From positions 310,001 to 374,000 of the forward strand of contig NZ_CP020538.1 in the NCBI RefSeq assembly GCF_002080435.1: a stretch of 64,000 bases of DNA, written 5' to 3'. Below the pieces are notes generated by a model. The model saw nothing but the letters and a program-made list of their open reading frames with translations, did not search any database and was not told the DNA's origin. Below, piece after piece: positions 1 to 64,000 of the stretch; position 1 is the first letter of the stretch; each line of letters opens with the position of its first letter. Source of the DNA: Sphingobium herbicidovorans. Its GTDB lineage: Bacteria > Pseudomonadota > Alphaproteobacteria > Sphingomonadales > Sphingomonadaceae. The translations under genes and the position numbers were made by a program.

Positions 1-1857
1 GCTTTCGACCTTGCCACCCATCGCGGCTATGACAGCGATCATCCGCGCGTGGTCGGCGACGTCGGCAAGGCAGGCGTGGCGATCGACACGATCGAGGACA
101 TGAAGATCCTGTTCGACGGTATTCCGCTCGATCAGATGTCGGTTTCCATGACCATGAACGGCGCGGTCATCCCCATCCTCGCCTTCTTCATCGTTGCGGG
201 CGAAGAGCAGGGGGTTGATCGCAAGCTGCTCGATGGGACCATTCAGAACGACATCCTGAAGGAGTTCATGGTCCGTAACACCTATATCTACCCGCCTGAA
301 CCGAGCATGCGGATCATCTCCGACATTTTCGGCTATACCAGCCGCGAGATGCCCAAGTTCAACAGCATCTCCATTTCCGGCTATCATATGCAGGAAGCCG
401 GCGCGACGCAGGTGCAGGAACTGGCTTTCACCATTGCCGATGGCATGGAGTATGTGAAGTACGGCGTGGCCTCGGGCCTCGACATCGACAAGTTCGCCGG
501 GCGTCTGAGCTTCTTTTTCGCGATCGGCATGAATTTCTTCATGGAAATTGCAAAGCTGCGCGCGGCCCGCGTGCTGTGGCATCGGGCCATGACGAAGCTG
601 GGTGCGCAGGACGAGCGGTCCAAGATGTTGCGGACGCACTGTCAGACTTCGGGCGTGTCGCTGACGGAGCAGGATCCGTACAACAATGTCATGCGCACGA
701 CGATCGAGGCGATGGCCGCGATGCTGGGCGGCACGCAGTCGCTGCACACCAACGCGCTGGACGAGGCAATTGCCCTTCCGACCGACTTTTCTGCTCGCAT
801 CGCGCGTAACACGCAGATCGTCATCCAGGAAGAGACCGGGATGACCAAGGTGGTCGATCCGCTCGGCGGCTCTTACTATGTCGAGGCGCTGACCCAGCAG
901 CTGGTCGATGCCGCGCAGGAAATCATCGACCGGGTCGAGTCTGAAGGCGGCATGGCCAAGGCTGTGGCGGCGGGATGGCCCAAGGCGATGATCGAGACGG
1001 CGGCGGCTGCTCGTCAGGCGCGCGTCGATAGGGGCGATGACGTCATCGTCGGCGTCAACAAATACCGGCTCGCCAACGAAGACCTGCTGGAAACGCTGGA
1101 AGTCGATAACAGCAAGGTTCGTGAAGCGCAGATCACCCGTATCAACCGGGTCAAGGCGGAGCGGGACGAGGAAGCCTGCGAGGCCGCGCTGGAAGCGCTG
1201 CGCAAGGCCGCTGCCGGTCCGCAGTCTATCGAGAATAATCTGCTCGCCCATGCCGTCGAAGCCGCGCGGGCGCGGGCGACGCTGGGCGAAATCTCCTCTG
1301 CGATGGAGGCCAGCTTCGATCGCTATGGCACCGTGCCGACGCCGGTGAAGGGCGTCTATGCGGAGCCTTATGCGCAGGATAGCCGCTGGAAACAGGTTCT
1401 TGACGGTGTGCAGGCCGTCGAGCGGCGCCTCGGCCGCAAGCCGAAATTGCTCATCGCCAAGATGGGACAGGACGGCCACGACCGGGGCGCCAATGTTATT
1501 GCATCCGCTTTTGGCGACATGGGTTTCGACGTCGTGTCGGGGCCGTTGTTCCAAACACCGGAGGAAACGGTGGTGCTGGCGCTTGATAGCGGCGTTGACG
1601 TCGTCGGCGCGTCCAGCCTTGCGGCGGGGCACAAGACGCTCATCCCCGAACTTATCAAGCAGCTTCGGGAGAAGGGGCGCAGCGACATCAAGGTGATCGC
1701 CGGCGGGGTCATTCCCCCGCAGGATTATGACTTCCTTCGTGACGCGGGCGTGCAGGGCATTTATGGACCGGGCTCCAATGTCGTGGAGTGCGCCGCCGAT
1801 GTGCTGCGCCTCCTCGGCCACAACATGCCCCCGGCGGGGCTGGAGGAAGCCGCTTGA
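1..1857 (+). CDS. scpA: Methylmalonyl-CoA mutase large subunit, 5' truncated by window edge
   Basis: Interconverts (R)-methylmalonyl-CoA and succinyl-CoA with adenosylcobalamin, the last step of propionyl-CoA catabolism. The reading frame is open from base 1, so the true start lies upstream; 618 codons are visible. The TIM-barrel mutase part ([19 protein letters not shown] region, then [11 protein letters not shown]) is followed by a C-terminal B12-binding domain with the DxHxxG cobalamin-ligand motif ([10 protein letters not shown], about nt 1465-1495) and the GASSLAAGH loop. It is followed by bioB with a 4-bp overlap and by the carboxylase alpha subunit, which fits a propionate operon. Family assignment is secure; the subunit is the B12-binding (large) one. 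The symbol mutA/bhbA is also used for this gene. Confidence 0.96.
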
Positions 1858-2855
1858 ACCAGATCACTCCCCGCACCGACTGGACCCGCGACGAGATCGC
1901 CGCGCTGTTCGACCTGCCCTTCAACGACCTGATGTTCGAGGCGCAGTCGATCCATCGTGCGAATTTCCCGCGCAATGAGGTACAGCTTTCGACGCTGCTG
2001 TCGATCAAGACCGGCGGCTGTCCAGAGGATTGCGGCTATTGCAGTCAATCCACTGAGGCGGAAAGCGGCCTGAAAGCCACCAAGCTGATGGACGTTCAGG
2101 CCGTGCTTCAGGCGGCGGCGCAGGCGAAGGATCATGGGTCCGGCCGGTTCTGCATGGGTGCTGCGTGGCGCAATCCCAAGGAAAGGGACATGCCCAAGCT
2201 CATCGAAATGGTGAAGGGCGTGCGCCAGATGGGCATGGAAACCTGCATGACGCTGGGGATGCTCTCGTCCGATCAGGCCAAGCAGTTGGCGGATGCCGGG
2301 CTCGATTATTACAATCACAATATCGACACCTCGCCGGAAAATTACGCCAACGTCATCACCACCCGGACCTTCGAGGACCGGATCGAAACGCTGGAAAATG
2401 TCCGTGACGCCGGCATCAACGTGTGTTGCGGCGGGATCGTGGGCATGGGTGAGACGCGCTCGGATCGCATCGGTTTCCTGCACGCGCTCGCCACCATGCC
2501 GCATCCCGAAAGCGTGCCGATCAATGCACTTGTACCTGTGGCCGGGACCGTGCTGGGCGACATGCTCAAGGACACGCCACTCGCCAAGATCGACGAGGTG
2601 GAGTTTGTCCGCACCGTCGCGGTGGCGCGGATCGTCATGCCGCAGTCGATGGTGCGCCTCTCGGCGGGTCGCGAAAGCATGAGCGAGGCGTGCCAGGCGC
2701 TCTGCTTCATGGCGGGCGCGAACAGCATCTTCACCGGCGACAAGCTGCTGACGGCCGCGAATGCCGGGGACGATAAGGACGCCGCACTGCTGGCGAAGCT
2801 GGGTATGACCGCAATGCAGGCCCAGCCGCACGGGCATCTGGAGGCAGCTGAATGA
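1854..2855 (+). CDS. bioB: Biotin synthase BioB
   Basis: Radical-SAM enzyme inserting sulfur into dethiobiotin to make biotin. The protein is 333 aa. The CxxxCxxC cluster motif ([13 protein letters not shown]) puts the cysteines at residues 56, 60 and 63, as in the family. I chose the TTG start at 1854, which overlaps the mutase stop codon (TTGA) and has a strong GGAGGAA Shine-Dalgarno 6-8 bases upstream; a longer frame from 1788 would only add a non-homologous extension translated from inside the mutase gene. Lying between the mutase and the biotin-carrying carboxylase subunit, it makes the cofactor that the next enzyme needs; no other bio gene is in the window. Confidence 0.95.
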
Positions 2856-3058
2856 AATTCGGCCGAACGATGGCGGTGACCGCTGTCGTTCTGGCCTAGA
2901 TCTTCTGGGGTTTATTCGCACCGGGCGCTTTCATGCACGGCGATTGGACCGAACCACAACCTCCGTTCGCCCTGAGTTTGTCTAAGGGCTGCAATTCTTC
3001 GAAGGAAGGACGGGGCTTCGACAAACTCAGCCCGAACGGGGTGAGAGGAACTGAATAA
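2852..3058 (+). pseudogene. Small membrane-protein remnant with an in-frame amber codon
   Basis: An ATG overlaps the bioB stop (AATGA) and opens a frame whose first 15 codons are followed by TAG at 2897. Reading through, the frame continues with a hydrophobic, protein-like stretch (IFWGLFAPGAFMHGDW) before entering the REP palindrome and stopping at 3056. Together the two parts resemble a single-pass small membrane protein of about 33 residues (TMAVTAVVLA-x-IFWGLFAPGAF). I do not recognise a named family. Whether it is a broken gene, a sequencing error or a chance frame cannot be decided from this sequence. Confidence 0.35.
2963..3039. repeat. REP-type intergenic palindrome
   Basis: The arms 2963-2986 and 3016-3039 are inverted repeats with about 3 mismatches over 24 bases (CTGAGTTTGTCtAAG against CTTCGACAAACTCAG). 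Elements containing CTGAG.TTGTCGAAG are common intergenic repeats in sphingomonad genomes (from memory). In RNA it would form a long hairpin between bioB and pccA and could modulate the expression ratio of the two. Confidence 0.75.
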
Positions 3059-3079
3059 GGACTGGGGCAAGGACAGATA

Positions 3080-5080
3080 ATGGCAATCACCAAGATCCTG
3101 ATCGCGAACCGTGGCGAAATTGCGTGTCGTGTCATGCGCACGGCCAAGAAGATGGGTATCAAGACCGTGGCGGTCTATTCCGATGCTGACGCGCGCGCGC
3201 CGCATGTTCTGATGGCTGATGAAGCCGTCCATATCGGCCCGTCCCCTGCAGCGCAGTCCTATCTGATCGCCGACAAGATCATCCAGGCGTGCAAGGACAC
3301 GGGCGCCGATGCCGTGCATCCGGGCTACGGCTTCCTTTCCGAGCGCGAGAGCTTCCGCAAGGCGCTGGACGCCGAGGGCATCATCTTCGTCGGCCCCCCG
3401 GCCAACGCCATCGCCGCGATGGGCGACAAGATTGAATCCAAGAAGCTGGCCAAGGAAGCGGGCGTTAATGTCGTGCCCGGCTATGTCGGCGTGATCGAGG
3501 ACACCGAACATGCTGTCCGCATCTCCAACGAGATCGGCTATCCGGTGATGATGAAGGCTTCGGCCGGCGGTGGCGGCAAGGGCATGCGCCTCGCCTATTC
3601 CGAGCAGGACGTACGCGAAGGCTTCGAGGCGACCAAGCGTGAGGGCCTGAACAGCTTCGGCGATGACCGCGTGTTTATCGAGAAGTTCATCGAAAGCCCG
3701 CGCCACATCGAAATCCAGATCCTGGGCGACCAGCATGGCAACATCGTCTATCTGAACGAGCGGGAATGTTCGATCCAGCGCCGCCACCAGAAGGTGGTCG
3801 AGGAAGCGCCTTCACCCTTCGTTTCCCCTGAAATGCGCAAGAAGATGGGCGAGCAATGCGTCGCCCTGGCGCGCGCGGTCGGTTATTTCAGCGCCGGCAC
3901 CGTCGAACTGATCGTGTCGGGCGCGGACAAGACCGGCGACGGCTTCTACTTCCTGGAAATGAACACGCGTTTGCAGGTGGAGCATCCGGTCACGGAAGAA
4001 ATCACGGGCCTCGATCTGGTCGAACAGATGATCCGCGTTGCGAATGGCGAGGAACTGGGCTTCCGCCAGGAAGATGTGAAGATCAATGGCTGGTCGGTCG
4101 AGAACCGGGTCTATGCCGAAGACCCCTATCGGGGGTTTCTGCCATCGACGGGCCGCTTGATCCGCTACAACCCGCCCGAAGAGGGTACGGATGCGACTGG
4201 CGCGAAGATCCGCGTCGATGACGGCGTGACCGAGGGCGGCGAGGTCAGCATGTTCTATGACCCGATGATCGCCAAGCTGATCACCTGGGCCCCGACCCGT
4301 CTCGAAGCGATCGACAAGCAGATCGAGGCGCTCGACAAGTTCGAGATCGAAGGCCCGGGCCACAATATCGATTTCGTGTCCGCACTGATGCAGCATGAGC
4401 GGTTCCGTTCGGGCAACATCACCACCGGCTTCATCGCCGAGGAATATCCCGATGGTTTCACCGGTGCTCCGGCGTCAGAGACTTTGCTGAAGCGCCTGTC
4501 GGCGGTCGGGGCCTTCGCCGCAATGGCGCAGGCCGACCGTGCGCGTCGCATCGACGGACAGCTTGGCAAGAGGCTGAAAGCGCCTACCGGTTGGCAGGTT
4601 AAGATTGGCGACACAGTGCATGACGTTATCATCAACGGGGATGACGTCACGGTCGATGGCGATCCGATCGACATGGCGCTGGAATATACGCCCGGAGATC
4701 GTCTGATCGAGGCGGAGTTTGGCGAAGAGGAACTGGCGGTGAAGATCACGCCCGTCCGTTCGGGATTTGTCCTGACCGCGCATGGCGCCAGCCACAAGCT
4801 GCGCATCCTGCCTGCTCATGCCGCGCCGCATGCCAAGCATATGATCGAAAAGATCCCGCCCGATCTGTCGCGCTTCCTGATCTGCCCGATGCCCGGCTTG
4901 CTGGTGGCGTTGCATGTCGAGGCAGGCGACAAGGTTGAAGCGGGCCAGCCTCTCGCCGTAATCGAGGCGATGAAGATGGAAAACATCCTGCGCGCGCAAA
5001 AGGCCGGCGTTGTGAAAAACGTGTCTGCGGCCCAGGGCGAAAGCCTGCCGGTCGATGCGATTATTCTGGAAATGGAATGA
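3080..5080 (+). CDS. pccA: Propionyl-CoA carboxylase alpha subunit (biotin carboxylase + BCCP)
   Basis: ATP-dependent carboxylation of biotin and presentation of CO2 to the beta subunit, which makes methylmalonyl-CoA from propionyl-CoA. 666 aa, the usual length. Order: biotin-carboxylase N domain (ILIANRGEIACRVMRT), ATP-grasp with the glycine loop KASAGGGGKGM (about residues 155-165), a C-terminal carboxylase domain, a linker, and a biotinyl domain with EAMKMEN, whose lysine is K632. The start ATG at 3080 has AAGGACAG upstream. It sits downstream of the mutase and biotin synthase; the beta subunit is not in the window and is presumably upstream. A methylcrotonyl- or acetyl-CoA carboxylase subunit would look similar, but the neighbouring mutase favours propionyl-CoA. 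Confidence 0.93.
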   Translation: MAITKILIANRGEIACRVMRTAKKMGIKTVAVYSDADARAPHVLMADEAVHIGPSPAAQSYLIADKIIQACKDTGADAVHPGYGFLSERESFRKALDAEGIIFVGPPANAIAAMGDKIESKKLAKEAGVNVVPGYVGVIEDTEHAVRISNEIGYPVMMKASAGGGGKGMRLAYSEQDVREGFEATKREGLNSFGDDRVFIEKFIESPRHIEIQILGDQHGNIVYLNERECSIQRRHQKVVEEAPSPFVSPEMRKKMGEQCVALARAVGYFSAGTVELIVSGADKTGDGFYFLEMNTRLQVEHPVTEEITGLDLVEQMIRVANGEELGFRQEDVKINGWSVENRVYAEDPYRGFLPSTGRLIRYNPPEEGTDATGAKIRVDDGVTEGGEVSMFYDPMIAKLITWAPTRLEAIDKQIEALDKFEIEGPGHNIDFVSALMQHERFRSGNITTGFIAEEYPDGFTGAPASETLLKRLSAVGAFAAMAQADRARRIDGQLGKRLKAPTGWQVKIGDTVHDVIINGDDVTVDGDPIDMALEYTPGDRLIEAEFGEEELAVKITPVRSGFVLTAHGASHKLRILPAHAAPHAKHMIEKIPPDLSRFLICPMPGLLVALHVEAGDKVEAGQPLAVIEAMKMENILRAQKAGVVKNVSAAQGESLPVDAIILEME

Positions 5081-5147
5081 CGGCGTGGGCGAAGCAGCGG
5101 CTTGAGATACGCCAGCAGCTTTCGCTTCGCCTGACACCCGCATGATG

Positions 5148-5175
5148 ACGGGATCATGATTTGCCATGATCCCGT
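5148..5175 (+). terminator. Hairpin downstream of pccA
   Basis: Perfect 11-bp stem (ACGGGATCATG / CATGATCCCGT) with a 6-nt loop, 70 bp after the pccA stop, followed by only a weak T content (CTCT). It probably ends the propionate operon. The rest of 5081-5369 contains no convincing gene. Confidence 0.6.
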
Positions 5176-5369
5176 CTCTAGCACCAGGCACATTGTCGCT
5201 CGCGCAAGCTGCAGGCACCGTTGCTGTGCCTCTGCTATGTTGCTGACCAGCTGGGCGCCCGACTGATCGCCGACAGTATGTAGCACTCGAGATATTCACG
5301 GTAGCAATGCTTGCTCCCGCCTCCTGCTTCTCTAAAGATCGCCTGACGGCAGTTCGAAAGGGGGGCGCA

Positions 5370-6962
5370 ATGAGCGGGACGGCGGCCAGCGGCGGCCATG
5401 TGATAGATGTAAAACGCGACCGCCTGGTCATTACGGCATCTGCGCTCGGCACCGTGTTCGAATGGTATGATTTTTACATCTACGGCGTCCTCGCGCCGAT
5501 CATTGGGCGGACATTCTTTCCTACCGACAATCCGACGGTCGAACTGCTCTATTCGCTGGCAGGCTTCGCCATCGGCTTCGGGTTCCGACCGTTGGGCGCT
5601 GCGCTTTTTGGTTTTTTGGGAGACCGATGGGGGCGCAAATATACGTTTCTCGCGACTATCGTCCTGATGGGCGGCGCGACTGCGGGTGTGGGCCTTACGC
5701 CGTCTGCGGCGAGCATCGGGCTGGCCGCGCCCGTCATCCTCATTTTACTGCGGATCGCGCAGGGGCTCGCGCTGGGTGGTGAATATGGCGGGGCGGCCAT
5801 TTACGTGGCCGAACATGCGCCGCCGGGAAAGCGCGGGTTTTACACCAGTTTCATCCAGGCTGGCGTGATCGGCGGCTTCATTCTGTCGCTGGTCGTCGTT
5901 GTCGGCACGCAATGGGTCGTCGGCAAGGCGGTGTGGGACGATTGGGGCTGGCGTCTGCCATTCATCTTCTCGCTCGCATTGCTCGCAATTTCGCTGTGGA
6001 TGCGGCTCATGTTGCGCGAAAGCCCGGTGTTCACAGCGATGAAAAATGCGGGCGAGCGGTCGCGAAATCCGCTGAAGGAAGCGTTCACCTATCCCGGAAA
6101 CAGGCGGCGAATGCTGGTCGCGATGATCGGGATCGCGGCGGGTTTCACCGTCATCGCCTATACGGTCATGTTCCAGGCCCTCTATTTTCTGCAGAGCGGC
6201 CTGCACGTTTCGCCCGGCATTGCTCAACTGCTGGTTGGTGGAAGCGCCTTCGCGGGGATGGGGGCATTTGTCTTCTTTGGCTGGCTGTCCGATCGAGTGG
6301 GCCGCAGGAAGCCGATCATCATCGGCTATGTGCTCGTCTTGCTGCTGCTCATGCCGCTTTATCAATTCATGGGCAGCGTCGCGAACCCCGCGCTTTATCG
6401 GGCGGCGGACCGTGCGCCCGTCGTCGTAACCGGCCCCGATTGCAGCTTTGATCCGTTCGCCAAGGTCCAGCCTAGCGCCTGCGGGAAATTACTCGATCAT
6501 TTTTCGAAGCGTGGCATTCCCTATGAGAAGGCCGGGGCTGAACGGACAGCGGTGACCATCGGCGGCACGACAGTCCAGGACCTAAGTGATGAAGGACTGG
6601 ACAAAGCCCTTATTGCGCGGGGATATGATTTTGGCGTGGTGAAACCCGACTGGCCGCGCGCCATGCTGATATTCCTCGCATTGCTGCTGCTCTGGACTTT
6701 GTCGGGCGCAACCTATGGTCCGGTGGCGGCGCTGCTGTCGGAATATTTCCCGGCACGCATCCGCTATAGTTCGCTTTCGATCCCCTATCATATCGGTACG
6801 GGCTATTTCGGCGGTTTCCTGCCGCTCGTCAGCCAGTATATTGTCGCGCGGACCGGCGATCCTTATGCGGGGCTGTGGTACACGATCGTTGTGGTGGCGG
6901 TAGCATTGGTGACCTGTCTGGTGGCGCTGCTGGAAACGCGCGACGCAAAGCTGGAAGCGTGA
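5370..6962 (+). CDS. MFS transporter, metabolite:H+ symporter type, with a large extracytoplasmic-loop insertion
   Basis: Inner-membrane secondary carrier, 530 aa from the ATG at 5370, which has AAGGGGGGC upstream; an in-frame ATG at 5307 lacks such a site. Family signs: TVFEWYDFYIYG in the first helix, FLGDRWGRKYTF in loop 2-3, GLALGGEYGGAAIYVAEH in helix 4-5, and a repeated loop motif WLSDRVGRRKP. Sphingomonads carry long versions of these proteins. Between two late helices (about residues 337-426) there is a soluble segment of roughly 90 residues with two cysteines (GPDCSF, SACGK), absent from the second MFS carrier in this window (50216). The substrate is unknown. Its stop overlaps the alanine racemase start by 3-4 bases, so the two are co-translated. 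Confidence 0.85.
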   Translation: MSGTAASGGHVIDVKRDRLVITASALGTVFEWYDFYIYGVLAPIIGRTFFPTDNPTVELLYSLAGFAIGFGFRPLGAALFGFLGDRWGRKYTFLATIVLMGGATAGVGLTPSAASIGLAAPVILILLRIAQGLALGGEYGGAAIYVAEHAPPGKRGFYTSFIQAGVIGGFILSLVVVVGTQWVVGKAVWDDWGWRLPFIFSLALLAISLWMRLMLRESPVFTAMKNAGERSRNPLKEAFTYPGNRRRMLVAMIGIAAGFTVIAYTVMFQALYFLQSGLHVSPGIAQLLVGGSAFAGMGAFVFFGWLSDRVGRRKPIIIGYVLVLLLLMPLYQFMGSVANPALYRAADRAPVVVTGPDCSFDPFAKVQPSACGKLLDHFSKRGIPYEKAGAERTAVTIGGTTVQDLSDEGLDKALIARGYDFGVVKPDWPRAMLIFLALLLLWTLSGATYGPVAALLSEYFPARIRYSSLSIPYHIGTGYFGGFLPLVSQYIVARTGDPYAGLWYTIVVVAVALVTCLVALLETRDAKLEA

Positions 6963-8050
6963 CGGCCTCGACGCTTGCGGCGTATGCCGCTATCGCGAGG
7001 CCGATGACCGCATTTACCGCTCCCCTGCGCCTGCGTCTTGATGGCGGCGCACTTGTGAATAACTGGCGCTGGCTTCAAAGAAGCAGCGGCGCGGCCGCAT
7101 GTGGCGCCGCGATCAAGGCCGATGGCTACGGCGCTGGTGCGATTGAGGTCATGGGACGTCTGATGAATGCCGGATGCCGCGATTTTTTCGTGTCCAACTG
7201 GGCCGAAGCGGCGCTGCTCGAACCCCTGTTGGAAGATGGCGTTTCGCTCGCGGTGCTGCATGGCGTGCGGAGCGAGGACATGGAGGTCGCGTTAACATCG
7301 AAAGCGCGGCCGGTCCTGTCCACGTCCAGCCAGATCGCACGTTGGAAGGCTGCGGGTGGTGGCGTCTGTGATGTGATGGTGGACACCGGGATGAACCGGC
7401 TGGGACTTGATTGGCGCGGTGACGTCGCGGCTGAAATCGAAGGTTTGCATGTCGATGCGCTGCTCAGTCATCTGGCGTCAGCAGACGAGGATACCGGTCT
7501 TAGCCGGATCCAACTGGACCGCTTTGGGGCGTTGAAGGCCAGCGTCAGCGCACCGCGATACAGCCTGGCGAACAGCGCAGGCATTTGCCTTGGACAGGCC
7601 TACGCGTTCGACCTCACCCGACCGGGGCTGGCGCTTTACGGCGGGGTTCCTCGGGCGGAGGCACAGGCGGGCATAGCGCAGGTGGTCTTTCCACAGGCTC
7701 AGATTTTGCAACGGCGGCATGTGCCTGCGGGCGACAGTGTCGGCTATAACGCTATCTATGTTGCTGAGCGCGACATGGAGATCGCAGTTTTGAATATCGG
7801 CTATGCTGACGGCTATTTGCGGGGATTTTCGAACCGGGGAATGGTGAAGGCGGGGGATGTTGCCCTGCCGGTCGTCGGGCGCGTGTCGATGGATCTGATC
7901 GCTGTGGATGTGACGGCCTTTCCTTCGCTTGCTGAAGGAGACTGGCTGGATATTGATTATGCGCTGCCAGACGCCGCTGCACTTTCTGGCCTGTCGCAAT
8001 ATGAGCTGTTGACGGGCCTTGGCGCGCGCTTCGATCGTCTTTGGGATTGA
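6959..8050 (+). CDS. alr: Alanine racemase
   Basis: PLP-dependent interconversion of L- and D-alanine, supplying D-Ala for peptidoglycan or using D-Ala as a carbon source. 363 aa from the GTG at 6959, which overlaps the MFS stop codon (GTGA) and has GGAA just upstream; ATG 7004 is a possible shorter start. The PLP lysine is K53 in AAIKADGYGAG. The C-terminal domain has the tyrosine region DSVGYNAIYVAERD, then VLNIGYADGYLRGFSN and VGRVSMDLIAVDVT. Coupling to a transporter suggests a catabolic role for the pair, but that is inference. Confidence 0.93.
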   Translation: MTASTLAAYAAIARPMTAFTAPLRLRLDGGALVNNWRWLQRSSGAAACGAAIKADGYGAGAIEVMGRLMNAGCRDFFVSNWAEAALLEPLLEDGVSLAVLHGVRSEDMEVALTSKARPVLSTSSQIARWKAAGGGVCDVMVDTGMNRLGLDWRGDVAAEIEGLHVDALLSHLASADEDTGLSRIQLDRFGALKASVSAPRYSLANSAGICLGQAYAFDLTRPGLALYGGVPRAEAQAGIAQVVFPQAQILQRRHVPAGDSVGYNAIYVAERDMEIAVLNIGYADGYLRGFSNRGMVKAGDVALPVVGRVSMDLIAVDVTAFPSLAEGDWLDIDYALPDAAALSGLSQYELLTGLGARFDRLWD

Positions 8051-8062
8051 GGATATGAAAAA

Positions 8063-8089
8063 GGCCGCCGTGCGTACGCACCGGCGGCC
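8063..8089. terminator. Bidirectional terminator between alr and phaA
   Basis: GGCCGCCG pairs with CGGCGGCC around an inner TGCG-TA-CGCA stem; AAAAA flanks the left side and CCTTTCTT the right, so it can serve both the plus-strand alr and the minus-strand thiolase gene. Confidence 0.85.
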
Positions 8090-8111
8090 CCTTTCTTGAC
8101 CTGAGCGTAGA

Positions 8112-9284
8112 TCAGCGCTCGATGCACATGGCGACGCCCATGCCGCCACCGACGCACAGAGTGGCAAGACCCTTCTTCGCGTCCCGCTTCTGCATTTCAT
8201 AGAGCAGCGTGGTGAGCACGCGCGCGCCCGACGCGCCGACCGGATGGCCGATTGCGATGGCTCCGCCGTTCACATTGACCTTTTCAGGATCCCAGCCCAA
8301 TTCCTGCCCCACGGCCAGCGCCTGCGCGGCGAATGCTTCATTGGCTTCGATAAGGTCGATGTCCGCGAGGGACCAGCCAGCCTTGGCCAGAGCATTGCGG
8401 GTAGCGGGCGCGGGGCCGATGCCCATGATGGCCGGATCTACGCCGCAGGTAGCAAAGCTGGCGATACGTCCAAGGATCGGCGCGTTGCGCTGTGCGGCGT
8501 CCGCGGCGGTCATGATGACCAATGCGGCCGCGCCATCGTTGATGCCGCTGGCGTTTCCGGCGGTAACCGTCCCATCCTTCTTGAATGCCGGACGCAGGTT
8601 CTGCATCGCTTCGAGTGTCGCGCCTGCGCGGATATATTCGTCGGCATCGACGATGGTGTCGCCCTTGCGACCTTTGATCGTCATGGCCACGATCTCATCA
8701 TTGAAGCGGCCGGCTGCGCGCGCGGCTTCGGCCTTGTTCTGGCTGGCGACGGCGAACTGGTCCTGCGCATCGCGGCTGATCTGATATTTTTCCGCTAGGT
8801 TCTCCGCAGTCACGCCCATGTGATAATTATTGAATGCGTCGGTCAGCCCGTCATGCGTCATCGTGTCGATCAGCGAGATCGGCCCCATCTTCGCGCCGCC
8901 GCGCAGATATTGGGCATGCGGAGCGAGCGACATATTCTCCTGTCCGCCCGCTACCATGATGCGCGCATCGCCGGCCCGGATCGCCTGAGCGGCAAGAGCG
9001 ACGGCGCGCAGCCCCGATCCGCACAACTGGTTGAGGCCAATTGCCGTACGCTCCACGGGGATGCCAGCGTTGACAGCTGCCTGACGGGCAGGATTCTGCC
9101 CCTGTGCCGCTGTCAGAATCTGGCCGAGTATAACTTCATCGACTTCGTCCGGCGCGACACCGGCTTGAGTCAATGCCGCCACGATGGCGGCGCGGCCGAG
9201 TTCGTGCGCCGGGGTGGACCCGAATGCACCCATGAAGCTACCGACAGCAGTGCGCTTGGCAGCGGTGATGACGATGTCTGACAA
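8112..9284 (-). CDS. phaA: Acetyl-CoA acetyltransferase (biosynthetic thiolase)
   Basis: Condenses two acetyl-CoA to acetoacetyl-CoA (and the reverse). 390 aa, normal for the family. Active-site Cys88 lies in [10 protein letters not shown], the histidine in GHPVGASG, and the second cysteine in CVGGGMG close to the C-terminus. The start appears to be TTG at 9284 with AAGGA about ten bases upstream; the protein [15 protein letters not shown] aligns with thiolases from its first residue and no nearby ATG fits. It lies 44 bp downstream of the PhaC-like gene on the same strand and near phaR, supporting a role in polyhydroxyalkanoate synthesis (phaA), though atoB-type catabolic use is possible. Confidence 0.93.
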
Positions 9285-9328
9285 TATACTGGTCCTTGAT
9301 CAATGGGCAGTTGGCGGGCCCAATATCA

Positions 9329-10417
9329 TCATCCCCCGTGGGTTGAAAGCCAAAGAGACAGGGGCGTCCAGACCAATTCCGCAGCGCGGCTGCCCACGAT
9401 CATTCCGACATGGCCGAGTTGCAAGGTGAAGCCGTCCGAGAGGTCGGGCGCGGCATTTGCCGGAACGATCCGGTCCGTTGCGGATCGCACCGAAAATGTC
9501 GGGCAGCGCAGCGCCGCCAGATCGATCTTTGTCCCATCTATACGCCATTCGGAACGCCCGGTGACATTGGCGCCGTAGAAGGTTTCAAACAATTCCCTGC
9601 CGGCCGCAAAGGTTAGGGGCGGGCCGCCATTGGCCCAGTCCTCGACCGCCAGAAACGCGCGTTCGGCCTGCGAACCCGGCTCCATTTCCGCAAAGGCTGC
9701 ATATTTGCGGATCGTCCGGGCGGGGTCCATCGCCCAGAAGCCGGATTGCAATACCTCCATGGGCACATAGCCCAGTCGTTCGCTGGTCGCCTTCGCGCCG
9801 TGCCAGAGTGAAGCGATAAGCTCGCGGTCATCATCGGGAAAACCGTCAAACTGCCAGGGCGCGGCGAGGGTGGCCACGGCCGCAACTCTGGCCACAGCCG
9901 CTGCGCCAAGGGCGAGGCTGCCACCCAGGCAATAGCCCACCAGTATTGGCGGCCGGGGAAGCGACCCCAGCATCGGCAGGAGCCGCTGCGTGACATGATG
10001 GTTGAGGCCCAGGCTCGCGTCTTTCGCCGAAGGGTGCCCCCAATCAACCAGATATGCATCATGTCCTGCTGCGGCCATGTGACGCAGCATGGATCGCCCC
10101 TCGGACAGATCGAGAACCTGCGGCGGGTTAATGAGTGAAGGGATGAAAACCACCGGCGCGCGCCCGTTTTCAGTGCCGTAGCGCAGCAATTTTGCGCTGC
10201 CTGCGGTTGCAAAAACCGCCGGACTTGGCGGAGGTGCTGGACGCACTGCGTTCTGATATTTGCGTAAACCTTGGAAGGCTAGCCGCCGAAGTTCAGGACT
10301 GCCTTCTGTTTCACGCCACAAAATGCTGAGAAACAGGGGCAAAGGCCGCGGCCCATGTTGCGGTGCGGCAACCCTTTGTGCTAATGCGGAATGTGCAGGT
10401 GTGGGAGAGGATTTCAT
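9329..10417 (-). CDS. PHA synthase-like alpha/beta hydrolase (class III PhaC type)
   Basis: Predicted acyltransferase/hydrolase, 362 aa if it begins at ATG 10417. The lipase-like box carries cysteine instead of serine (VGYCLGGS, Cys about 163), as in polyhydroxyalkanoate synthases, followed by an acid in SATDRIVP and a histidine in LGHVGMIVGS, completing a Cys-Asp-His triad. VDWGHP and PPQVLDL are also synthase-like. It is shorter than class I PhaC (about 600 aa) and near class III size. Position between phaA and phaR supports a PHA role. If the start is right, its ATG shares the tetranucleotide CATG with the divergent phaR start; a downstream TTG (before PLFLSILW) is an alternative. Confidence 0.8.
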   Translation of the reverse strand: MKSSPTPAHSALAQRVAAPQHGPRPLPLFLSILWRETEGSPELRRLAFQGLRKYQNAVRPAPPPSPAVFATAGSAKLLRYGTENGRAPVVFIPSLINPPQVLDLSEGRSMLRHMAAAGHDAYLVDWGHPSAKDASLGLNHHVTQRLLPMLGSLPRPPILVGYCLGGSLALGAAAVARVAAVATLAAPWQFDGFPDDDRELIASLWHGAKATSERLGYVPMEVLQSGFWAMDPARTIRKYAAFAEMEPGSQAERAFLAVEDWANGGPPLTFAAGRELFETFYGANVTGRSEWRIDGTKIDLAALRCPTFSVRSATDRIVPANAAPDLSDGFTLQLGHVGMIVGSRAAELVWTPLSLWLSTHGG

Positions 10418-11015
10418 GGCCAAAACCAAGACCGCCAATGAATCGCAGACGGTCACTATCAAGAAATATGCGAACAGGCGTCTCTATAACACGGAAACGT
10501 CGAGTTACATCACGCTTGATCTGCTGTCGCAAATGACCCGCGAGGGACGCGATTTCGTGGTCGTCGACGCCAAGACCGGAGAGGACATTACCCATAATGT
10601 CCTGACGCAGATCATCATGGAAGAAGAACAGCGGGGCAAGAATATGCTGCCGGTAAACTTCCTGCGTCAACTGATCGCGATGTATGGCGATTCCATGCAA
10701 TCCATGGTTCCGCAATATCTGGAAGCGTCGATGGAAGCGTTCCACAAAAACCAGATGCAGTTTCAGGAAGCCATGAAAGGCGCCTTCGGGGGCGGGCCGC
10801 TGGCCGAGATCGCCAAGCGCAACATGCAGATGTTCGAAGCGGCAGCCAGCGCCTTTGGCGGAGTGCCAGGGATGCCGGGAATGCCCGGAATGCCGGGCGT
10901 ATCGCCGACCCAACCGGCAGCGGCCGCAGCATCCGGCGACGACAAGGACGACGAGATTGCCGATTTGAAAGCGCAACTGGCCGCGCTGAACGCCAAGATC
11001 GACAAGCTGAGCTGA
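10416..11015 (+). CDS. phaR: Polyhydroxyalkanoate synthesis repressor PhaR
   Basis: DNA-binding regulator that senses PHA granules and represses phasin and PHA genes. 199 aa from ATG 10416, which has GGGAGAGG six bases upstream. The N-terminal PHB/PHA accumulation regulator domain (IKKYANRRLYNTETSSYI, residues about 13-30, then LLSQMTREGRDFVVVDAKTG) is followed by a PHB_acc helix pair (FLRQLIAMYGDSMQSMVP) and a low-complexity GMPGMPGMPG stretch, ending in a short coiled coil (IADLKAQLAALNAKI). Divergent from the PhaC-like gene, so it may regulate that promoter directly. Confidence 0.93.
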   Translation: MAKTKTANESQTVTIKKYANRRLYNTETSSYITLDLLSQMTREGRDFVVVDAKTGEDITHNVLTQIIMEEEQRGKNMLPVNFLRQLIAMYGDSMQSMVPQYLEASMEAFHKNQMQFQEAMKGAFGGGPLAEIAKRNMQMFEAAASAFGGVPGMPGMPGMPGVSPTQPAAAAASGDDKDDEIADLKAQLAALNAKIDKLS

Positions 11016-11097
11016 GGCATCGCGTTCAGGGTCGACGGGGCCGCGCGCTTGGCCTATGGCGCGCGTTCCTTCAGATAGATGAGCAAGGCCTGACCCC

Positions 11098-12624
11098 GTG
11101 AAGCACGCCCTTTCCGTTACCCGTGAACAGGATTTTGCCGCCTGGTATCAGGCCGTCGTTTCCGAAGCAGACATGGCCGAGGAAAGCGGCGTGCGCGGCA
11201 GCATGGTCATCCGGCCCTGGGGCTATGGCATCTGGGAACGCATCCAGAAGCTGCTGGACGAGCGCATCAAGGCGACCGGCCACGAGAACTGCTATTTCCC
11301 GCTCTTCATTCCGCTTTCCTACTTCGAGAAGGAAGCTGAGCATGTCGATGGCTTCGCCAAGGAAATGGCGGTCGTCACGCACCATCGCCTGATCCAGAAG
11401 GACGGCAAGCTGGTCCCTGATCCAGACGCAAAGCTGGAAGAGCCTCTTGTGGTTCGCCCGACGTCCGAAACGGTGATCGGTGCAGCATTTTCGCGTTGGG
11501 TGCAGAGCTGGCGCGACCTGCCCGTGCTGATCAACCAGTGGGCCAATGTCGTTCGCTGGGAAATGCGGACGCGCATGTTCCTGCGCACCGCTGAATTTCT
11601 ATGGCAGGAAGGGCATACGGCTCACGCCACCGTTGAAGAGGCGATGGAAGAGACGATGAAGATGCTCGAGGTCTATCGCAGTTTCGCCGAGGAATGCGTC
11701 GCGCTGCCGGTGGTGGCGGGCGAGAAGCCGGAGAATGAGCGATTCCCGGGCGCCGTCGCGACTTATTCGATCGAAGCGATGATGCAGGACGGCAAGGCGC
11801 TTCAGGCCGGAACCTCGCATTTCCTGGGAACGACGTTCAGTCAGGCGCAAAGCATCAAGTTCCAGAATGCCGAGGGTCAACAGGAACTGGCCCAGACGAC
11901 AAGCTGGGGCATGTCCACGCGGATGATCGGTGGGCTGATCATGGTGCATGGCGACGACGACGGCCTGCGGGTGCCGCCGCGGCTTGCGCCTTATCAGGTC
12001 GTCGTCGTGCCGATGCTGCGCGACAATGATGAGGATGCGGCGATCCTGGATTATTGCGGCGAGATCGTCGCCCAGTTGAACAAGCAGGATGCGTTTCGCG
12101 AGCCGGTTCGCGCGATGCTGGACAAGCGGCCCGCCAAGGCAGCGAACAAGCGCTGGGGCTGGGTGAAGAAGGGCGCACCAATCGTTGTCGAGGTTGGCGG
12201 CCGCGATGTTGCGGGAGGCAATGTGTCCGTCCTGCGCCGCGACCGGCTTTATCGGGAAGATGGAAAGCTCGACAGCCAGATCATCGCGAAGGGAGATTTC
12301 CTGGACGCTGCGACGGGCATATTGGCGGAAATCCAGCAGGGGTTGTTCAACGATGCGCAGGCGCGCCTGCTCGGCAATATCGACAAGTCGATCACCTCGC
12401 TCGATGCGTTGAAAGCATATTTCGGCGCAAGCAGAAAGCCGGGCTGGGCACTGATACAGTGGGCAAAACCAACCGGTCCCGCGCTTGACAAGGTGATTGA
12501 ATGGCTCAAGGGCGAGAAGCTGACGCTTCGCAACGTGCCGCTGGATGCCGACGCGGCGGATGGCAACTGCATCTTTACCGGCGACAAGGCTGTCGAGCGG
12601 GTGCTGGTTGGGCGTAGCTACTAA
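11098..12624 (+). CDS. proS: Prolyl-tRNA synthetase, archaeal/eukaryotic-like (type 3)
   Basis: Charges tRNA-Pro. 508 aa from the GTG at 11098. The sequence is of the archaeal/eukaryotic-like architecture: motif-1 region GSMVIRPWGYGIWE, motif 2 RWEMRTRMFLRTAEFLWQEGHTAH, motif 3 TSWGMSTRMIGGLIMVHGDD, an anticodon-binding domain (PYQVVVVPML) and the type-specific C-terminal domain ending NCIFTGDKAVERVLVGRSY. There is no bacterial-type editing insertion between motifs 2 and 3. Most alphaproteobacteria I know use the shorter bacterial form of about 440 aa, so this version points to lineage-level replacement. Confidence 0.94.
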   Translation: MKHALSVTREQDFAAWYQAVVSEADMAEESGVRGSMVIRPWGYGIWERIQKLLDERIKATGHENCYFPLFIPLSYFEKEAEHVDGFAKEMAVVTHHRLIQKDGKLVPDPDAKLEEPLVVRPTSETVIGAAFSRWVQSWRDLPVLINQWANVVRWEMRTRMFLRTAEFLWQEGHTAHATVEEAMEETMKMLEVYRSFAEECVALPVVAGEKPENERFPGAVATYSIEAMMQDGKALQAGTSHFLGTTFSQAQSIKFQNAEGQQELAQTTSWGMSTRMIGGLIMVHGDDDGLRVPPRLAPYQVVVVPMLRDNDEDAAILDYCGEIVAQLNKQDAFREPVRAMLDKRPAKAANKRWGWVKKGAPIVVEVGGRDVAGGNVSVLRRDRLYREDGKLDSQIIAKGDFLDAATGILAEIQQGLFNDAQARLLGNIDKSITSLDALKAYFGASRKPGWALIQWAKPTGPALDKVIEWLKGEKLTLRNVPLDADAADGNCIFTGDKAVERVLVGRSY

Positions 12625-12640
12625 ACTGCCAGCCTGTTCG

Positions 12641-12697
12641 TATCGAGCGTAGTCGAGATTGGCGGCGCAGACGCTTCCCGACTTCGCTCGACACTAT
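12641..12697. repeat. Second type of REP-like palindrome
   Basis: TATCGAGCGTAGTCGAGA on the left and TCCCGACTTCGCTCGACACTA on the right are imperfect inverted repeats sharing TCGAGCGnAGTCG. It fills the gap between the convergent proS and hslU genes and may act as a terminator. It is a different sequence family from the palindrome at 2963. Confidence 0.65.
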
Positions 12698-12706
12698 GCG
12701 CGTTGG

Positions 12707-14008
12707 TCAGAGCACATATTTGCTGAGATCGGTATTCCGCGCGACTTCGCTCAGCTGCTTTTCAACATAGGCGGCGTCGATCACGAGCGTTTCGCCTTTG
12801 CGGTCCTCGGCATCGAAGCTCACATCCTCCAGCAGCTTTTCCATGACCGTCTGAAGGCGGCGGGCCCCGATATTCTCGATCTCGCCATTCACTTCCGCCG
12901 CAATCTTGGCCACGGCGCGGATGCCATCGGGCGTCAGGTCGATCGTAACCCCTTCGGTCGCCAGCAGCGCGCGATATTGCGCAACAAGACTGGCCTTGGT
13001 GTCCGATAGGATGGAGACGAAATCATCCTCCGTCAGCGCCTTCAGCTCAACGCGGATGGGAAGCCGGCCCTGAAGTTCCGGCAGCAGGTCGCTAGGCTTG
13101 GCGACATGAAATGCGCCGGACGCGATGAACAGGATATGGTCGGTTTTGAGCGGGCCATATTTTGTCGAAACGGTAGTCCCTTCGATCAATGGCAGAAGGT
13201 CGCGCTGCACGCCTTCTCGGCTGACGGAGCCGCCCCGCACGTCGCTGACTGCGATCTTGTCGATCTCGTCCAGGAAAACTATGCCATTCTGCTCGGCGCT
13301 GGTGATGGCCACGCGTGCGACATCGTCCTGGTCCAGCCGCTTGTCCTGCTCTTCTTCGACCAGCTTGTCCCAGGCTTCCGCGACACGCAGCTTGCGGCGC
13401 TTCTTCTGGGTCTGGCCAAACGCCTTCGACATCATGTCGGACAGATTGATCATGCCCACTTGCCCGCCCATGCCGGGGATCTCCATCGGCATCGAAGGGC
13501 TGTCTGCCACCTCTACCTCAACCTCGACATCGTTCATCTGGTCGTTTTCGATCCGCTGGCGGAAGGAGAGGCGGGTGGCCTCGCTCGCTTCCTTACCGGT
13601 GAGCGCGTCGAGCAGGCGCGCCATCGCGGCTTCCGACGCGGCCTCGCGCACGGCTTCCCGGCGGCGGTCCTTCTCCAGTCGCACGGCTTCCTCGACCAGA
13701 TCGCGGACGATCTGCTCAACGTCGCGCCCGACATAGCCGACTTCAGTGAACTTGGTCGCTTCCACCTTTACGAAGGGGGCGTCGGCGAGCTTCGCAAGGC
13801 GGCGGCTGATTTCGGTCTTGCCGCAGCCTGTGGGCCCGATCATCAGAATATTCTTCGGGGTCACCTCATCGCGCAAATCGGGCGACAGGCGCTGACGGCG
13901 CCAGCGGTTGCGCAGGGCGACAGCGACGGCGCGCTTCGCGTCCGCCTGCCCGATGATGTGCGCGTCCAGCGCGGATACAATGGCTTTGGGTGTCAGGTTG
14001 TCGTTCAT
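12707..14008 (-). CDS. hslU: ATP-dependent protease ATPase subunit HslU (ClpY)
   Basis: AAA+ unfoldase that feeds substrates to HslV. 433 aa from ATG 14008, which has AAGGACAG upstream; an upstream in-frame ATG at 14050 would add a poorly related leader. Walker A is GPTGCGKTE, the pore-loop region is [13 protein letters not shown], Walker B is [11 protein letters not shown], the sensor region is [12 protein letters not shown], and the C-terminal tail ends in LSKYVL, which docks into HslV. A variable I-domain lies between residues of about 100 and 230. Downstream of hslV on the same strand, 77 bp apart. Confidence 0.96.
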
Positions 14009-14085
14009 CTCTGTCCTTTTCCCATCCTTCTCGACGGAGGGGTGGGGCATGGGCTTGTCGGAGGAGGAGTGCGAGCCTTCCCCGA

Positions 14086-14652
14086 TCAGGAAACGCTTTT
14101 CAGCTCTTCAATGGTGAGTTGGTCGTTGGTGTAGACGCAAATGTCAGCCGCGACAGCCATGGCCTTGCGAGCCAGCGTTTCGGCGTCTTCCTCATACTCC
14201 ACCAGGGCGCGTGCGGCGGCGAGAGCGAAATTGCCGCCAGAGCCGATTGCCGCCACCCCGCCCACCGGCTCAAGTACGTCGCCATTGCCGGTCAGGATCA
14301 AGGTGACATCCTTGTCCGCGACGATCATCATCGCTTCCAGGTTCCGCAGATATTTGTCGGTACGCCAATCCTTGGCCAGTTCAACGGCCGCCCGCATGAG
14401 TTGGCCGTTGTGGCGCTCAAGCTTCGCCTCAAGACGTTCAAACAGCGTGAACGCGTCGGCCGTTGCGCCCGCAAAACCGCCGATAACCGAGCCGTCGTGA
14501 AGCCGCCGAACCTTGCGGGCATTGGGCTTCATCACCGTCTGGCCCATGGAAACCTGGCCATCGCCAGCGACGATCACCTTACCGTTCTTTCGTACCGACA
14601 TGATGGTTGTCCCGTGCCAGGTGGGCATGGTGCTGGAGCGTTGGTCGTTCAT
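14086..14652 (-). CDS. hslV: ATP-dependent protease subunit HslV (ClpQ)
   Basis: Threonine peptidase of the HslUV complex, cytoplasmic. From ATG 14652 it is 188 aa; the internal ATG 14628 would give 180 aa. The nucleophile threonine follows the HG in WHGTTIMSV, so maturation removes a propeptide of 14 (or 6) residues, longer than the single Met in E. coli. The [25 protein letters not shown] and [11 protein letters not shown] motifs are complete. Neither start has a clear Shine-Dalgarno sequence. Divergent from the small gene at 14826. Confidence 0.95.
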
Positions 14653-14825
14653 GGGTCGGCATATGGGAGCGAATGGGCTACCGCGCAAGCATAGTGGTGA
14701 AGGGCGCTGGATCGTGTCATTTTCTAGACGGAATTATGACAATCCGTTCAGGAACCAATGCCGGTTAATTGACTTTGTGCACAGCAGCACGGATCATGAG
14801 CGTCTGTATATGGGAGAAAATGCCG

Positions 14826-15014
14826 ATGTCCCTGAAGGCCAGAGCTCGAGAAAAGGTCGAGCGCGCAGGCATTTCCAACTATTCCTTCGACCATGACGTA
14901 CTCGTCATGTGCGGCGTGCGTTACACGATCGCCGCGTGCAACTGCGGTGAGCCGGATTGCGATGGCGTCCGCTTGGAAAAAGACGCTGCAATGGTCAACC
15001 GCGTGCTGCAATAA
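14826..15014 (+). CDS. Small conserved-looking Cys-containing protein, function unknown
   Basis: 62 aa from ATG 14826, chosen over ATG 14820 because GGAGA then lies at a proper nine-base distance. The N-terminal half is basic (KARAREKVERAG); the C-terminal half has a Cys cluster, MCGVRYTIAACNCGEPDCDG, with four cysteines in CG-x(8)-C-x-C-x(4)-C spacing that could bind a metal or form disulfides. No signal peptide or membrane segment. I do not recognise a named family. Codon use looks like the neighbouring genes. Confidence 0.7.
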   Translation: MSLKARAREKVERAGISNYSFDHDVLVMCGVRYTIAACNCGEPDCDGVRLEKDAAMVNRVLQ

Positions 15015-15040
15015 CCCGATCAGTTCACAGACTGGCGAGC

Positions 15041-15166
15041 TTACATCGCCCTCTCGCCGGCCCGGCCAACCGATTCAATATCTCGGCCAACGCCCTTCAC
15101 GGTGTTGCACGCGGCCAATGTGGTGAGAAGCAAGCCAGTAATCATAAGGGCAATGGTTGGACGCAT
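15041..15166 (-). CDS. Entericidin-family small lipoprotein
   Basis: 41 aa lipoprotein. A short n-region and hydrophobic stretch (TIALMITGLLLTTL) lead to the lipobox LAAC, and the mature part NTVKGVGRDIESVGRAG is typical of entericidin A/B (EcnA/EcnB). These are envelope lipoproteins linked to stationary phase or stress. I used ATG 15166; a longer frame from 15289 would put the signal sequence internally. The stop is TAA at 15041. Confidence 0.85.
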   Translation of the reverse strand: MRPTIALMITGLLLTTLAACNTVKGVGRDIESVGRAGERAM

Positions 15167-15301
15167 CGACGCTAACTCCCGGTTGGACCTGTTCCCTATC
15201 GCGGCCACGTAAAAAGGCAATAAGCCCATTTTGCAATTTCCATTTCGCGGCTTCTTGACAGCAACCGTGTCGGGTGCCAATGGCCGCATCCTCCTTTCAG
15301 G

Positions 15302-15376
15302 GGGCGCGTAGCTCAGCGGTAGAGCACACCCTTCACACGGGTGGGGTCACAGGTTCAATCCCTGTCGCGCCCACCA
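15302..15376 (+). tRNA. tRNA-Val (anticodon CAC)
   Basis: Complete cloverleaf: acceptor GGGCGCG/CGCGCCC, D arm GCTC-AGCGGTA-GAGC, anticodon stem CACCC/GGGTG with loop TTCACAC giving anticodon CAC (15334-15336), T arm with GGTTCAATCC, discriminator A and encoded CCA (15374-15376). Reads GTG codons. The 115 bp between it and the next gene hold nothing I can identify. Confidence 0.97.
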
Positions 15377-15491
15377 TGGCCTCCAAGGCTGTGGCCGGAA
15401 ATATTATTTCCCTACATTGATCTCTTTGTCTGCGTGGCGTTAATTCTGTCGCTCGATCTGGCTCTTGAGCGGTCGAGACGAAAGGATAAGA

Positions 15492-17720
15492 ATGTCCTCA
15501 TTCCTTAAGGGCAGCGCGGCTATCGGCGCGCTGCTGGCGAGCGCCGCCGATCCGGCAGCCGCGCAGCAGAAACTGACGCTTGAGCGGGTCTTCGCCAGTC
15601 CAGACCTGTCCGGTCCTCAGCCGCGCGCGCTCAAGCTCTCGCCTGACGGCAAGCTGGTTACCCTGCTCAAGCCGCGCGTGGATGAAAAGGAGCGCCTGGA
15701 CCTCTGGGCGATCGACAGTTCGACCGGAGCCGAACGAATGCTGGTCGATTCCAAAAAGACCGGCAGCGGAGCGGAGCTTTCCGAAACGGAGAAGATGCAG
15801 CGAGAGCGGGACCGCTCGGTTGCCGGGAATACGGGCATCGTCAGCTATGATTGGGCGCCCGATGGCAAAAACATTCTGGTGCCTATAGACGGGGATCTGT
15901 ACCTCGCGGCGCTGGATGGCGGCGTCACTCGCCTGACGAATACGCCCGATGGGGAATTGAATGGAGGCGTCAGCCCCAGGGGCGGTTTCGTTTCCTTCGT
16001 GCGTGGCGGCAACCTGTTCGTTCAGCCGATCGGCGGCGAAGAGCGGCAAGTGACGCAGGGCGCCAGCGAAACGGTCAGCTGGGGCGTTGCCGAATTCGTC
16101 GCGCAGGAGGAAATGGATCGGCGCACCGGTTATTGGTGGTCGCCTGACGACCGGCTGATCGCGGTGGCGAAGATCGACGAGGAACCCGTTGGTATCGTAA
16201 CCCGAACGGCGATCGGCGGCGAAGGCACGAAAGTCTATCAGCAGCGTTATCCCGCCGCCGGCACGCCCAATGCCCTCGTTGAGCTTTACGTGATGAAGCC
16301 TGACGGATCGGGTCAGGTGAAGGTCGATCTGGGGCCGGAACGAGATATCTACCTGGCGCGGGTCAACTGGTCGAAGGACAGCGCGGTTCTCTATGTTCAA
16401 CGCCAGAGCCGGGATCAGAAGACGCTGGATTTGCTCGCAGTCGATCCCACGACCGGCAAAGCGAAGATTGTCCTGACCGAAAAGGCCAAAAGCTGGGTCA
16501 ATCTGAGCAACAATTTCACGCCGCTTGGCGATGGCAGCTTCCTGTGGTGGTCGGAGCGCAGCGGTCACGGCCATCTCTATCATGTGCGTGGCGGTAAATG
16601 GACCGCTCTGACGAGCGGGCCCTGGGAAGTGCGCGACGTGGTTGCTGTCGATGAGAAGCAGGGCATCGTCTACTTCACCGGCAACCGCGAGACGCCGCTG
16701 GAGCAGCAACTTTATGCAGCGCCGCTGTCCGCCAAGGGCGCGCTTCGCCAGCTGACCAGCGATGGCTGGTGGAATGATGCGGTGATGGATGGCGCGGCGA
16801 CGCGCCTCGTCATATCCCGCAGCAATGTGGATCAGCCAAAGCAGGTCTATCTTGCTGACCATCAAGGTCAGCGGTTGCAATGGCTGTCTGAAAATGTGCT
16901 GGCTGGCGACCATCCCTACGCGCCTTATCGTGCCTCTCATGTGAAAACGACGTTCGGCACGATCAAGGCCGCGGATGGAACCACCCTGCATACCCGCATC
17001 CTTACGCCACCACTTGAACCGGGTAAGCGTTACCCGGTATTCATGCTTCACTATGGGGGCCCCGGCGGCGGGCGGGTCGTGACAAACCAGTGGAATTCGC
17101 CGTTATATCAATATCTGGTCCAGCAGGGCTGGATCGTCTTTGCCGTCGATAATCGCGGTACGCCCGATCGGGGCAAAGCGTTCGAGGATCATCTCTATCG
17201 CGCGATGGGCACCGTAGAGGTGGATGATCAATTGCAGGGCGTCGAATGGTTAAAGGCCCAGGCATTCGTCGATCCGCAGAGGATCGCGACCTACGGCTGG
17301 TCCTATGGCGGTTATATGTCGGTGAAGATGCTGGAGAAGGCGCCCGGCGTCTTTTCCGCCGCAATCGCCGGCGCACCGGTGACGCGGTGGGAACTGTACG
17401 ACACGCATTATACCGAACGCTATCTGGGTAAGCCACAGGACCAGCCAAGCGCCTACCCGGCATCCGGGGCCGTTGATGAAGCGGTGAAGATACGAGACCC
17501 GCTGTTGCTTATTCACGGAATGTCGGACGACAATGTCGTGTTCGACAATAGCACGACGTTGATGGCAAGGATGCAGGCGGCGGCCGTCCCATTCGAAATG
17601 ATGGTCTATCCGGGGCAGACCCATCGGGTAGGCGGGCCGGGGATCAGCGTTCACCTGTGGCGCACGATCGAAGATTTTCTCGCCAGGCATGGGACGGCGC
17701 CCCAATCGCCTGCCAGATAG
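15492..17720 (+). CDS. S9 family serine peptidase, dipeptidyl peptidase IV type, exported
   Basis: Periplasmic prolyl-type dipeptidase, 742 aa from ATG 15492 with AAAGGA upstream. A signal peptide (LKGSAAIGALLASAADPAAAQQ) comes first, then the DPP_IV N-terminal beta-propeller with the double-glutamate substrate-binding motif (FVAQEEMDRRTGYWW), then the alpha/beta hydrolase domain with the nucleophile in YGWSYGGYMS, the acid in HGMSDDNVVF and the histidine in YPGQTHRVGG. DPP IV-like enzymes are abundant in sphingomonads and take part in peptide use. There is no obvious operon partner. Confidence 0.93.
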   Translation: MSSFLKGSAAIGALLASAADPAAAQQKLTLERVFASPDLSGPQPRALKLSPDGKLVTLLKPRVDEKERLDLWAIDSSTGAERMLVDSKKTGSGAELSETEKMQRERDRSVAGNTGIVSYDWAPDGKNILVPIDGDLYLAALDGGVTRLTNTPDGELNGGVSPRGGFVSFVRGGNLFVQPIGGEERQVTQGASETVSWGVAEFVAQEEMDRRTGYWWSPDDRLIAVAKIDEEPVGIVTRTAIGGEGTKVYQQRYPAAGTPNALVELYVMKPDGSGQVKVDLGPERDIYLARVNWSKDSAVLYVQRQSRDQKTLDLLAVDPTTGKAKIVLTEKAKSWVNLSNNFTPLGDGSFLWWSERSGHGHLYHVRGGKWTALTSGPWEVRDVVAVDEKQGIVYFTGNRETPLEQQLYAAPLSAKGALRQLTSDGWWNDAVMDGAATRLVISRSNVDQPKQVYLADHQGQRLQWLSENVLAGDHPYAPYRASHVKTTFGTIKAADGTTLHTRILTPPLEPGKRYPVFMLHYGGPGGGRVVTNQWNSPLYQYLVQQGWIVFAVDNRGTPDRGKAFEDHLYRAMGTVEVDDQLQGVEWLKAQAFVDPQRIATYGWSYGGYMSVKMLEKAPGVFSAAIAGAPVTRWELYDTHYTERYLGKPQDQPSAYPASGAVDEAVKIRDPLLLIHGMSDDNVVFDNSTTLMARMQAAAVPFEMMVYPGQTHRVGGPGISVHLWRTIEDFLARHGTAPQSPAR

Positions 17721-17823
17721 CAAAGGCGCGCTTTCCGCGGGCAAACCGCTTCCTGCTGGACAATTTGCGCGACGGCGTTATGGCGCCCACTCCGCAATTT
17801 CGCATGGAGTGGAGTCTTTAGTC

Positions 17824-18849
17824 ATGGGTTACAAGGTCGTCGTCGTCGGTGCCACGGGCAATGTGGGCCGCGAAATGTTGACCATTCTCGCCGAGCGCGA
17901 GTTTCCTATTGACGAGATCGCGGCGGTTGCATCGCCCCGGTCGCAGGGTCTGTCCGTCGATTTCGGCGACACTGGCAAGACCATCAAATGCCAGAATATC
18001 GAGCATTTCGATTTCACTGGATGGGACATCGCGCTGTTCGCTGCCGGCTCTGGTCCGACGGCTGAATATGCGCCCAAGGCGGCTGCGGCCGGCTGCGTGG
18101 TGATCGACAATTCGTCGCTTTACCGCATGGACCCCGATGTGCCCCTGATCGTGCCCGAAGTGAACCCGGACGCGATCGACGGCTATAAAAAGAAGAACAT
18201 CATCGCGAACCCCAACTGCTCGACCGCGCAGATGGTGGTGGCGTTGAAGCCGCTGCACGATGCCGCGAAGATCAAGCGCGTGGTCGTCGCCACCTACCAG
18301 TCCGTGTCCGGCGCGGGCAAGGCTGGCATGGACGAACTGTTCGAGCAGTCACGCAACATCTTTGTCGGCGATCCGGCCGAACCCAAGAAGTTCACCAAGC
18401 AGATCGCTTTTAACGTGATCCCGCACATCGACGTATTTCTGGACGATGGTTCGACCAAGGAAGAGTGGAAGATGGTCGCGGAAACCAAGAAGATCCTCGA
18501 TCCCAAGGTGAAGGTCACGGCGACCTGCGTTCGCGTGCCCGTGTTTGTCGGTCATTCCGAAGCGCTGAACATCGAGTTCGAGAACGAGATTTCGGCGAAG
18601 GAGGCTCAGGACATTCTGCGCGAAGCGCCGGGCGTTATGCTGGTCGATAAGCGCGAGGATGGCGGCTATGTCACCCCCGTCGAATGCGTCGGCGACTACG
18701 CTACTTTCATCAGCCGCGTTCGTGAGGACTCGACGGTCGATAATGGCCTCTCGCTCTGGTGCGTCAGCGATAACCTTCGCAAGGGTGCTGCGCTGAATGC
18801 CGTGCAGATCGCTGAACTGCTCGGCCGCCGTCACCTCAAGAAGGGCTGA
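17824..18849 (+). CDS. asd: Aspartate-semialdehyde dehydrogenase
   Basis: NADPH-dependent reduction of aspartyl phosphate to aspartate semialdehyde, the branch point to lysine/diaminopimelate, threonine and methionine. 341 aa from ATG 17824 with GGAG upstream; a frame open from 17689 has no support. Rossmann motif VVVGATGNVGREML at the N-terminus; catalytic Cys132 in NPNCSTAQ; substrate-binding region SVSGAGKAGMDEL; histidine in PVFVGHSEALNIEFE. Followed 9 bp later by a DUF2238 gene. Confidence 0.96.
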   Translation: MGYKVVVVGATGNVGREMLTILAEREFPIDEIAAVASPRSQGLSVDFGDTGKTIKCQNIEHFDFTGWDIALFAAGSGPTAEYAPKAAAAGCVVIDNSSLYRMDPDVPLIVPEVNPDAIDGYKKKNIIANPNCSTAQMVVALKPLHDAAKIKRVVVATYQSVSGAGKAGMDELFEQSRNIFVGDPAEPKKFTKQIAFNVIPHIDVFLDDGSTKEEWKMVAETKKILDPKVKVTATCVRVPVFVGHSEALNIEFENEISAKEAQDILREAPGVMLVDKREDGGYVTPVECVGDYATFISRVREDSTVDNGLSLWCVSDNLRKGAALNAVQIAELLGRRHLKKG

Positions 18850-18858
18850 GCCTTTCAT

Positions 18859-19548
18859 ATGATCGCTGGCGCTGCTGCTGTCTGGAAAAGCCTTCCGATA
18901 GCGCAGCGCCGGATGATCCTGTTGCTGATCGCCGCCATTACCGCCGCGCAGATCGACCAACCCTATCCAGAACTCGCGCCGCTTCAGCATGGGCCGACGC
19001 TGGCCCTGGCGCTTGCTGCGCCCTGGATGCTTCGCCGCTGGCCGCTGACCAGCGGTGCGGTCGCCTGTATCGTCGCCTTCCTGCTGTTGCACACGCTGGG
19101 CGGCCGCTACATCTATTCATATGTCCCATATGATGACTGGGCGCGCGCGCTTACCGGTCACGATCTTTCTGGTGTATTTGGGTGGGCGCGCAACGGTTAT
19201 GATCGCATGGTCCATTTTGCCTTTGGCCTGCTCTTGATGTTTCCGCTTGCACAGATCGCCCAGCGCATGGGCGGCATGTCGTTTCGCTGGGCCATGCTGT
19301 TCGGCTTTGTCGTGATCGGCTTCGTCGGCGCACTGTACGAAGTGTTCGAATGGCTGCTGACACTTATAGCGAAAGGGGAGACGGCCGACTGGTATAATGG
19401 ACAGCAGGGCGATGTATGGGATCCCCAGAAGGACCTGGCCGCTGCGCAGGCGGGTGCCTTGATAGCGCTGCTATTTCTTTGCTTGCGCGGCTCTCGACAA
19501 GCTGTGGTGGAGGCCATATCGGACGTCGCCGACACGCCCACGGAGTAA
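18859..19548 (+). CDS. DUF2238 (YjdF-like) integral membrane protein
   Basis: 229 aa with about five or six hydrophobic helices (MILLLIAAITAAQ, TSGAVACIVAFLLLHT, MVHFAFGLLLMFPLA, WAMLFGFVVIGFVGALYEVFEWL, AAQAGALIALLFL). The conserved DUF2238 signatures are HTLGGRYIYSYVPYDDW, YDRMVHFAFG, YEVFEWL and NGQQGDVWDPQKDLAAA, where acidic residues and histidines cluster. Function unknown in the family. It is squeezed between asd (9 bp) and an alpha/beta hydrolase gene (2 bp), so likely co-transcribed. Confidence 0.88.
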   Translation: MIAGAAAVWKSLPIAQRRMILLLIAAITAAQIDQPYPELAPLQHGPTLALALAAPWMLRRWPLTSGAVACIVAFLLLHTLGGRYIYSYVPYDDWARALTGHDLSGVFGWARNGYDRMVHFAFGLLLMFPLAQIAQRMGGMSFRWAMLFGFVVIGFVGALYEVFEWLLTLIAKGETADWYNGQQGDVWDPQKDLAAAQAGALIALLFLCLRGSRQAVVEAISDVADTPTE

Positions 19549-19550
19549 CG

Positions 19551-20312
19551 ATGACCGACCTTGCAATGGAAAAGCTGGAGATCAAGGGCCTGGGCGGCCT
19601 GCCGATCGCCGTGCACGTGGCGGGGCAGGGGCGCGATCTGGTCCTCATTCATGGCTATTTTTCCAATGCCTGGACCAACTGGGTGCGCTACGGCCATGCC
19701 GCCCGCCTGGTGGAGGCGGGGTTCCGGCTGATCATGCCGGACCTGCGCGGTCATGGAGAGAGCGGCAAACCGCATGACGTCGCCGCCTATCCACCGGATG
19801 CCCTGACCGACGACAATCTGGCGCTGATCGATCAACTCGGCCTGACGGATTATGATCTGGGCGGATATTCGCTGGGCGCTCGCACTACCGTGCGGATGCT
19901 CGCGCGAGGGGCGACGCCACGCCGCGTCGTGCTGGCAGGCATGGGATTGAGGGGACTGGTAAAGACGCTGGACAAGGGCGGCTATTACAAGAATGTCCTC
20001 ACCAACCTGGGCACCTTCGAACGTGGAACGTCGGAATGGATGACCGAAGCCTTTCTCAAGACCACCAAGGGTGATCCTGTCGCGATGCTGCACATTCTGA
20101 ATACCTTCGTGGACACCCCAGCCGAGACGATCGCAAAATTCGCGCAGCCCACGGAGGTCATCTGCGGCGCTGACGATCAGGATAATGGGATAGCGCAGGA
20201 GTTGGCCGACACATTGCCAAACGGGCGCTATGTGGAGATACCCGGAAATCACATGAACGCGGTCACCCGTAAGGAATTGGGCGAGGCGATTGTGAGGTTT
20301 CTGAAGGACTGA
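19551..20312 (+). CDS. Alpha/beta hydrolase
   Basis: 253 aa from ATG 19551 with GGAG upstream, two bases after the DUF2238 stop. Hydrolase fold with the oxyanion loop LIHGYFSNAW, conserved DLRGHGESGKP, nucleophile elbow GGYSLGARTT, acid within VICGADDQDN and histidine in IPGNHMNAV. No signal peptide, so cytoplasmic. Substrate unknown; esterase or lactonase activity is plausible but not shown. Confidence 0.88.
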   Translation: MTDLAMEKLEIKGLGGLPIAVHVAGQGRDLVLIHGYFSNAWTNWVRYGHAARLVEAGFRLIMPDLRGHGESGKPHDVAAYPPDALTDDNLALIDQLGLTDYDLGGYSLGARTTVRMLARGATPRRVVLAGMGLRGLVKTLDKGGYYKNVLTNLGTFERGTSEWMTEAFLKTTKGDPVAMLHILNTFVDTPAETIAKFAQPTEVICGADDQDNGIAQELADTLPNGRYVEIPGNHMNAVTRKELGEAIVRFLKD

Positions 20313-20316
20313 ATAG

Positions 20317-21771
20317 TCAGCGGAAGGGCGGCTCGTTGAAAGCCCGCAACTTGCGGCTATGCAACTGCGGGCCTTCCTTCCGCAGCAGTTCACAAGTCAT
20401 CAATCCCACGCGCAGATGCCCGGCAATCGCTTCTTCATAGAAGCGATTTGCCTGCCCCGGCAGCTTTAGTTCTCCGTGGATCGGCTTGTCCGAAACGCAA
20501 AGTAGCGTTCCATACGGCACACGAAACCTGTAGCCTTGCGCCGCGATGGTTGCTGACTCCATGTCGATGCCGACAGCACGGGACAGGCTGAAACGCAGGG
20601 CGGAACTGGAATAGCGCAGTTCCCAGTTGCGATCGTCGGTGGTCACCACCGTACCCGTGCGCAGCCGCCGCTTGAAATCTTCCCTGTCATTGCCCCCCAG
20701 CACCGCTTCGGCGGCCTTGGCGAGCGCCACCTGCACCTCTGCAATGGCCGGCACCGGAATTTCGGGCGGCAGCATATCGTCCAGCACCTTGTCATCGCGG
20801 AGATAGGCGTGGGCCAGCACATAATCGCCGATCCGCTGGCTGGGGCGAAGGCCCCCGCAATGGCCGATCATCAGCCACGCTTCGGGGCGCACCACGGCAA
20901 GATGGTCGCAAATCGTCTTGGCATTTGCGGGGCCAACGCCGATGTTGACGAGCGTTATCCCGCTCCGATTGGGCGCGATCAGATGATAGGCAGGCATCTG
21001 GTGACGGCGCCAGGCGCTATCCGCGATCATCCGCGCGGGATCGGCCGTTTCGCGCGTTACATAGAGGCCGCCCGCACCCGACAGCGCGGTGTAAGGTGTA
21101 GCTTCACGCTGCAGTTCCGCGCACGCCCAATCAACGAATTCATCGACATAGCGATGATAGTTGGTGAAGAGGATATAGCGCTGCACATGCTCCGCCGGGG
21201 TGCCCGTATAATGTTTCAGCCGGGCAAGCGAGAAATCGGTGCGAAGCCCGTCAAAAAGGGCAAGAGGTCTTTGCCCTGCGGCATTGGGCATGAAGAGGCC
21301 ATCGGCGATTTCGTCACCGATCTGCGCCAGTTCGGTCGCGGGGAAGTGCCGTGCGAGTTCGGTCGGGGGTATGCCGTCCAGCGCGCTTATGTCCAGGCCG
21401 TCCAACACATAAGGGAAGGGGATTTGCTGATCGCTGATCCCCGTTTCCACCTCCACGCCATAATCCCGGACGAGCAGGTCGATCTGCTCAGCCAGATAGT
21501 CCGCAAACATGTCCGGCCGCGTTACCGTGGTGACATAAAGACCGGGCTTTGAAAGACGGGCAAAGGATCTGCCGGGTGGCGGCGCGTCGGTTTCCGCATG
21601 GTGGATGATGCGGAGTTCTGGATAGCAATATCGGCGGTCGGATCTGGCCTCCGGTGGAGGCACGCTTCCATCGCGGCCGTAAGCCTGCATGGCCTCGCGG
21701 AGATTTCCAATAGAGGTCTGATAAATCCGCTCAAGTTGCGCGACCGCCGCGCTGCCGATGCTTTTGGTCAT
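20317..21771 (-). CDS. amn: AMP nucleosidase
   Basis: Hydrolyses AMP to adenine and ribose 5-phosphate, a purine salvage/adenylate control enzyme. 484 aa, as usual. The N-terminal AMP-nucleosidase regulatory domain (residues about 1-180) is followed by a nucleoside-phosphorylase-like catalytic domain: VNIGVGPANAKTI, MIGHCGGLRPSQRIGDYVLA, and GIDMESATIAAQGYRF with the base-recognising acidic residue. ATG 21771 has AAGGG at the right distance. Convergent with the hydrolase gene, only 4 bp apart. Confidence 0.93.
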   Translation of the reverse strand: MTKSIGSAAVAQLERIYQTSIGNLREAMQAYGRDGSVPPPEARSDRRYCYPELRIIHHAETDAPPPGRSFARLSKPGLYVTTVTRPDMFADYLAEQIDLLVRDYGVEVETGISDQQIPFPYVLDGLDISALDGIPPTELARHFPATELAQIGDEIADGLFMPNAAGQRPLALFDGLRTDFSLARLKHYTGTPAEHVQRYILFTNYHRYVDEFVDWACAELQREATPYTALSGAGGLYVTRETADPARMIADSAWRRHQMPAYHLIAPNRSGITLVNIGVGPANAKTICDHLAVVRPEAWLMIGHCGGLRPSQRIGDYVLAHAYLRDDKVLDDMLPPEIPVPAIAEVQVALAKAAEAVLGGNDREDFKRRLRTGTVVTTDDRNWELRYSSSALRFSLSRAVGIDMESATIAAQGYRFRVPYGTLLCVSDKPIHGELKLPGQANRFYEEAIAGHLRVGLMTCELLRKEGPQLHSRKLRAFNEPPFR

Positions 21772-21815
21772 CGACCCTTGCTACCGCAGATATGTGACGG
21801 AAGGAAGCGAACGCT

Positions 21816-21838
21816 GCGCGGCGCTGATGACGCCGCGC
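21816..21838 (-). terminator. Hairpin downstream of the peroxiredoxin gene
   Basis: Perfect 8-bp GC stem (GCGCGGCG / CGCCGCGC) with a 7-nt loop, 12 bp beyond the peroxiredoxin stop and upstream of amn. No T tract follows on the minus strand, so termination efficiency is uncertain. Confidence 0.5.
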
Positions 21839-21849
21839 GGCCCTGCCGG

Positions 21850-22332
21850 TCAGAGCTGGCTCAAAAGATGGTCTGCGGATGATACGCTGAAGCTGCCCGG
21901 TTCCTCGACGTTCAGTTCGGCAATCGTGCCGTCCTTGACGATCATGGAGAAGCGCTGCCCCCGCGTCCCCATGCCGAACTTGCTCCCATCCATGGTCAGG
22001 CCGACCGCCTTGGCGAAATCGCCATTGCCGTCCGCCAGCATGGTGACCTTGTCATCCGCGCCCGCCGACTTGCCCCAAGCGCCCATGACGAACGCGTCGT
22101 TGACGGCGGTGCAGGCGATTTCATCGACGCCCTTTTCCTTCAGCGCTTCTGCTTTCTCGACGAAACCCGGCAAATGCTTGGCGGAGCAAGTCGGGGTGAA
22201 TGCGCCCGGTACGGAAAAGAGGGCGACGGTCCGGCCTGCGAAAAACTCTTCGGAAGACACCTGCTCGGGCCCATTATCGGTCATCCTGGTGAAGGTGGCG
22301 GAAGGGATGCGATCCCCCTTGGCGATGGTCAT
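21850..22332 (-). CDS. Peroxiredoxin, Prx5/redoxin type
   Basis: Thiol peroxidase that reduces H2O2 or organic peroxides, 160 aa. Peroxidatic Cys49 lies in SVPGAFTPTCS, the Prx5 signature; a second cysteine, Cys74 (EIACTAVND), is the other usual position. WGKSAG and RGQRFSMIVKDG are also typical. The ATG at 22332 has AGGAGA upstream. Divergent from the yqgE/algH gene, the shared intergenic region being 135 bp. Confidence 0.92.
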   Translation of the reverse strand: MTIAKGDRIPSATFTRMTDNGPEQVSSEEFFAGRTVALFSVPGAFTPTCSAKHLPGFVEKAEALKEKGVDEIACTAVNDAFVMGAWGKSAGADDKVTMLADGNGDFAKAVGLTMDGSKFGMGTRGQRFSMIVKDGTIAELNVEEPGSFSVSSADHLLSQL

Positions 22333-22467
22333 ATGCTGTCTCCTGCCGTTGAGCGGGTGAGGTCGGCCCTGCCTCTCTCTCTGTCAAGGCCTGCGAATGT
22401 GCCGCACTGCCTCCTGCGGACGACAGCCCGCCATTGGCAAAGGCGCAAAGCAGCGTATATTCGACCC

Positions 22468-23028
22468 ATGAACCAGTCACGCTCTTATGCCGGTCAGTTC
22501 CTGCTTGCCTTGCCGGGCATGGAGGACATGCGTTTCGACCATTCCGTGGTGGCGATATGCGTCCACGACGAAAATGGCGCCTTGGGAATCGCCGTGAGCG
22601 ATGAGATCGACGGGGTGGGGCTGCACGATCTGCTCGACAGTTTCGACATCGACGCGCGCAATGTACCCGATGTGCCGGTGTTGCGAGGCGGGCCTGTCGA
22701 ACCGCGCCGCGGCTTTGTGCTCCATTCGCTTGATTGGAAGGGGCAGGACATAGTGGAAGTCGGACCCGATTGGGGCCTGTCCGGATCTCTCGAGATATTG
22801 AAGGCGATCGCGGAGGGCGCCGGCCCCAGCCGCTACATTGTTGCACTCGGCTATGCGGGCTGGGGCGCGGGCCAACTGGACCGCGAAATGACGGGAGAAA
22901 GCTGGTTCCCGGCGCAATGCACTGCGGACCTGCTGTTCGACGTTCCGGCCGGGAAAAAATGGGCTGCCGCCTATGCAGCAGCCGGAGTCGATGCCTCTCA
23001 TCTGGTAAGTGGCGCCGGCTCGGCCTGA
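22468..23028 (+). CDS. YqgE/AlgH family protein
   Basis: 186 aa member of the UPF0301 family. Typical pattern: AGQFLLALPGMEDMRFDHSV at the N-terminus, then DENGALGIAVS, VLRGGPVEPRRGFVLHS in the middle, RYIVALGYAGWGAGQLDREM and SWFPA near the end. Biochemical role unknown; in pseudomonads a relative (algH) affects alginate synthesis. Start ATG 22468 is assigned by alignment to the family pattern. Confidence 0.92.
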   Translation: MNQSRSYAGQFLLALPGMEDMRFDHSVVAICVHDENGALGIAVSDEIDGVGLHDLLDSFDIDARNVPDVPVLRGGPVEPRRGFVLHSLDWKGQDIVEVGPDWGLSGSLEILKAIAEGAGPSRYIVALGYAGWGAGQLDREMTGESWFPAQCTADLLFDVPAGKKWAAAYAAAGVDASHLVSGAGSA

Positions 23029-23090
23029 TAGTGCCGCTGGATTTCCCGGATTGATCGCCGTCGGGTTGCCAGGCGGGGCGCAGCATCGAC

Positions 23091-23106
23091 ATAAAGAAAA
23101 CTTTAT
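23091..23106. promoter_or_regulatory. Palindromic operator candidate upstream of ahcY
   Basis: ATAAAG-AAAA-CTTTAT, an AT-rich palindrome in GC-rich surroundings, 104 bp before the ahcY start. Its shape resembles operators of ArsR-family regulators, including the SahR type that controls SAH recycling in proteobacteria (recalled, not checked here). A TATATT that could be a -10 box overlaps its right arm, which would suit repression. Confidence 0.45.
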
Positions 23107-23120
23107 ATTGAGTTGCCATC

Positions 23121-23150
23121 ATGGGCCGCGATTGGTAAAGCGCAGCCCAT
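23121..23150 (+). promoter_or_regulatory. Leader hairpin upstream of ahcY
   Basis: ATGGGCcGCG pairs with CGCaGCCCAT, nine of ten positions, around a 10-nt loop (ATTGGTAAAG). It lies between the palindrome at 23091 and the ribosome-binding site. I cannot match it to a known SAM or SAH riboswitch consensus. Confidence 0.35.
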
Positions 23151-23209
23151 CGCCGCCGTCTCGTTCGTCGAGCGGCTCCGGCACATTCTAGACCAATGGA
23201 GACCCGCTC

Positions 23210-24619
23210 GTGGCCACCGCACCCGCCGCTCAGGCGCAGGATTATGTGATCGCCGACATCAGCCTTGCCGCTTTCGGCCGCAAGGAAATCGAGATCGCCG
23301 AAACCGAAATGCCCGGCCTCATGGCGCTGCGCCAGGAATTTGGCGCTACCAAGCCGCTGAAAGGCGCGCGCATCACCGGATCGCTGCACATGACGATCCA
23401 GACCGCCGTGTTGATCGAAACGCTGGCGGAACTGGGCGCGGAAATCCGCTGGGCCTCGTGCAACATCTTCTCGACGCAGGACCATGCCGCAGCCGCCATC
23501 GCTGCGCGGGGCATCCCCGTCTTCGCCGTCAAGGGCGAGACGCTGGAGGAATATTGGGATTATGTCATCCGTATCTTCGATTGGGGTGATACGACCTGCA
23601 ACATGATCCTGGACGATGGCGGCGACGCCACCATGTTCGCGCTGTGGGGCGCACGGGTTGAGGCAGGGGAAGAACTGTTCACGCCCGGTAACGAGGAAGA
23701 AGAAATCTTCGTCGCGACGCTCAAGCGTTTCCTGGTCGAACGTCCGGGCTACCTGACCAAGACCGTAGCCGCGATCAAGGGTGTGTCGGAAGAAACCACG
23801 ACCGGCGTTCACCGCCTGTATGAACTGGCGAAGAAGGGCAAGCTTCCCTTCCCGGCGATCAACGTCAACGACAGCGTGACAAAGTCGAAGTTCGATAATC
23901 TCTACGGCTGCAAGGAATCGCTGGTCGATGCTATCCGTCGCGCAACCGACGTGATGCTGGCTGGCAAGGTCGCATGCGTTGCGGGCTTCGGCGACGTTGG
24001 CAAGGGTTCGGCCGCATCGCTCCGCAACGGCGGCGCACGCGTTCTGGTGACCGAAGTCGATCCCATCTGCGCGCTCCAGGCGGCGATGGAAGGCTATGAA
24101 GTCGTGACGATGGAGGAAGCGGCTACCCGCGCCGATATCTTCGTCACCGCGACCGGCAATGAAGACGTCATCACCGTCGATCACATGCGCGCGATGAAGA
24201 ACATGGCGATCGTCTGCAATATCGGCCACTTCGACAGCGAGATCCAGATCGCCGGTCTCAACAATATGAAGTGGACGGAGATCAAGCCGCAGGTCGATGA
24301 GGTCGAATTCGCCGATGGCAAGAAGATCATCGTCCTGGCGAAGGGCCGTCTGGTCAATCTGGGTTGCGCCACCGGTCACCCCAGCTTCGTCATGTCGTCC
24401 AGCTTCACCAATCAGGTGCTGGCGCAGATCGAACTGTGGACCAAGTCGGATGAGTATAAGAACGACGTCTATGTCCTTCCCAAGCATCTGGATGAAAAGG
24501 TCGCTGCGCTTCACCTGGAAAAACTGGGCGTGAAGCTGTCCAAGCTGACCCCCAAGCAGGCCGCCTATATCGGCGTGACGCAGGAAGGGCCGTTCAAGCC
24601 GGACCACTACCGCTACTAA
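23210..24619 (+). CDS. ahcY: Adenosylhomocysteinase (SAH hydrolase)
   Basis: NAD-dependent hydrolysis of S-adenosylhomocysteine to adenosine and homocysteine, relieving product inhibition of methyltransferases. 469 aa from the GTG at 23210, eight bases after GGAG. Signatures: [58 protein letters not shown], the Rossmann motif [12 protein letters not shown] and the C-terminal PDHYRY. The insertion around residues 150-190 is the one common to bacterial enzymes. The gene is followed by its own terminator and then divL, an order found in other alphaproteobacteria. Confidence 0.97.
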
Positions 24620-24628
24620 GCGAACCGG

Positions 24629-24657
24629 AAAGGGGAGGCGAAAGTCTCCCCTTTTTT
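24629..24657 (+). terminator. Rho-independent terminator of ahcY
   Basis: AAAGGGGAG and CTCCCCTTT form the stem, with an 8-nt loop and a run of six T, ten bases after the ahcY stop codon. Confidence 0.92.
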
Positions 24658-24763
24658 GCTGGCGCTCTCCACGAAGCGCTTCACGCTGCCAGCGACTTGG
24701 GTTAGTCCCCTGATAATCATGCAAAGGGGGCTGGCAGGTCGTGATGGGGGGTAAGCAGGCGCA

Positions 24764-27112
24764 ATGACGTCATTGACCCCGTTCGCAGCCGTCATATTGG
24801 GGATCGTGCTCGCCGGATGGCTTGCAGCCGCCGTCTGGGCCTTGTCCACCGGCCGGCGCATGCGGCGCGAAGGGATGCAGGCGCAGGGCAAGTTCGATCG
24901 CCTGTCCAGCCTGCTCGGGTCCGCGCCCGCAGCGCCCATCATCATACATGCCGACGGCCGGATCGAAGCCGTCGACCGCTTGGCGAAGTGGTTAGGCAAA
25001 GACCGGGTCCCTGCTTTCGTTTCCGACCTGACGGCGGCTGACGGGGGGCTGGAGCCGCAGGATGCAGCCGTTCTCGCGCAGGAAATCGCGGCGGCGCAAC
25101 GGGCGGGGCGCAGCTTTGCTTTGCCCGTGCGCGGCGAAGGCTCAACGCGCCTGCTTCTGGTGCGGGGTGCACCAGCAGGCCCGGCGCTGGCGGAAAGCGG
25201 CAGTGTCGTCCTCTGGATCTTCGACGCGACCGACAGCCAGTCGGAAATCCAGGCATTGAAGAGCAGGGTCGAGCAATTGCGCGACGCACTGGAGGCGTTG
25301 GCGGGGCTTGTTGAAGCCGCTCCCTTTCCGATGTGGCATCGCACGCCGGACATGCGGCTTAGCTTGGTCAACGCCGCTTATGTCCGCGCGGTCGATGGCC
25401 ATAGCGCGGCTGAAGTCATCGCGCAGGGGACGGAACTGGTTGAGACCGTAAGTGGCCTTACCCCGGAAGCGGCCGCGAAACAGGCGCTCTCGGAAAGCTG
25501 TGCGGTGGAGCGCATTGTGCCAGCCACGATCGATGGCGAAAGGCGCACGATGCGCGTCGTCGATGTGCCTCTTGGCGACGCGGGCGTTGCTGGCTTTGCA
25601 ATGGACCAGAATGAACTGGAACAGGCGCGCGTGGAGCATCGCCGTCTGGAGGCGGCGCAGCGCGACCTGCTCGATCGCCTGTCCGCTGGCGTGGCGCGCT
25701 TCGGACCCGATCGGGCGCTGAGTTTCTGGAATCAGCCGTTCATGAGCCTGTTTGGTCTCGATCAGGACCATCTGGCGGATCAACCGGTCTTCGAGCGGGT
25801 ACTCGACCGCATGCGCGAGGCGCGCCGATTGCCCGAGCACCGGGATTTCCCCGCGTGGCGAGCAGAACGGCGCGACTGGTTTCTTTCGCCTGATCCGCGC
25901 GAGGAGAACTGGCTTCTCGCTGACGGCACCCATTTGCGCGTCTATGCCCAGCCGCTGCCCGACGGCGGCCTGCTCCTCATATTCGAGGATCGAACCGAAC
26001 AGGTTCAGCTTTCCAGCGCGCGCGACACTTTGCTGCGCGTCCGTACCGCGACTTTCGACAATCTGTTCGAATCGATCGGCGTCTTTTCATCCGATGGCCG
26101 CCTGTCCCTGTGGAACAGCCGTTTCCGCACGATCTGGGATATTTCCGAAGATCTGCTGGCCCAGCATCCGCGCATCGACGAATTGCTGCGCGCTGTTCAG
26201 TCGCGCCTTGCCAAGCCGCAACAAGCCAATCTTGTCCGGGAACTGGTCCGTGCAGCCACGGTGGAGCGCAAGCAGCGCGTGGGCCATGTTGGGTTCGCTG
26301 ACGGTCGTATCTTTGAATTTGCCGCCATTCCACTTCCTGACGGCAATGCCCTTTTCACCATGCTGGACGTCACCGACAGCCGCCGTGTGGAGCAGGTGCT
26401 GCGCGACCGCAACGAAGCGCTGGAGCAGGCTGATCGGGTCAAGACAGCCTTCGTGACCAATATGAGCTATGAGCTGCGGACCCCGCTCACCACCATCGCC
26501 GGCTTCGCCGAAATGATGAGCGCGGGCTATGCGGGCGAGATGAGCGAGTCGGCAAAGGAATATGTCGATGGCATCCTGCAAAGCACCAGTCGCCTTTCCA
26601 TGCTGATCGACAATGTGCTGGACCTGACCCAGGGCGAAGCAGGAACCCTGCCGATCGACCGCGCACCCGTTGATCTTGCCCAGCTGGCGAAGGACAGCGT
26701 CGCACGTATCAAGGGCGACGCAGAGGCCAAGGGGATCGATCTTGCTCTATCGCTGCATGACACGCTCGGTCAGGTTGAAGGCGACAGGCGCAGGATTGGC
26801 CAGGCGTTGGATCATCTACTGGAAAATGCGGTTTGCTACAGCGGGCGGGGCGCGCGCGTGCTGCTACATGGGGACGGCAGCGGCGAAAGCGCTCGACTGG
26901 TCGTGTCGGACAACGGACCCGGCATCAGCGTTCCGCGCCAAGCGACGATTTTCGACGCAGCCGCGCGGGCGGAGCAGGCGCGCAGCGGCGAGAAGGCTGG
27001 CATTGGCCTGCCACTCGCAAAGCAGCTCGCCGAAGCGCATGGCGGAAGCCTGCAACTCGTATCCGAACCGGGGCAGGGCACGATGGCGGTGATCGAGCTT
27101 CCCCGTGGCTGA
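24764..27112 (+). CDS. divL: DivL-type PAS sensor kinase with tyrosine in place of the phosphoacceptor histidine
   Basis: 782 aa, near the 769 aa of Caulobacter DivL. One N-terminal membrane helix (FAAVILGIVLAGWLAAAVWAL), then PAS-like modules (about residues 180-280, 300-410, 430-545), a dimerisation helix, and an ATPase domain. The H-box reads NMSYELRTPLTTIAGFAEMM: Tyr569 replaces histidine, the hallmark of DivL, which in Caulobacter acts through CckA to control CtrA. N-box (LDHLLENAVCY), G1 (DNGPGI) and G2 (GIGLPLAKQL) are kept. It overlaps tsaE by 8 bases and follows ahcY, as I recall for other alphaproteobacteria. Orthology is inferred from the substitution, the length and the neighbours. 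Confidence 0.85.
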   Translation: MTSLTPFAAVILGIVLAGWLAAAVWALSTGRRMRREGMQAQGKFDRLSSLLGSAPAAPIIIHADGRIEAVDRLAKWLGKDRVPAFVSDLTAADGGLEPQDAAVLAQEIAAAQRAGRSFALPVRGEGSTRLLLVRGAPAGPALAESGSVVLWIFDATDSQSEIQALKSRVEQLRDALEALAGLVEAAPFPMWHRTPDMRLSLVNAAYVRAVDGHSAAEVIAQGTELVETVSGLTPEAAAKQALSESCAVERIVPATIDGERRTMRVVDVPLGDAGVAGFAMDQNELEQARVEHRRLEAAQRDLLDRLSAGVARFGPDRALSFWNQPFMSLFGLDQDHLADQPVFERVLDRMREARRLPEHRDFPAWRAERRDWFLSPDPREENWLLADGTHLRVYAQPLPDGGLLLIFEDRTEQVQLSSARDTLLRVRTATFDNLFESIGVFSSDGRLSLWNSRFRTIWDISEDLLAQHPRIDELLRAVQSRLAKPQQANLVRELVRAATVERKQRVGHVGFADGRIFEFAAIPLPDGNALFTMLDVTDSRRVEQVLRDRNEALEQADRVKTAFVTNMSYELRTPLTTIAGFAEMMSAGYAGEMSESAKEYVDGILQSTSRLSMLIDNVLDLTQGEAGTLPIDRAPVDLAQLAKDSVARIKGDAEAKGIDLALSLHDTLGQVEGDRRRIGQALDHLLENAVCYSGRGARVLLHGDGSGESARLVVSDNGPGISVPRQATIFDAAARAEQARSGEKAGIGLPLAKQLAEAHGGSLQLVSEPGQGTMAVIELPRG

Positions 27113-27563
27113 ACCTGCACTGGTTTTGGCGGATGAAGCGGCCATGCTGGCGTTTGGCCGTCGCTTTGCGGAAATGGCGCGCATCGGAGACGTGATCGCG
27201 CTCGAAGGCGGGCTGGGTGCGGGCAAGACGACTTTGGCGCGCGGTATATTGGAGGGGTTGGGCCTGAAAGGCGAAGCGCCAAGTCCCAGTTTCGCCATCG
27301 TACAACCCTATGATGTTCCGGAGGTCAAGCTGCCGGTCGCCCATGTCGATCTCTACCGGCTGGATCGCGTGGACGAGGCGGAGGAACTGGGGCTCGACTA
27401 TTACCTCATGGATAGCCTGCTGATCGTCGAATGGCCCGAGCGCATGGGACCGGATGCCTGGCCGGATGCGCTGCGGCTCCGCATCGACATTGAACCCGAT
27501 GGCGCACGCCGCTTGACAGCGCGCGTGCCGGACGCTTGGACGGATCGATGGTCGCAGATATGA
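27105..27563 (+). CDS. tsaE: tRNA threonylcarbamoyladenosine biosynthesis ATPase TsaE
   Basis: P-loop ATPase that works with TsaB and TsaD to put t6A at position 37 of ANN-decoding tRNAs. 152 aa. Walker A is EGGLGAGKTTLARG; other family motifs are SPSFAIVQPY, HVDLYRLD and LIVEWPER. It overlaps divL by 8 bases and the following kinase gene by 4, so translation is coupled. Confidence 0.93.
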   Translation: MAEPALVLADEAAMLAFGRRFAEMARIGDVIALEGGLGAGKTTLARGILEGLGLKGEAPSPSFAIVQPYDVPEVKLPVAHVDLYRLDRVDEAEELGLDYYLMDSLLIVEWPERMGPDAWPDALRLRIDIEPDGARRLTARVPDAWTDRWSQI

Positions 27564-28546
27564 TCCCGCCCGCCGCTGCTCCCGCTTTCCTTGCGCAAGC
27601 TGGATGGGGCAGTGCCGCGGTTGTTCCGCTCGCGGGTGACGCCTCTTTCCGTCGTTATTTCCGCGTTGTCGATGGCCACCGCCGCGCAGTGCTTATGGAC
27701 GCGCCGCCACCGCATGAGGACCCGCGTCCCTTCATCGCCGTGGCCGAACATCTGGTCGGACACGGATTTGCAGCGCCAGCCATCCTGGCCCGTGATCTCG
27801 ATCAGGGTCTGGTGCTGATCGAGGATTTCGGTGATCTGCGGCTCAAGGAACATCTCGACGAAAACCCCGCCGACGAGGTTGAGGTTTACACGCGCGCTGT
27901 CGCGTTGCTCGCCGATCTCCATCGCCTGCCTGCCGCTGATGTGCCGCCCTACGACCGGGAGGTCTATCAGCGAGAGGCTGGCCTGCTCACCGAATGGTAT
28001 TGCCCGGCTATCGGCCTGGCCGTGGATGTGGACGCTCATGTTCGCGCCTGGGACGCGGTGCTGCCGATCGTCGAGCAGTCCGCCAGTCCCGTTGTCACTG
28101 TGCTACGCGATTACCACGCTGAAAATATCATGCTGATCGACCGGCCCGAGGCGCGGGGGCTGGGCCTGCTTGATTTTCAGGACGCATTGGCAGGCCATCC
28201 CGCCTATGATCTCGTATCATTGCTTCAGGACGCACGGCGCGATGTCTCACCCGCCGTTGAAGCTGCAATGCTCGACCATTATCGCACGCTGGCCAATGCA
28301 CCCGCCGACTTCGATGCTGCCTATGCGGTGCTGGGCGCGCAACGCAATGCGAAGATCATCGGGATCTTCACTCGCCTTTGGAAGAGGGACGGAAAGCCTC
28401 GTTACCTGTCGTTCCTGCCCCGCATGTGGGGACTGTTGGAGCGCGATCTGGCGCATCCTGCCCTTGCACCGGTAGCTGACTGGTTCGACGCCAATATCCA
28501 GGCGGAGATGCGCCATGCAGCCCTTGAGGATCAGGCTCCGGCATGA
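27560..28546 (+). CDS. amgK: N-acetylmuramate/N-acetylglucosamine 1-kinase AmgK
   Basis: Aminoglycoside-phosphotransferase-fold sugar kinase making MurNAc 1-phosphate in the MurU peptidoglycan recycling route. 328 aa from ATG 27560, which overlaps the tsaE stop (ATGA); ATG 27548 is possible. Motifs: LAGDASFRRYFRV in the nucleotide lobe, VLIEDFGDL in the hinge, the catalytic loop VLRDYHAENIML (HxxN), and metal-binding LDFQDALAGHPAYDLVSLLQDARRDV. Being directly followed by a MurU-like nucleotidyltransferase, as in Pseudomonas and Caulobacter, separates it from true antibiotic phosphotransferases. Confidence 0.9.
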   Translation: MIPPAAAPAFLAQAGWGSAAVVPLAGDASFRRYFRVVDGHRRAVLMDAPPPHEDPRPFIAVAEHLVGHGFAAPAILARDLDQGLVLIEDFGDLRLKEHLDENPADEVEVYTRAVALLADLHRLPAADVPPYDREVYQREAGLLTEWYCPAIGLAVDVDAHVRAWDAVLPIVEQSASPVVTVLRDYHAENIMLIDRPEARGLGLLDFQDALAGHPAYDLVSLLQDARRDVSPAVEAAMLDHYRTLANAPADFDAAYAVLGAQRNAKIIGIFTRLWKRDGKPRYLSFLPRMWGLLERDLAHPALAPVADWFDANIQAEMRHAALEDQAPA

Positions 28547-29253
28547 TCGACACGGCAATGTTGATGGCGGCGGGCCTGGGCAAGCGGATGCGTCCGCTGA
28601 CGGCCACCCGGCCAAAGCCGCTGGTCAAGGTCGCGGGCAAGCCCTTGATGGACCATGCGCTCGCCCGGCTGGCCGCCGGGGGCATCCAGAAGGTAGTGGT
28701 GAACGTCCATTATCTCGCCGACACGGTGGAAGCGCACCTGCACGCCCAGCGCGACGGTATGCAGGTGCTGATATCCGACGAGCGAGCCAAGCTGCTGGAA
28801 ACCGGCGGTGGGCTGATACATGCCCGTGAACTGCTGGGCGACAAGCCATTCTTCTGCGCTAACAGCGACAATCTGTGGATTGACGGGCCGCAGGAGACGT
28901 TGGGCATGATGCAGCGTCTTTGGAATCCCGACAGAATGGATGCGCTGTTGCTGCTCGTGCCGCTCGCCAGGGCGCATTGCCACACCGGCCCCGGTGATTT
29001 TCACATGGACGCTTCGGGACGGCTTAGCCGCCGAAAGCCCGCGCACGTCGCGCCGTTCGTCTTTACAGGCGTTCAGATCCTCTCGCCCAGCCTGCTGGTC
29101 GATCCGCCATCTGACGTGTTTTCGACCAACATTTTCTGGAACCGGGCCATAGAGGCGGGCCGCCTCTACGGCGTATCGCATCAGGGTCTCTGGTTCGATG
29201 TTGGCACGCCGCGCGCCATTCCCATCGTGGAGTCGATGCTCGCTCATGGGTGA
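28543..29253 (+). CDS. murU: N-acetylmuramate-1-phosphate uridylyltransferase MurU
   Basis: Nucleotidyltransferase that makes UDP-MurNAc from MurNAc 1-phosphate, bypassing de novo synthesis (a route that avoids the fosfomycin target MurA). 236 aa. Signature LMAAGLGKRMRPLTATRPKPLVKVAGKPLMDH at residues 7-38, ETGGGLIHARELLG, CANSDNLWIDG and WFDVGTPRAI. Starts inside the amgK stop (ATGA) and overlaps addB by 8 bases. A generic sugar-phosphate nucleotidyltransferase is the alternative, made less likely by amgK. Confidence 0.9.
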   Translation: MIDTAMLMAAGLGKRMRPLTATRPKPLVKVAGKPLMDHALARLAAGGIQKVVVNVHYLADTVEAHLHAQRDGMQVLISDERAKLLETGGGLIHARELLGDKPFFCANSDNLWIDGPQETLGMMQRLWNPDRMDALLLLVPLARAHCHTGPGDFHMDASGRLSRRKPAHVAPFVFTGVQILSPSLLVDPPSDVFSTNIFWNRAIEAGRLYGVSHQGLWFDVGTPRAIPIVESMLAHG

Positions 29254-32218
29254 TCGCACCCGGCCAGCCTTGTTCAACATTCCCGCGCATCGCGCCTTCT
29301 CTGATGCGCTGGCCGCCGGGATCATCGCCCAGCATGGTGGTGACGCCATGGCGCTCGCGCACGGGATTATCCTGTTGCCGACCAACCGCGCCATTCGCGC
29401 CGTTAGCGACGCCTTCGTCCGCCGGTCTGGCGGTGGACTATTGCTCCCCAGGCTGGTGGCAATCGGGGATCCTGACCTTGGCGAACAGGCTGGCGGCGCG
29501 CTCGATCCGTTGGGGGAGGGGGACGCGATCCCGCCTGCGATCACCCCGATGCGGCGGCAGATGATCCTGGCGCGCATGGTTCAACAAGAGTCCGGTCACC
29601 CTATCGACGCGGCTCAGGCAATCAAACTTGGTCAGGCGCTAGGGGCGGTGCTTGACCAGATGCAGGTTGAGAGGGTGCCGGTTACCGCACTTGCCGATCT
29701 TTCGCTTTCCGACGAGCTTTCTGGCCATTGGCAAAGGTCACTCGACCTCTTTTCCATCCTCATTCGCCGCTGGCCAGAGGAACTGGCCCGCCTTGGCCTT
29801 ATCGACCTTGCCGATCGCCGCAACCGCCTGTTCGATCGGCTGGCGGCGCGCTGGGGTGTCGAGCCGCCGCCCGGCTTTGTCATCGCCGCTGGCGTGGCCA
29901 CAACCGCGCCTGCGGTTGCCAGCCTGCTGCGACGCATCGCCACATTGCCGCGCGGGAGCGTCGTGTTCGCCGGGCTCGATCAGGAGATGGACGAGGATGC
30001 ATGGGATGCCATTGGTCCATTCCCCGCAGATCCGATCTCTGGCCGTGCGCCGGCGGGCCATGAAACCCACCCGCAATATGCCTTGAAACGCCTGCTCGAT
30101 CGAATGAGCGCGACGCGTGACGATGTCGCGCTCTGGCGCTGGGGCAGCGAGCATGACGCCCGCGCCGTCCGTAGCCGCAATATTTCCAATGCGATGCTGC
30201 CTCCGCGCCTCACGAGCCGATGGCGCGACCTCAAGACCGCCGACCGCTCGCTGGGCGGTGTGGAAGCGTTGGAGGTGGCCACACCCGGCGAAGAAGCGCA
30301 GGCGATCGCGATTGCCCTGCGCGAAGCTATCGAGACGCCGGGGCGCACCGCTGCGCTGGTAACGCCGGACCGTCAACTGGCTACCCGCGTTTCTGCTCAT
30401 CTCGCTCGATGGGGAATAGCCGCCGATGACTCCGCGGGCCTGCCCCTATCTCGCCTGCCGCCCGGCACCTTGCTGATCGCGCTTGCCGAAGCAGTTGCGG
30501 AACGCTTTGCGCCGGTCGCGCTGCTGACGCTGCTGAAGCATCCGCTGGTCATGCGCGGTGAGGAGCGTCTGCCCTGGCTGGAGGGCGTGCGTGGGCTGGA
30601 CCTGTTGCTGCGCGGCCCGCGTCCTCCGGCAGGCCTTCAGGGCATCGATATGCTCTTGGCCGCGCGGGACGGGGAGGATCGCCAGCGCACCCTGCGCGCC
30701 TCAGTGCTGCAATGGTGGCAGACCGCACGCACACTGCTCCTTCCGCTGGAGCAGATATTGACGTCAGCGCCGAATTTTATCGTGCAGCTGGCAACAATCC
30801 GGGATGTGGCCGGGGCATTGACCGGCGATGCGGTCTGGGCCGGCGTGCAGGGCCGGGCGGCGGCGGATCTGTTTGCGGAAATGGAGCAAGCCGCTGCCGA
30901 AGGGCCGCAGCAGGCCGACATTCGCGCGCTCCCGGTACTTCTCGACCACATGTTGGGGGGCCTGTCCGTAAGGCCGGCGCAAGGCGGGCATCCGCGCATC
31001 GCCATATTGGGCCTGATCGAGGCGCAATTGGTGCAGGCTGACGTCATGATTCTGGGCGGCCTTAACGAGGGCACATGGCCCGGCCTGCCGTCGCCCGACC
31101 CGTGGCTGGCTCCGCGTATACGGCGTGAGCTTGGCCTACCCGGATTGGAAAGCCGCATCGGTCGTGCGGCCCATGACTTTGGGAGCGCTCTGGGCGCGCC
31201 GCACGTTCTTATCACGCGGGCAAAGAGAGGGGCCAGCGGTCCTGCTGTCGCATCCCGCTTCTGGCTGCGGTTGAAGGCCATGGCTGGGCCACAATGGAAA
31301 AGCGCTGATCGCTATGCCGCTCTTGCACATGCACTGGACCGCCCGGCCGTTCACAAACCCAGCCGGCGTCCCGCGCCAGCGCCGCCCGCCTCGGTCCGGC
31401 CAAAGCTGATCCCGGTTACGGATGTCGATCGTTTGAAGGCTGACCCTTATGCTTTCTACGCCAAGCGCATCCTGAGGCTGAACCGGCTTGATCCTATCGA
31501 CGCCGATGCGGGCCCGGCATGGCGTGGGACGGCTGTGCATGAAATCCTCCAGCGTTGGGCGGAGGCGGGACGCGATCCTGCCGACCTGGAAGCCCGCGCC
31601 CGCGCCATGTTCGATCGGCCGGATGTCCACCCGCTGCTCAAGGCTTTGTGGCAGCCCCGCCTGATCGAAGCGATCCGCTGGATCGCTGCGGAGGTCGCAG
31701 CCGATCAGGCAGCGGGCCGCACGATATTGGCGGTGGAAAGTGACGGCAGGGCCGATATCGCGGGCGTCACCCTGACCGGCAAGGCCGACCGGATAGACCG
31801 TATGCCGGACGGTTCGCTCGCCATCGTCGATTATAAAACCGGCAAGCCGCCCAGCGCGAAGCAGGTGCGGGCAGGCTATTCCCTGCAATTGGGACTGCTT
31901 GGCCTGATCGCCGAACAGGGCGGATTCCCGGCGGTCGAAGGAGAGCGAACCGCTGGATGTTTCGAATATTGGTCGCTCGCCAAAAAGAATGATGCCTTCG
32001 GCTATCGTGACACCCCCGTCGATCCGCTGGGCAAGCGCGACAAGATCGTCACGGCGGACTTCACCTCGTTCGTTCACGCCCGGTTCGAGGAAGTGGCAGG
32101 CGCCTATCTGACCGGTCAGGCGCCATTTGACGCGCAAGTGAACCCCGAAGTCGCCAGCTATGGCGATTATGACCAGCTCATGCGGTTGGAAGAATGGTAT
32201 GGGCGCGACGATGGCTAG
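29246..32218 (+). CDS. addB: Double-strand break repair protein AddB
   Basis: Inactivated-helicase/nuclease subunit of the AddAB complex, which resects double-strand ends for RecA. 990 aa from ATG 29246. Landmarks: IILLPTNRAIRAVSDAF near the N-terminus, ILGGLNEGTWPG in the middle, and a C-terminal PD-(D/E)XK nuclease with GKADRIDRMPDGSLAIVDYKTGK. It overlaps murU by 8 bases and addA by about 20. Alphaproteobacterial-type AddB; I do not see the four-cysteine iron-sulfur arrangement of Bacillus AddB. Confidence 0.93.
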   Translation: MGDRTRPALFNIPAHRAFSDALAAGIIAQHGGDAMALAHGIILLPTNRAIRAVSDAFVRRSGGGLLLPRLVAIGDPDLGEQAGGALDPLGEGDAIPPAITPMRRQMILARMVQQESGHPIDAAQAIKLGQALGAVLDQMQVERVPVTALADLSLSDELSGHWQRSLDLFSILIRRWPEELARLGLIDLADRRNRLFDRLAARWGVEPPPGFVIAAGVATTAPAVASLLRRIATLPRGSVVFAGLDQEMDEDAWDAIGPFPADPISGRAPAGHETHPQYALKRLLDRMSATRDDVALWRWGSEHDARAVRSRNISNAMLPPRLTSRWRDLKTADRSLGGVEALEVATPGEEAQAIAIALREAIETPGRTAALVTPDRQLATRVSAHLARWGIAADDSAGLPLSRLPPGTLLIALAEAVAERFAPVALLTLLKHPLVMRGEERLPWLEGVRGLDLLLRGPRPPAGLQGIDMLLAARDGEDRQRTLRASVLQWWQTARTLLLPLEQILTSAPNFIVQLATIRDVAGALTGDAVWAGVQGRAAADLFAEMEQAAAEGPQQADIRALPVLLDHMLGGLSVRPAQGGHPRIAILGLIEAQLVQADVMILGGLNEGTWPGLPSPDPWLAPRIRRELGLPGLESRIGRAAHDFGSALGAPHVLITRAKRGASGPAVASRFWLRLKAMAGPQWKSADRYAALAHALDRPAVHKPSRRPAPAPPASVRPKLIPVTDVDRLKADPYAFYAKRILRLNRLDPIDADAGPAWRGTAVHEILQRWAEAGRDPADLEARARAMFDRPDVHPLLKALWQPRLIEAIRWIAAEVAADQAAGRTILAVESDGRADIAGVTLTGKADRIDRMPDGSLAIVDYKTGKPPSAKQVRAGYSLQLGLLGLIAEQGGFPAVEGERTAGCFEYWSLAKKNDAFGYRDTPVDPLGKRDKIVTADFTSFVHARFEEVAGAYLTGQAPFDAQVNPEVASYGDYDQLMRLEEWYGRDDG

Positions 32219-35200
32219 GAAATCCAGCGCCCTTCAGCCGCTTGCAGGCGCGCAGGCGCTTGCCGCCGCGCCCGACGCCCATGTGTGGCTTTCGGCGTCG
32301 GCCGGGACGGGCAAGACCCATGTGCTGACTGCTCGCGTGTTTCGCCTGCTGCTTCAGGGCGTGAGACCGGAAAATATCCTCTGCCTCACCTTCACCAAGG
32401 CCGGGGCGGCGGAAATGGCCGACCGCATCCACGATCGTCTCGCCGCCTGGGTTCAGATGGAGGAGGCCGAACTCTTCAACGACCTGGAGGCGCTTCACGA
32501 GGAGTCCGGGCCTGAAGCGCGCGATCGCGCTCGCCGTCTCTTTGCCGAAGTGCTGGAATCCACGGGTGGCGGGCTGCGTATCCAGACCATCCATGGCTTC
32601 TGCCAGCAACTGTTGACCGCTTTCCCGCTGGAAGCCGACCTGCCGCCCGGCTTTCGCCCTCTCGACCAGCGCGAGCAGGCGACGCTGGCTCGCCAGACGC
32701 TCGCGGACCTGGTCGTGCGGGCGCAGGAACAGGGCGACGACCGCCTGATGGAGACGCTTCAAGCGATCAGCCTGCGTTTGGGCGAAGGCGGAGCGGAGCA
32801 ATTCCTGTTGCGCTGCGCATCGCACCTCCCGGCGCTTGAACAACTGCCAGACGACATCGCCATCTGGCTCTACCGCGAACTTGGCCTGCCCGAAGGCGAC
32901 ATCAGCGCCCATATCGCCAGCCAGTGCGATGATGTCCAATTCGACATGCGGACGCTGGCCTGGATCGCGCAGGCCAATGCGGATTGGGGCACTGGCCGCG
33001 CACTGGAACGCTGCGACCGCATCGCCCGGTGGCGCTCGCTCGATGCCGCCGGGCGGGCGGAAACATTGGAGGATTTGCACGCCGCATGGGCGAAGAAGGC
33101 GGACGGCGACATCATCTCCGCCAAGGGCTGGGTTCCTCCGGTCGATGGCTATGGCGAAGCAAGCGCGCGGCTCCATGCCCACTGCGCCGAGCTGTTGGGC
33201 GTCAAGGCGCTTGCCGCCTACGCCGATTTCCTCGCCCAGGCGCTTCACGCAGGCCGCGCTTATGCACGTGCATATGGTGAAGCGAAACAACGTGCTGGCG
33301 CGGTGGACTTCAACGACCTTATCGCCCGTACCGCAGAGCTTCTGTCGCAGCCCGGCATTGCCGACTGGATTCGCTACAAGCTCGATCAGCGGATCGATCA
33401 CATCATGGTCGATGAAGCGCAGGACACCAATGTCAGTCAGTGGCAGATCGTAGGGTCGCTAGCCGCCGAATTTTTCGCGGGCGAGGGCGCAAAGGGCGAT
33501 CGTGTCCGCACAATCTTCACCGTCGGTGATTTCAAGCAGGCCATCTTCGGCTTTCAAGGCACCAGTCCGCAGGCTTTCGCCGCTGCGCAGATCCTGTTCC
33601 AGCGCCACGCACAGGATGCAGACCATCCTTTTCACGACCTTTCGCTGGAACGCAGCTTTCGCTCAACCCCTGCCGTCCTCGATGTGGTCGATCATACTAT
33701 CGCGACCCTGAACGCCGAGCGGCTGGGCCTTCCTCAAGGTGCGGTTCGGCATATCAGCGCCAATCGTTTTCCCGGCGAAGTTCTGCTGTGGAAGCCCGCC
33801 ATCGCCGGCCTGTCGGACGACACGGAAGGGGAGGAGGATTGGGCCGCGGATCAGGAGCGGCTCCTCGCGCAGAATATCGCTCGCCAGATCCGCCGGTGGA
33901 TCGACGATGGCATGATGCTCGAAAGCCGGGGTCGTCCGATCACCGCCGGTGACATCATGATCCTGGTGCGCCGCCGCAGCGAACTCGCACGGCTGATCGT
34001 CGCGCGTCTCTATGAAGAGCGGGTGGCCGTGGCAGGGATCGACCGTCTCCGCCTGAATGCGCCCCTTGCCGTGCGCGACCTGCTGGCCGCCCTGCGCTTC
34101 GCGGTACAGCCGGAAGATGATTTGAACCTCGCGTCGCTGCTGGTTTCGCCATTGATCGGATGGACACAGGAGGATCTGATGATGCGCGCCATGGGTCGCC
34201 GCACGGGGCTGTGGCAACATCTCACCCGCACGCTGGACGACGGACGGCTCGCCCCGCTGCGGACATTGCTGGGCCGCGCGGACCTGACGACGCCTTATCG
34301 TTATCTCGAAGCGATTCTGTCTGGGCCTATGGAAGGCCGCCGTCATTTGATCGAGCGGCTCGGCATAGAGGCCGCGGACCCGATCGAGGAGCTGCTGAAC
34401 GCCGCGCTTGCATTCGAAACGGACGATCATCCATCCTTGCAACGCTTCGTCGATTGGTTCGACCGGGGTGAGGTGGAAATCGTCCGCGACGCTGCGGCCC
34501 AGGGCGATTCGCTTCGGCTGCTGACGGTTCATGGCGCAAAGGGTTTGCAGGCGCCGGTCGTCATCCTGGCCGACGCCTGTCTCGATCCCGACGCCGGGAC
34601 CCGTGCCGACTCGCTCGAATGGAATGGCCTGCCGATCCCGGCGCCGCGCAAGACCGAGCGGCTTGGCCCGATCGGTCGGGTTCTGGAGGACGCCCGCGCT
34701 GCGGAGCGGGAGGAGCATTGGCGGTTGCTCTACGTCGCGCTGACCCGCGCTGAAGAAAGGCTGATCGTCACCGGCTCGCTCGGTCCCCGCGCCAGGGGCA
34801 TGCCACAGCCCGAAAGCTGGTTCAGCGCGGTCGAGAATGCGCTCATAGCGCTGGGCGCGGAGTGGGAGGATGACCCGCTCTGGGGCGCACGGCGATGCTG
34901 GCGTGGCAGCGAAGAATTGACTGCGCGACCGCCCGAGACCGTCACTGCTGGTGAAAAAGCGGACTTTTCCGAACCGGCATGGCTACGCCAGCCCGCACCG
35001 GAGGAAGCACGGCCGCCCAAGCCTCTCGCACCATCGGCGCCGGTGGAGGACAATGTTCCCTATCCGCCGCCTACGCCCGCTATGCGTGCGGCGAGCGAGC
35101 GAGGACGCTGGCTCCACACCCTGTTCGAACGGCTGCCGGATGTGCCGCCAGACCAGCGGCGGGAACGCGCGGATCGCTGGCTTGAACAGCAGGGCGCAGC

Positions 35201-35642
35201 GGATGCATTGGTACGCCATGACGTCATCGCACAGGCGCTGCGTGTGATAGAGGACAGCGATTTTGCACCTCTGTTCGCGCCAGGGGCTTTGGCTGAAGCC
35301 CCCGTCGCAGCTGTAGTTGGCGAAGTGGTGGTGGCAGGAACGGTGGACCGGTTATGCGTTTCCCCGGACCATGTGCAGGTGATCGACTTCAAGACAGGGC
35401 GCATTGCGCCGCTTACGGTCGATGACGTGCCCGTCGCCCACATACGGCAGATGGCTGCCTACACGGCCGCGCTCCAGGTCATTTTCCCCGGACGCCGGGT
35501 GGAGGCAGGGCTGCTTTATACCAGTGCGCCCCGGCTGATCGCGCTTCCAGACGATCTTCTTGCGGCGCACAAGCCGGGCTTCTACCCCGCGCAGGAGAAT
35601 TTGCCGCCCTCACCCGTTGAGACGGATGCGTCACCATCCTAG
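32199..35642 (+). CDS. addA: Double-strand break repair helicase AddA
   Basis: UvrD-like helicase-nuclease partner of AddB. 1147 aa from ATG 32199 (GGAAGA five bases upstream); ATG 32211 is a close alternative. Helicase motifs: Walker [14 protein letters not shown], motif Ia [25 protein letters not shown], Walker [55 protein letters not shown]. The C-terminal nuclease has [10 protein letters not shown] and QVIDFKTGR. The start lies inside the addB 3' end, so the pair is translationally coupled. Confidence 0.95.
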
Positions 35643-35671
35643 ATATCCGCCAATTGAAGGAGAATATTGAT

Positions 35672-35992
35672 ATGGCTACCAAGGCAGTCACCGACCTCAG
35701 CTTTCAGGCGGACGTAATTGACGCCGACAAGCCCGTGCTCGTCGATTTCTGGGCCGAATGGTGTGGTCCGTGCAAGATGATCGGCCCCGCCTTGGAAGAG
35801 ATTTCCGAAGAACTGGCCGACAAGGTCACGATTGCCAAGATCAACATTGACGAAAATCCCGAGGCGCCGGGTAAATATGGCGTGCGCGGCATTCCGACGA
35901 TGATCCTTTTCAAAAATGGCGAAGCGGCGGCCACCAAGGTCGGCGCGGCCCCCAAGAGTGCGCTCAAGGGCTGGATCGAAAGCGTCCTTTAA
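35672..35992 (+). CDS. trxA: Thioredoxin
   Basis: Cytoplasmic disulfide reductase, 106 aa. Active site [10 protein letters not shown] with Cys31 and Cys34; cis-proline region [16 protein letters not shown] 35672 is preceded by AAGGAG nine bases upstream. It is 29 bp downstream of addA and probably ends the long divL-addA transcript, though it may also have its own promoter. Confidence 0.97.
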
Positions 35993-35998
35993 GTCGAT

Positions 35999-36025
35999 AC
36001 GGGGCCGCGCGGGTCGCGGCTCCGT
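35999..36025. terminator. Strong GC hairpin between trxA and the convergent phosphatase gene
   Basis: ACGGGGCCGCG pairs with CGCGGCTCCGT over 11 positions (one G-U) around a 5-nt loop, 6 bp after the trxA stop. No clear T tract; probably terminates from both sides. Confidence 0.7.
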
Positions 36026-36074
36026 CACTTGCGCCGGATTGTGTCAGTCGGGCAGGAGGACAGCGATCTTCCGG

Positions 36075-36872
36075 TCAGCGGAATAATGTGTCCGCCGCCG
36101 CATTCCACAATCGTGGCGATGATGCGCCAAGCAATCCTCTGCGCAGATCCCCTACCATATAGGGCGATCCATCAAGCCGTTGGCAGCATCCTCCCGCTTC
36201 GTTGAGGAACAGCGTCCCCGCCGCATGATCCCATGGCAGGGTTCGGGCAAAGACCGACACATCGTTCTGCCCAAGCACCAGCCGCGGATATTGCTCCGCC
36301 GCACATCGCGGGATGTCCACCAGCGAGAAATTGCCCTCGGCCCGCCGCTGAATGTCGGCGCGCTCTTCAGGCGTCATGAAGTAAACGGCCAGCGCCGCCA
36401 CCGGGAGAGCGTCGTCGCTCTCGCGCGCCTGTATCCGTTCGCCATCGATATGACTGCCCGCGCCCAGGATGGCGTGGCACAGTCGCCCCGTCAGTGGATC
36501 CAGTATCCATCCGGCCAGCGTGACACCCTCATCGGCCAACGCGATCATGATGCCGAAGGGCGGCCGTCCAGCCGCGAAGTTGCCCGTACCGTCGATCGGG
36601 TCGATGATCCAGTTCAGCCCCTTGCCTGCGCGCTCCAGGATCGCGGTATCGGCTGCGCAGGCTTCCTCGCCTATGACACCCGCTTCGGGCAGGATGTTCA
36701 TCAGCCCTTCCGCAAGCCGGACCTCGCTTTCCTTGTCCGCGATCGTGACAAGGTCGTCCGCCGCCTTCTCACTGATCTCATCCGCGCGCAGATGCTGGTA
36801 GCGCGGCATGATGACTTCGCGCGCAACGTCGCGCATCAGTGCAACGACAGGATCATGCAGCTCGATAGGCAT
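36075..36872 (-). CDS. Inositol-monophosphatase family phosphatase (possible histidinol-phosphatase)
   Basis: Mg-dependent, Li-sensitive-type phosphatase, 265 aa. Metal sites: VIGEEACAAD, WIIDPIDGTGNFAAG, and PWDHAAGTLFLNEAGG near the C-terminus. It starts one base inside the argJ stop (TGATG), so it is co-translated with an arginine-pathway gene. Family members include inositol monophosphatase, HisN-type histidinol-phosphatase and CysQ; the sequence alone does not settle which, so I give no symbol. Confidence 0.85.
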   Translation of the reverse strand: MPIELHDPVVALMRDVAREVIMPRYQHLRADEISEKAADDLVTIADKESEVRLAEGLMNILPEAGVIGEEACAADTAILERAGKGLNWIIDPIDGTGNFAAGRPPFGIMIALADEGVTLAGWILDPLTGRLCHAILGAGSHIDGERIQARESDDALPVAALAVYFMTPEERADIQRRAEGNFSLVDIPRCAAEQYPRLVLGQNDVSVFARTLPWDHAAGTLFLNEAGGCCQRLDGSPYMVGDLRRGLLGASSPRLWNAAADTLFR

Positions 36873-38098
36873 CAGCTGCGATAATCCGCGTTGATGGAGA
36901 TATATCCGTGCGTCAGATCACAGGTCCACACCGTCGCCCGGCCTTCGCCAAGTCCCAGATCGACGCCGATCTGGATATCCTGACCTTTGAGATGCGCGAC
37001 GACCGGCGCCTCGTCATAACCTTCGACCGCCAGGCCGCCCGCCGCTACCTGCGTCGCGCCGAAACGGATGGACAGCTTGTCGCGGTCCGCAGGTTCACCC
37101 GCCTTGCCCACCGCCATCACCACGCGCCCCCAATTGGCGTCCTCGCCGGCGATGGCCGTTTTGACCAACGGCGAATTGGCGATGGACAGCGCAATACGAT
37201 GCGCGCTTGCGTCGCTTTCCGCCCCGTTCACGCAAATCTCGATGAACTTCGACGCGCCTTCGCCGTCGCGCACCACCAGGTGCGCCAGTTGCAGGCATAG
37301 GTCGGTAAGCGCAGCATGGAATGCGTCCGCGCCCGCATCGTCCATTGACGTTAGCCGCGCATTGCCTGCCTTGCCCGTAGCGAAGGCCAGCACCGTGTCG
37401 CTGGTCGAAGTGTCGCTGTCTACCGTGATGCAGGAGAAAGTCCGCCGGTTCGATGTCGAGAGCATCTGCTGCAACAGCTTGGGCTCAACGGCCGCATCGG
37501 TGAAGATATAGCCGAGCATCGTCGCCATGTCCGGCGCGATCATGCCCGACCCTTTGATTATTCCTACCAATTCTACTCGCGTATTGCCGATCATCGCGCT
37601 TGTCCGCGCGCCCTTTGCATAGGTATCCGTCGTCCCAATTGTGTTTGCTGCTTCTTCCCAGCCACAGGCTTCTGCGGAAAAGGCCGCCTCCAGTCCCGCC
37701 TCGGCCTTGTCGACAGGCAGCGGCACGCCGATCACGCCGGTTGAGGAAATGAAAACGTCCGATGGCAGGCAACCTACATGATTGGCGACCTTCGCAGCGA
37801 TCGCTTCCACTGCGGCGCGCCCGCGATGGCCGGTAAAGGCGTTGGCATTGCCCGCATTCACCACCAATGCCCGCGCGGAGCCCAGTGGAATTGCGTCGCG
37901 ACACCATTCGACCTCGGGCGAGGGGCACTTGCTCTGCGTCGTTACGCCCGCGACCGCCGTGCCTTCCGTCAGTTCCACATAGGTCAGGTCGCAACGATCC
38001 CAATTTTTGTACCGCGCCCGCGCCACGCGCGTAGTCACACCGGCGATCGCGGGAAGGTCAGGAAAAGCGGCGGGGGCGAGGGGAGAGCGCTGTGTCAT
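36872..38098 (-). CDS. argJ: Bifunctional ornithine acetyltransferase / N-acetylglutamate synthase
   Basis: Recycles the acetyl group in arginine biosynthesis: transfers it from N-acetylornithine to glutamate, and can use acetyl-CoA. 408 aa, a precursor that self-cleaves. The autoproteolysis site with the nucleophilic threonine is in KGSGMIAPDMATMLGYIFTD. Other motifs: VNAGNANAFTG, VFISSTGVIGVPL and the C-terminal CDLTHGYISINADYRS. Divergent from secA with 161 bp between them. Confidence 0.95.
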   Translation of the reverse strand: MTQRSPLAPAAFPDLPAIAGVTTRVARARYKNWDRCDLTYVELTEGTAVAGVTTQSKCPSPEVEWCRDAIPLGSARALVVNAGNANAFTGHRGRAAVEAIAAKVANHVGCLPSDVFISSTGVIGVPLPVDKAEAGLEAAFSAEACGWEEAANTIGTTDTYAKGARTSAMIGNTRVELVGIIKGSGMIAPDMATMLGYIFTDAAVEPKLLQQMLSTSNRRTFSCITVDSDTSTSDTVLAFATGKAGNARLTSMDDAGADAFHAALTDLCLQLAHLVVRDGEGASKFIEICVNGAESDASAHRIALSIANSPLVKTAIAGEDANWGRVVMAVGKAGEPADRDKLSIRFGATQVAAGGLAVEGYDEAPVVAHLKGQDIQIGVDLGLGEGRATVWTCDLTHGYISINADYRS

Positions 38099-38259
38099 GA
38101 CGGCGGATTAGCGCATAATGACTGTCCGTCAATCACTCCGGTTATGCAAAGGCGTCAACTGCTCTCAATTGACTATCCCACGCCCAAACCCTAAATCGCC
38201 GCGCATATCCGTGCGCTTGACCTGAAAAGTCTCGCGCCCCCCTTTTGTCAGGAACTTGC

Positions 38260-40992
38260 ATGTTCGGCGCACTCGCCAAGTCAGTCTTCGGATCGTCCAA
38301 CGACCGCTACGTCAAGTCGCTGGGCAAGATCGTCGAGCGCATCGCCTCCTTCGAACCCGCTATTTCCGCCATGAGCGATGAGGATCTGTCGGCTCAGACC
38401 GTCCGTTTTCGCGAGCGTCTGGCGCAGGGCGAAACCTTGGACGACCTGCTTCCTGAAGCCTTCGCCACCGTTCGCGAGGCCGCCAAGCGGACACTGGGCC
38501 AGCGCCATTATGATGTGCAGATGGTCGGCGGCATTGTCCTTCATCGCGGCGAGATTGCGGAAATGCGCACAGGCGAGGGCAAGACGCTTGTCGCCACGCT
38601 CGCCACTTACCTGAACGCGCTGGAGGGGAAGGGCGTCCACGTTGTTACCGTGAACGACTATCTCGCCAGCCGTGACTGCGACTGGATGGGACAGGTTTAT
38701 CGCTTCCTGGGCCTCACCACCGGCGTTATCGTACCCAATCTGTCGGAAGATCAGCGCCGGGAGGCCTATAACGCCGACATCACCTACGCGACGAACAACG
38801 AACTCGGGTTCGACTATCTGCGCGACAACATGAAATATGACCGCGCATCCATGGTGCAGCGGCCCTTCAATTTCGCGATCGTGGATGAGGTGGACTCGAT
38901 CCTGATCGACGAAGCGCGTACCCCGCTGATTATTTCCGGGCCGACCGACGATAAGTCGGAACTATATGTCGCTGTCGATGCCATCGTGAAGCGGCTTGAC
39001 GACGCCGACTATGAGAAGGACGAAAAGCAGCGCACCGTCACCCTGACCGAGGATGGCACCGAAAAGATCGAGCGCATGCTGGAGGATGCGGGCCTGCTCG
39101 AAGGCGCGAACCTCTATGATTTTGAGAACACCGCTGTCGTTCATCACGTCAATCAGGCGCTGCGCGCGAACGTCATGTTCCGCCGCGACATTGATTATAT
39201 CGTCAAGGACGGCAAGATCATCATCATCGACGAGTTTACTGGCCGAATGATGGAAGGACGACGCTGGTCGGACGGCCTGCATCAGGCGGTCGAGGCCAAG
39301 GAAGCGGTCCAGATCGAGCCGGAAAACCAGACGCTGGCATCGATCACTTTCCAGAATTTCTTCCGCATGTATCCCAAGCTGGGCGGCATGACCGGCACGG
39401 CGGCGACCGAAGCGACGGAATTCTACGAAATCTACAAGATGAACGTCGTCACCATCCCGACCAACCGTCCGGTGCAGCGTGTCGATGAGGAAGACAGCTT
39501 CTACAAGAATCTGGAAGACAAGTTCCGCGGCATCGCCCGCACGATCCGGGAACATCAGGAAAAGGGCCAGCCGGTCCTGGTCGGCACGGTATCGATCGAA
39601 AAGTCGGAAATGCTCTCCGAATTCCTGAATCAGGAAGGGGTGAAGCACGCCGTCCTCAACGCTCGCTTCCACGAAAGCGAAGCGCATATCGTGGCGCAGG
39701 CGGGCCGCAAGGGCGCGGTGACGATCGCCACCAACATGGCCGGTCGCGGCACCGATATCAAATTGGGCGGCAACCTGGAGATGCGCGTAGAGGACGAACT
39801 GCGCGACATGCCCGAAGGGCCGGAGCGCGAAGCCGCCATCGCCCGCATCGAGGCCGAGATCGAAGCGGAGAAGGCAGAAGTGCTCGCGGCTGGCGGCCTG
39901 TTCGTGCTGGCCACCGAGCGCCATGAAAGCCGTCGCATCGACAATCAGCTGCGCGGGCGTTCAGGGCGTCAGGGCGATCCTGGCCTGTCGCGCTTCTACC
40001 TCAGCCTCGACGATGACCTGATGCGCATCTTTGGCCCGGACACGATGTTCGCGAAGATGATCCGCTCGAACCTGGAGGATGGCGAGGCGCTGCCTCCGTC
40101 CAAATGGCTGAGCAAGGCGATCGAGACCGCCCAGCGGAAGGTCGAGGCGCGCAACTACGACATCCGCAAGCAGGTCGTCGAATATGATGACGTCATGAAC
40201 GACCAGCGGAAGGTCATTTACGAACAGCGCAGCGACATCATGGATGCCGACACAGTCGATGATGTCGTGACTGACATGCGCCGCGAAACCGTCAACGACC
40301 TGGTCGGCGCATCCTGCCCGCCCGGCACATATCCTGAACAATGGGATATCGATCGGCTCAAGGATCGTGCTGCCGAAATTCTAGGGCTGGAGCCGGATTT
40401 CGATGCCTGGCTGTCGGAAGACGCTGTGGATCCCGAAATGATCGAAGAGCGCCTGAACGCTCTTGCCGACGAGGCCGTTGCCGAGAAGGTAAAGGAGATC
40501 GATCCCGAAAACTGGCACATGATCGAAAAGTCGATCCTGCTCCAAAGCCTGGATCATCACTGGAAGGAGCATCTTTCCACCCTCGACGCGCTCCGTCAGG
40601 TCGTCCATCTGCGCGCTTATGCTCAAAAGACGCCGATCAACGAATATAAGCAGGAAGCGTTCGCCCTGTTCGAACGCATGCTCGGCAATATCCGCGAGGA
40701 CGTGACTGGCTCGATCGCGCGCGTTCAGTTCCGCATGGAAGAACCCCTGCCAGAGTTTGATCTGCCAGTGCTGCCGGACTTCATCACCACCCATATCGAT
40801 CCCTTCTCGGGTGAGGATAACAGTGGCGACATCGACGCTGGCCAGTTGGGCAGCATCACGACGACCCTTCCGCGTCCGCCTGTCGGGAATGCGCAGACCG
40901 GCGAGTTCGCCAATCTCGACATCAGCCGTAATGCCCCATGTCCCTGCGGGTCAGGTCAGAAATACAAGCATTGCCACGGCGCGCTGGCCTGA
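38260..40992 (+). CDS. secA: Preprotein translocase ATPase SecA
   Basis: Motor of the Sec export pathway. 910 aa from ATG 38260 (AGGAA upstream). Domains: DEAD motor 1 with Walker [34 protein letters not shown], the preprotein cross-linking domain, motor 2 with [16 protein letters not shown] and [13 protein letters not shown], helical wing and scaffold, then a proline-rich linker and a C-terminal zinc-binding SEC-C motif ([14 protein letters not shown]) that contacts SecB and phospholipid. Confidence 0.98.
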
Positions 40993-41028
40993 TCCGGGGT
41001 GATTTGATCGATCTGAATCAGTCTGACA

Positions 41029-41060
41029 TGCGAGAGCGCCGGTAACCTGCGCGTCTCGCA
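41029..41060. terminator. Hairpin downstream of secA (first of two)
   Basis: TGCGAGA...TCTCGCA with an inner GCGC/GCGC stem, 37 bp beyond the secA stop. No T tract. With the perfect palindrome at 41085 it probably forms the transcription boundary between convergent secA and the DUF983 gene. Confidence 0.5.
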
Positions 41061-41084
41061 AATCTATCAGAAGCAGAATAGGCG

Positions 41085-41108
41085 GGACAGGCGATCGATC
41101 GCCTGTCC
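41085..41108. repeat. Perfect 24-bp palindrome
   Basis: GGACAGGCGATC followed directly by its exact reverse complement, with no loop. A further ACAGGCGG follows at about 41110. It lies between the convergent secA and DUF983 genes. It could be a terminator stem, a cruciform, or a dimeric protein site. Confidence 0.75.
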
Positions 41109-41204
41109 TGACAGGCGGAGAGAGCAATCTCCGCTGCGCCGCAAGATCACATGCATGCTCCGGCCTTCGCTTTGTTCAAGGCGCTGCCTGAGCTGGATAA
41201 TGGT

Positions 41205-41630
41205 TCACTCGGCGCGTTTGTCTTCACGATCTTTATGGAGCTTTGCCCAAAGGTCAGCGGTGCCCGCTTCCTGCGCCTTCGTCACATATTGCGCCGCAAC
41301 CAGCCATCCCTTGATCGGTCGCAGGGGAAGTATCGTGGTGAGGATCAGCACGGGAATGCCAACGGCGATATGCACCCAAAGCGGCGGCCGGGCCATTATT
41401 TCCAGCATCACGATGAAGATGACGCCGGGGACACATGCGAATAATTGCACGAATACCGCTGGTCCGTCTGCGGGGTCGGCGAAGGAATAATCCAGCCCAC
41501 ACACCTCGCAATGATCGCGCACCGTCAGGAATCCGCGGAATATATGACCGTCGCCACATCTCGGGCATCGCCCCAACGCGCCGGTTTCAATCGCGGAACG
41601 GCGCGGCCAGTTGCTGACGGGCTCAACCAT
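41205..41630 (-). CDS. DUF983 zinc-ribbon membrane protein
   Basis: 141 aa. A zinc-ribbon-like N-terminus (GRCPRCGDGHIFRGF, then CEVCGLDYSFADPADG) with two CxxC pairs is followed by two membrane helices (VFVQLFACVPGVIFIVMLEIMA and HIAVGIPVLILTTILPL). This is the DUF983 pattern, seen widely in alphaproteobacteria and often near cytochrome oxidase genes, which are not found here. Start ATG 41630 has AAGGGA upstream. Function unknown. Confidence 0.88.
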   Translation of the reverse strand: MVEPVSNWPRRSAIETGALGRCPRCGDGHIFRGFLTVRDHCEVCGLDYSFADPADGPAVFVQLFACVPGVIFIVMLEIMARPPLWVHIAVGIPVLILTTILPLRPIKGWLVAAQYVTKAQEAGTADLWAKLHKDREDKRAE

Positions 41631-41685
41631 GTGCTGTTTCCCTTGTTCCTTATCCGGCCTTCGCGGCGCGTGCTGTCATGTGAAG

Positions 41686-41714
41686 AAAAGGTTGCCCAAT
41701 GCAATTGGCCTTTT
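41686..41714. terminator. Terminator-like hairpin upstream of the DUF983 gene
   Basis: AAAAGG-ttgc-CCAAT-gca-ATTGG-CCTTTTT: an interrupted stem with a T tract on the plus strand and CCTTTTC on the minus strand. No plus-strand gene precedes it; it may end minus-strand transcription from the small gene at 41915. The rest of 41631-41863 holds only a TGACG-CTA-CGTCA inverted repeat at 41762-41774; I see no gene. Confidence 0.4.
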
Positions 41715-41863
41715 TGTCTCACCCATCGGCTTTAGCCGGCGACCGATTAATTGCCCCGAAATGACGCTACGTCACCGGGAAGATATGCCAATCTCTGGAT
41801 TGCCCGCATCGACTTATTTTGCTAGACGGCGAGCCGATTTGGATGCCCGACAGCATACAGATC

Positions 41864-41893
41864 GCGCCCCCGGCATCCCTTGCCCGGGGGCGC
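41864..41893 (-). terminator. Hairpin after the 79-aa minus-strand gene
   Basis: Perfect 10-bp stem GCGCCCCCGG / CCGGGGGCGC with a 10-nt loop, 21 bp beyond the stop codon of the minus-strand gene at 41915. Confidence 0.65.
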
Positions 41894-41914
41894 TCTTTCA
41901 CTGGCGGTCGCGGT

Positions 41915-42154
41915 TCAATGCGTCCGTTTTTCAGTGCCGGCGTCGCCGGGCATTTCAAAATTTTCCATGGCGTCGTGCAGAACTTGGTCAGGTGAGGATG
42001 CGGCCGCCAACGCCCTCACCTTATAGCGCAATGCAAGTTCCTGATGAGCGGCAACTTCTTGAGCAGGCGCATGTCGGGCCAAGGCATTGTTTGCCTTGGC
42101 GGCTTCCTCCCGCGCACGCCGGAAAAAATAAGGTGCGTCCATATCGCCTGACAT
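41915..42154 (-). CDS. Small hypothetical protein, 79 aa
   Basis: Starts at ATG 42154, which has a strong GGAGG six bases upstream. A longer frame running back into the tRNA-Ser gene is an artefact. The protein is soluble, mostly helical and charged (FFRRAREEAAKANNALARHA, EVAAHQELALRYKVRALAA), with an acidic middle and a basic C-terminus. It has no signal peptide or Cys motif. I do not recognise a family. The good ribosome site and the following hairpin argue that it is real. Confidence 0.7.
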   Translation of the reverse strand: MSGDMDAPYFFRRAREEAAKANNALARHAPAQEVAAHQELALRYKVRALAAASSPDQVLHDAMENFEMPGDAGTEKRTH

Positions 42155-42250
42155 CGCAACCTCCGCTTGAGAGACTGCTTCATAGCATGACGGTAAACAA
42201 GCATCCTTAATGCGCATCAAGTTAAGGTGGATGCAGCGCGCGATATGGTG

Positions 42251-42340
42251 TGGCGGACAGGGTGGGATTCGAACCCACGGTGAGCGCAAACCCACGGCGG
42301 TTTTCAAGACCGCTGCCTTAAACCACTCGGCCACCTGTCC
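42251..42340 (-). tRNA. tRNA-Ser (anticodon TGA)
   Basis: 90 nt with encoded CCA (complement of 42251-42253). Acceptor GGACAGG/CCTGTCC, anticodon stem GCGGT/ACCGC with loop CTTGAAA giving TGA, a long class II variable arm, and T loop GGTTCGAATCC. Reads UCA and related serine codons. Confidence 0.97.
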
Positions 42341-42487
42341 GTGCGATGCTTCCTAGCGAAGCATCCGGGTAAGCCAAGCGTAAAATGACCGAAATGGCAT
42401 TTCAGCGCGTTCTTGCAGAATGTTGGCCACGAGGGGATTTCGCCGCCCCATGTCGCTGTGCCACAAAGGGGCAAGGGAGATTCTCTA

Positions 42488-43534
42488 ATGCGTTCAACCA
42501 TTCATTCGCTTCTGCTGCGTTTCGCCGTGGTTTCGGTGGGAAGCCTGATGGCGGGGCCTGGCATGGCGCAGGACATGGCACAGGACGCCGGGTTCCGCAG
42601 CTATTTGGAGACCCTGCGTCCGAAGGCCAGCGCCATGGGGATTCGGTCGGCGACCCTGGATTCCGTATTTCCGACGCTCACGCCCAACCCCCGCGTCATT
42701 CAGCTTGACCAGAGCCAGCCGGGGGGAGGGGCTTATTCTCCCATTCCCAATTTTGAACCCTACAGACTCAAGCATGTCGATGCCGCCCGCATCAGCCGGG
42801 GGAGGACAGCCTATCTTGCCAACCGCGCCCGTCTGTCCCGGATCGAGGCGGAGACAGGCGTTCCTGAAGAGATCATGGTCGCGATCTATGGCCATGAAAC
42901 CAACTATGGATCCTATACCGGCGATTTCGACCTCATCCGATCTTTGGCGACGCTATCCTATGAAGGCCGCCGCCGGAGCCTGTTCGAACCTGAACTGCTC
43001 GCCACGCTCAAGATGCTCGACAATGGCGTGCCGCGTAGCCGGCTCGTGGGCAGTTGGGCAGGGGCGACCGGCTACCCGCAGTTTCTCCCCAGCGTCTATC
43101 TGCGCCTGGGCAAGGACGGCGACGGCGACGGGCGCGTCGATATCTGGAACAGCGAAGCCGACGCGCTGGCTTCCATCGCCAATTATTTCGTGAATGCCGG
43201 TTGGCGGCGCGGCCAGCCATGGGGGGTCGCCGTGTCTGTGCCAGCGGGCTTCGACCGTGGCAGCGTAACTGCACGGACCGCGCCCGCTCGGTGCCCGCGC
43301 GTTTTCAACCGTCACAGCCGCTGGCTGACCATGGCCGAATGGCGTAGCCGTGGGATCGTGCCGACCGGCGGAGGCTGGCCTGCGGACAGCGTGATGGCCA
43401 CGCTGCTGGAACCCGATGGCCCTGGCAAGACGGCCTATCTGCTCACCAGCAATTATCGAGCGATCCTCGATTATAACTGCTCGAATTTCTATGCGCTGTC
43501 GGTGGGACTGCTAGCCGACGCGGTCAGGCAATAG
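42488..43534 (+). CDS. Lytic murein transglycosylase, MltB family
   Basis: Cleaves peptidoglycan between MurNAc and GlcNAc with formation of 1,6-anhydroMurNAc; periplasmic. 348 aa with a signal peptide (residues about 1-26, cleavage near GMAQD). SLT_2 domain: catalytic Glu137 in IYGHETNYG, then FDLIRSLATLSYEGRR, GSWAGATGYPQFLPSVYL and the calcium-like loop DGDGDGRVDIWNS. ATG 42488 has GGGAG upstream. A longer in-frame ATG at 42413 would hide the signal peptide. Its products feed the AmgK/MurU recycling route elsewhere in the window. Confidence 0.92.
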   Translation: MRSTIHSLLLRFAVVSVGSLMAGPGMAQDMAQDAGFRSYLETLRPKASAMGIRSATLDSVFPTLTPNPRVIQLDQSQPGGGAYSPIPNFEPYRLKHVDAARISRGRTAYLANRARLSRIEAETGVPEEIMVAIYGHETNYGSYTGDFDLIRSLATLSYEGRRRSLFEPELLATLKMLDNGVPRSRLVGSWAGATGYPQFLPSVYLRLGKDGDGDGRVDIWNSEADALASIANYFVNAGWRRGQPWGVAVSVPAGFDRGSVTARTAPARCPRVFNRHSRWLTMAEWRSRGIVPTGGGWPADSVMATLLEPDGPGKTAYLLTSNYRAILDYNCSNFYALSVGLLADAVRQ

Positions 43535-43648
43535 TGGCGCCAGGAGGCTTCCTCCTGTGCCAGACCTCTTGAGAATGTGTCTGTCATGGCTAATGACAGG
43601 AACAGGGCATTCTCTCATCCCGAATCCATCAGTGCGAAGGCAGTCCTC

Positions 43649-44812
43649 ATGAAAAAGTCCGTAGCCGCCATCCTCTTTGTCGGATTGCTGGCGCAGCCGC
43701 TCACGGCCGCCGCTCCGCCTTATACGAGCGAGGCGCCCATCGCATATATGAAGGACCTTTCCTCAGGCGCGGTGCTATACGACAAGGGCGGCGAAACGCG
43801 CATTCCCCCTGCGTCGATGGCGAAGATGATGACGGCCCATGTCGCCTTTCGGCTGATCCAGCAGGGCGAGTTGAAGCTCGACACGAAATTCACCGTGCGT
43901 CCCGAAACATGGAAGCAGTGGCACGGCCCTGCCGCGGGATCGACGATGTTCCTGTCGGCCGGTGAGCAGGTTTCGGTGGAGAATCTGCTGCACGGCATCG
44001 TCACGCTGTCCGGCAATGATGCTTGCGTCGTGTTGGCCGAGGGCATCGCCGGAACGGAGCAGGCGTTCGTCGCGCTGATGAACGACGAAGCCAAACGGCT
44101 CGGCCTGAAAAACAGCCATTTCGGCACCAGCAACGGGTGGCCGGATGAAGGCGTTACCTATGTCACCGCAGAAGATCTGGCCCTTCTGGCGGAGGCGACG
44201 ATTGAAGAAACGCCGGATCTCTACAAACGCTTCTACTCCACGCGCGCCTTCACCTGGGGAAAGACGATGGGCGGAGCTGACATTGCGCAGGGCAACCGCA
44301 ATCCTATCCTGGGCAAGATCGCGGGCGCCGACGGGCTCAAGACCGGTCATACCCAGGAAGCAGGCTATGGCTTCACGGGTTCTGCCGAACAGGATGGCCG
44401 GCGGCTGGTCATGGTCGTGGCTGGCCTGACCAGTTTCAACGGCCGCATAGCCGAATCGGTGCGCTTCATGGATTGGGGCTTCAAGGCATGGAAAGCCCAG
44501 CCGCTTTTCAAGAAGGGCCAGACCGTCGAAACCGCGGAGGTCCAACTCGGTAGCGCTACCAGCGTGCCGCTGGTCGCGCCGCGGGACATGGCCGTGACGC
44601 TGCCCCGCACCGCTTCCGGCAATATTTCCGTCAAGGTCGCTTATACCGGCCCGATCAAAGCGCCCATCGCCAAGGGACAGAAGATCGCCGAGCTTATCGT
44701 TTCCACCCCTGATACGCCGCCGCAGGTCCTGCCGCTGGTCGCTGGCGAGGAAGTGTCCGAGGCTGGCATATTCGGGCGGCTCTGGAACGGCCTGAAGTCC
44801 TTCTTCGGGTGA
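43649..44812 (+). CDS. D-alanyl-D-alanine carboxypeptidase (PBP5/6, DacA/DacF type)
   Basis: Trims pentapeptide stems in the periplasm. 387 aa with a signal peptide (KKSVAAILFVGLLAQPLTAAA). Peptidase S11 motifs: SxxK as SMAK (Ser56, Lys59), SGN (Ser121), and KTG in GLKTGHT. A PBP5_C domain follows and a C-terminal amphipathic helix (FGRLWNGLKSFFG) probably anchors the protein to the inner membrane. ATG 43649 with GAAGG upstream. The stop overlaps the tmk GTG start. Confidence 0.93.
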   Translation: MKKSVAAILFVGLLAQPLTAAAPPYTSEAPIAYMKDLSSGAVLYDKGGETRIPPASMAKMMTAHVAFRLIQQGELKLDTKFTVRPETWKQWHGPAAGSTMFLSAGEQVSVENLLHGIVTLSGNDACVVLAEGIAGTEQAFVALMNDEAKRLGLKNSHFGTSNGWPDEGVTYVTAEDLALLAEATIEETPDLYKRFYSTRAFTWGKTMGGADIAQGNRNPILGKIAGADGLKTGHTQEAGYGFTGSAEQDGRRLVMVVAGLTSFNGRIAESVRFMDWGFKAWKAQPLFKKGQTVETAEVQLGSATSVPLVAPRDMAVTLPRTASGNISVKVAYTGPIKAPIAKGQKIAELIVSTPDTPPQVLPLVAGEEVSEAGIFGRLWNGLKSFFG

Positions 44813-45435
44813 CGCGGGGCCGTTTCATCAGCTTGGAAGGCGGCGAGGGCGCGGGCAAATCGACCCAATTGCGCGCGCTAGCCTCTGCTCTGCGTGACCA
44901 TGGGATTGACGTTGTGGAAACCCGTGAGCCCGGCGGCAGCGCCGGTGCAGAGGCGATCCGCGCGCTGCTCCTTACGGGCGAAGCCGATCGCTGGAGTGCT
45001 CGCGCCGAAGCCCTGCTTTTCGCCGCTGCCCGTGCGGACCATATCGAAAAGACGATCCGCCCGGCGTTGGAACGAGGCGCGTGGGTTCTGTCTGACCGTT
45101 TTCTGGACAGCAGCCGCGCCTATCAGGGCATGGGCGATCTCAACGACGCCGATATATTGGAGCTCCACCGCATTGGCAGCGGAGACTTTCTGCCTGACCG
45201 CACATTTTTTCTCGCCCTGCCGAAAGCCGAAGCACAGCAACGCGCACGGTCCAGGGACGGCGATGCAACCGATCGCATCGGCGGTCGCGACGCATCTTTT
45301 CACGCGCGCGTAGCAAGCGCCTTCACCAAGTTCGCCGCGCAGGAGCCCGGCCGCATACGCACCATCGACGCATCGGGCCATCCTGAAGCCGTGACCTTGC
45401 GGCTCATGGATGCGCTAAGCGACCTTATTCCATGA
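44809..45435 (+). CDS. tmk: Thymidylate kinase
   Basis: Phosphorylates dTMP to dTDP. 208 aa from the GTG at 44809 (GTGA overlap with the carboxypeptidase gene). P-loop FISLEGGEGAGKSTQL, DR motif VLSDRFLDSSRAYQG and a lid region RARSRDGDATDRIGGRD. Overlaps holB by 4 bases. Confidence 0.95.
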   Translation: MTRGRFISLEGGEGAGKSTQLRALASALRDHGIDVVETREPGGSAGAEAIRALLLTGEADRWSARAEALLFAAARADHIEKTIRPALERGAWVLSDRFLDSSRAYQGMGDLNDADILELHRIGSGDFLPDRTFFLALPKAEAQQRARSRDGDATDRIGGRDASFHARVASAFTKFAAQEPGRIRTIDASGHPEAVTLRLMDALSDLIP

Positions 45436-46403
45436 CCGTCATTCTCGGCCACGACGCACAAGCCGACATGCTGCTTGCCGCCGCGCGCAGCGGTCGCATG
45501 CATCATGGCTGGATACTGGCTGGCCCTCGCGGAATCGGTAAAGCCAGTTTTGCCCGCGCCCTGGCCATGCGCCTGCTCGCCGAAGCCGCCGGTCCCGCGC
45601 CCGAAGGGGCGGGTCTTGCGGTCCCCACGGATCACCCGATCCGCAAGTTGGTGGAAGCGGATGCCCATCCAGACTATGCGGAGCTTTACTGCCTGGAAAA
45701 GGAAAGCGGCACCGCGCGCAACATTTCGGTGGATCAGGTGCGCGGTCTTCAGCGGTTGATCCAGTCCGCCCCGTCGCTCTCATCACGCCGGATCGTCATG
45801 ATCGATAGCGCAGACGATCTTGAACGCGGCGCGGCTAACGCACTGCTCAAGACTCTGGAGGAGCCGCCGACGGACATGCTCTTCCTGCTCGTCAGCCATG
45901 CTCCCGGTCGCCTGTTGCCGACTATCCGCTCCCGCTGCCGCACTCTTCGCTTCGATCCGCTGGGCGAGGAGGCGATGCGCGCCGTCCTGCGTCGGGATCA
46001 GCCAGACCTGCCGCCCGATGAAATCGATGCGCTGGCCGCTTTGGGCGAGGGCGCACCGGGCAAGGCGCTGCGTTATGCTGGCCTGGACATAACCGACATC
46101 GACCGCATGCTCCGCGCCATCGCTACGGAAGGCGATCCCGGCAATCGTCACCGCCTGATCCTGGCCAAGGCGCTGTCTGGCAAGGCGGCCCGCCCGCGCT
46201 ACGAGGCCTTTCTGGAACGCGTGCCGGCCTTTATCGCCGATGCCGCCCGCCAACGCAGCGGCCCCGCGCTTGGCACTGCGCTTGAACGGTGGGAAGCAGC
46301 CCGCCAACTGGCAGGCGGCGCGATCATTCTTTCGCTCGATCCCGCCGCCGTCGCGTTCGAACTTGCCGGCCATGTCGCCGCGCTCGCCCCTGATCCGCGC
46401 TGA
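45432..46403 (+). CDS. holB: DNA polymerase III delta' subunit
   Basis: Clamp-loader subunit, 323 aa. The RuvB/AAA-like N-terminus carries GWILAGPRGIGKASFARA; NISVDQVRGLQRLI and LERGAANALLKTLEEPPTDMLFLLVSH, then the SRC motif IRSRCRTLRFDPL, are diagnostic. The four-cysteine zinc module of E. coli delta' is not visible. The tmk-holB-metG-tatD order is conserved in many bacteria. Confidence 0.92.
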   Translation: MTVILGHDAQADMLLAAARSGRMHHGWILAGPRGIGKASFARALAMRLLAEAAGPAPEGAGLAVPTDHPIRKLVEADAHPDYAELYCLEKESGTARNISVDQVRGLQRLIQSAPSLSSRRIVMIDSADDLERGAANALLKTLEEPPTDMLFLLVSHAPGRLLPTIRSRCRTLRFDPLGEEAMRAVLRRDQPDLPPDEIDALAALGEGAPGKALRYAGLDITDIDRMLRAIATEGDPGNRHRLILAKALSGKAARPRYEAFLERVPAFIADAARQRSGPALGTALERWEAARQLAGGAIILSLDPAAVAFELAGHVAALAPDPR

Positions 46404-46447
46404 AAAGCGGGCTTTGCGAGAGCCGCAACTGCCGCTAGGGAAGGCCC

Positions 46448-48010
46448 ATGTCGCAGCCTTTCACGATCACCACCGCCATCAGCTATCCTAACGGTCGCCC
46501 GCATATCGGCCATGCCTATGAGGTGATCGCCACCGATGCGATCGCGCGATTCCAGCGGATGATGGGTCGCGATGTGTTCTTCCAGACCGGCACGGATGAG
46601 CATGGCCTGAAAATGGCCCAGACAGCCCGCAACCGGGGCATCGAACCGCATGCGCTGGCTGATGAAATGTCAGGATATTTCAAGGACATGAACGACAGGC
46701 TGAATATCAGCTATGATCGCTTTATCCGCACCAGCGAGCCTGATCACCACCGCGCGTCTCAGGCCATATGGCAGGCGATGGAGGCGAATGGCGACCTTTA
46801 TCTGGGGCGCTATGAAGGCTGGTACTCGATCCGCGACGAAGCCTTCTACGATGAAAAGGAACTGGTCGAAGGAGATGGCGGCGAAAAGCTGTCGCCACAG
46901 GGCACCCCGGTCGAATGGACAGTTGAGGAAAGCTGGTTCTTCCGCCTCTCCGCCTATCAGCAGAAGCTGCTCGACCTGTATGATAGCCAGCCTGATTTCA
47001 TCCAGCCCGACAGCCGCCGCAACGAGATCATGCGCTTTGTGGAAGGTGGCCTGTCGGACCTCAGCGTTTCGCGCACCAGTTTCGACTGGGGCGTGAAGGT
47101 GCCGGGCAATGACGGTCATGTCATGTATGTGTGGGTCGATGCGCTCACCAATTACCTGACCGGCTGCGGATATCCCGACGATGCTGATCGCATGGCTCGT
47201 TACTGGTCGGAAGGTGGCGATATCACGCACATTATCGGCAAGGATATCGTGCGTTTTCATGCTGTTTACTGGCCAGCGTTCCTGATGAGTGCAAAACTGC
47301 CGCTGCCCAAGCAGGTCTTCGGCCACGGCTTCTTGCTCAATCGTGGTGAGAAGATGTCGAAGTCGGTCGGCAACGTCGCTGACCCCATGGAGCTGGCCGA
47401 TCGGTTCGGCGTCGACCAACTGCGTTATTTCCTGCTGTCGGAAGTCACGTTCGGCAATGACGGCAGCTATAGCGCCGAAGCCATCGTGGCGCGCTCCAAC
47501 AGCGATCTGGCAAACAGCTTTGGCAACCTTGCGCAACGGACGCTGAGCTTCATCGCGAAGAACCTCGAAGGGCGCCTGCCGCAGCCTGCGCCTCAGGATG
47601 TCGATAGTGACCTGCTCACGACCATCGCGGACGCCGCCAGCAGCTTTCAGGCAGCGATGTCGGATCTGGCGCCATCGGTCGCGATAGAGGCATGGATGCG
47701 GGCTGTCTTTGCCTGCAACGCCTACATTGATGCGCAGGCGCCCTGGGCGCTCCGCAAGACCGACCCCGTCCGCATGGAAGCCGTGCTGGCGACCCTGTAC
47801 GAAGCCATTGCCGGTCTTGCCATCATCATCCAGCCTGTCATCCCGGTCAGCGCAAAGTCGCTGCTGGACCAGATGGGGATAGGCGGGGAAAGGCGGATTT
47901 ACGGCGCAATTGGTTCCGATTTCTATACCCAACTGTGCGCCACCGGCTTTGTGCTCAGCCCGCCCAAGCCCCTTTTCCCCCGTCTCGAATTGACTGAAGC
48001 AGACGCGTGA
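46448..48010 (+). CDS. metG: Methionyl-tRNA synthetase
   Basis: Charges tRNA-Met and initiator tRNA. 520 aa. HIGH motif PHIGHAYE (residues 18-25), KMSKS in GEKMSKSVGN, anticodon-binding helical domain after residue about 370. No zinc-knuckle cysteines and no C-terminal EMAP-like dimerisation domain, so the short zinc-free form. Start ATG 46448. Confidence 0.96.
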   Translation: MSQPFTITTAISYPNGRPHIGHAYEVIATDAIARFQRMMGRDVFFQTGTDEHGLKMAQTARNRGIEPHALADEMSGYFKDMNDRLNISYDRFIRTSEPDHHRASQAIWQAMEANGDLYLGRYEGWYSIRDEAFYDEKELVEGDGGEKLSPQGTPVEWTVEESWFFRLSAYQQKLLDLYDSQPDFIQPDSRRNEIMRFVEGGLSDLSVSRTSFDWGVKVPGNDGHVMYVWVDALTNYLTGCGYPDDADRMARYWSEGGDITHIIGKDIVRFHAVYWPAFLMSAKLPLPKQVFGHGFLLNRGEKMSKSVGNVADPMELADRFGVDQLRYFLLSEVTFGNDGSYSAEAIVARSNSDLANSFGNLAQRTLSFIAKNLEGRLPQPAPQDVDSDLLTTIADAASSFQAAMSDLAPSVAIEAWMRAVFACNAYIDAQAPWALRKTDPVRMEAVLATLYEAIAGLAIIIQPVIPVSAKSLLDQMGIGGERRIYGAIGSDFYTQLCATGFVLSPPKPLFPRLELTEADA

Positions 48011-48014
48011 CGCC

Positions 48015-48803
48015 ATGTTGATCGACAGCCATTGTCACTTGAATTACAAAGGCTTGATCGAAGATCAGGAGAATGCGCTTGAGCGCGCGCGGAAAGCTGG
48101 CGTCGATGTTATGCTCAACATCGCCACCCGCGAAAGCGAATGGGACGCCGTTCTTTCGACCGCAGAGCGCGAACCGGATGTATGGGCGACGGTTGGCATC
48201 CACCCGCACGAAGCCGACGAGCATCCGCATGTTGATACCGCCAAACTGGTGGAACGCGCGGCCCACCCGCGCGTGATCGGGATCGGCGAAACCGGGCTGG
48301 ATTATTATTATGATCATAGCGATCGCCAGCGCCAGCAGAACAGCTTTCGCGCCCATATCGCCGCATCTCGCGAAACCGGCCTGCCGTTGATCGTCCATAC
48401 CCGCGACGCTGAAGAGGACACGCTCGAAATCCTGCGCGATGAAATGGAAAAGGGGGCCTATCCCGGCGTCATTCACTGCTTTACGGCGAGCGACTCTTTC
48501 GCCGACGCGGCGCTGGGCCTTGGCTTTTACATCAGCATTTCCGGCATAGTGACCTTCAAGAACGCGAAGGACCTCCAGCAAACCGCCGCCCGCTTACCGC
48601 TCGACCGACTGCTTATCGAAACGGACTCGCCCTTTCTCGCCCCTGTGCCCCATCGCGGTAAGCCTTGTGAACCAGCATTCGTCGCCGATACCGCCAGGTT
48701 CCTTGCCGCCCTTCGGGGACAGAGCGTGGATGAACTGGCCGATGCGACCTCCACCAATTTTCGGACGCTGTTCAGCAAGATCGGGATCCCGCAAGGCGCA
48801 TGA
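48015..48803 (+). CDS. TatD family metal-dependent deoxyribonuclease
   Basis: 262 aa TIM-barrel hydrolase. Metal ligands: MLIDSHCHLNY, GETGLDYYYD, LIVHTRDAEEDT, VIHCFTAS and LLIETDSPFLAP. TatD proteins act as 3'-5' exonucleases and in some species as D-aminoacyl-tRNA deacylases. Linked to metG (4 bp apart) and overlapping the next gene by 4 bases. Confidence 0.93.
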   Translation: MLIDSHCHLNYKGLIEDQENALERARKAGVDVMLNIATRESEWDAVLSTAEREPDVWATVGIHPHEADEHPHVDTAKLVERAAHPRVIGIGETGLDYYYDHSDRQRQQNSFRAHIAASRETGLPLIVHTRDAEEDTLEILRDEMEKGAYPGVIHCFTASDSFADAALGLGFYISISGIVTFKNAKDLQQTAARLPLDRLLIETDSPFLAPVPHRGKPCEPAFVADTARFLAALRGQSVDELADATSTNFRTLFSKIGIPQGA

Positions 48804-49585
48804 GCCTCAAGCTCACCATCCTGGGCTGCGGCACTTCGTCGGGCGTGCCCCGGATCGGCAATGACTGGGGAGCATGCGATCCTGGCGAGCCAAAAAACCG
48901 GCGCACCCGGGTCTCGATCCTGGTCGAAAGCCCGACGACGCGCGTTCTGGTCGACACATCGCCGGACATGCGTGCTCAGCTGCTGGCAGCGGACGTTATC
49001 CATATCGATGCGATTTTATGGACCCATGATCATGCCGATCACAGCCATGGCATTGATGATGTGCGCCAGCTTTTCCATCACCGCCGTACGCCCGTGCCAG
49101 GCTATGCTCGCCGCCAGACGTTGAAATTGCTGAACGAGCGTTTCGCTTATGCCTTTGAAGGGCGGCAGGGCTATCGCCCGACGATCGAACCGCATGTGCT
49201 GCCCGATGGCCTGCGCATTGGCGATATAGACATCGCCTGCACCGACCAGCCTCATGGCGAGATATTCTCCACTGGATTCCGTTTTACGCACGGCGGCAAT
49301 TCCATCGGATATGCTACTGATTTTCATGCATTAACGCCGGAGATGGTCGCATTATATGACGACTTGGACATCTGGGTTGTCGATGCCCTGAGGGAAAAGC
49401 CGCATCCCACTCATCCTCATCTGGCCCTCACGCTCGACGGCATCGCTGCCGTCCGGCCCCGCCGCTCCATCCTGACCCACATGGATCAGAGCATGGACTA
49501 TGCAACATTACGCGATAGCCTGCCCGATGGCGTCGAACCGGGTTATGACGGTATGGTGATCGAACTGAGCGGGGAAGGGGACTGA
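48800..49585 (+). CDS. MBL-fold metallohydrolase (PhnP/lipoate-associated type)
   Basis: 261 aa with the metallo-beta-lactamase metal motif WTHDHADHSHGIDD, GCGTSSGVP at the N-terminus, a second histidine in THGGNSIGYATDFHA and a late histidine in ILTHMDQSMDY. The sequence resembles phosphodiesterase-like PhnP relatives. It is commonly placed after tatD in alphaproteobacteria. Exact substrate unknown. Confidence 0.9.
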   Translation: MSLKLTILGCGTSSGVPRIGNDWGACDPGEPKNRRTRVSILVESPTTRVLVDTSPDMRAQLLAADVIHIDAILWTHDHADHSHGIDDVRQLFHHRRTPVPGYARRQTLKLLNERFAYAFEGRQGYRPTIEPHVLPDGLRIGDIDIACTDQPHGEIFSTGFRFTHGGNSIGYATDFHALTPEMVALYDDLDIWVVDALREKPHPTHPHLALTLDGIAAVRPRRSILTHMDQSMDYATLRDSLPDGVEPGYDGMVIELSGEGD

Positions 49586-49589
49586 CGGC

Positions 49590-50219
49590 ATGAACGGCGA
49601 CCAGGCGATGTCCAGCCTTTGGTATGTGCTGGCGCTCGTGCTCGTTGGGTCTGCCCTTGTTGCCCGTCGCGGACCCCGGCATGGCATGATCCGCATGGCG
49701 CTGCTTTGGGTCGTTATCTTCGCGCTCCTGCTTGCTCTTTTCAAGATGGGGGAAGGGGCAGGTCTCTTTTCCAGCAGAATAGACGATATGAAGGGAGACC
49801 TCTCCGCCAACGTCAGCACTGACGCACCCTTGCCGCCGGTAAGGGCGGAGGGGCAGGCCCTGCGCATCGCGATGGCGCCCGATGGCCATTTTTGGGTGGA
49901 AGGCAGCGTGAACGGAACGTCCACGCGCTTTCTTATCGATAGCGGCGCCAGCATCACCGCCCTGTCGGTCACATCCGCACGCGCCGCCGGTCTTAATTTC
50001 GACCTGGCCGCGCCGGGCGTGCCGATGCTCACCGCCAATGGAAAGATCGACGCCAAACGATCATCCATTTCCACGCTGTCCATCGGCCCGATACGGTCCA
50101 GCGACTTGCCCATCGTCATCTCGCCCGCGTTCGGAGAGGTCAATGTCATTGGCATGAATTTGCTGTCGCGCTTGAAAAGCTGGGGCGTGCAGGACGGCGA
50201 AATGGTGCTGACACCATGA
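49590..50219 (+). CDS. Membrane-anchored retropepsin-like aspartyl protease
   Basis: 209 aa. Two N-terminal membrane helices (WYVLALVLVGSALVA and MALLWVVIFALLLALF), a linker, then a single aspartyl-protease-like lobe with the catalytic FLIDSGASITALS and the conserved VNVIGMNLLSRLKSW. Clan AA family known as TIGR02281-type. Being a single lobe it must dimerise if active. Overlaps the next gene by 4 bases (ATGA). Confidence 0.87.
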   Translation: MNGDQAMSSLWYVLALVLVGSALVARRGPRHGMIRMALLWVVIFALLLALFKMGEGAGLFSSRIDDMKGDLSANVSTDAPLPPVRAEGQALRIAMAPDGHFWVEGSVNGTSTRFLIDSGASITALSVTSARAAGLNFDLAAPGVPMLTANGKIDAKRSSISTLSIGPIRSSDLPIVISPAFGEVNVIGMNLLSRLKSWGVQDGEMVLTP

Positions 50220-51517
50220 CGGCTCCGTTGCCCCATCGCCCGCCCACGCAGCGGGAACGGCTGAAGGCGATCGTTGGCGGATCGACCGGCAATCTGGTGG
50301 AATGGTATGACTGGTATGCCTATGCCGCCTTCACCCTCTACTTCGCCCCGCATTTCTTCCCCAGTGAGGATCGCACGGCGCAGCTTCTAAGCGCCGCGGG
50401 CATCTTTGCGGTTGGTTTTCTGATGCGGCCGATCGGCGCTTGGGCGATGGGTGTCTACGCGGATCGGCACGGGCGAAAGAGCGGCCTTACGCTGTCGGTC
50501 GCGCTGATGTGCGCCGGCTCGCTGCTCATCGCGGTGACGCCGGGCTATGAAGTCATCGGGGTTGGTGCGCCGATACTTCTTGTCATCGCGCGTCTTATCC
50601 AGGGCCTGTCGATTGGTGGCGAATATGGCGCCAGCGCAACCTATCTGTCGGAAATGGCCGGTCGCGATAGGCGCGGATTTTATTCAAGCTTTCAGTATGT
50701 TACGTTGATTTCAGGTCAGCTTGCGGCAATCTGTGTGCTGCTTGTTCTCCAGGCCGTGCTTAGCGATCAGCAATTGGACGATTGGGGTTGGCGCATACCG
50801 TTCCTGATCGGTGGAGGTCTGGCGGTTGTCGTCTTTTGGCTGCGTCGAGGCCTGAGCGAAACGCAGAGCTTCAAAGTGGCGAGGGCGGAAGGGGCGCCGC
50901 GTTCCGGTTTTATCGAACTCATAACCAAGCATCCCAAGGAAACGCTGACGGTGATGCTCCTCACCGCAGGCGGGACGATCGCCTTCTATGCCTATTCGAT
51001 CTACATGCAGAAATTCCTGGTGAACACGAGCGGACTCAGCCGCGAATCTGCGTCGCAAATCAATGGTATAACATTATTTGTTTTCATGATGTTGCAACCC
51101 ATCGCAGGGGCATTGTCCGATCGCATCGGTCGCAAGCCGCTGATGATCGCCTTTGGCGTATTCGGTTTGCTGTTCACTTATCCGATCTTCGCTACGCTGG
51201 CTGAGACGCGCGACCCGGTGGTCGCCGGGCTTTTGGTCATGGCAGGACTCATCATCGTTACTGGCTACACATCGATCAACGCGGTGGTCAAAGCAGAGCT
51301 TTTTCCGGCCCATATCCGTGCTCTTGGCGTGGCGCTGCCATATGCGCTGGCTAACACGCTGTTCGGCGGCACGGCGGAGTTTGTCGCGCTGTATTTCAAG
51401 CAGATCGGGATTGAGGAAGCCTTCTATGTCTATGTCACGGTGATGATCGGGATCTCGCTGATCGTCTACATCCGTATGCGGGACACCCGACAGCACAGCC
51501 TTATCCGAGAGGACTGA
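50216..51517 (+). CDS. MFS transporter, metabolite:H+ symporter (KgtP-like)
   Basis: 433 aa, 12 membrane helices. Motifs: NLVEWYDWYAYAAF, ADRHGRKSGLTLS, QGLSIGGEYGASATYLSEMA and LSDRIGRKPLM. It resembles dicarboxylate or alpha-ketoglutarate permeases. The substrate is not determined. Unlike the carrier at 5370, it lacks a long soluble loop. The gene is the last of the core run before the accessory island. Confidence 0.87.
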   Translation: MTAPLPHRPPTQRERLKAIVGGSTGNLVEWYDWYAYAAFTLYFAPHFFPSEDRTAQLLSAAGIFAVGFLMRPIGAWAMGVYADRHGRKSGLTLSVALMCAGSLLIAVTPGYEVIGVGAPILLVIARLIQGLSIGGEYGASATYLSEMAGRDRRGFYSSFQYVTLISGQLAAICVLLVLQAVLSDQQLDDWGWRIPFLIGGGLAVVVFWLRRGLSETQSFKVARAEGAPRSGFIELITKHPKETLTVMLLTAGGTIAFYAYSIYMQKFLVNTSGLSRESASQINGITLFVFMMLQPIAGALSDRIGRKPLMIAFGVFGLLFTYPIFATLAETRDPVVAGLLVMAGLIIVTGYTSINAVVKAELFPAHIRALGVALPYALANTLFGGTAEFVALYFKQIGIEEAFYVYVTVMIGISLIVYIRMRDTRQHSLIRED

Positions 51518-51633
51518 CGAGCCCATGGTGGGATATTGGATTTAACATATATCCACACCAAGAGGTGTCTTTAGGTTTATTTTCAGGGTGTTATGGCAAA
51601 ACGCCTGTCCATTGTGTTTCGCTCATAATTTGG

Positions 51634-51696
51634 ACGATCAGGGGAGTTGGAAGTGCAAGACGCCGAAGGCGGCGCACTTCCGACTCCCCTGATCGT
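51634..51696 (-). terminator. Long hairpin at the 3' end of the tnpABC genes
   Basis: Two arms of 23 bases pair with a single G-U, capped by an inner CGCC-gaa-GGCG stem. It lies 22 bp after the tnpC stop. On the minus strand it is followed by CCAAATTATG. It may terminate the operon, and could also protect the element from incoming transcription or mark its end. Confidence 0.7.
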
Positions 51697-51718
51697 AACC
51701 CGATCCATGCTCAGCGTT

Positions 51719-52198
51719 TCAGTCGTCCGCCGAGGGTAGGGACGCCGGGGCTTGTCCCGGCGAGACCCTCGCAAGGGCGGCGGTGTAGAGCTGGCGCCAG
51801 TATTCGGCTTTGCCGCGCTCGCGTTCGGCGGTCCGGTCAGCCTTGGCCTTTTCGGCACGAGTGTCCCTCAGATCAGATTCCAGACGCTCGATCTTGTTGC
51901 GCAGGGCAGCTTCGATGTGGCGATATTCCTCGGGCGTGCGCAAGGGCACCTTCTTGCCATTGATGACCTCGGTTTCCGACCGGGTTTCCGTGCGTTCCTC
52001 ACCGATTTCATCGCAGAAGTTGTTGTAAAGATATTGCCGGCTGACCTTGGCCTCCCGGGCCACTGAGACGAACGTCACCGCCTGCTTGCTGTCGCGCAAG
52101 CGCAGGATCGCATCCTCGACGGCGGCGCGCTTTTCCGCGCTACGCCGGTTTCTGGCATTGTCGAGGGTCACGATCCGTCGATCAGGTCCTGTGATCAT
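51719..52198 (-). CDS. tnpC: TnpC-like transposition accessory protein (DUF6262 type)
   Basis: 159 aa. A helix-turn-helix at residues about 42-60 (VTFVSVAREAKVSRQYLYNN) is followed by a long charged coiled coil (residues about 90-140). Size, architecture and position after two tyrosine recombinases match the third protein of Tn554-type elements, which influences orientation and efficiency but is not a recombinase. Overlaps tnpB by 4 bases. Function in this element is inferred. Confidence 0.75.
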   Translation of the reverse strand: MITGPDRRIVTLDNARNRRSAEKRAAVEDAILRLRDSKQAVTFVSVAREAKVSRQYLYNNFCDEIGEERTETRSETEVINGKKVPLRTPEEYRHIEAALRNKIERLESDLRDTRAEKAKADRTAERERGKAEYWRQLYTAALARVSPGQAPASLPSADD

Positions 52199-54321
52199 GG
52201 CAACGCTTCCTCCCGAGCAGCGGCAGGTTTGTAGCGCTGCTTTGCGCCCTTATAGAGGCCGCCCTCCTCAATGGAACGGATGATGGTATCGGTGTTGTGG
52301 ACCACGTCCTTGTTGCGTTGGAGTCGCTTGCGGGTGATGTCGGCCATGCGGGCCTGGCCATTTTCCTCGTAATTGCGGGCTTCCTGTTCGAGGCCCTCGA
52401 TAGCGACGTAGAGCCCGGCTCGTTCGCAGCGGAAGTGGTCGATATCATCACCGTCGGCTCGGAAGAACCGGCATGTCAGACAGGCATGGGCATGCTCGCA
52501 CCATTCGCCGAGCTGGCCGGGTAGGGTGCATGCGCCACCAGAGACCCTTGTCGCCATCGTGGTTTCCTTGCGCAGCAGCAGTTCACCGACTGTTTCATCA
52601 ACCTTGCCTTCGATCGTAAAGAACTGGCCGCTGCCCTTGCGCAGCAGGGCGTTCTTCTTAAGATCCAGGCGCTTGTTGACATACATTGATGCCATGTCGG
52701 GCGAAGCATGGCCCAGTTCGAACATGATGCTCAGGATATCATGGCCCTCGGCCGCCATTTGCGTCCCCCGATGGTGGCGCAGCGGATGCCAGGAGAAGTC
52801 GAACGGCCTGCCTTCGCCATCGACGATGTGGTGGGTGAGGCATAGCTTTTTGAGCTCCTGCAACGTCCAGTGATAACCAAGGAACGTTTCCCGCTTGCCG
52901 TAGAAGACGGGGAACAGATATTTCGTGGCACTGCCATAGCGCTGCCTGACATGATCCCGCTGGGCTTGGATCAGCTTGATCATCGTTTGATGCGCGGGAT
53001 CGGTCACCAGCAAGGGCTTGCTATTCCAGCGGCTGACCTTGTTCTGCCAGAAGGTGAAGATCATGAACCGGCCATCATGCGGATCGGGTTGCAAGCAGTC
53101 GAAGAGCAGGGCGTGCAGATCTTCTGCGCGAGCGCCGGTCGTCAACCCGATCGTGAAGATGGCGGGGATCGGTACCGGCAGTTCGTCCAACTTCGTCATC
53201 ATCGCCGCCAAGGCTTCCGGGGGCGCCGCCCGATTGGCGCCTTCGCGTGAAGCATAGAGCCGGTTACGAGGATCGTCCGGAGCCTGCTTGTAATGGATCC
53301 GCCGTGCAGCCCGCTTGTCGAGCGCGATCCGCGGCCATTGCCCAGGCAGCAGAACCGGCGCTGCGCGCATGAGTTGGACGATGTCGGTGTACCAGTTCTT
53401 GCCCTTGGCATCGTGGGCATTGCCCCATGCCAGGTAGCGCTCCATCGTCAGGTCATTGATTTGCCTGGCATCAGCGATGCCGGCGTCACGCAGGAACCGA
53501 GCGAACAGCCGTAATCGCGACAGCATTTTTACGACAGTGCCCGGGGCGAGTTCGCCATGCGCGACCTTGTCCAGCAGGAACGCTCGCATCAACGGCCGCA
53601 ACCACGGCTCGAAGCACAGGAAGTTCATATAGCTGTCGCTGCGGCGCTGCCGATCACGGAAGCGCGTGTCTTCCTCGCTGTACAGATCGTTGAGCAGGAT
53701 GATGTCGCGTTCGGTCAGGGCTGCCATTTGCGCGCGGTTTACGACCGCAAAACGATGGATCTCGCCGAACAGTTGCACTTCCGGTGCCCGATAGTGGCTG
53801 GTTACGATTTCTCCGTCGCGGATCCAATGGCGTGTCTGGCTCTGCCTACGGCGCTGATGCCGCTCGCCATACCACGCGGCATAAAGGGCCAGGACTTCCT
53901 CGTTATGGCATCGAGATCCGGCTCCGTCAGCTGCGGGGGCGAAGTCTGGATGAGCGATATCAGCAAGACAAGCCGCGTCAAAGCGCTGAAGCAGGCTGGC
54001 GCCTTCCTCAACCAGATATTGGATCACCGGGATCCGACGCTGGAACCAATGGGCATCGGCCTTGCGATCATCGAGCACCGAGGCCACCAGATAAGTTTTG
54101 ATCTCATTGGTCAGCACCGGAACCTGGCTGTCGAGCGACAAGCGAGCATATGTCAGGCTGAGCCAGGGATGGCCGAACACTTCGGTCATCAGGCTTTTGG
54201 ACCAGACGGGATTGGCGACGAGAAGGGGGGATGTTTCTGCGAGCCTGGCGCCGAGCCAGTTGTGGTAGCGCTCGGTTTCGTGCGGCGTTCCGCCCACCAC
54301 CGCCAACGGCTTCATGACCAT
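52195..54321 (-). CDS. tnpB: Tyrosine recombinase, TnpB-like (large)
   Basis: 708 aa. The C-terminal catalytic domain has Arg398 (GLTTGARAEDL), Lys428 in QNKVSRW, His512 and Arg515 (FSWHPLRHHRGTQ), His538 (ELGHASPDMA) and nucleophile Tyr547 (SMYVNKR): a full R-K-H-R-H-Y set. Beyond it, a cysteine cluster (Cys598, 608, 614, 617; ACLTCRFF) looks like a metal site, as in related Tn554-type TnpB proteins. The long N-terminal part (1-370) includes a core-binding helical domain. Overlaps tnpA by 10 bases. Confidence 0.85.
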   Translation of the reverse strand: MVMKPLAVVGGTPHETERYHNWLGARLAETSPLLVANPVWSKSLMTEVFGHPWLSLTYARLSLDSQVPVLTNEIKTYLVASVLDDRKADAHWFQRRIPVIQYLVEEGASLLQRFDAACLADIAHPDFAPAADGAGSRCHNEEVLALYAAWYGERHQRRRQSQTRHWIRDGEIVTSHYRAPEVQLFGEIHRFAVVNRAQMAALTERDIILLNDLYSEEDTRFRDRQRRSDSYMNFLCFEPWLRPLMRAFLLDKVAHGELAPGTVVKMLSRLRLFARFLRDAGIADARQINDLTMERYLAWGNAHDAKGKNWYTDIVQLMRAAPVLLPGQWPRIALDKRAARRIHYKQAPDDPRNRLYASREGANRAAPPEALAAMMTKLDELPVPIPAIFTIGLTTGARAEDLHALLFDCLQPDPHDGRFMIFTFWQNKVSRWNSKPLLVTDPAHQTMIKLIQAQRDHVRQRYGSATKYLFPVFYGKRETFLGYHWTLQELKKLCLTHHIVDGEGRPFDFSWHPLRHHRGTQMAAEGHDILSIMFELGHASPDMASMYVNKRLDLKKNALLRKGSGQFFTIEGKVDETVGELLLRKETTMATRVSGGACTLPGQLGEWCEHAHACLTCRFFRADGDDIDHFRCERAGLYVAIEGLEQEARNYEENGQARMADITRKRLQRNKDVVHNTDTIIRSIEEGGLYKGAKQRYKPAAAREEALP

Positions 54322-55526
54322 CGCAGATCCTTTCCCAGCAGCTCGGCCTCACGGAGTTTCTCAAGCCTTTCATGCACTTGCTCTGGGCCGTTGAGATAAA
54401 GCCCGCGGATTTCCGAAGCGAACAGGTGCTGGTAGAAGGCCGCTGTCGTCTGCGGACTTGCATGCCCCAGGCGATCAGCGACCTCGATCAGACTGTATCC
54501 CGCCGCGATCGCTTCGGAGGCATGGCTGTGGCGGAACATGTGCCAGCTGAAGTCGATATGCGTGCGTTGCTTCAGCAAGCCCTTGAGCTTCTGGGCGTAG
54601 GACAGGCTCATGGGATGTCCGATCTCGCCGGCCCTGACATTGGCGAAGACATATTCGCTGCCCGACTCAAAGGCGGGCAGATATTCGTCGCTGGTCAGAT
54701 AATCGACGTACATGTTGAGCACATAGTCATGTACCGGCACACCGCGTGTCCGACCGGATTTCGCGCGGGCGCCATTGCTGTTGTCCTCGCGTGGAATGAC
54801 CCAGATGACCTTTTCCAGCAGATCGATATCAATATGGTGCAGGCCCAACGCTTCGCCGATCCGCAGGCCCGTATTGTAAAGCAGCACGATCAGGAACGCG
54901 TCACGAGCCAGGTTGCAGCCCTCGATCAGCCTCAGCACCTCGATCGGTGTCAGCCGTTTCTTGAGTACCTTCTGCTGGATGCGCCCGGTATCGCCGGACA
55001 GGTAACGGTCCTTGCGTCGCGTCGTGCGGCGCTGGCTGATGTGCTCCAGGAAAGGCTTGTAGATGCGATGACCGTCGTAAGCCTTGGCAACCTCGGCCGT
55101 ATCGATCGTAAAGTCGTCGGTACCATTGAAGAAGCGGTAGAATGATTTGATCGCAAGCTGGATCTGGTTCCGCGTCGCAGGAGCCAGGACCCTCGTTGCC
55201 TGCTTTCCCAGCAAGACCAACCGGGGACTCGGCAAGGCGTCTTTGCGCGTGGCGAGCCGCCAACCCAGAAAGCTATCATAAAGCGGCACCGTAGCCTGGT
55301 GGAGCCCGGCGTCGTTCGCGCTCAGGAAATTCGCGAACTCGACGACATGGCGGACGTAGGCCCGAACGGTGTTGGGCGACGCGTGAGTCTGCTCAAGATG
55401 AACGATCCAGCGACGACAGCACTCGACGATATCGCCGCGGTCATCCAGCACCGTCCACGATCGACGGCCATCGGGCAACTCGATGCGCGCGGCCTGCCAA
55501 GGCGACGGTGAAGACGCAGTGGACAT
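54312..55526 (-). CDS. tnpA: Tyrosine recombinase, TnpA-like
   Basis: 404 aa phage-integrase-fold recombinase. SAM-like core-binding domain at residues about 33-135 (NTVRAYVRHVVEFANFL), catalytic domain after residue 190: Arg222 (NTGLRIGEAL), Lys256, His329 and Arg332 (WHMFRHSHAS), His355 (LGHASPQTT) and Tyr365 (AAFYQH). All catalytic residues are present. First gene of the three-gene module; no clear Shine-Dalgarno before ATG 55526. It must act with the second recombinase if the Tn554 model holds. Confidence 0.87.
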   Translation of the reverse strand: MSTASSPSPWQAARIELPDGRRSWTVLDDRGDIVECCRRWIVHLEQTHASPNTVRAYVRHVVEFANFLSANDAGLHQATVPLYDSFLGWRLATRKDALPSPRLVLLGKQATRVLAPATRNQIQLAIKSFYRFFNGTDDFTIDTAEVAKAYDGHRIYKPFLEHISQRRTTRRKDRYLSGDTGRIQQKVLKKRLTPIEVLRLIEGCNLARDAFLIVLLYNTGLRIGEALGLHHIDIDLLEKVIWVIPREDNSNGARAKSGRTRGVPVHDYVLNMYVDYLTSDEYLPAFESGSEYVFANVRAGEIGHPMSLSYAQKLKGLLKQRTHIDFSWHMFRHSHASEAIAAGYSLIEVADRLGHASPQTTAAFYQHLFASEIRGLYLNGPEQVHERLEKLREAELLGKDLRWS

Positions 55527-55660
55527 GGTGGCAGATATTGTTGAAACATGCCCCGGACCGCAAGCTTTCCGCCCTCACCGTGGACACACTGGACATGGAC
55601 AGTTGTGGTACTGCTATTAACATAATCCCTATTATCAATCTTTCATAGTGTAAGCACCAT

Positions 55661-55696
55661 TTAGAAATGTCACCCCCTGCAAATTAGAGATGTCAC
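55661..55696. repeat. Left terminal inverted repeat of the IS
   Basis: Two copies of the box TTAGAnATGTCAC, spaced 21-22 bases apart start to start (55661 and 55684), the inner one within the 18-bp perfect repeat. Double boxes suggest two transposase-binding sites per end. Confidence 0.8.
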
Positions 55697-55734
55697 TGGT
55701 GGCATGGTGCTCCCTGGATGCAGGGAGTGCGCGG

Positions 55735-57153
55735 ATGACGGTGGTATCCATGAGCCATGGCGAGCTTACACGCTTCGATACGCTACTACGGGTTGAACGT
55801 CGCGAGTTGCGAGCCGAGGATGCAGCGACGCTGCTCGGATTGTCCCGGCGGCAGGTTTATCGGTTGCTGATACGCATGCGTGCAGACGGTGCGCCAGGCC
55901 TGGTTTCGCGTCGTCGCGGGCGCCGTAGCAACCGTTGGCTTGGCGATAGCTTTCGCAACCATGCGATTGCGTTGGTCCGGGAGCATTATCATGATTTCGG
56001 GCCGACGCTGGCCGCCGAGTATCTGGCGGAGCGCCATGATGTGCATATTTCCCGTGAGACGCTGCGCAAGCTGATGATCGAGGCGGGGTTGTGGAAGGAT
56101 CGAGCAGCGCGTCGCCCGCGCCCATATCAGCCGCGTTACCGGCGGGATTGCCGCGGCGAACTGGTCCAGATCGACGGTTCGAAGCATTGGTGGTTCGAGG
56201 ATCGCGGCCCGCAATGCACCCTGCTCGTCTATATCGACGATGCGACCAGTGAGTTGATGCATCTCCAGATGGTCGAGAGCGAGAGTACCTTTTCCTACAT
56301 GGAAGCAACGCGCGCCTATATCGAGCGGCACGGCAAGCCGGTGGCTTTCTACTCCGACCAGCACAGCGTGTTCCGCAATTCCCGCGCCAGCGCGGCGCGC
56401 GGCGATGGCATGACGCATTTCGGCCGCGCGCTTGATGCGCTGAACATCGAGATCATCTGCGCCAACTCGCCGCAGGCCAAAGGCCGGGTTGAGCGGGCCA
56501 ATGGCACGCTGCAGGACCGGCTGGTCAAGGCGATGCGGCTGGAGGGCATATCGTCGATTGGAGAAGCGAACGCTTTTCTGCCGAGCTATATGGTTCGCCA
56601 CAATGCGCGCTTCGCTCGTCCTGCTTTCGACAGTCGTGATCTCCACCGTCCGCTTGCCCCGCATGACGATCTGCACGCGATCATGGTGTGGCGCGAACAG
56701 CGGACAGTCACGGCGGCGCTAACGCTCCATTACAACAAGACGATGTTCATCCTGGAACCGACCGAAATCGCGAGGGAGCTGGTGCGCAAGCGGGTGCTGG
56801 TGTGCGAATATCCCGATGGCCGGCTGGAGATCCAGCATGAGGGCCATGTGTTGCCCTATCGCCAGTTCGACAAGATGCGTCAGGTGAAGCAGCCCGCGAT
56901 CGTGGACAACCGCCATCTCGACGCGGCCTTGCTGCTGGCGAAGCAGATCCAGGCGATCGCCCCGCATCATCGGCAGCGCAACAATAATGCCCCTACCCGC
57001 CGCGACCAGCCCACGCACCTGTTCCCCGAACCGGAGGCAACTGTGAAGATCGATGGGCGCCGGTTGGGCGGGACTAAGCTCAAACGCGGTCCCCGGCTCA
57101 GCCAGGCGGAGTTACGGGCGCGCGGCACACTGGAATTTGTGAAGGCGCGCTGA
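55735..57153 (+). CDS. DDE transposase, ISNCY/IS1202-like
   Basis: 472 aa from ATG 55735 (AGGGAG upstream). N-terminal helix-turn-helix (AEDAATLLGLSRRQVYRLLIRM), a second DNA-binding helical region, then an integrase-type core with Asp147 (QIDGSKHWWF), Asp208 (FYSDQHSVF) and Glu253 (KGRVERANGTLQ), then a C-terminal basic segment. Nothing is truncated and the catalytic triad is complete, so the IS may be active. Confidence 0.9.
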   Translation: MTVVSMSHGELTRFDTLLRVERRELRAEDAATLLGLSRRQVYRLLIRMRADGAPGLVSRRRGRRSNRWLGDSFRNHAIALVREHYHDFGPTLAAEYLAERHDVHISRETLRKLMIEAGLWKDRAARRPRPYQPRYRRDCRGELVQIDGSKHWWFEDRGPQCTLLVYIDDATSELMHLQMVESESTFSYMEATRAYIERHGKPVAFYSDQHSVFRNSRASAARGDGMTHFGRALDALNIEIICANSPQAKGRVERANGTLQDRLVKAMRLEGISSIGEANAFLPSYMVRHNARFARPAFDSRDLHRPLAPHDDLHAIMVWREQRTVTAALTLHYNKTMFILEPTEIARELVRKRVLVCEYPDGRLEIQHEGHVLPYRQFDKMRQVKQPAIVDNRHLDAALLLAKQIQAIAPHHRQRNNNAPTRRDQPTHLFPEPEATVKIDGRRLGGTKLKRGPRLSQAELRARGTLEFVKAR

Positions 57154-57287
57154 CCTGGTTGACCGGCGCTGACCGAGCCCGCTGCCTGCGCAGCGGGTCC
57201 ATGCCCCTCCCCCAAATGTCACGCCATCAGCAGGGTCTGCGCTGCGCTATCCCGAGGGCTCCACGCAGCCCCTGCTGGCCTCAATCG

Positions 57288-57325
57288 GTGACATCTCTAA
57301 TTTGCGGAAATTGTGACTTCTCTAA
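57288..57325. repeat. Right terminal inverted repeat of the IS
   Basis: GTGACATCTCTAATTTGC (57288-57305) is the exact complement of the left inner repeat; GTGACTTCTCTAA (57313-57325) is the outer copy. Spacing between inner and outer boxes is two bases longer than on the left. Confidence 0.8.
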
Positions 57326-57354
57326 CCGGCAGGAACACATAGATCAGGACGCCC

Positions 57355-58155
57355 ATGACCTCCAATGCCAAGGCAAACCCCGCCGACATCATGCCGCTGG
57401 TTAACGTCATGGCCCGTTTGCGCGACCCGGATACCGGATGCCCTTGGGATATCCGACAGGACTTCGCCAGCATCGCACCCTATACGATAGAAGAAGCCTA
57501 TGAAGTCGCCGACGCGATAGAGCGTAACGATATGCCAGCGCTCAAGGATGAGTTGGGCGATCTGTTGCTCCAGGTCGCCTTCCATAGCCGGATGGCCGAA
57601 CAAGCGGGCCAGTTCACGATTCAGGACGTCATCGACGGCGTCACCGAAAAGATGATCCGCCGCCACCCGCACATTTTCGGCGACGGCATTTCTCGCGAGC
57701 ATGGGCACGCGCAATGGGAATCGATCAAGGCGGCTGAACGCGCCGAACGCGACACCGACGGCAGCGCCCTTGCAGGCGTCGCAAAGGCTCTACCCGCCCT
57801 GCTCCGTGCTGAAAAAATCCAGAAGCGCGCGGCCCGGACAGGCTTCGATTGGCCCGACACACGGGGTGTGATCGCGAAGATCGAGGAAGATTTGCAGGAG
57901 GTCCACGACGCCGCGTCTCCGGAAGACCATCATGAAGAAATCGGCGACCTGCTGTTTGCCGTCGTCAATCTGGCCCGCCACCTGAAGGTCGATGCGGAAA
58001 CCGCCCTGCGTTCGGCCAATGCCAAGTTCGAAGCGCGCTTTCGCATCATGGAGGATATCGCCGGGGAAAAGTTTAATGCTCTGTCGCTGGATGAGAAAGA
58101 ACAGCTTTGGCAGCGCGCCAAGCACCGCCTCCTCCAGCAACGTCCGGTCAGCTAA
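57355..58155 (+). CDS. mazG: Nucleoside triphosphate pyrophosphohydrolase MazG
   Basis: Hydrolyses (d)NTPs to monophosphates; in E. coli it also lowers ppGpp. 266 aa with two MazG domains: first CPWDIRQDFASIAPYTIEEAYEVADAI and DELGDLLLQVAFHSRMAE with the EExxE/ExxD metal ligands, second IEEDLQEVHDAAS and HHEEIGDLLFAVVNLARHL. The IS upstream ends 29 bp before the ATG, leaving AGGA as the ribosome site but almost no native promoter; it may be read from an IS-derived or distant promoter. Convergent with hflX, overlapping by 4 bases. Confidence 0.94.
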   Translation: MTSNAKANPADIMPLVNVMARLRDPDTGCPWDIRQDFASIAPYTIEEAYEVADAIERNDMPALKDELGDLLLQVAFHSRMAEQAGQFTIQDVIDGVTEKMIRRHPHIFGDGISREHGHAQWESIKAAERAERDTDGSALAGVAKALPALLRAEKIQKRAARTGFDWPDTRGVIAKIEEDLQEVHDAASPEDHHEEIGDLLFAVVNLARHLKVDAETALRSANAKFEARFRIMEDIAGEKFNALSLDEKEQLWQRAKHRLLQQRPVS

Positions 58156-59486
58156 TCATCGGCTCGTTTCCGGAACCGGGCCAGCGCTGACTCCGACAGC
58201 CGAACATCGACGACCATATCGCCCTCTGCGGCGTGGCTCCCGATCACCTCGCCATGTTCATGCAGCCATGCAAGAGCCGCTCCATCCGACAGCGACACAT
58301 GAAGTTGATGCACCTGCGCTCCGGCGGTCAACCGGCTGCTGATCTTGCGCTGCAGGTCGTCCACCCCTTCGCCGGTGAGGGCCGAGAGAATCACGACGTC
58401 ATCGCGTCGGGCAGCCATTTCCCTCACCAGGGCAGCCGCATCATCATCCAGCAGATCGAGCTTGTTCCACGCCTCGATAATCGGCGGAGGTTCGACGGCA
58501 TCTTCCCCGCCTTCGAGTGCGCCCTCACCTGCCAGGCCAAGTTCGCTCAATACGTCGATCACATCATCCCTCTGCGCATCGCTGTCGGGATGTGCGATGT
58601 CGCGAACATGGATAATGAGGTCGGCGGACAGCACTTCCTCCAATGTCGCCCGGAATGCGGCGATCAGCTGAGTCGGCAGGTCGGACACAAACCCCACGGT
58701 GTCGGAAAGGATCGCCTTGTCCAATCCAGGCAGCGCGATCTGCCGCATCGTCGGATCGAGCGTGGCGAACAGCAGATCCTCCGCCATCACATGCGCGCCC
58801 GTCATCCGGTTAAAGAGGGTTGATTTGCCGGCGTTGGTGTAGCCCACCAATGCGATCACCGGCCAAGGCGCGCGTTGCCGCCGCGCCCGATGCAGGCTCC
58901 GCGTGCGCGTGACCTGATCCAGCTCGCGACGAATCTTCGCCATCCGGTCGCGGATCATGCGACGGTCCGCTTCGATCTGGGTCTCGCCCGGCCCGCCCAG
59001 AAAGCCAAAACCGCCCCGCTGCCGTTCCAGGTGGGTCCAACTGCGGACCAGCCGCCCTGCCTGATAATCCAGATGGGCCAATTCGACCTGAAGCCGTCCC
59101 TCATTGGTGGCTGCACGCTCGCCGAAAATTTCCAGGATGAGGCCCGTCCGGTCGATCACCTTGGCTTCGGTCGCCTTTTCCAGATTGCTCTGCTGAACAG
59201 GACTGAGGGCATTGTCGACAATGACCAATTCCGCTTGCTCGGCCCGCGCCAGGGTGGCGATCTGGTCAACCTGACCGCTGCCGAACAGCGTCGCGGGCTT
59301 GCGATCACGTACGCGGAATGCTTGCGCCGCGCGCACATCGATGCCGATCGCCAGCGCAAGGCCCTTGGCCTCTTCAAGTCGGGCGTCGCTGTCGCGGCGC
59401 TCCATACCATGCGTTTCGGCGCGCACGACGACGGCGCGCGCGCCGCGCGATACCTCATCATCAGAATCGCGATTGAATACCGCCAT
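58152..59486 (-). CDS. hflX: Ribosome-associated GTPase HflX
   Basis: 444 aa GTPase that splits stalled or heat-damaged ribosomes. N-terminal HflX domain (FGSGQVDQIA, IVDNALSPVQQSNLE, DRTGLILEIFGERAATNEGRLQVELA), linker helices with GGFGFLGGPGETQIEADRR, then the GTPase: G1 GYTNAGKSTLFN, G3 SDTVGFVSDLP, G4 NKLDLLD. Located 65 bp downstream of hfq, as in the conserved hfq-hflX pair. Confidence 0.95.
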   Translation of the reverse strand: MAVFNRDSDDEVSRGARAVVVRAETHGMERRDSDARLEEAKGLALAIGIDVRAAQAFRVRDRKPATLFGSGQVDQIATLARAEQAELVIVDNALSPVQQSNLEKATEAKVIDRTGLILEIFGERAATNEGRLQVELAHLDYQAGRLVRSWTHLERQRGGFGFLGGPGETQIEADRRMIRDRMAKIRRELDQVTRTRSLHRARRQRAPWPVIALVGYTNAGKSTLFNRMTGAHVMAEDLLFATLDPTMRQIALPGLDKAILSDTVGFVSDLPTQLIAAFRATLEEVLSADLIIHVRDIAHPDSDAQRDDVIDVLSELGLAGEGALEGGEDAVEPPPIIEAWNKLDLLDDDAAALVREMAARRDDVVILSALTGEGVDDLQRKISSRLTAGAQVHQLHVSLSDGAALAWLHEHGEVIGSHAAEGDMVVDVRLSESALARFRKRADD

Positions 59487-59551
59487 GAGCGCTTAACGCA
59501 TCAGACGCCGGCCCGCTTCATCAGAAGGCAAGCCGAACGAGCAGGAACGGG

Positions 59552-60034
59552 TCAATCCTCGCCCTCGCCTTCGCCGCTCAGGTCGAGCGCGTGGAGGGGC
59601 TGAACCGTCGAGATAGCGTGCTTGTAGACGAGCTGAACCATGCCGTCGCGTTCCAGCAGCATGCAGAACAGGTCGAACGCAGCGATCTCCCCTTGCAGCA
59701 TCACGCCGTTCACCAGGAACATCGTCACGGGGCTGCCCGACTTGCGAACGGCGCTCAGGAAAATCTCCTGCAGCAACTTCGGTTTCCCGTTGCCGTCGCT
59801 CGCCTTACGCAGATCGGTCAGGTCCATGGACTGCGCGGGCATGACGGTAGAGATGGCATGCTTGTATACCAGCTGCGACTGACCATCGCGCCGCAACAGG
59901 ACGGAGAAGTTGTCAAACCAGGTGATGATGCCCTGCAGCTTCACGCCCTTGACCAGGAACATGGTCACCGGAGTTTTGCTCTTGCGCAGATTGTTCAGGA
60001 ATATGTCCTGAAGATTATTGAGTTTTTCTGCCAT
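59552..60034 (-). CDS. hfq: RNA chaperone Hfq with two tandem Sm domains
   Basis: 160 aa, twice the usual length: two Hfq domains offset by exactly 80 residues ([10 protein letters not shown] at 26-35 and [10 protein letters not shown] at 106-115; YKHAISTV at 57-64 and 137-144). Hfq matches small RNAs with mRNAs. Proximal-face residues (Gln9/89, Lys58-His59, Lys138-His139) are kept in both. Faces differ: E. coli Lys31 is Lys32 in the first but Met112 in the second, and the rim pattern RKSK becomes RKSG. Three such chains could form one six-domain ring (inference). The tail is acidic (GEGEGED). Gene order ntrX-hfq-hflX is standard. Confidence 0.95.
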
Positions 60035-60184
60035 GGTCTTCGCCTTATTGGCGGGACGTTACCCGCTCTCGCACCCCTGGGCAGGGTGTCTTGCCTGCTC
60101 CCGCCTGCCGGAAGCGATAGAGAAGTTACCGCAATTGCGAAGGGCCGTCCATTCCCCAGATGCGGTATTGCTTCACCAACTTGG

Positions 60185-61558
60185 TCAGCTATCCTTTCCG
60201 TCGGTAATGCCCAGCAGCTTGAGCTTGCGATGTAGCGCTGACCGCTCCATCCCGATGAAGGTCGCCGTCCGCGAAATATTCCCTGAAAAGCGCCTGATCT
60301 GGATGCGCAGATATTCGCGTTCGAAACTCTCCCTCGCCTCGCGCAGCGGGGCGCCCATGATGGCGGACTGACCCATTCCCTCGCCGGAACCGTTGCTGGT
60401 CAGTTCGCTGGGCAGCATGTCCAGTTCGATCCGTCCGATCCGCTCGCCGGGCGCCAGAATCATCGTCCGTTCGATGACGTTGCGCAACTGACGAACATTG
60501 CCGGGCCACTCATTGGCCTGAAGGGCAGCCATGGCGTCACTTGCGATTTCGGGCGATGGCACGCGGCGGTCGGCGGCAAAACGCGCCAGATAATGTTCGA
60601 CCAGCGGCGGAATGTCATCGCGCCGTTCCGACAGTGGCGGGATTATGAGCGGCACGACATTGAGACGATAGAACAGGTCCTCGCGGAACCGGCGTTCTTC
60701 GATCTCAACGCTCAGGTCGCGCGCGGTGGAGGAGATTACGCGCACATCCACCTTGACCTGCCGTTGTCCGCTAACGCGCGTAAAGCTCTGGTCTGTCAGG
60801 ACGCGCAATATCTTGCCCTGCGTGGTCAGCGGCATGTCGGCTATTTCGTCCAGGTACAGCGTGCCGCCGTGCGCCTGCTCAAGATAGCCGGGGCGGACGA
60901 GTCCGCTGGGGTCCTCCACGCCAAACAACTCCTCTTCGACGCGGTCGGGGTCCATGCGCGCGGCGGCGACTATGATGAAGGGGGCATCGGCCCTGCCGCT
61001 CCAGCTATGGAGCATTCGCGCTGCTATTTCCTTGCCCACGCCGGCAGGGCCAGAAATCAGAACCCTGCTTCCCGTTCCTGCCACCTTCTTGATCGTCGCC
61101 CGGACGGCATTGATGGCGGTCGACGTTCCGGTAAGTTCGTCATCTTGGCCAAAACGGGCGCGCAACACCTGGTTTTCGCGCCGCAGCCTTTCCGTCTCGG
61201 TCGCACGAGAAACGAGGTGCAACAGGCGGTCCGCCTCGAACGGCTTTTCGATAAAGTCCGCCGCGCCCTTGCGAATTGCAGCTACGGCCGTGTCGATATT
61301 GCCATGGCCCGAAATCATCAGCACCGGAATGGTGGCGTCGCGCCGCTTGATCTCGTCGAGCAGTTCCAGCCCATCGAGCCTAGATCCCTGCAACCACACG
61401 TCCAGCAGGACCAGCGACGGTCGCCGGGCGTCCAACGCTTCGATCGCACTGTCGCTGTTGGCCGCCGTGCGGGTGGAAAAGCCTTCATCCTCAAGCACGC
61501 CCGCGACCAGGTCGCGAATGTCCTCTTCGTCATCGACTACCAGAATATCAAGCGCCAT
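60185..61558 (-). CDS. ntrX: Response regulator NtrX
   Basis: 457 aa: receiver domain with Asp53 (LVLLDVWLQ), AAA+ sigma-54-activator-type domain (GPAGVGKEIAARML, TLYLDEIADMP, GNVRQLRNVIERTM) and a C-terminal Fis-type helix-turn-helix (FSGNISRTATFIGMERSALHRKLK). The GAFTGA loop that contacts sigma-54 is missing: after EELFGVED the sequence goes on as PSGLVRPGYLEQAHGG. This is known for NtrX in several alphaproteobacteria and suggests a sigma-54-independent regulator. Partner kinase NtrY is upstream; the pair responds to nitrogen or redox state. Confidence 0.93.
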   Translation of the reverse strand: MALDILVVDDEEDIRDLVAGVLEDEGFSTRTAANSDSAIEALDARRPSLVLLDVWLQGSRLDGLELLDEIKRRDATIPVLMISGHGNIDTAVAAIRKGAADFIEKPFEADRLLHLVSRATETERLRRENQVLRARFGQDDELTGTSTAINAVRATIKKVAGTGSRVLISGPAGVGKEIAARMLHSWSGRADAPFIIVAAARMDPDRVEEELFGVEDPSGLVRPGYLEQAHGGTLYLDEIADMPLTTQGKILRVLTDQSFTRVSGQRQVKVDVRVISSTARDLSVEIEERRFREDLFYRLNVVPLIIPPLSERRDDIPPLVEHYLARFAADRRVPSPEIASDAMAALQANEWPGNVRQLRNVIERTMILAPGERIGRIELDMLPSELTSNGSGEGMGQSAIMGAPLREARESFEREYLRIQIRRFSGNISRTATFIGMERSALHRKLKLLGITDGKDS

Positions 61559-61639
61559 TGGCTGTCACTTTTCCCTTGGGCAAGGCGAGAACCTGCCCCT
61601 CTTCCAATTTTTCCAGCGCGGCCACAGGGAAACGCAACG

Positions 61640-63799
61640 TCACCCTGGTCCCCCGCCGTCCGCATCGTCCAGGCGAATTTCGCCCATATGCTCTTCAACG
61701 ATCTTCTTGACGATGGCGAGCCCCAGGCCGGTCCCCTTGCTGCGCGTCGTCATATAAGGTTCAAGCACCCGCTCCCGTTCCGGCGGCAGGCCGATGCCGT
61801 CGTCCCGGACTTCGATGAGCAGATTGCCATCGTCCTGCCCCAGCGTCATGCTGACATGCCCGCGCGCCCGACCATCGGCAGGTTCAGGCTTCGGCTCGAT
61901 CGCCTCCACCGCATTCTTGACGATATTGGTCAGCGCCTGCCCCAGTTGCCGCCGGTCACATACCAGTTCCATATCGGGGGCTTCATCGCGAAATTCAAAG
62001 CGGATGTCGGAATGCGCAACCTCATGCAGGAACAGCGCGTGGCGAGCGATGTCGGCGACCGCCTCGCGGCGGAATACCGGCTTGGGCATGCGCGCGAAGG
62101 ACGAAAATTCGTCCACTATGCGCCGCAAATCCCCGACCTGACGGATAATCGTCCCGGTGAGCCGCGTGAAGGTGGCCTTGTCGCTAGTGATCTCCTGGGC
62201 ATAGCGCCGCTGCAAGCGTTCGGCGGCTAGCTGGATGGGGGTCAGCGGGTTCTTGATCTCATGCGCGATGCGGCGTGCGACGTCTGACCATGCCGCCCGG
62301 CGCTGATCGGACAATTGCTGTGTGATATCGTCAAAGGTCAGGATGTGCCGCGACGCGTCTTCCGAAACCTTGACTGCCAGCGTCCGAACTTCGCCATTGG
62401 CGCGCGTCTGGACGATGCCGGCCCCCTCTTCCGATGCGATGAGTGCTGCAAGCTCAGGCGAAACAGCCGTCAGCGGCCGTCCGACCGGGTCATCCCCCTC
62501 CCTGACCAGAATGGCGGCGGCGGAACTGTTCAACAGGAGAATGATGCCCTCCCGATCGACAGACAGCACCCCTGCCGAAACGCCTGACAGGATCGCCTCG
62601 ATGAAAGCGCGACGTTCGTCCAACTGGCTGTTTGCCGCCACCAGCGCGCCGGTCTGCGCCTCCAGCCGCTGGGTCATCCGGTTGAAAGCCGAAGCCAGCG
62701 TGCCGATCTCGTCGCGGGCCTGCGGATTGGTGACGCGCGCTGACAGGTCGCCCGCGGTGATCCTCCGCGCCGCCGTCACCAGTTCATTGACCGGTCGGAC
62801 CATCCAGTCGGCAACCGCCAAAGCGATATAGACCGCAATGCCGACGAGCAGCAACGAGCCGACGAACAGCGCCATATTGAACCGCAACTGCAACGCCCGG
62901 GACTGCGCCGCGAATATGTCGTAGTCGGCCAGCACCTTCTGCGCTCGCTCGACATTGCTGAAAGCCGTCGAGCCGGAGTCGCGCGTCGCATACAGATATA
63001 TTTTCGCGCCGGGATAGAGCAGCGTCACGGCTTCGATCTGGTTAGGCTTGGCTGCAACGACGACATTTTCTCCCGTTTCCAGACGCTTGATCGATTCTGC
63101 TGACAGCATCTCGGAAGCTGGCCTGCTGTCAGGATCGACTGTGGCGGCGGTACGAGCGACTCCGTCCTGGCCGACTTCGATGATCGCCGACCGGTTCAGC
63201 TTTCGCGTCACGACCTGATAGATATAGCCTTCTGCAAAGCGCGGACTGGATACTTTCGACTGGGACAGATAGTCCCGCAGATCGCTGGCCATCGTGACGG
63301 TTTCGTCCCCGACCTCTCGCAAATTCTGCTCATAATAACCGCGCGCCAGGTCGCTCGCATTTTGCAGCATCCCCCGCGCGCTGTCGGAAAACCAGAACTG
63401 CACGCCATATTGAAACAGCAGCGACGCGAAGATGACCACCAGAAGCATCGGCACGCTGGCGACAATTGAGAAGATGGCGACCAGCCTGACATGAAGCTGC
63501 CCATCGCTGCCGATCGCCGATTGTGCCGCGCGCCGTTTTGCGACCCGCCGTCCCAGCAGCACGAGCAGTGCGATAGCGGGGACGAGATTGCCGACCAGTA
63601 GCAGGGCGACGATGGGCGGCGTCAACAGGGTGTAGGACTGCCCCTGTCCTGACAGCAGGAAATAGGTGAGGCCCGCTGTGCAAACGAAAAGCAGAAGGGT
63701 GACGGTTTCGACCAGCGGGGCGAGGCGACGCCTAAGGAAAGGCGGAAAATATCTCTTCCATGCCCGGCCTCGCGTGGAGAGAGTCACTGCACCTTCCAT
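61640..63799 (-). CDS. ntrY: Sensor histidine kinase NtrY, C-terminus altered by a frameshift
   Basis: 719 aa as read from ATG 63799 (a start at 63856 has a poorly spaced site). Order: several N-terminal membrane helices with a periplasmic sensor part, HAMP (VADWMVRPVNELVTAARRI), PAS (about residues 370-470), HisKA with RRIAHEIKNPLTPIQLAAERL, and the ATPase domain with NIVKNAVEAI, VRDDGIGLP and TTRSKGTGLGLAIVKKI. The frame stops at 61640 just after DGGG. Adding one G to the run of five (61650-61654) restores a natural ending with TRVTLRFPVAALEKLEEG and a stop at 61548, overlapping the ntrX ATG. So it is a one-base deletion or a sequence error. Confidence 0.9.
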   Translation of the reverse strand: MEGAVTLSTRGRAWKRYFPPFLRRRLAPLVETVTLLLFVCTAGLTYFLLSGQGQSYTLLTPPIVALLLVGNLVPAIALLVLLGRRVAKRRAAQSAIGSDGQLHVRLVAIFSIVASVPMLLVVIFASLLFQYGVQFWFSDSARGMLQNASDLARGYYEQNLREVGDETVTMASDLRDYLSQSKVSSPRFAEGYIYQVVTRKLNRSAIIEVGQDGVARTAATVDPDSRPASEMLSAESIKRLETGENVVVAAKPNQIEAVTLLYPGAKIYLYATRDSGSTAFSNVERAQKVLADYDIFAAQSRALQLRFNMALFVGSLLLVGIAVYIALAVADWMVRPVNELVTAARRITAGDLSARVTNPQARDEIGTLASAFNRMTQRLEAQTGALVAANSQLDERRAFIEAILSGVSAGVLSVDREGIILLLNSSAAAILVREGDDPVGRPLTAVSPELAALIASEEGAGIVQTRANGEVRTLAVKVSEDASRHILTFDDITQQLSDQRRAAWSDVARRIAHEIKNPLTPIQLAAERLQRRYAQEITSDKATFTRLTGTIIRQVGDLRRIVDEFSSFARMPKPVFRREAVADIARHALFLHEVAHSDIRFEFRDEAPDMELVCDRRQLGQALTNIVKNAVEAIEPKPEPADGRARGHVSMTLGQDDGNLLIEVRDDGIGLPPERERVLEPYMTTRSKGTGLGLAIVKKIVEEHMGEIRLDDADGGGPG

Positions 63800-63893
63800 A
63801 GTTGCTTTCTTACAACAACCCCGTGCTTGATCCAACACAGTTATTTGGCTTGCCATTCCCTTTGCCGGACGCCCATGTCGCCTCGTCCCGCAT

Positions 63894-64000
63894 TCATTCC
63901 GCTACCCGCATTTGAAGGGGATCAAGCCCATAGTCGTTCAGTTTTTTCCGCAGCGTATTGCGATTGATGCCCAGCAGGCCCGCTGCGCGAATCTGATTGC
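63894..64000 (-). CDS. ntrC: Nitrogen regulator NtrC, C-terminal end only (cut by window edge)
   Basis: About 34 codons and a stop at 63894 are visible. They encode a Fis-type helix-turn-helix (RAAGLLGINRNTLRKKLNDY) typical of NtrC C-termini, followed by GLDPLQMRVAE. Placement upstream of ntrY on the same strand matches the ntrBC-ntrYX arrangement. The remainder lies outside the window. Confidence 0.85.
   Translation of the reverse strand, partial: NQIRAAGLLGINRNTLRKKLNDYGLDPLQMRVAE

Follow-up and report, generated by a model that had tools for sequence, protein, structure and literature searches.

The hfq gene of the window, by which we mean the whole stretch of 64,000 nucleotides that was analysed, lies on the minus strand at positions 59552..60034 (stop codon, 59552-59554). 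It is a single open frame with an ATG start and encodes a double-domain Hfq of 160 aa, a chain of 17.8 kDa. Hfq is an RNA-matchmaking protein whose usual form consists of six identical small subunits. On the same strand, hflX is the next gene downstream (58152..59486; TIGR03156, 443 bits) and ntrX the next gene upstream (60185..61558; NF051870, 748 bits). Scanning positions 59400-60400 for promoters and terminators gave no candidates. The protein was matched in two stretches by both PF17209 (191 bits against a cut-off of 27; 1.8e-57) and TIGR02383 (184 bits against a cut-off of 61.7). The double-domain NCBIfam model NF010691 covered residues 1-160 (311 bits; cut-off, 270).

Profile matches place the first Hfq/Sm domain, R1, at residues 8-66 (E. 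coli 7-64; 59837..60013) and the second, R2, at residues 88-146 (59597..59773). All coordinates given here are on the minus strand, and residue positions within the domains follow E. coli numbering throughout. By alignment, the two domains are joined by a linker of 21 residues (67-87; 59774..59836), in which the structural model described below places a short helix at residues 73-79, and an acidic C-terminal tail of 14 residues is read from the sequence after R2 (147-160; 59555..59596). A domain of 59 residues and a linker of 21 add up to a repeat period of 80. The original prediction, made from the sequence alone, had described two complete domains at exactly this period, each carrying the motif YKHAIS; the two PF17209 stretches and the NF010691 match bear out the former, and the motif is present in both R1 and R2. 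Linkers of the other doubles compared are 17 to 24 residues long (15 to 27 in one fast-evolving genus, g13), and 20 to 22 residues long in 127 of the 135 distinct doubles outside that genus.

Both PF17209 matches of the genome fall in this one open reading frame. The original prediction had also asked whether a second, single-domain hfq elsewhere might carry the function. No such gene, and no third PF17209 match, was found by profile search of the 99.99%-complete genome, and this candidate was rejected. The hfq gene of the window is the only Hfq detected in the genome.

For comparison, 172 two-domain and 51 one-domain ORFs were taken from fetched loci. Merging identical ORFs left 162 distinct doubles, namely, 135 plus 27 of genus g13, which was counted separately throughout, and 43 distinct single-domain Hfq proteins of the order. 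The named loci among the fetched ones are the top 80 of 585 retrieved by query-derived words, one of which contained Met31. As a control for this selection bias, the counts were redone on 56 distinct doubles fetched by the family profile alone. The structure alignment (A1) comprised 97 sequences.

Double Hfq had been expected across sphingomonads, and a hand count over 396 genomes of the order agreed. In the window's family (f1, inferred from the named loci to be Sphingomonadaceae), 300 of 313 genomes had two PF17209 matches and 13 had one. Among the 83 genomes of other families, 76 had one match, six had none, and one (G001) had two on different contigs. The figure of 300 refers to genomes with two matches; a shared frame was seen in the 172 ORFs of fetched loci, among which no double locus had its domains split between frames. 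At the level of the class, 319 of 385 genomes had a match and two genomes outside the family had two, G454 with near-full-length matches on different contigs and G701 with partial matches at contig ends. At the level of the phylum, 295 of 398 genomes had a match; the seven outside the family that had two, five of them in family f221, carried these either on separate contigs or at a distance of more than 100 kb. The samples of order, class, and phylum overlap. Within the sampled genomes, the tandem form is seen only in Sphingomonadaceae.

A tree of HflX and NtrX was built from 130 loci, comprising 110 doubles (the window, 40 of the 80 named loci, 59 profile-fetched loci, and 10 of genus g13), 13 single-domain Sphingomonadaceae, and, as an outgroup, seven single-domain loci from other families. 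All 110 doubles formed one clade with a local support of 1.0. The 13 single-domain Sphingomonadaceae branched outside it, with one weak node (0.55) among them, and the seven outgroup loci lay outside the family. Both ntrX and hflX were found at the locus in 12 of these 13 genomes, and ntrX only in the thirteenth. Moreover, Met24 is common to R1 (128 of 135), R2 (134 of 135), and the distinct single-domain proteins of the family (11 of 12), while 30 of the 31 other singles have Val24. Taken together, the clade of doubles, the retained locus, and the common Met24 point to one in-frame tandem duplication of hfq, which would have occurred in place in an ancestor within Sphingomonadaceae, with no loss among the sampled genomes. 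Two other origins were considered. A horizontal origin of R2 is not favored, given the Met24 common to R1, R2, and the singles of the family. Nor is a loss of R2 in the single-domain genera, all 13 of which lie outside the doubles in the tree; in addition, their 12 distinct proteins have Asn28, not the Lys28 of R1.

At the thirteenth single-domain locus (L153, genome G339), the frame of hfq, at about 4759-5541 on the plus strand, runs on for 155 residues past the domain. HflX was not found within this 10-kb locus, unlike in its 12 relatives.

The two halves differ at fixed positions of the distal face. In the window, alignment places Lys at both position 28 (59948..59950) and position 31 (59939..59941) of R1, and Asn (59708..59710) and Met (59699..59701), respectively, at those of R2. 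All 43 singles have Asn28 and Lys31, all 135 doubles outside g13 have Lys28 and Lys31 in R1, and all 135 have Asn28 and Met31 in R2. The same residues were invariant in both halves of the 56 profile-fetched doubles (56/56). The change from Lys to Met at the equivalent of Lys31, on which the original prediction had remarked, is therefore fixed among the distinct doubles outside g13. Compared with the singles, R1 and R2 each show a derived change of their own: as judged from the alignment, the distal face of R1 has gained one lysine, and that of R2 has lost one. A double Hfq from a 2.1-Mb genome (L163, G201), whose locus has a GC content of 48%, has K28/K31 and N28/M31 as elsewhere.

Two further positions separate the halves. 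Position 63 is Met in all 43 singles and in 133 of 135 R1 domains, and Gln in 135 of 135 R2 domains; position 41 is Asn in 42 of 43 singles and 135 of 135 R1 domains, and Leu in 129 of 135 R2 domains. In the window, the further changes from R1 to R2 are N13S, W38A, N41L, R47E, and M63Q. Position 63 is found at 59840-59842 in R1, where Met precedes the linker, and at 59600-59602 in R2, where Gln precedes the C-terminal tail. The identity of this residue may track what comes after the domain, as the triple forms described below have Met63, Met63, and then Gln63. The uridine-pocket residues Q8, F42, Y55, K56, and H57 are present in both halves of the window Hfq. Over the 135 doubles, mean column entropy in R1 and R2 was 0.00 and 0.01 bits for the proximal pocket, 0.01 and 0.00 bits for the distal face, and 0.45 and 0.75 bits for other columns. 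R2 evolved faster overall, with a mean pairwise identity outside g13 of 0.77 compared with 0.90 for R1.

Divergence was most pronounced at the rim. R1 of the window carries RKSK at positions 16-19 (59975..59986) and Arg at position 47 (59891..59893), whereas in R2 the motif is degraded to RKSG (59735..59746) and the charge at position 47 is reversed to Glu (59651..59653), all by alignment. The five rim positions 16, 17, 19, 47, and 48 are all basic in every single (43/43) and every R1 (135/135). R2 retains between one and five of these basic residues, with a mean of 2.68 (all five in only 8 of 135), and has a mean of 1.17 acidic residues among them. Arg48 is kept in 135 and Arg16 in 105 of the 135 R2 domains; the losses are at positions 17, 19, and 47. 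Position 47 is Arg in 42 of 43 singles and in 135 of 135 R1 domains, and Glu in 76, Gln in 34, Arg in 20, and something else in five R2 domains. A complete basic rim patch, as is characteristic of Hfq, is found in R1 only. The original prediction that the rim of R2 is one basic residue short is borne out by RKSK against RKSG, but the asymmetry of the halves as a whole was understated there, R47E being one of the further differences. The loss of the basic residue at position 19 proved general in R2, but what replaces it varies: R1 has Lys (132) or Arg (3), and R2 has Gly (44), Glu (33), Arg (16), Gln (13), Asp (10), Asn (9), Ala (4), Ser (4), or His (2). Asn13 and Phe39, which touch RydC on the rim of E. 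coli Hfq (PMC4337610), are each present in 135 of 135 R1 domains but in only 36 and 74 R2 domains, respectively. Mean column entropy over positions 13, 16, 17, 19, 47, and 48 was 0.17 bits in R1 and 1.71 bits in R2. The rim is thus where R2 has eroded most.

The same asymmetry is apparent in charge. Mean net charges over the 135 doubles were +4.87 for the R1 core, -0.04 for the linker, -1.05 for the R2 core, and -5.55 for the tail; singles had a core of +3.93 and a tail of -4.17 (42 singles, the run-on frame of L153 being excluded). The R1 core was more positive than the R2 core in 135 of 135 doubles outside g13, and 133 of the 135 had a more acidic tail than linker. As calculated from these sequences, the acidic tail follows R2 alone, and the linker after R1 is approximately neutral. 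The asymmetry of the halves put forward in the original prediction is real and conserved, although Lys28 of R1, Leu41 of R2, and the acidic tail after R2 alone had been missed. A fixed, face-specific division between the halves across the sampled family appears to be new; the double architecture itself was already known.

Genus g13 (27 genomes of 2.1 to 3.0 Mb; loci L113-L142) departs from this pattern in part. Its mean pairwise identity was 0.68 for R1 and 0.58 for R2, compared with 0.90 and 0.77 elsewhere, and its weakest R2 profile match scored 45 bits. In its 27 distinct doubles, R1 has Lys28 (27/27) and Lys or Arg at position 31 (27/27), and R2 has Asn28 in 26 but Met31 in only 19, with position 41 free in both halves. 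The difference in core charge between R1 and R2 holds in 27 of 27, but the greater acidity of the tail over the linker is seen in only 17 of these.

Five proteins of 241 to 248 aa (P0002-P0006) contain three Hfq domains in the order R1, middle domain, R2. The middle domain is R1-like in P0003 and P0004 and R2-like with an R1-like Met63 in P0002, P0005, and P0006, as if it had arisen by unequal crossing-over. Misassembly is possible for these triple forms, since their longest contigs measure only 791 to 1621 bases. None of the 396 genomes of the order had three PF17209 matches.

AlphaFold2 modeled the two-domain chain with a pLDDT of 89.2 and a pTM of 0.85. Both halves adopt the Sm fold, with a helix (8-19 and 88-99, respectively) followed by five strands. 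The pTM value suggests that, in the model, the two halves are packed in a fixed relative position. The PDB matches of the model in two fold searches were Hfq. Among the 50 matches listed in each search, in one of which they span the first half only, there was no chain with two Hfq domains. Likewise, no solved double-domain Hfq was found among the 36 PDB sequences matching the family profile (E 0.001), all of which have 114 residues or fewer. A mutual-information scan between R1 and R2 placed none of the beta4-beta5 pairs in the top 40 compared with 1.3 expected, the alignment amounting to about 16 effective sequences. The scan thus lends an R1-R2 interface no support, although so small an effective number is insufficient for a decision.

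On the evidence of these sequences, we think it probable that the only Hfq detected in this genome arose by one duplication, after which the halves specialized, and that three chains form a ring in which R1 serves annealing and R2 has a structural or autoinhibitory role. In such a pseudohexamer, three chains would close one Sm ring with R1 and R2 alternating. A 3-fold ring of three chains had been raised conditionally in the original prediction and is plausible. The uridine pocket would remain almost 6-fold, position 41 excepted, whereas the annealing rims and the acidic regulatory tips would each be reduced from six to three. On the distal A-R-N face, one subunit would present both lysines, K28 and K31, and the next neither, in alternation around the ring. 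In the Hfq of Caulobacter, each acidic tip lies against the basic rim of the adjacent protomer, which is thought to restrain annealing, and in the crystal, tails pack on neighboring hexamers too (PMC6561178); E. coli Hfq tails are said to have sufficient length to reach the rims of neighboring monomers (PMC5606850). If this contact of tip and adjacent rim is combined with an alternating ring, each R2 tail would have an R1 rim beside it, tips and rims being equal in number at three and three, and would dock on that basic rim. R1 would then be the annealing subunit, and R2 the structural and autoinhibitory one. The change K31M itself may be of little consequence, as E. coli Hfq K31 mutants were rated nearly fully functional in one summary (PMC5348863) and the contacts of K31 and N28 discussed for Pseudomonas aeruginosa Hfq involve backbone atoms (PMC8121710). 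A bolder version, which we offer tentatively and as possible rather than probable, is that the protein is a bacterial counterpart of heteromeric Sm rings: an obligate (R1R2)3 ring, derived by gene fusion from a uniform hexamer, in which three R1 rims would anneal RNA and be gated by the acidic tails of neighboring R2 domains, and in which the distal face, with lysines on every second subunit, would read A-rich RNA in steps of six nucleotides (ARN-ARN), not three.

Other arrangements could produce some of the same features. Six chains might assemble into two homohexamers, one of R1 and one of R2, that are tied by the linkers and have different functions. The domains are complete and the pocket residues retained in R1 as well as R2, the usual linker of 20 to 22 residues could bridge two rings, and domain-specific divergence would be easy if each half touched only itself. 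However, a ring of R2 domains with their tails would be strongly acidic (-1.05 for the core and -5.55 for the tail per chain), and yet its RNA pockets are near-invariant. The loss of the R2 rim and the presence of a tail on R2 alone are better matched by pairing within one ring, and the modeled pTM of 0.85 suggests a fixed packing of the two domains of one chain. We therefore regard two stacked rings as unlikely. Another proposal is that R2 merely completes the ring as a spacer under relaxed constraint, its differences being neutral, fixed by descent, and without functional meaning. This would explain why the rim of R2 is degenerate, with no single new motif in place, and why R2 diverges faster than R1. 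It would not lead one to expect the complete lack of variation at positions 28 and 31 of each half and at Gln63 of R2 over 135 sequences, or an entropy close to zero in the proximal and distal columns of R2. In particular, the freezing of M31 and Q63 is unexpected under neutral decay, and the change at position 28 occurred in R1, the conserved half. Relaxed constraint as the sole explanation consequently seems improbable to us.

An artefact of assembly or annotation, in the form of a chimeric contig or a mispredicted fusion, deserves consideration because tandem repeats are prone to misassembly, of which the five triple-domain proteins on their short contigs may be examples. Against this, two PF17209 matches recur in 300 of the 313 Sphingomonadaceae genomes, one-contig genomes included, both domains share one frame in 172 ORFs, and the window gene is one open frame from its ATG. 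Based on the window ORF, the whole-genome search, and the recurrence across the family, this explanation was rejected for the double form, and we give it practically no credence.

The number and role of the sites that are needed in an Hfq ring are hard to test, because any mutation affects all six equal sites at once. A natural experiment of this kind seems to be offered by Sphingomonadaceae, namely, an Hfq with fixed differences between halves that probably alternate. Residues 28, 31, 41, 47, and 63 and the tail can be named for comparison in cultivable species, for example, Zymomonas mobilis. The results also suggest that a 6-fold ring should not be assumed in work on Hfq-dependent small RNAs in this family.

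The distribution of Hfq, perhaps including the tandem form, was reportedly surveyed by Sun, Zhulin, and Wartell in 2002. In the literature searched, which leaves most subscription journals outside its coverage, double-domain Hfq was encountered in one account only (Yang et al. 2010, PMC2877685), and no comparison of two Hfq halves was found, although an earlier description is possible. According to that account, Hfq of Z. mobilis (ZMO0347) has two Sm-like domains, like the window Hfq, as do its counterparts in six other Sphingomonadales species, and a mutant with an insertion in hfq shows a stress phenotype. The authors raised the question of whether only three double-domain proteins are needed for a ring and called for structural studies; the parts of the account covered contain neither a comparison of the halves nor a structure. 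The NF010691 (PRK14091) model, which has 176 positions and is matched over the same residues 1-160, is named "RNA chaperone Hfq" in the match table, and the entry makes no mention of half-specific residues. Single-domain Hfq proteins, which occur in the other families of Sphingomonadales and in some genera of Sphingomonadaceae, are closer to R1 than to R2 (mean identity, 0.81 versus 0.65); unlike the doubles, they combine Asn28 with Lys31 and carry the tail after their sole domain. The seven two-gene hfq genomes, five of them in family f221, also have two domains per genome, but in separate genes rather than in one chain. The best match among solved structures was Caulobacter crescentus Hfq (PDB 6gwk), which aligned to R1 with 118 bits. 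It resembles the window Hfq in having a basic rim and an acidic tip and differs from it in having one domain per chain and six equal subunits (PMC6561178).
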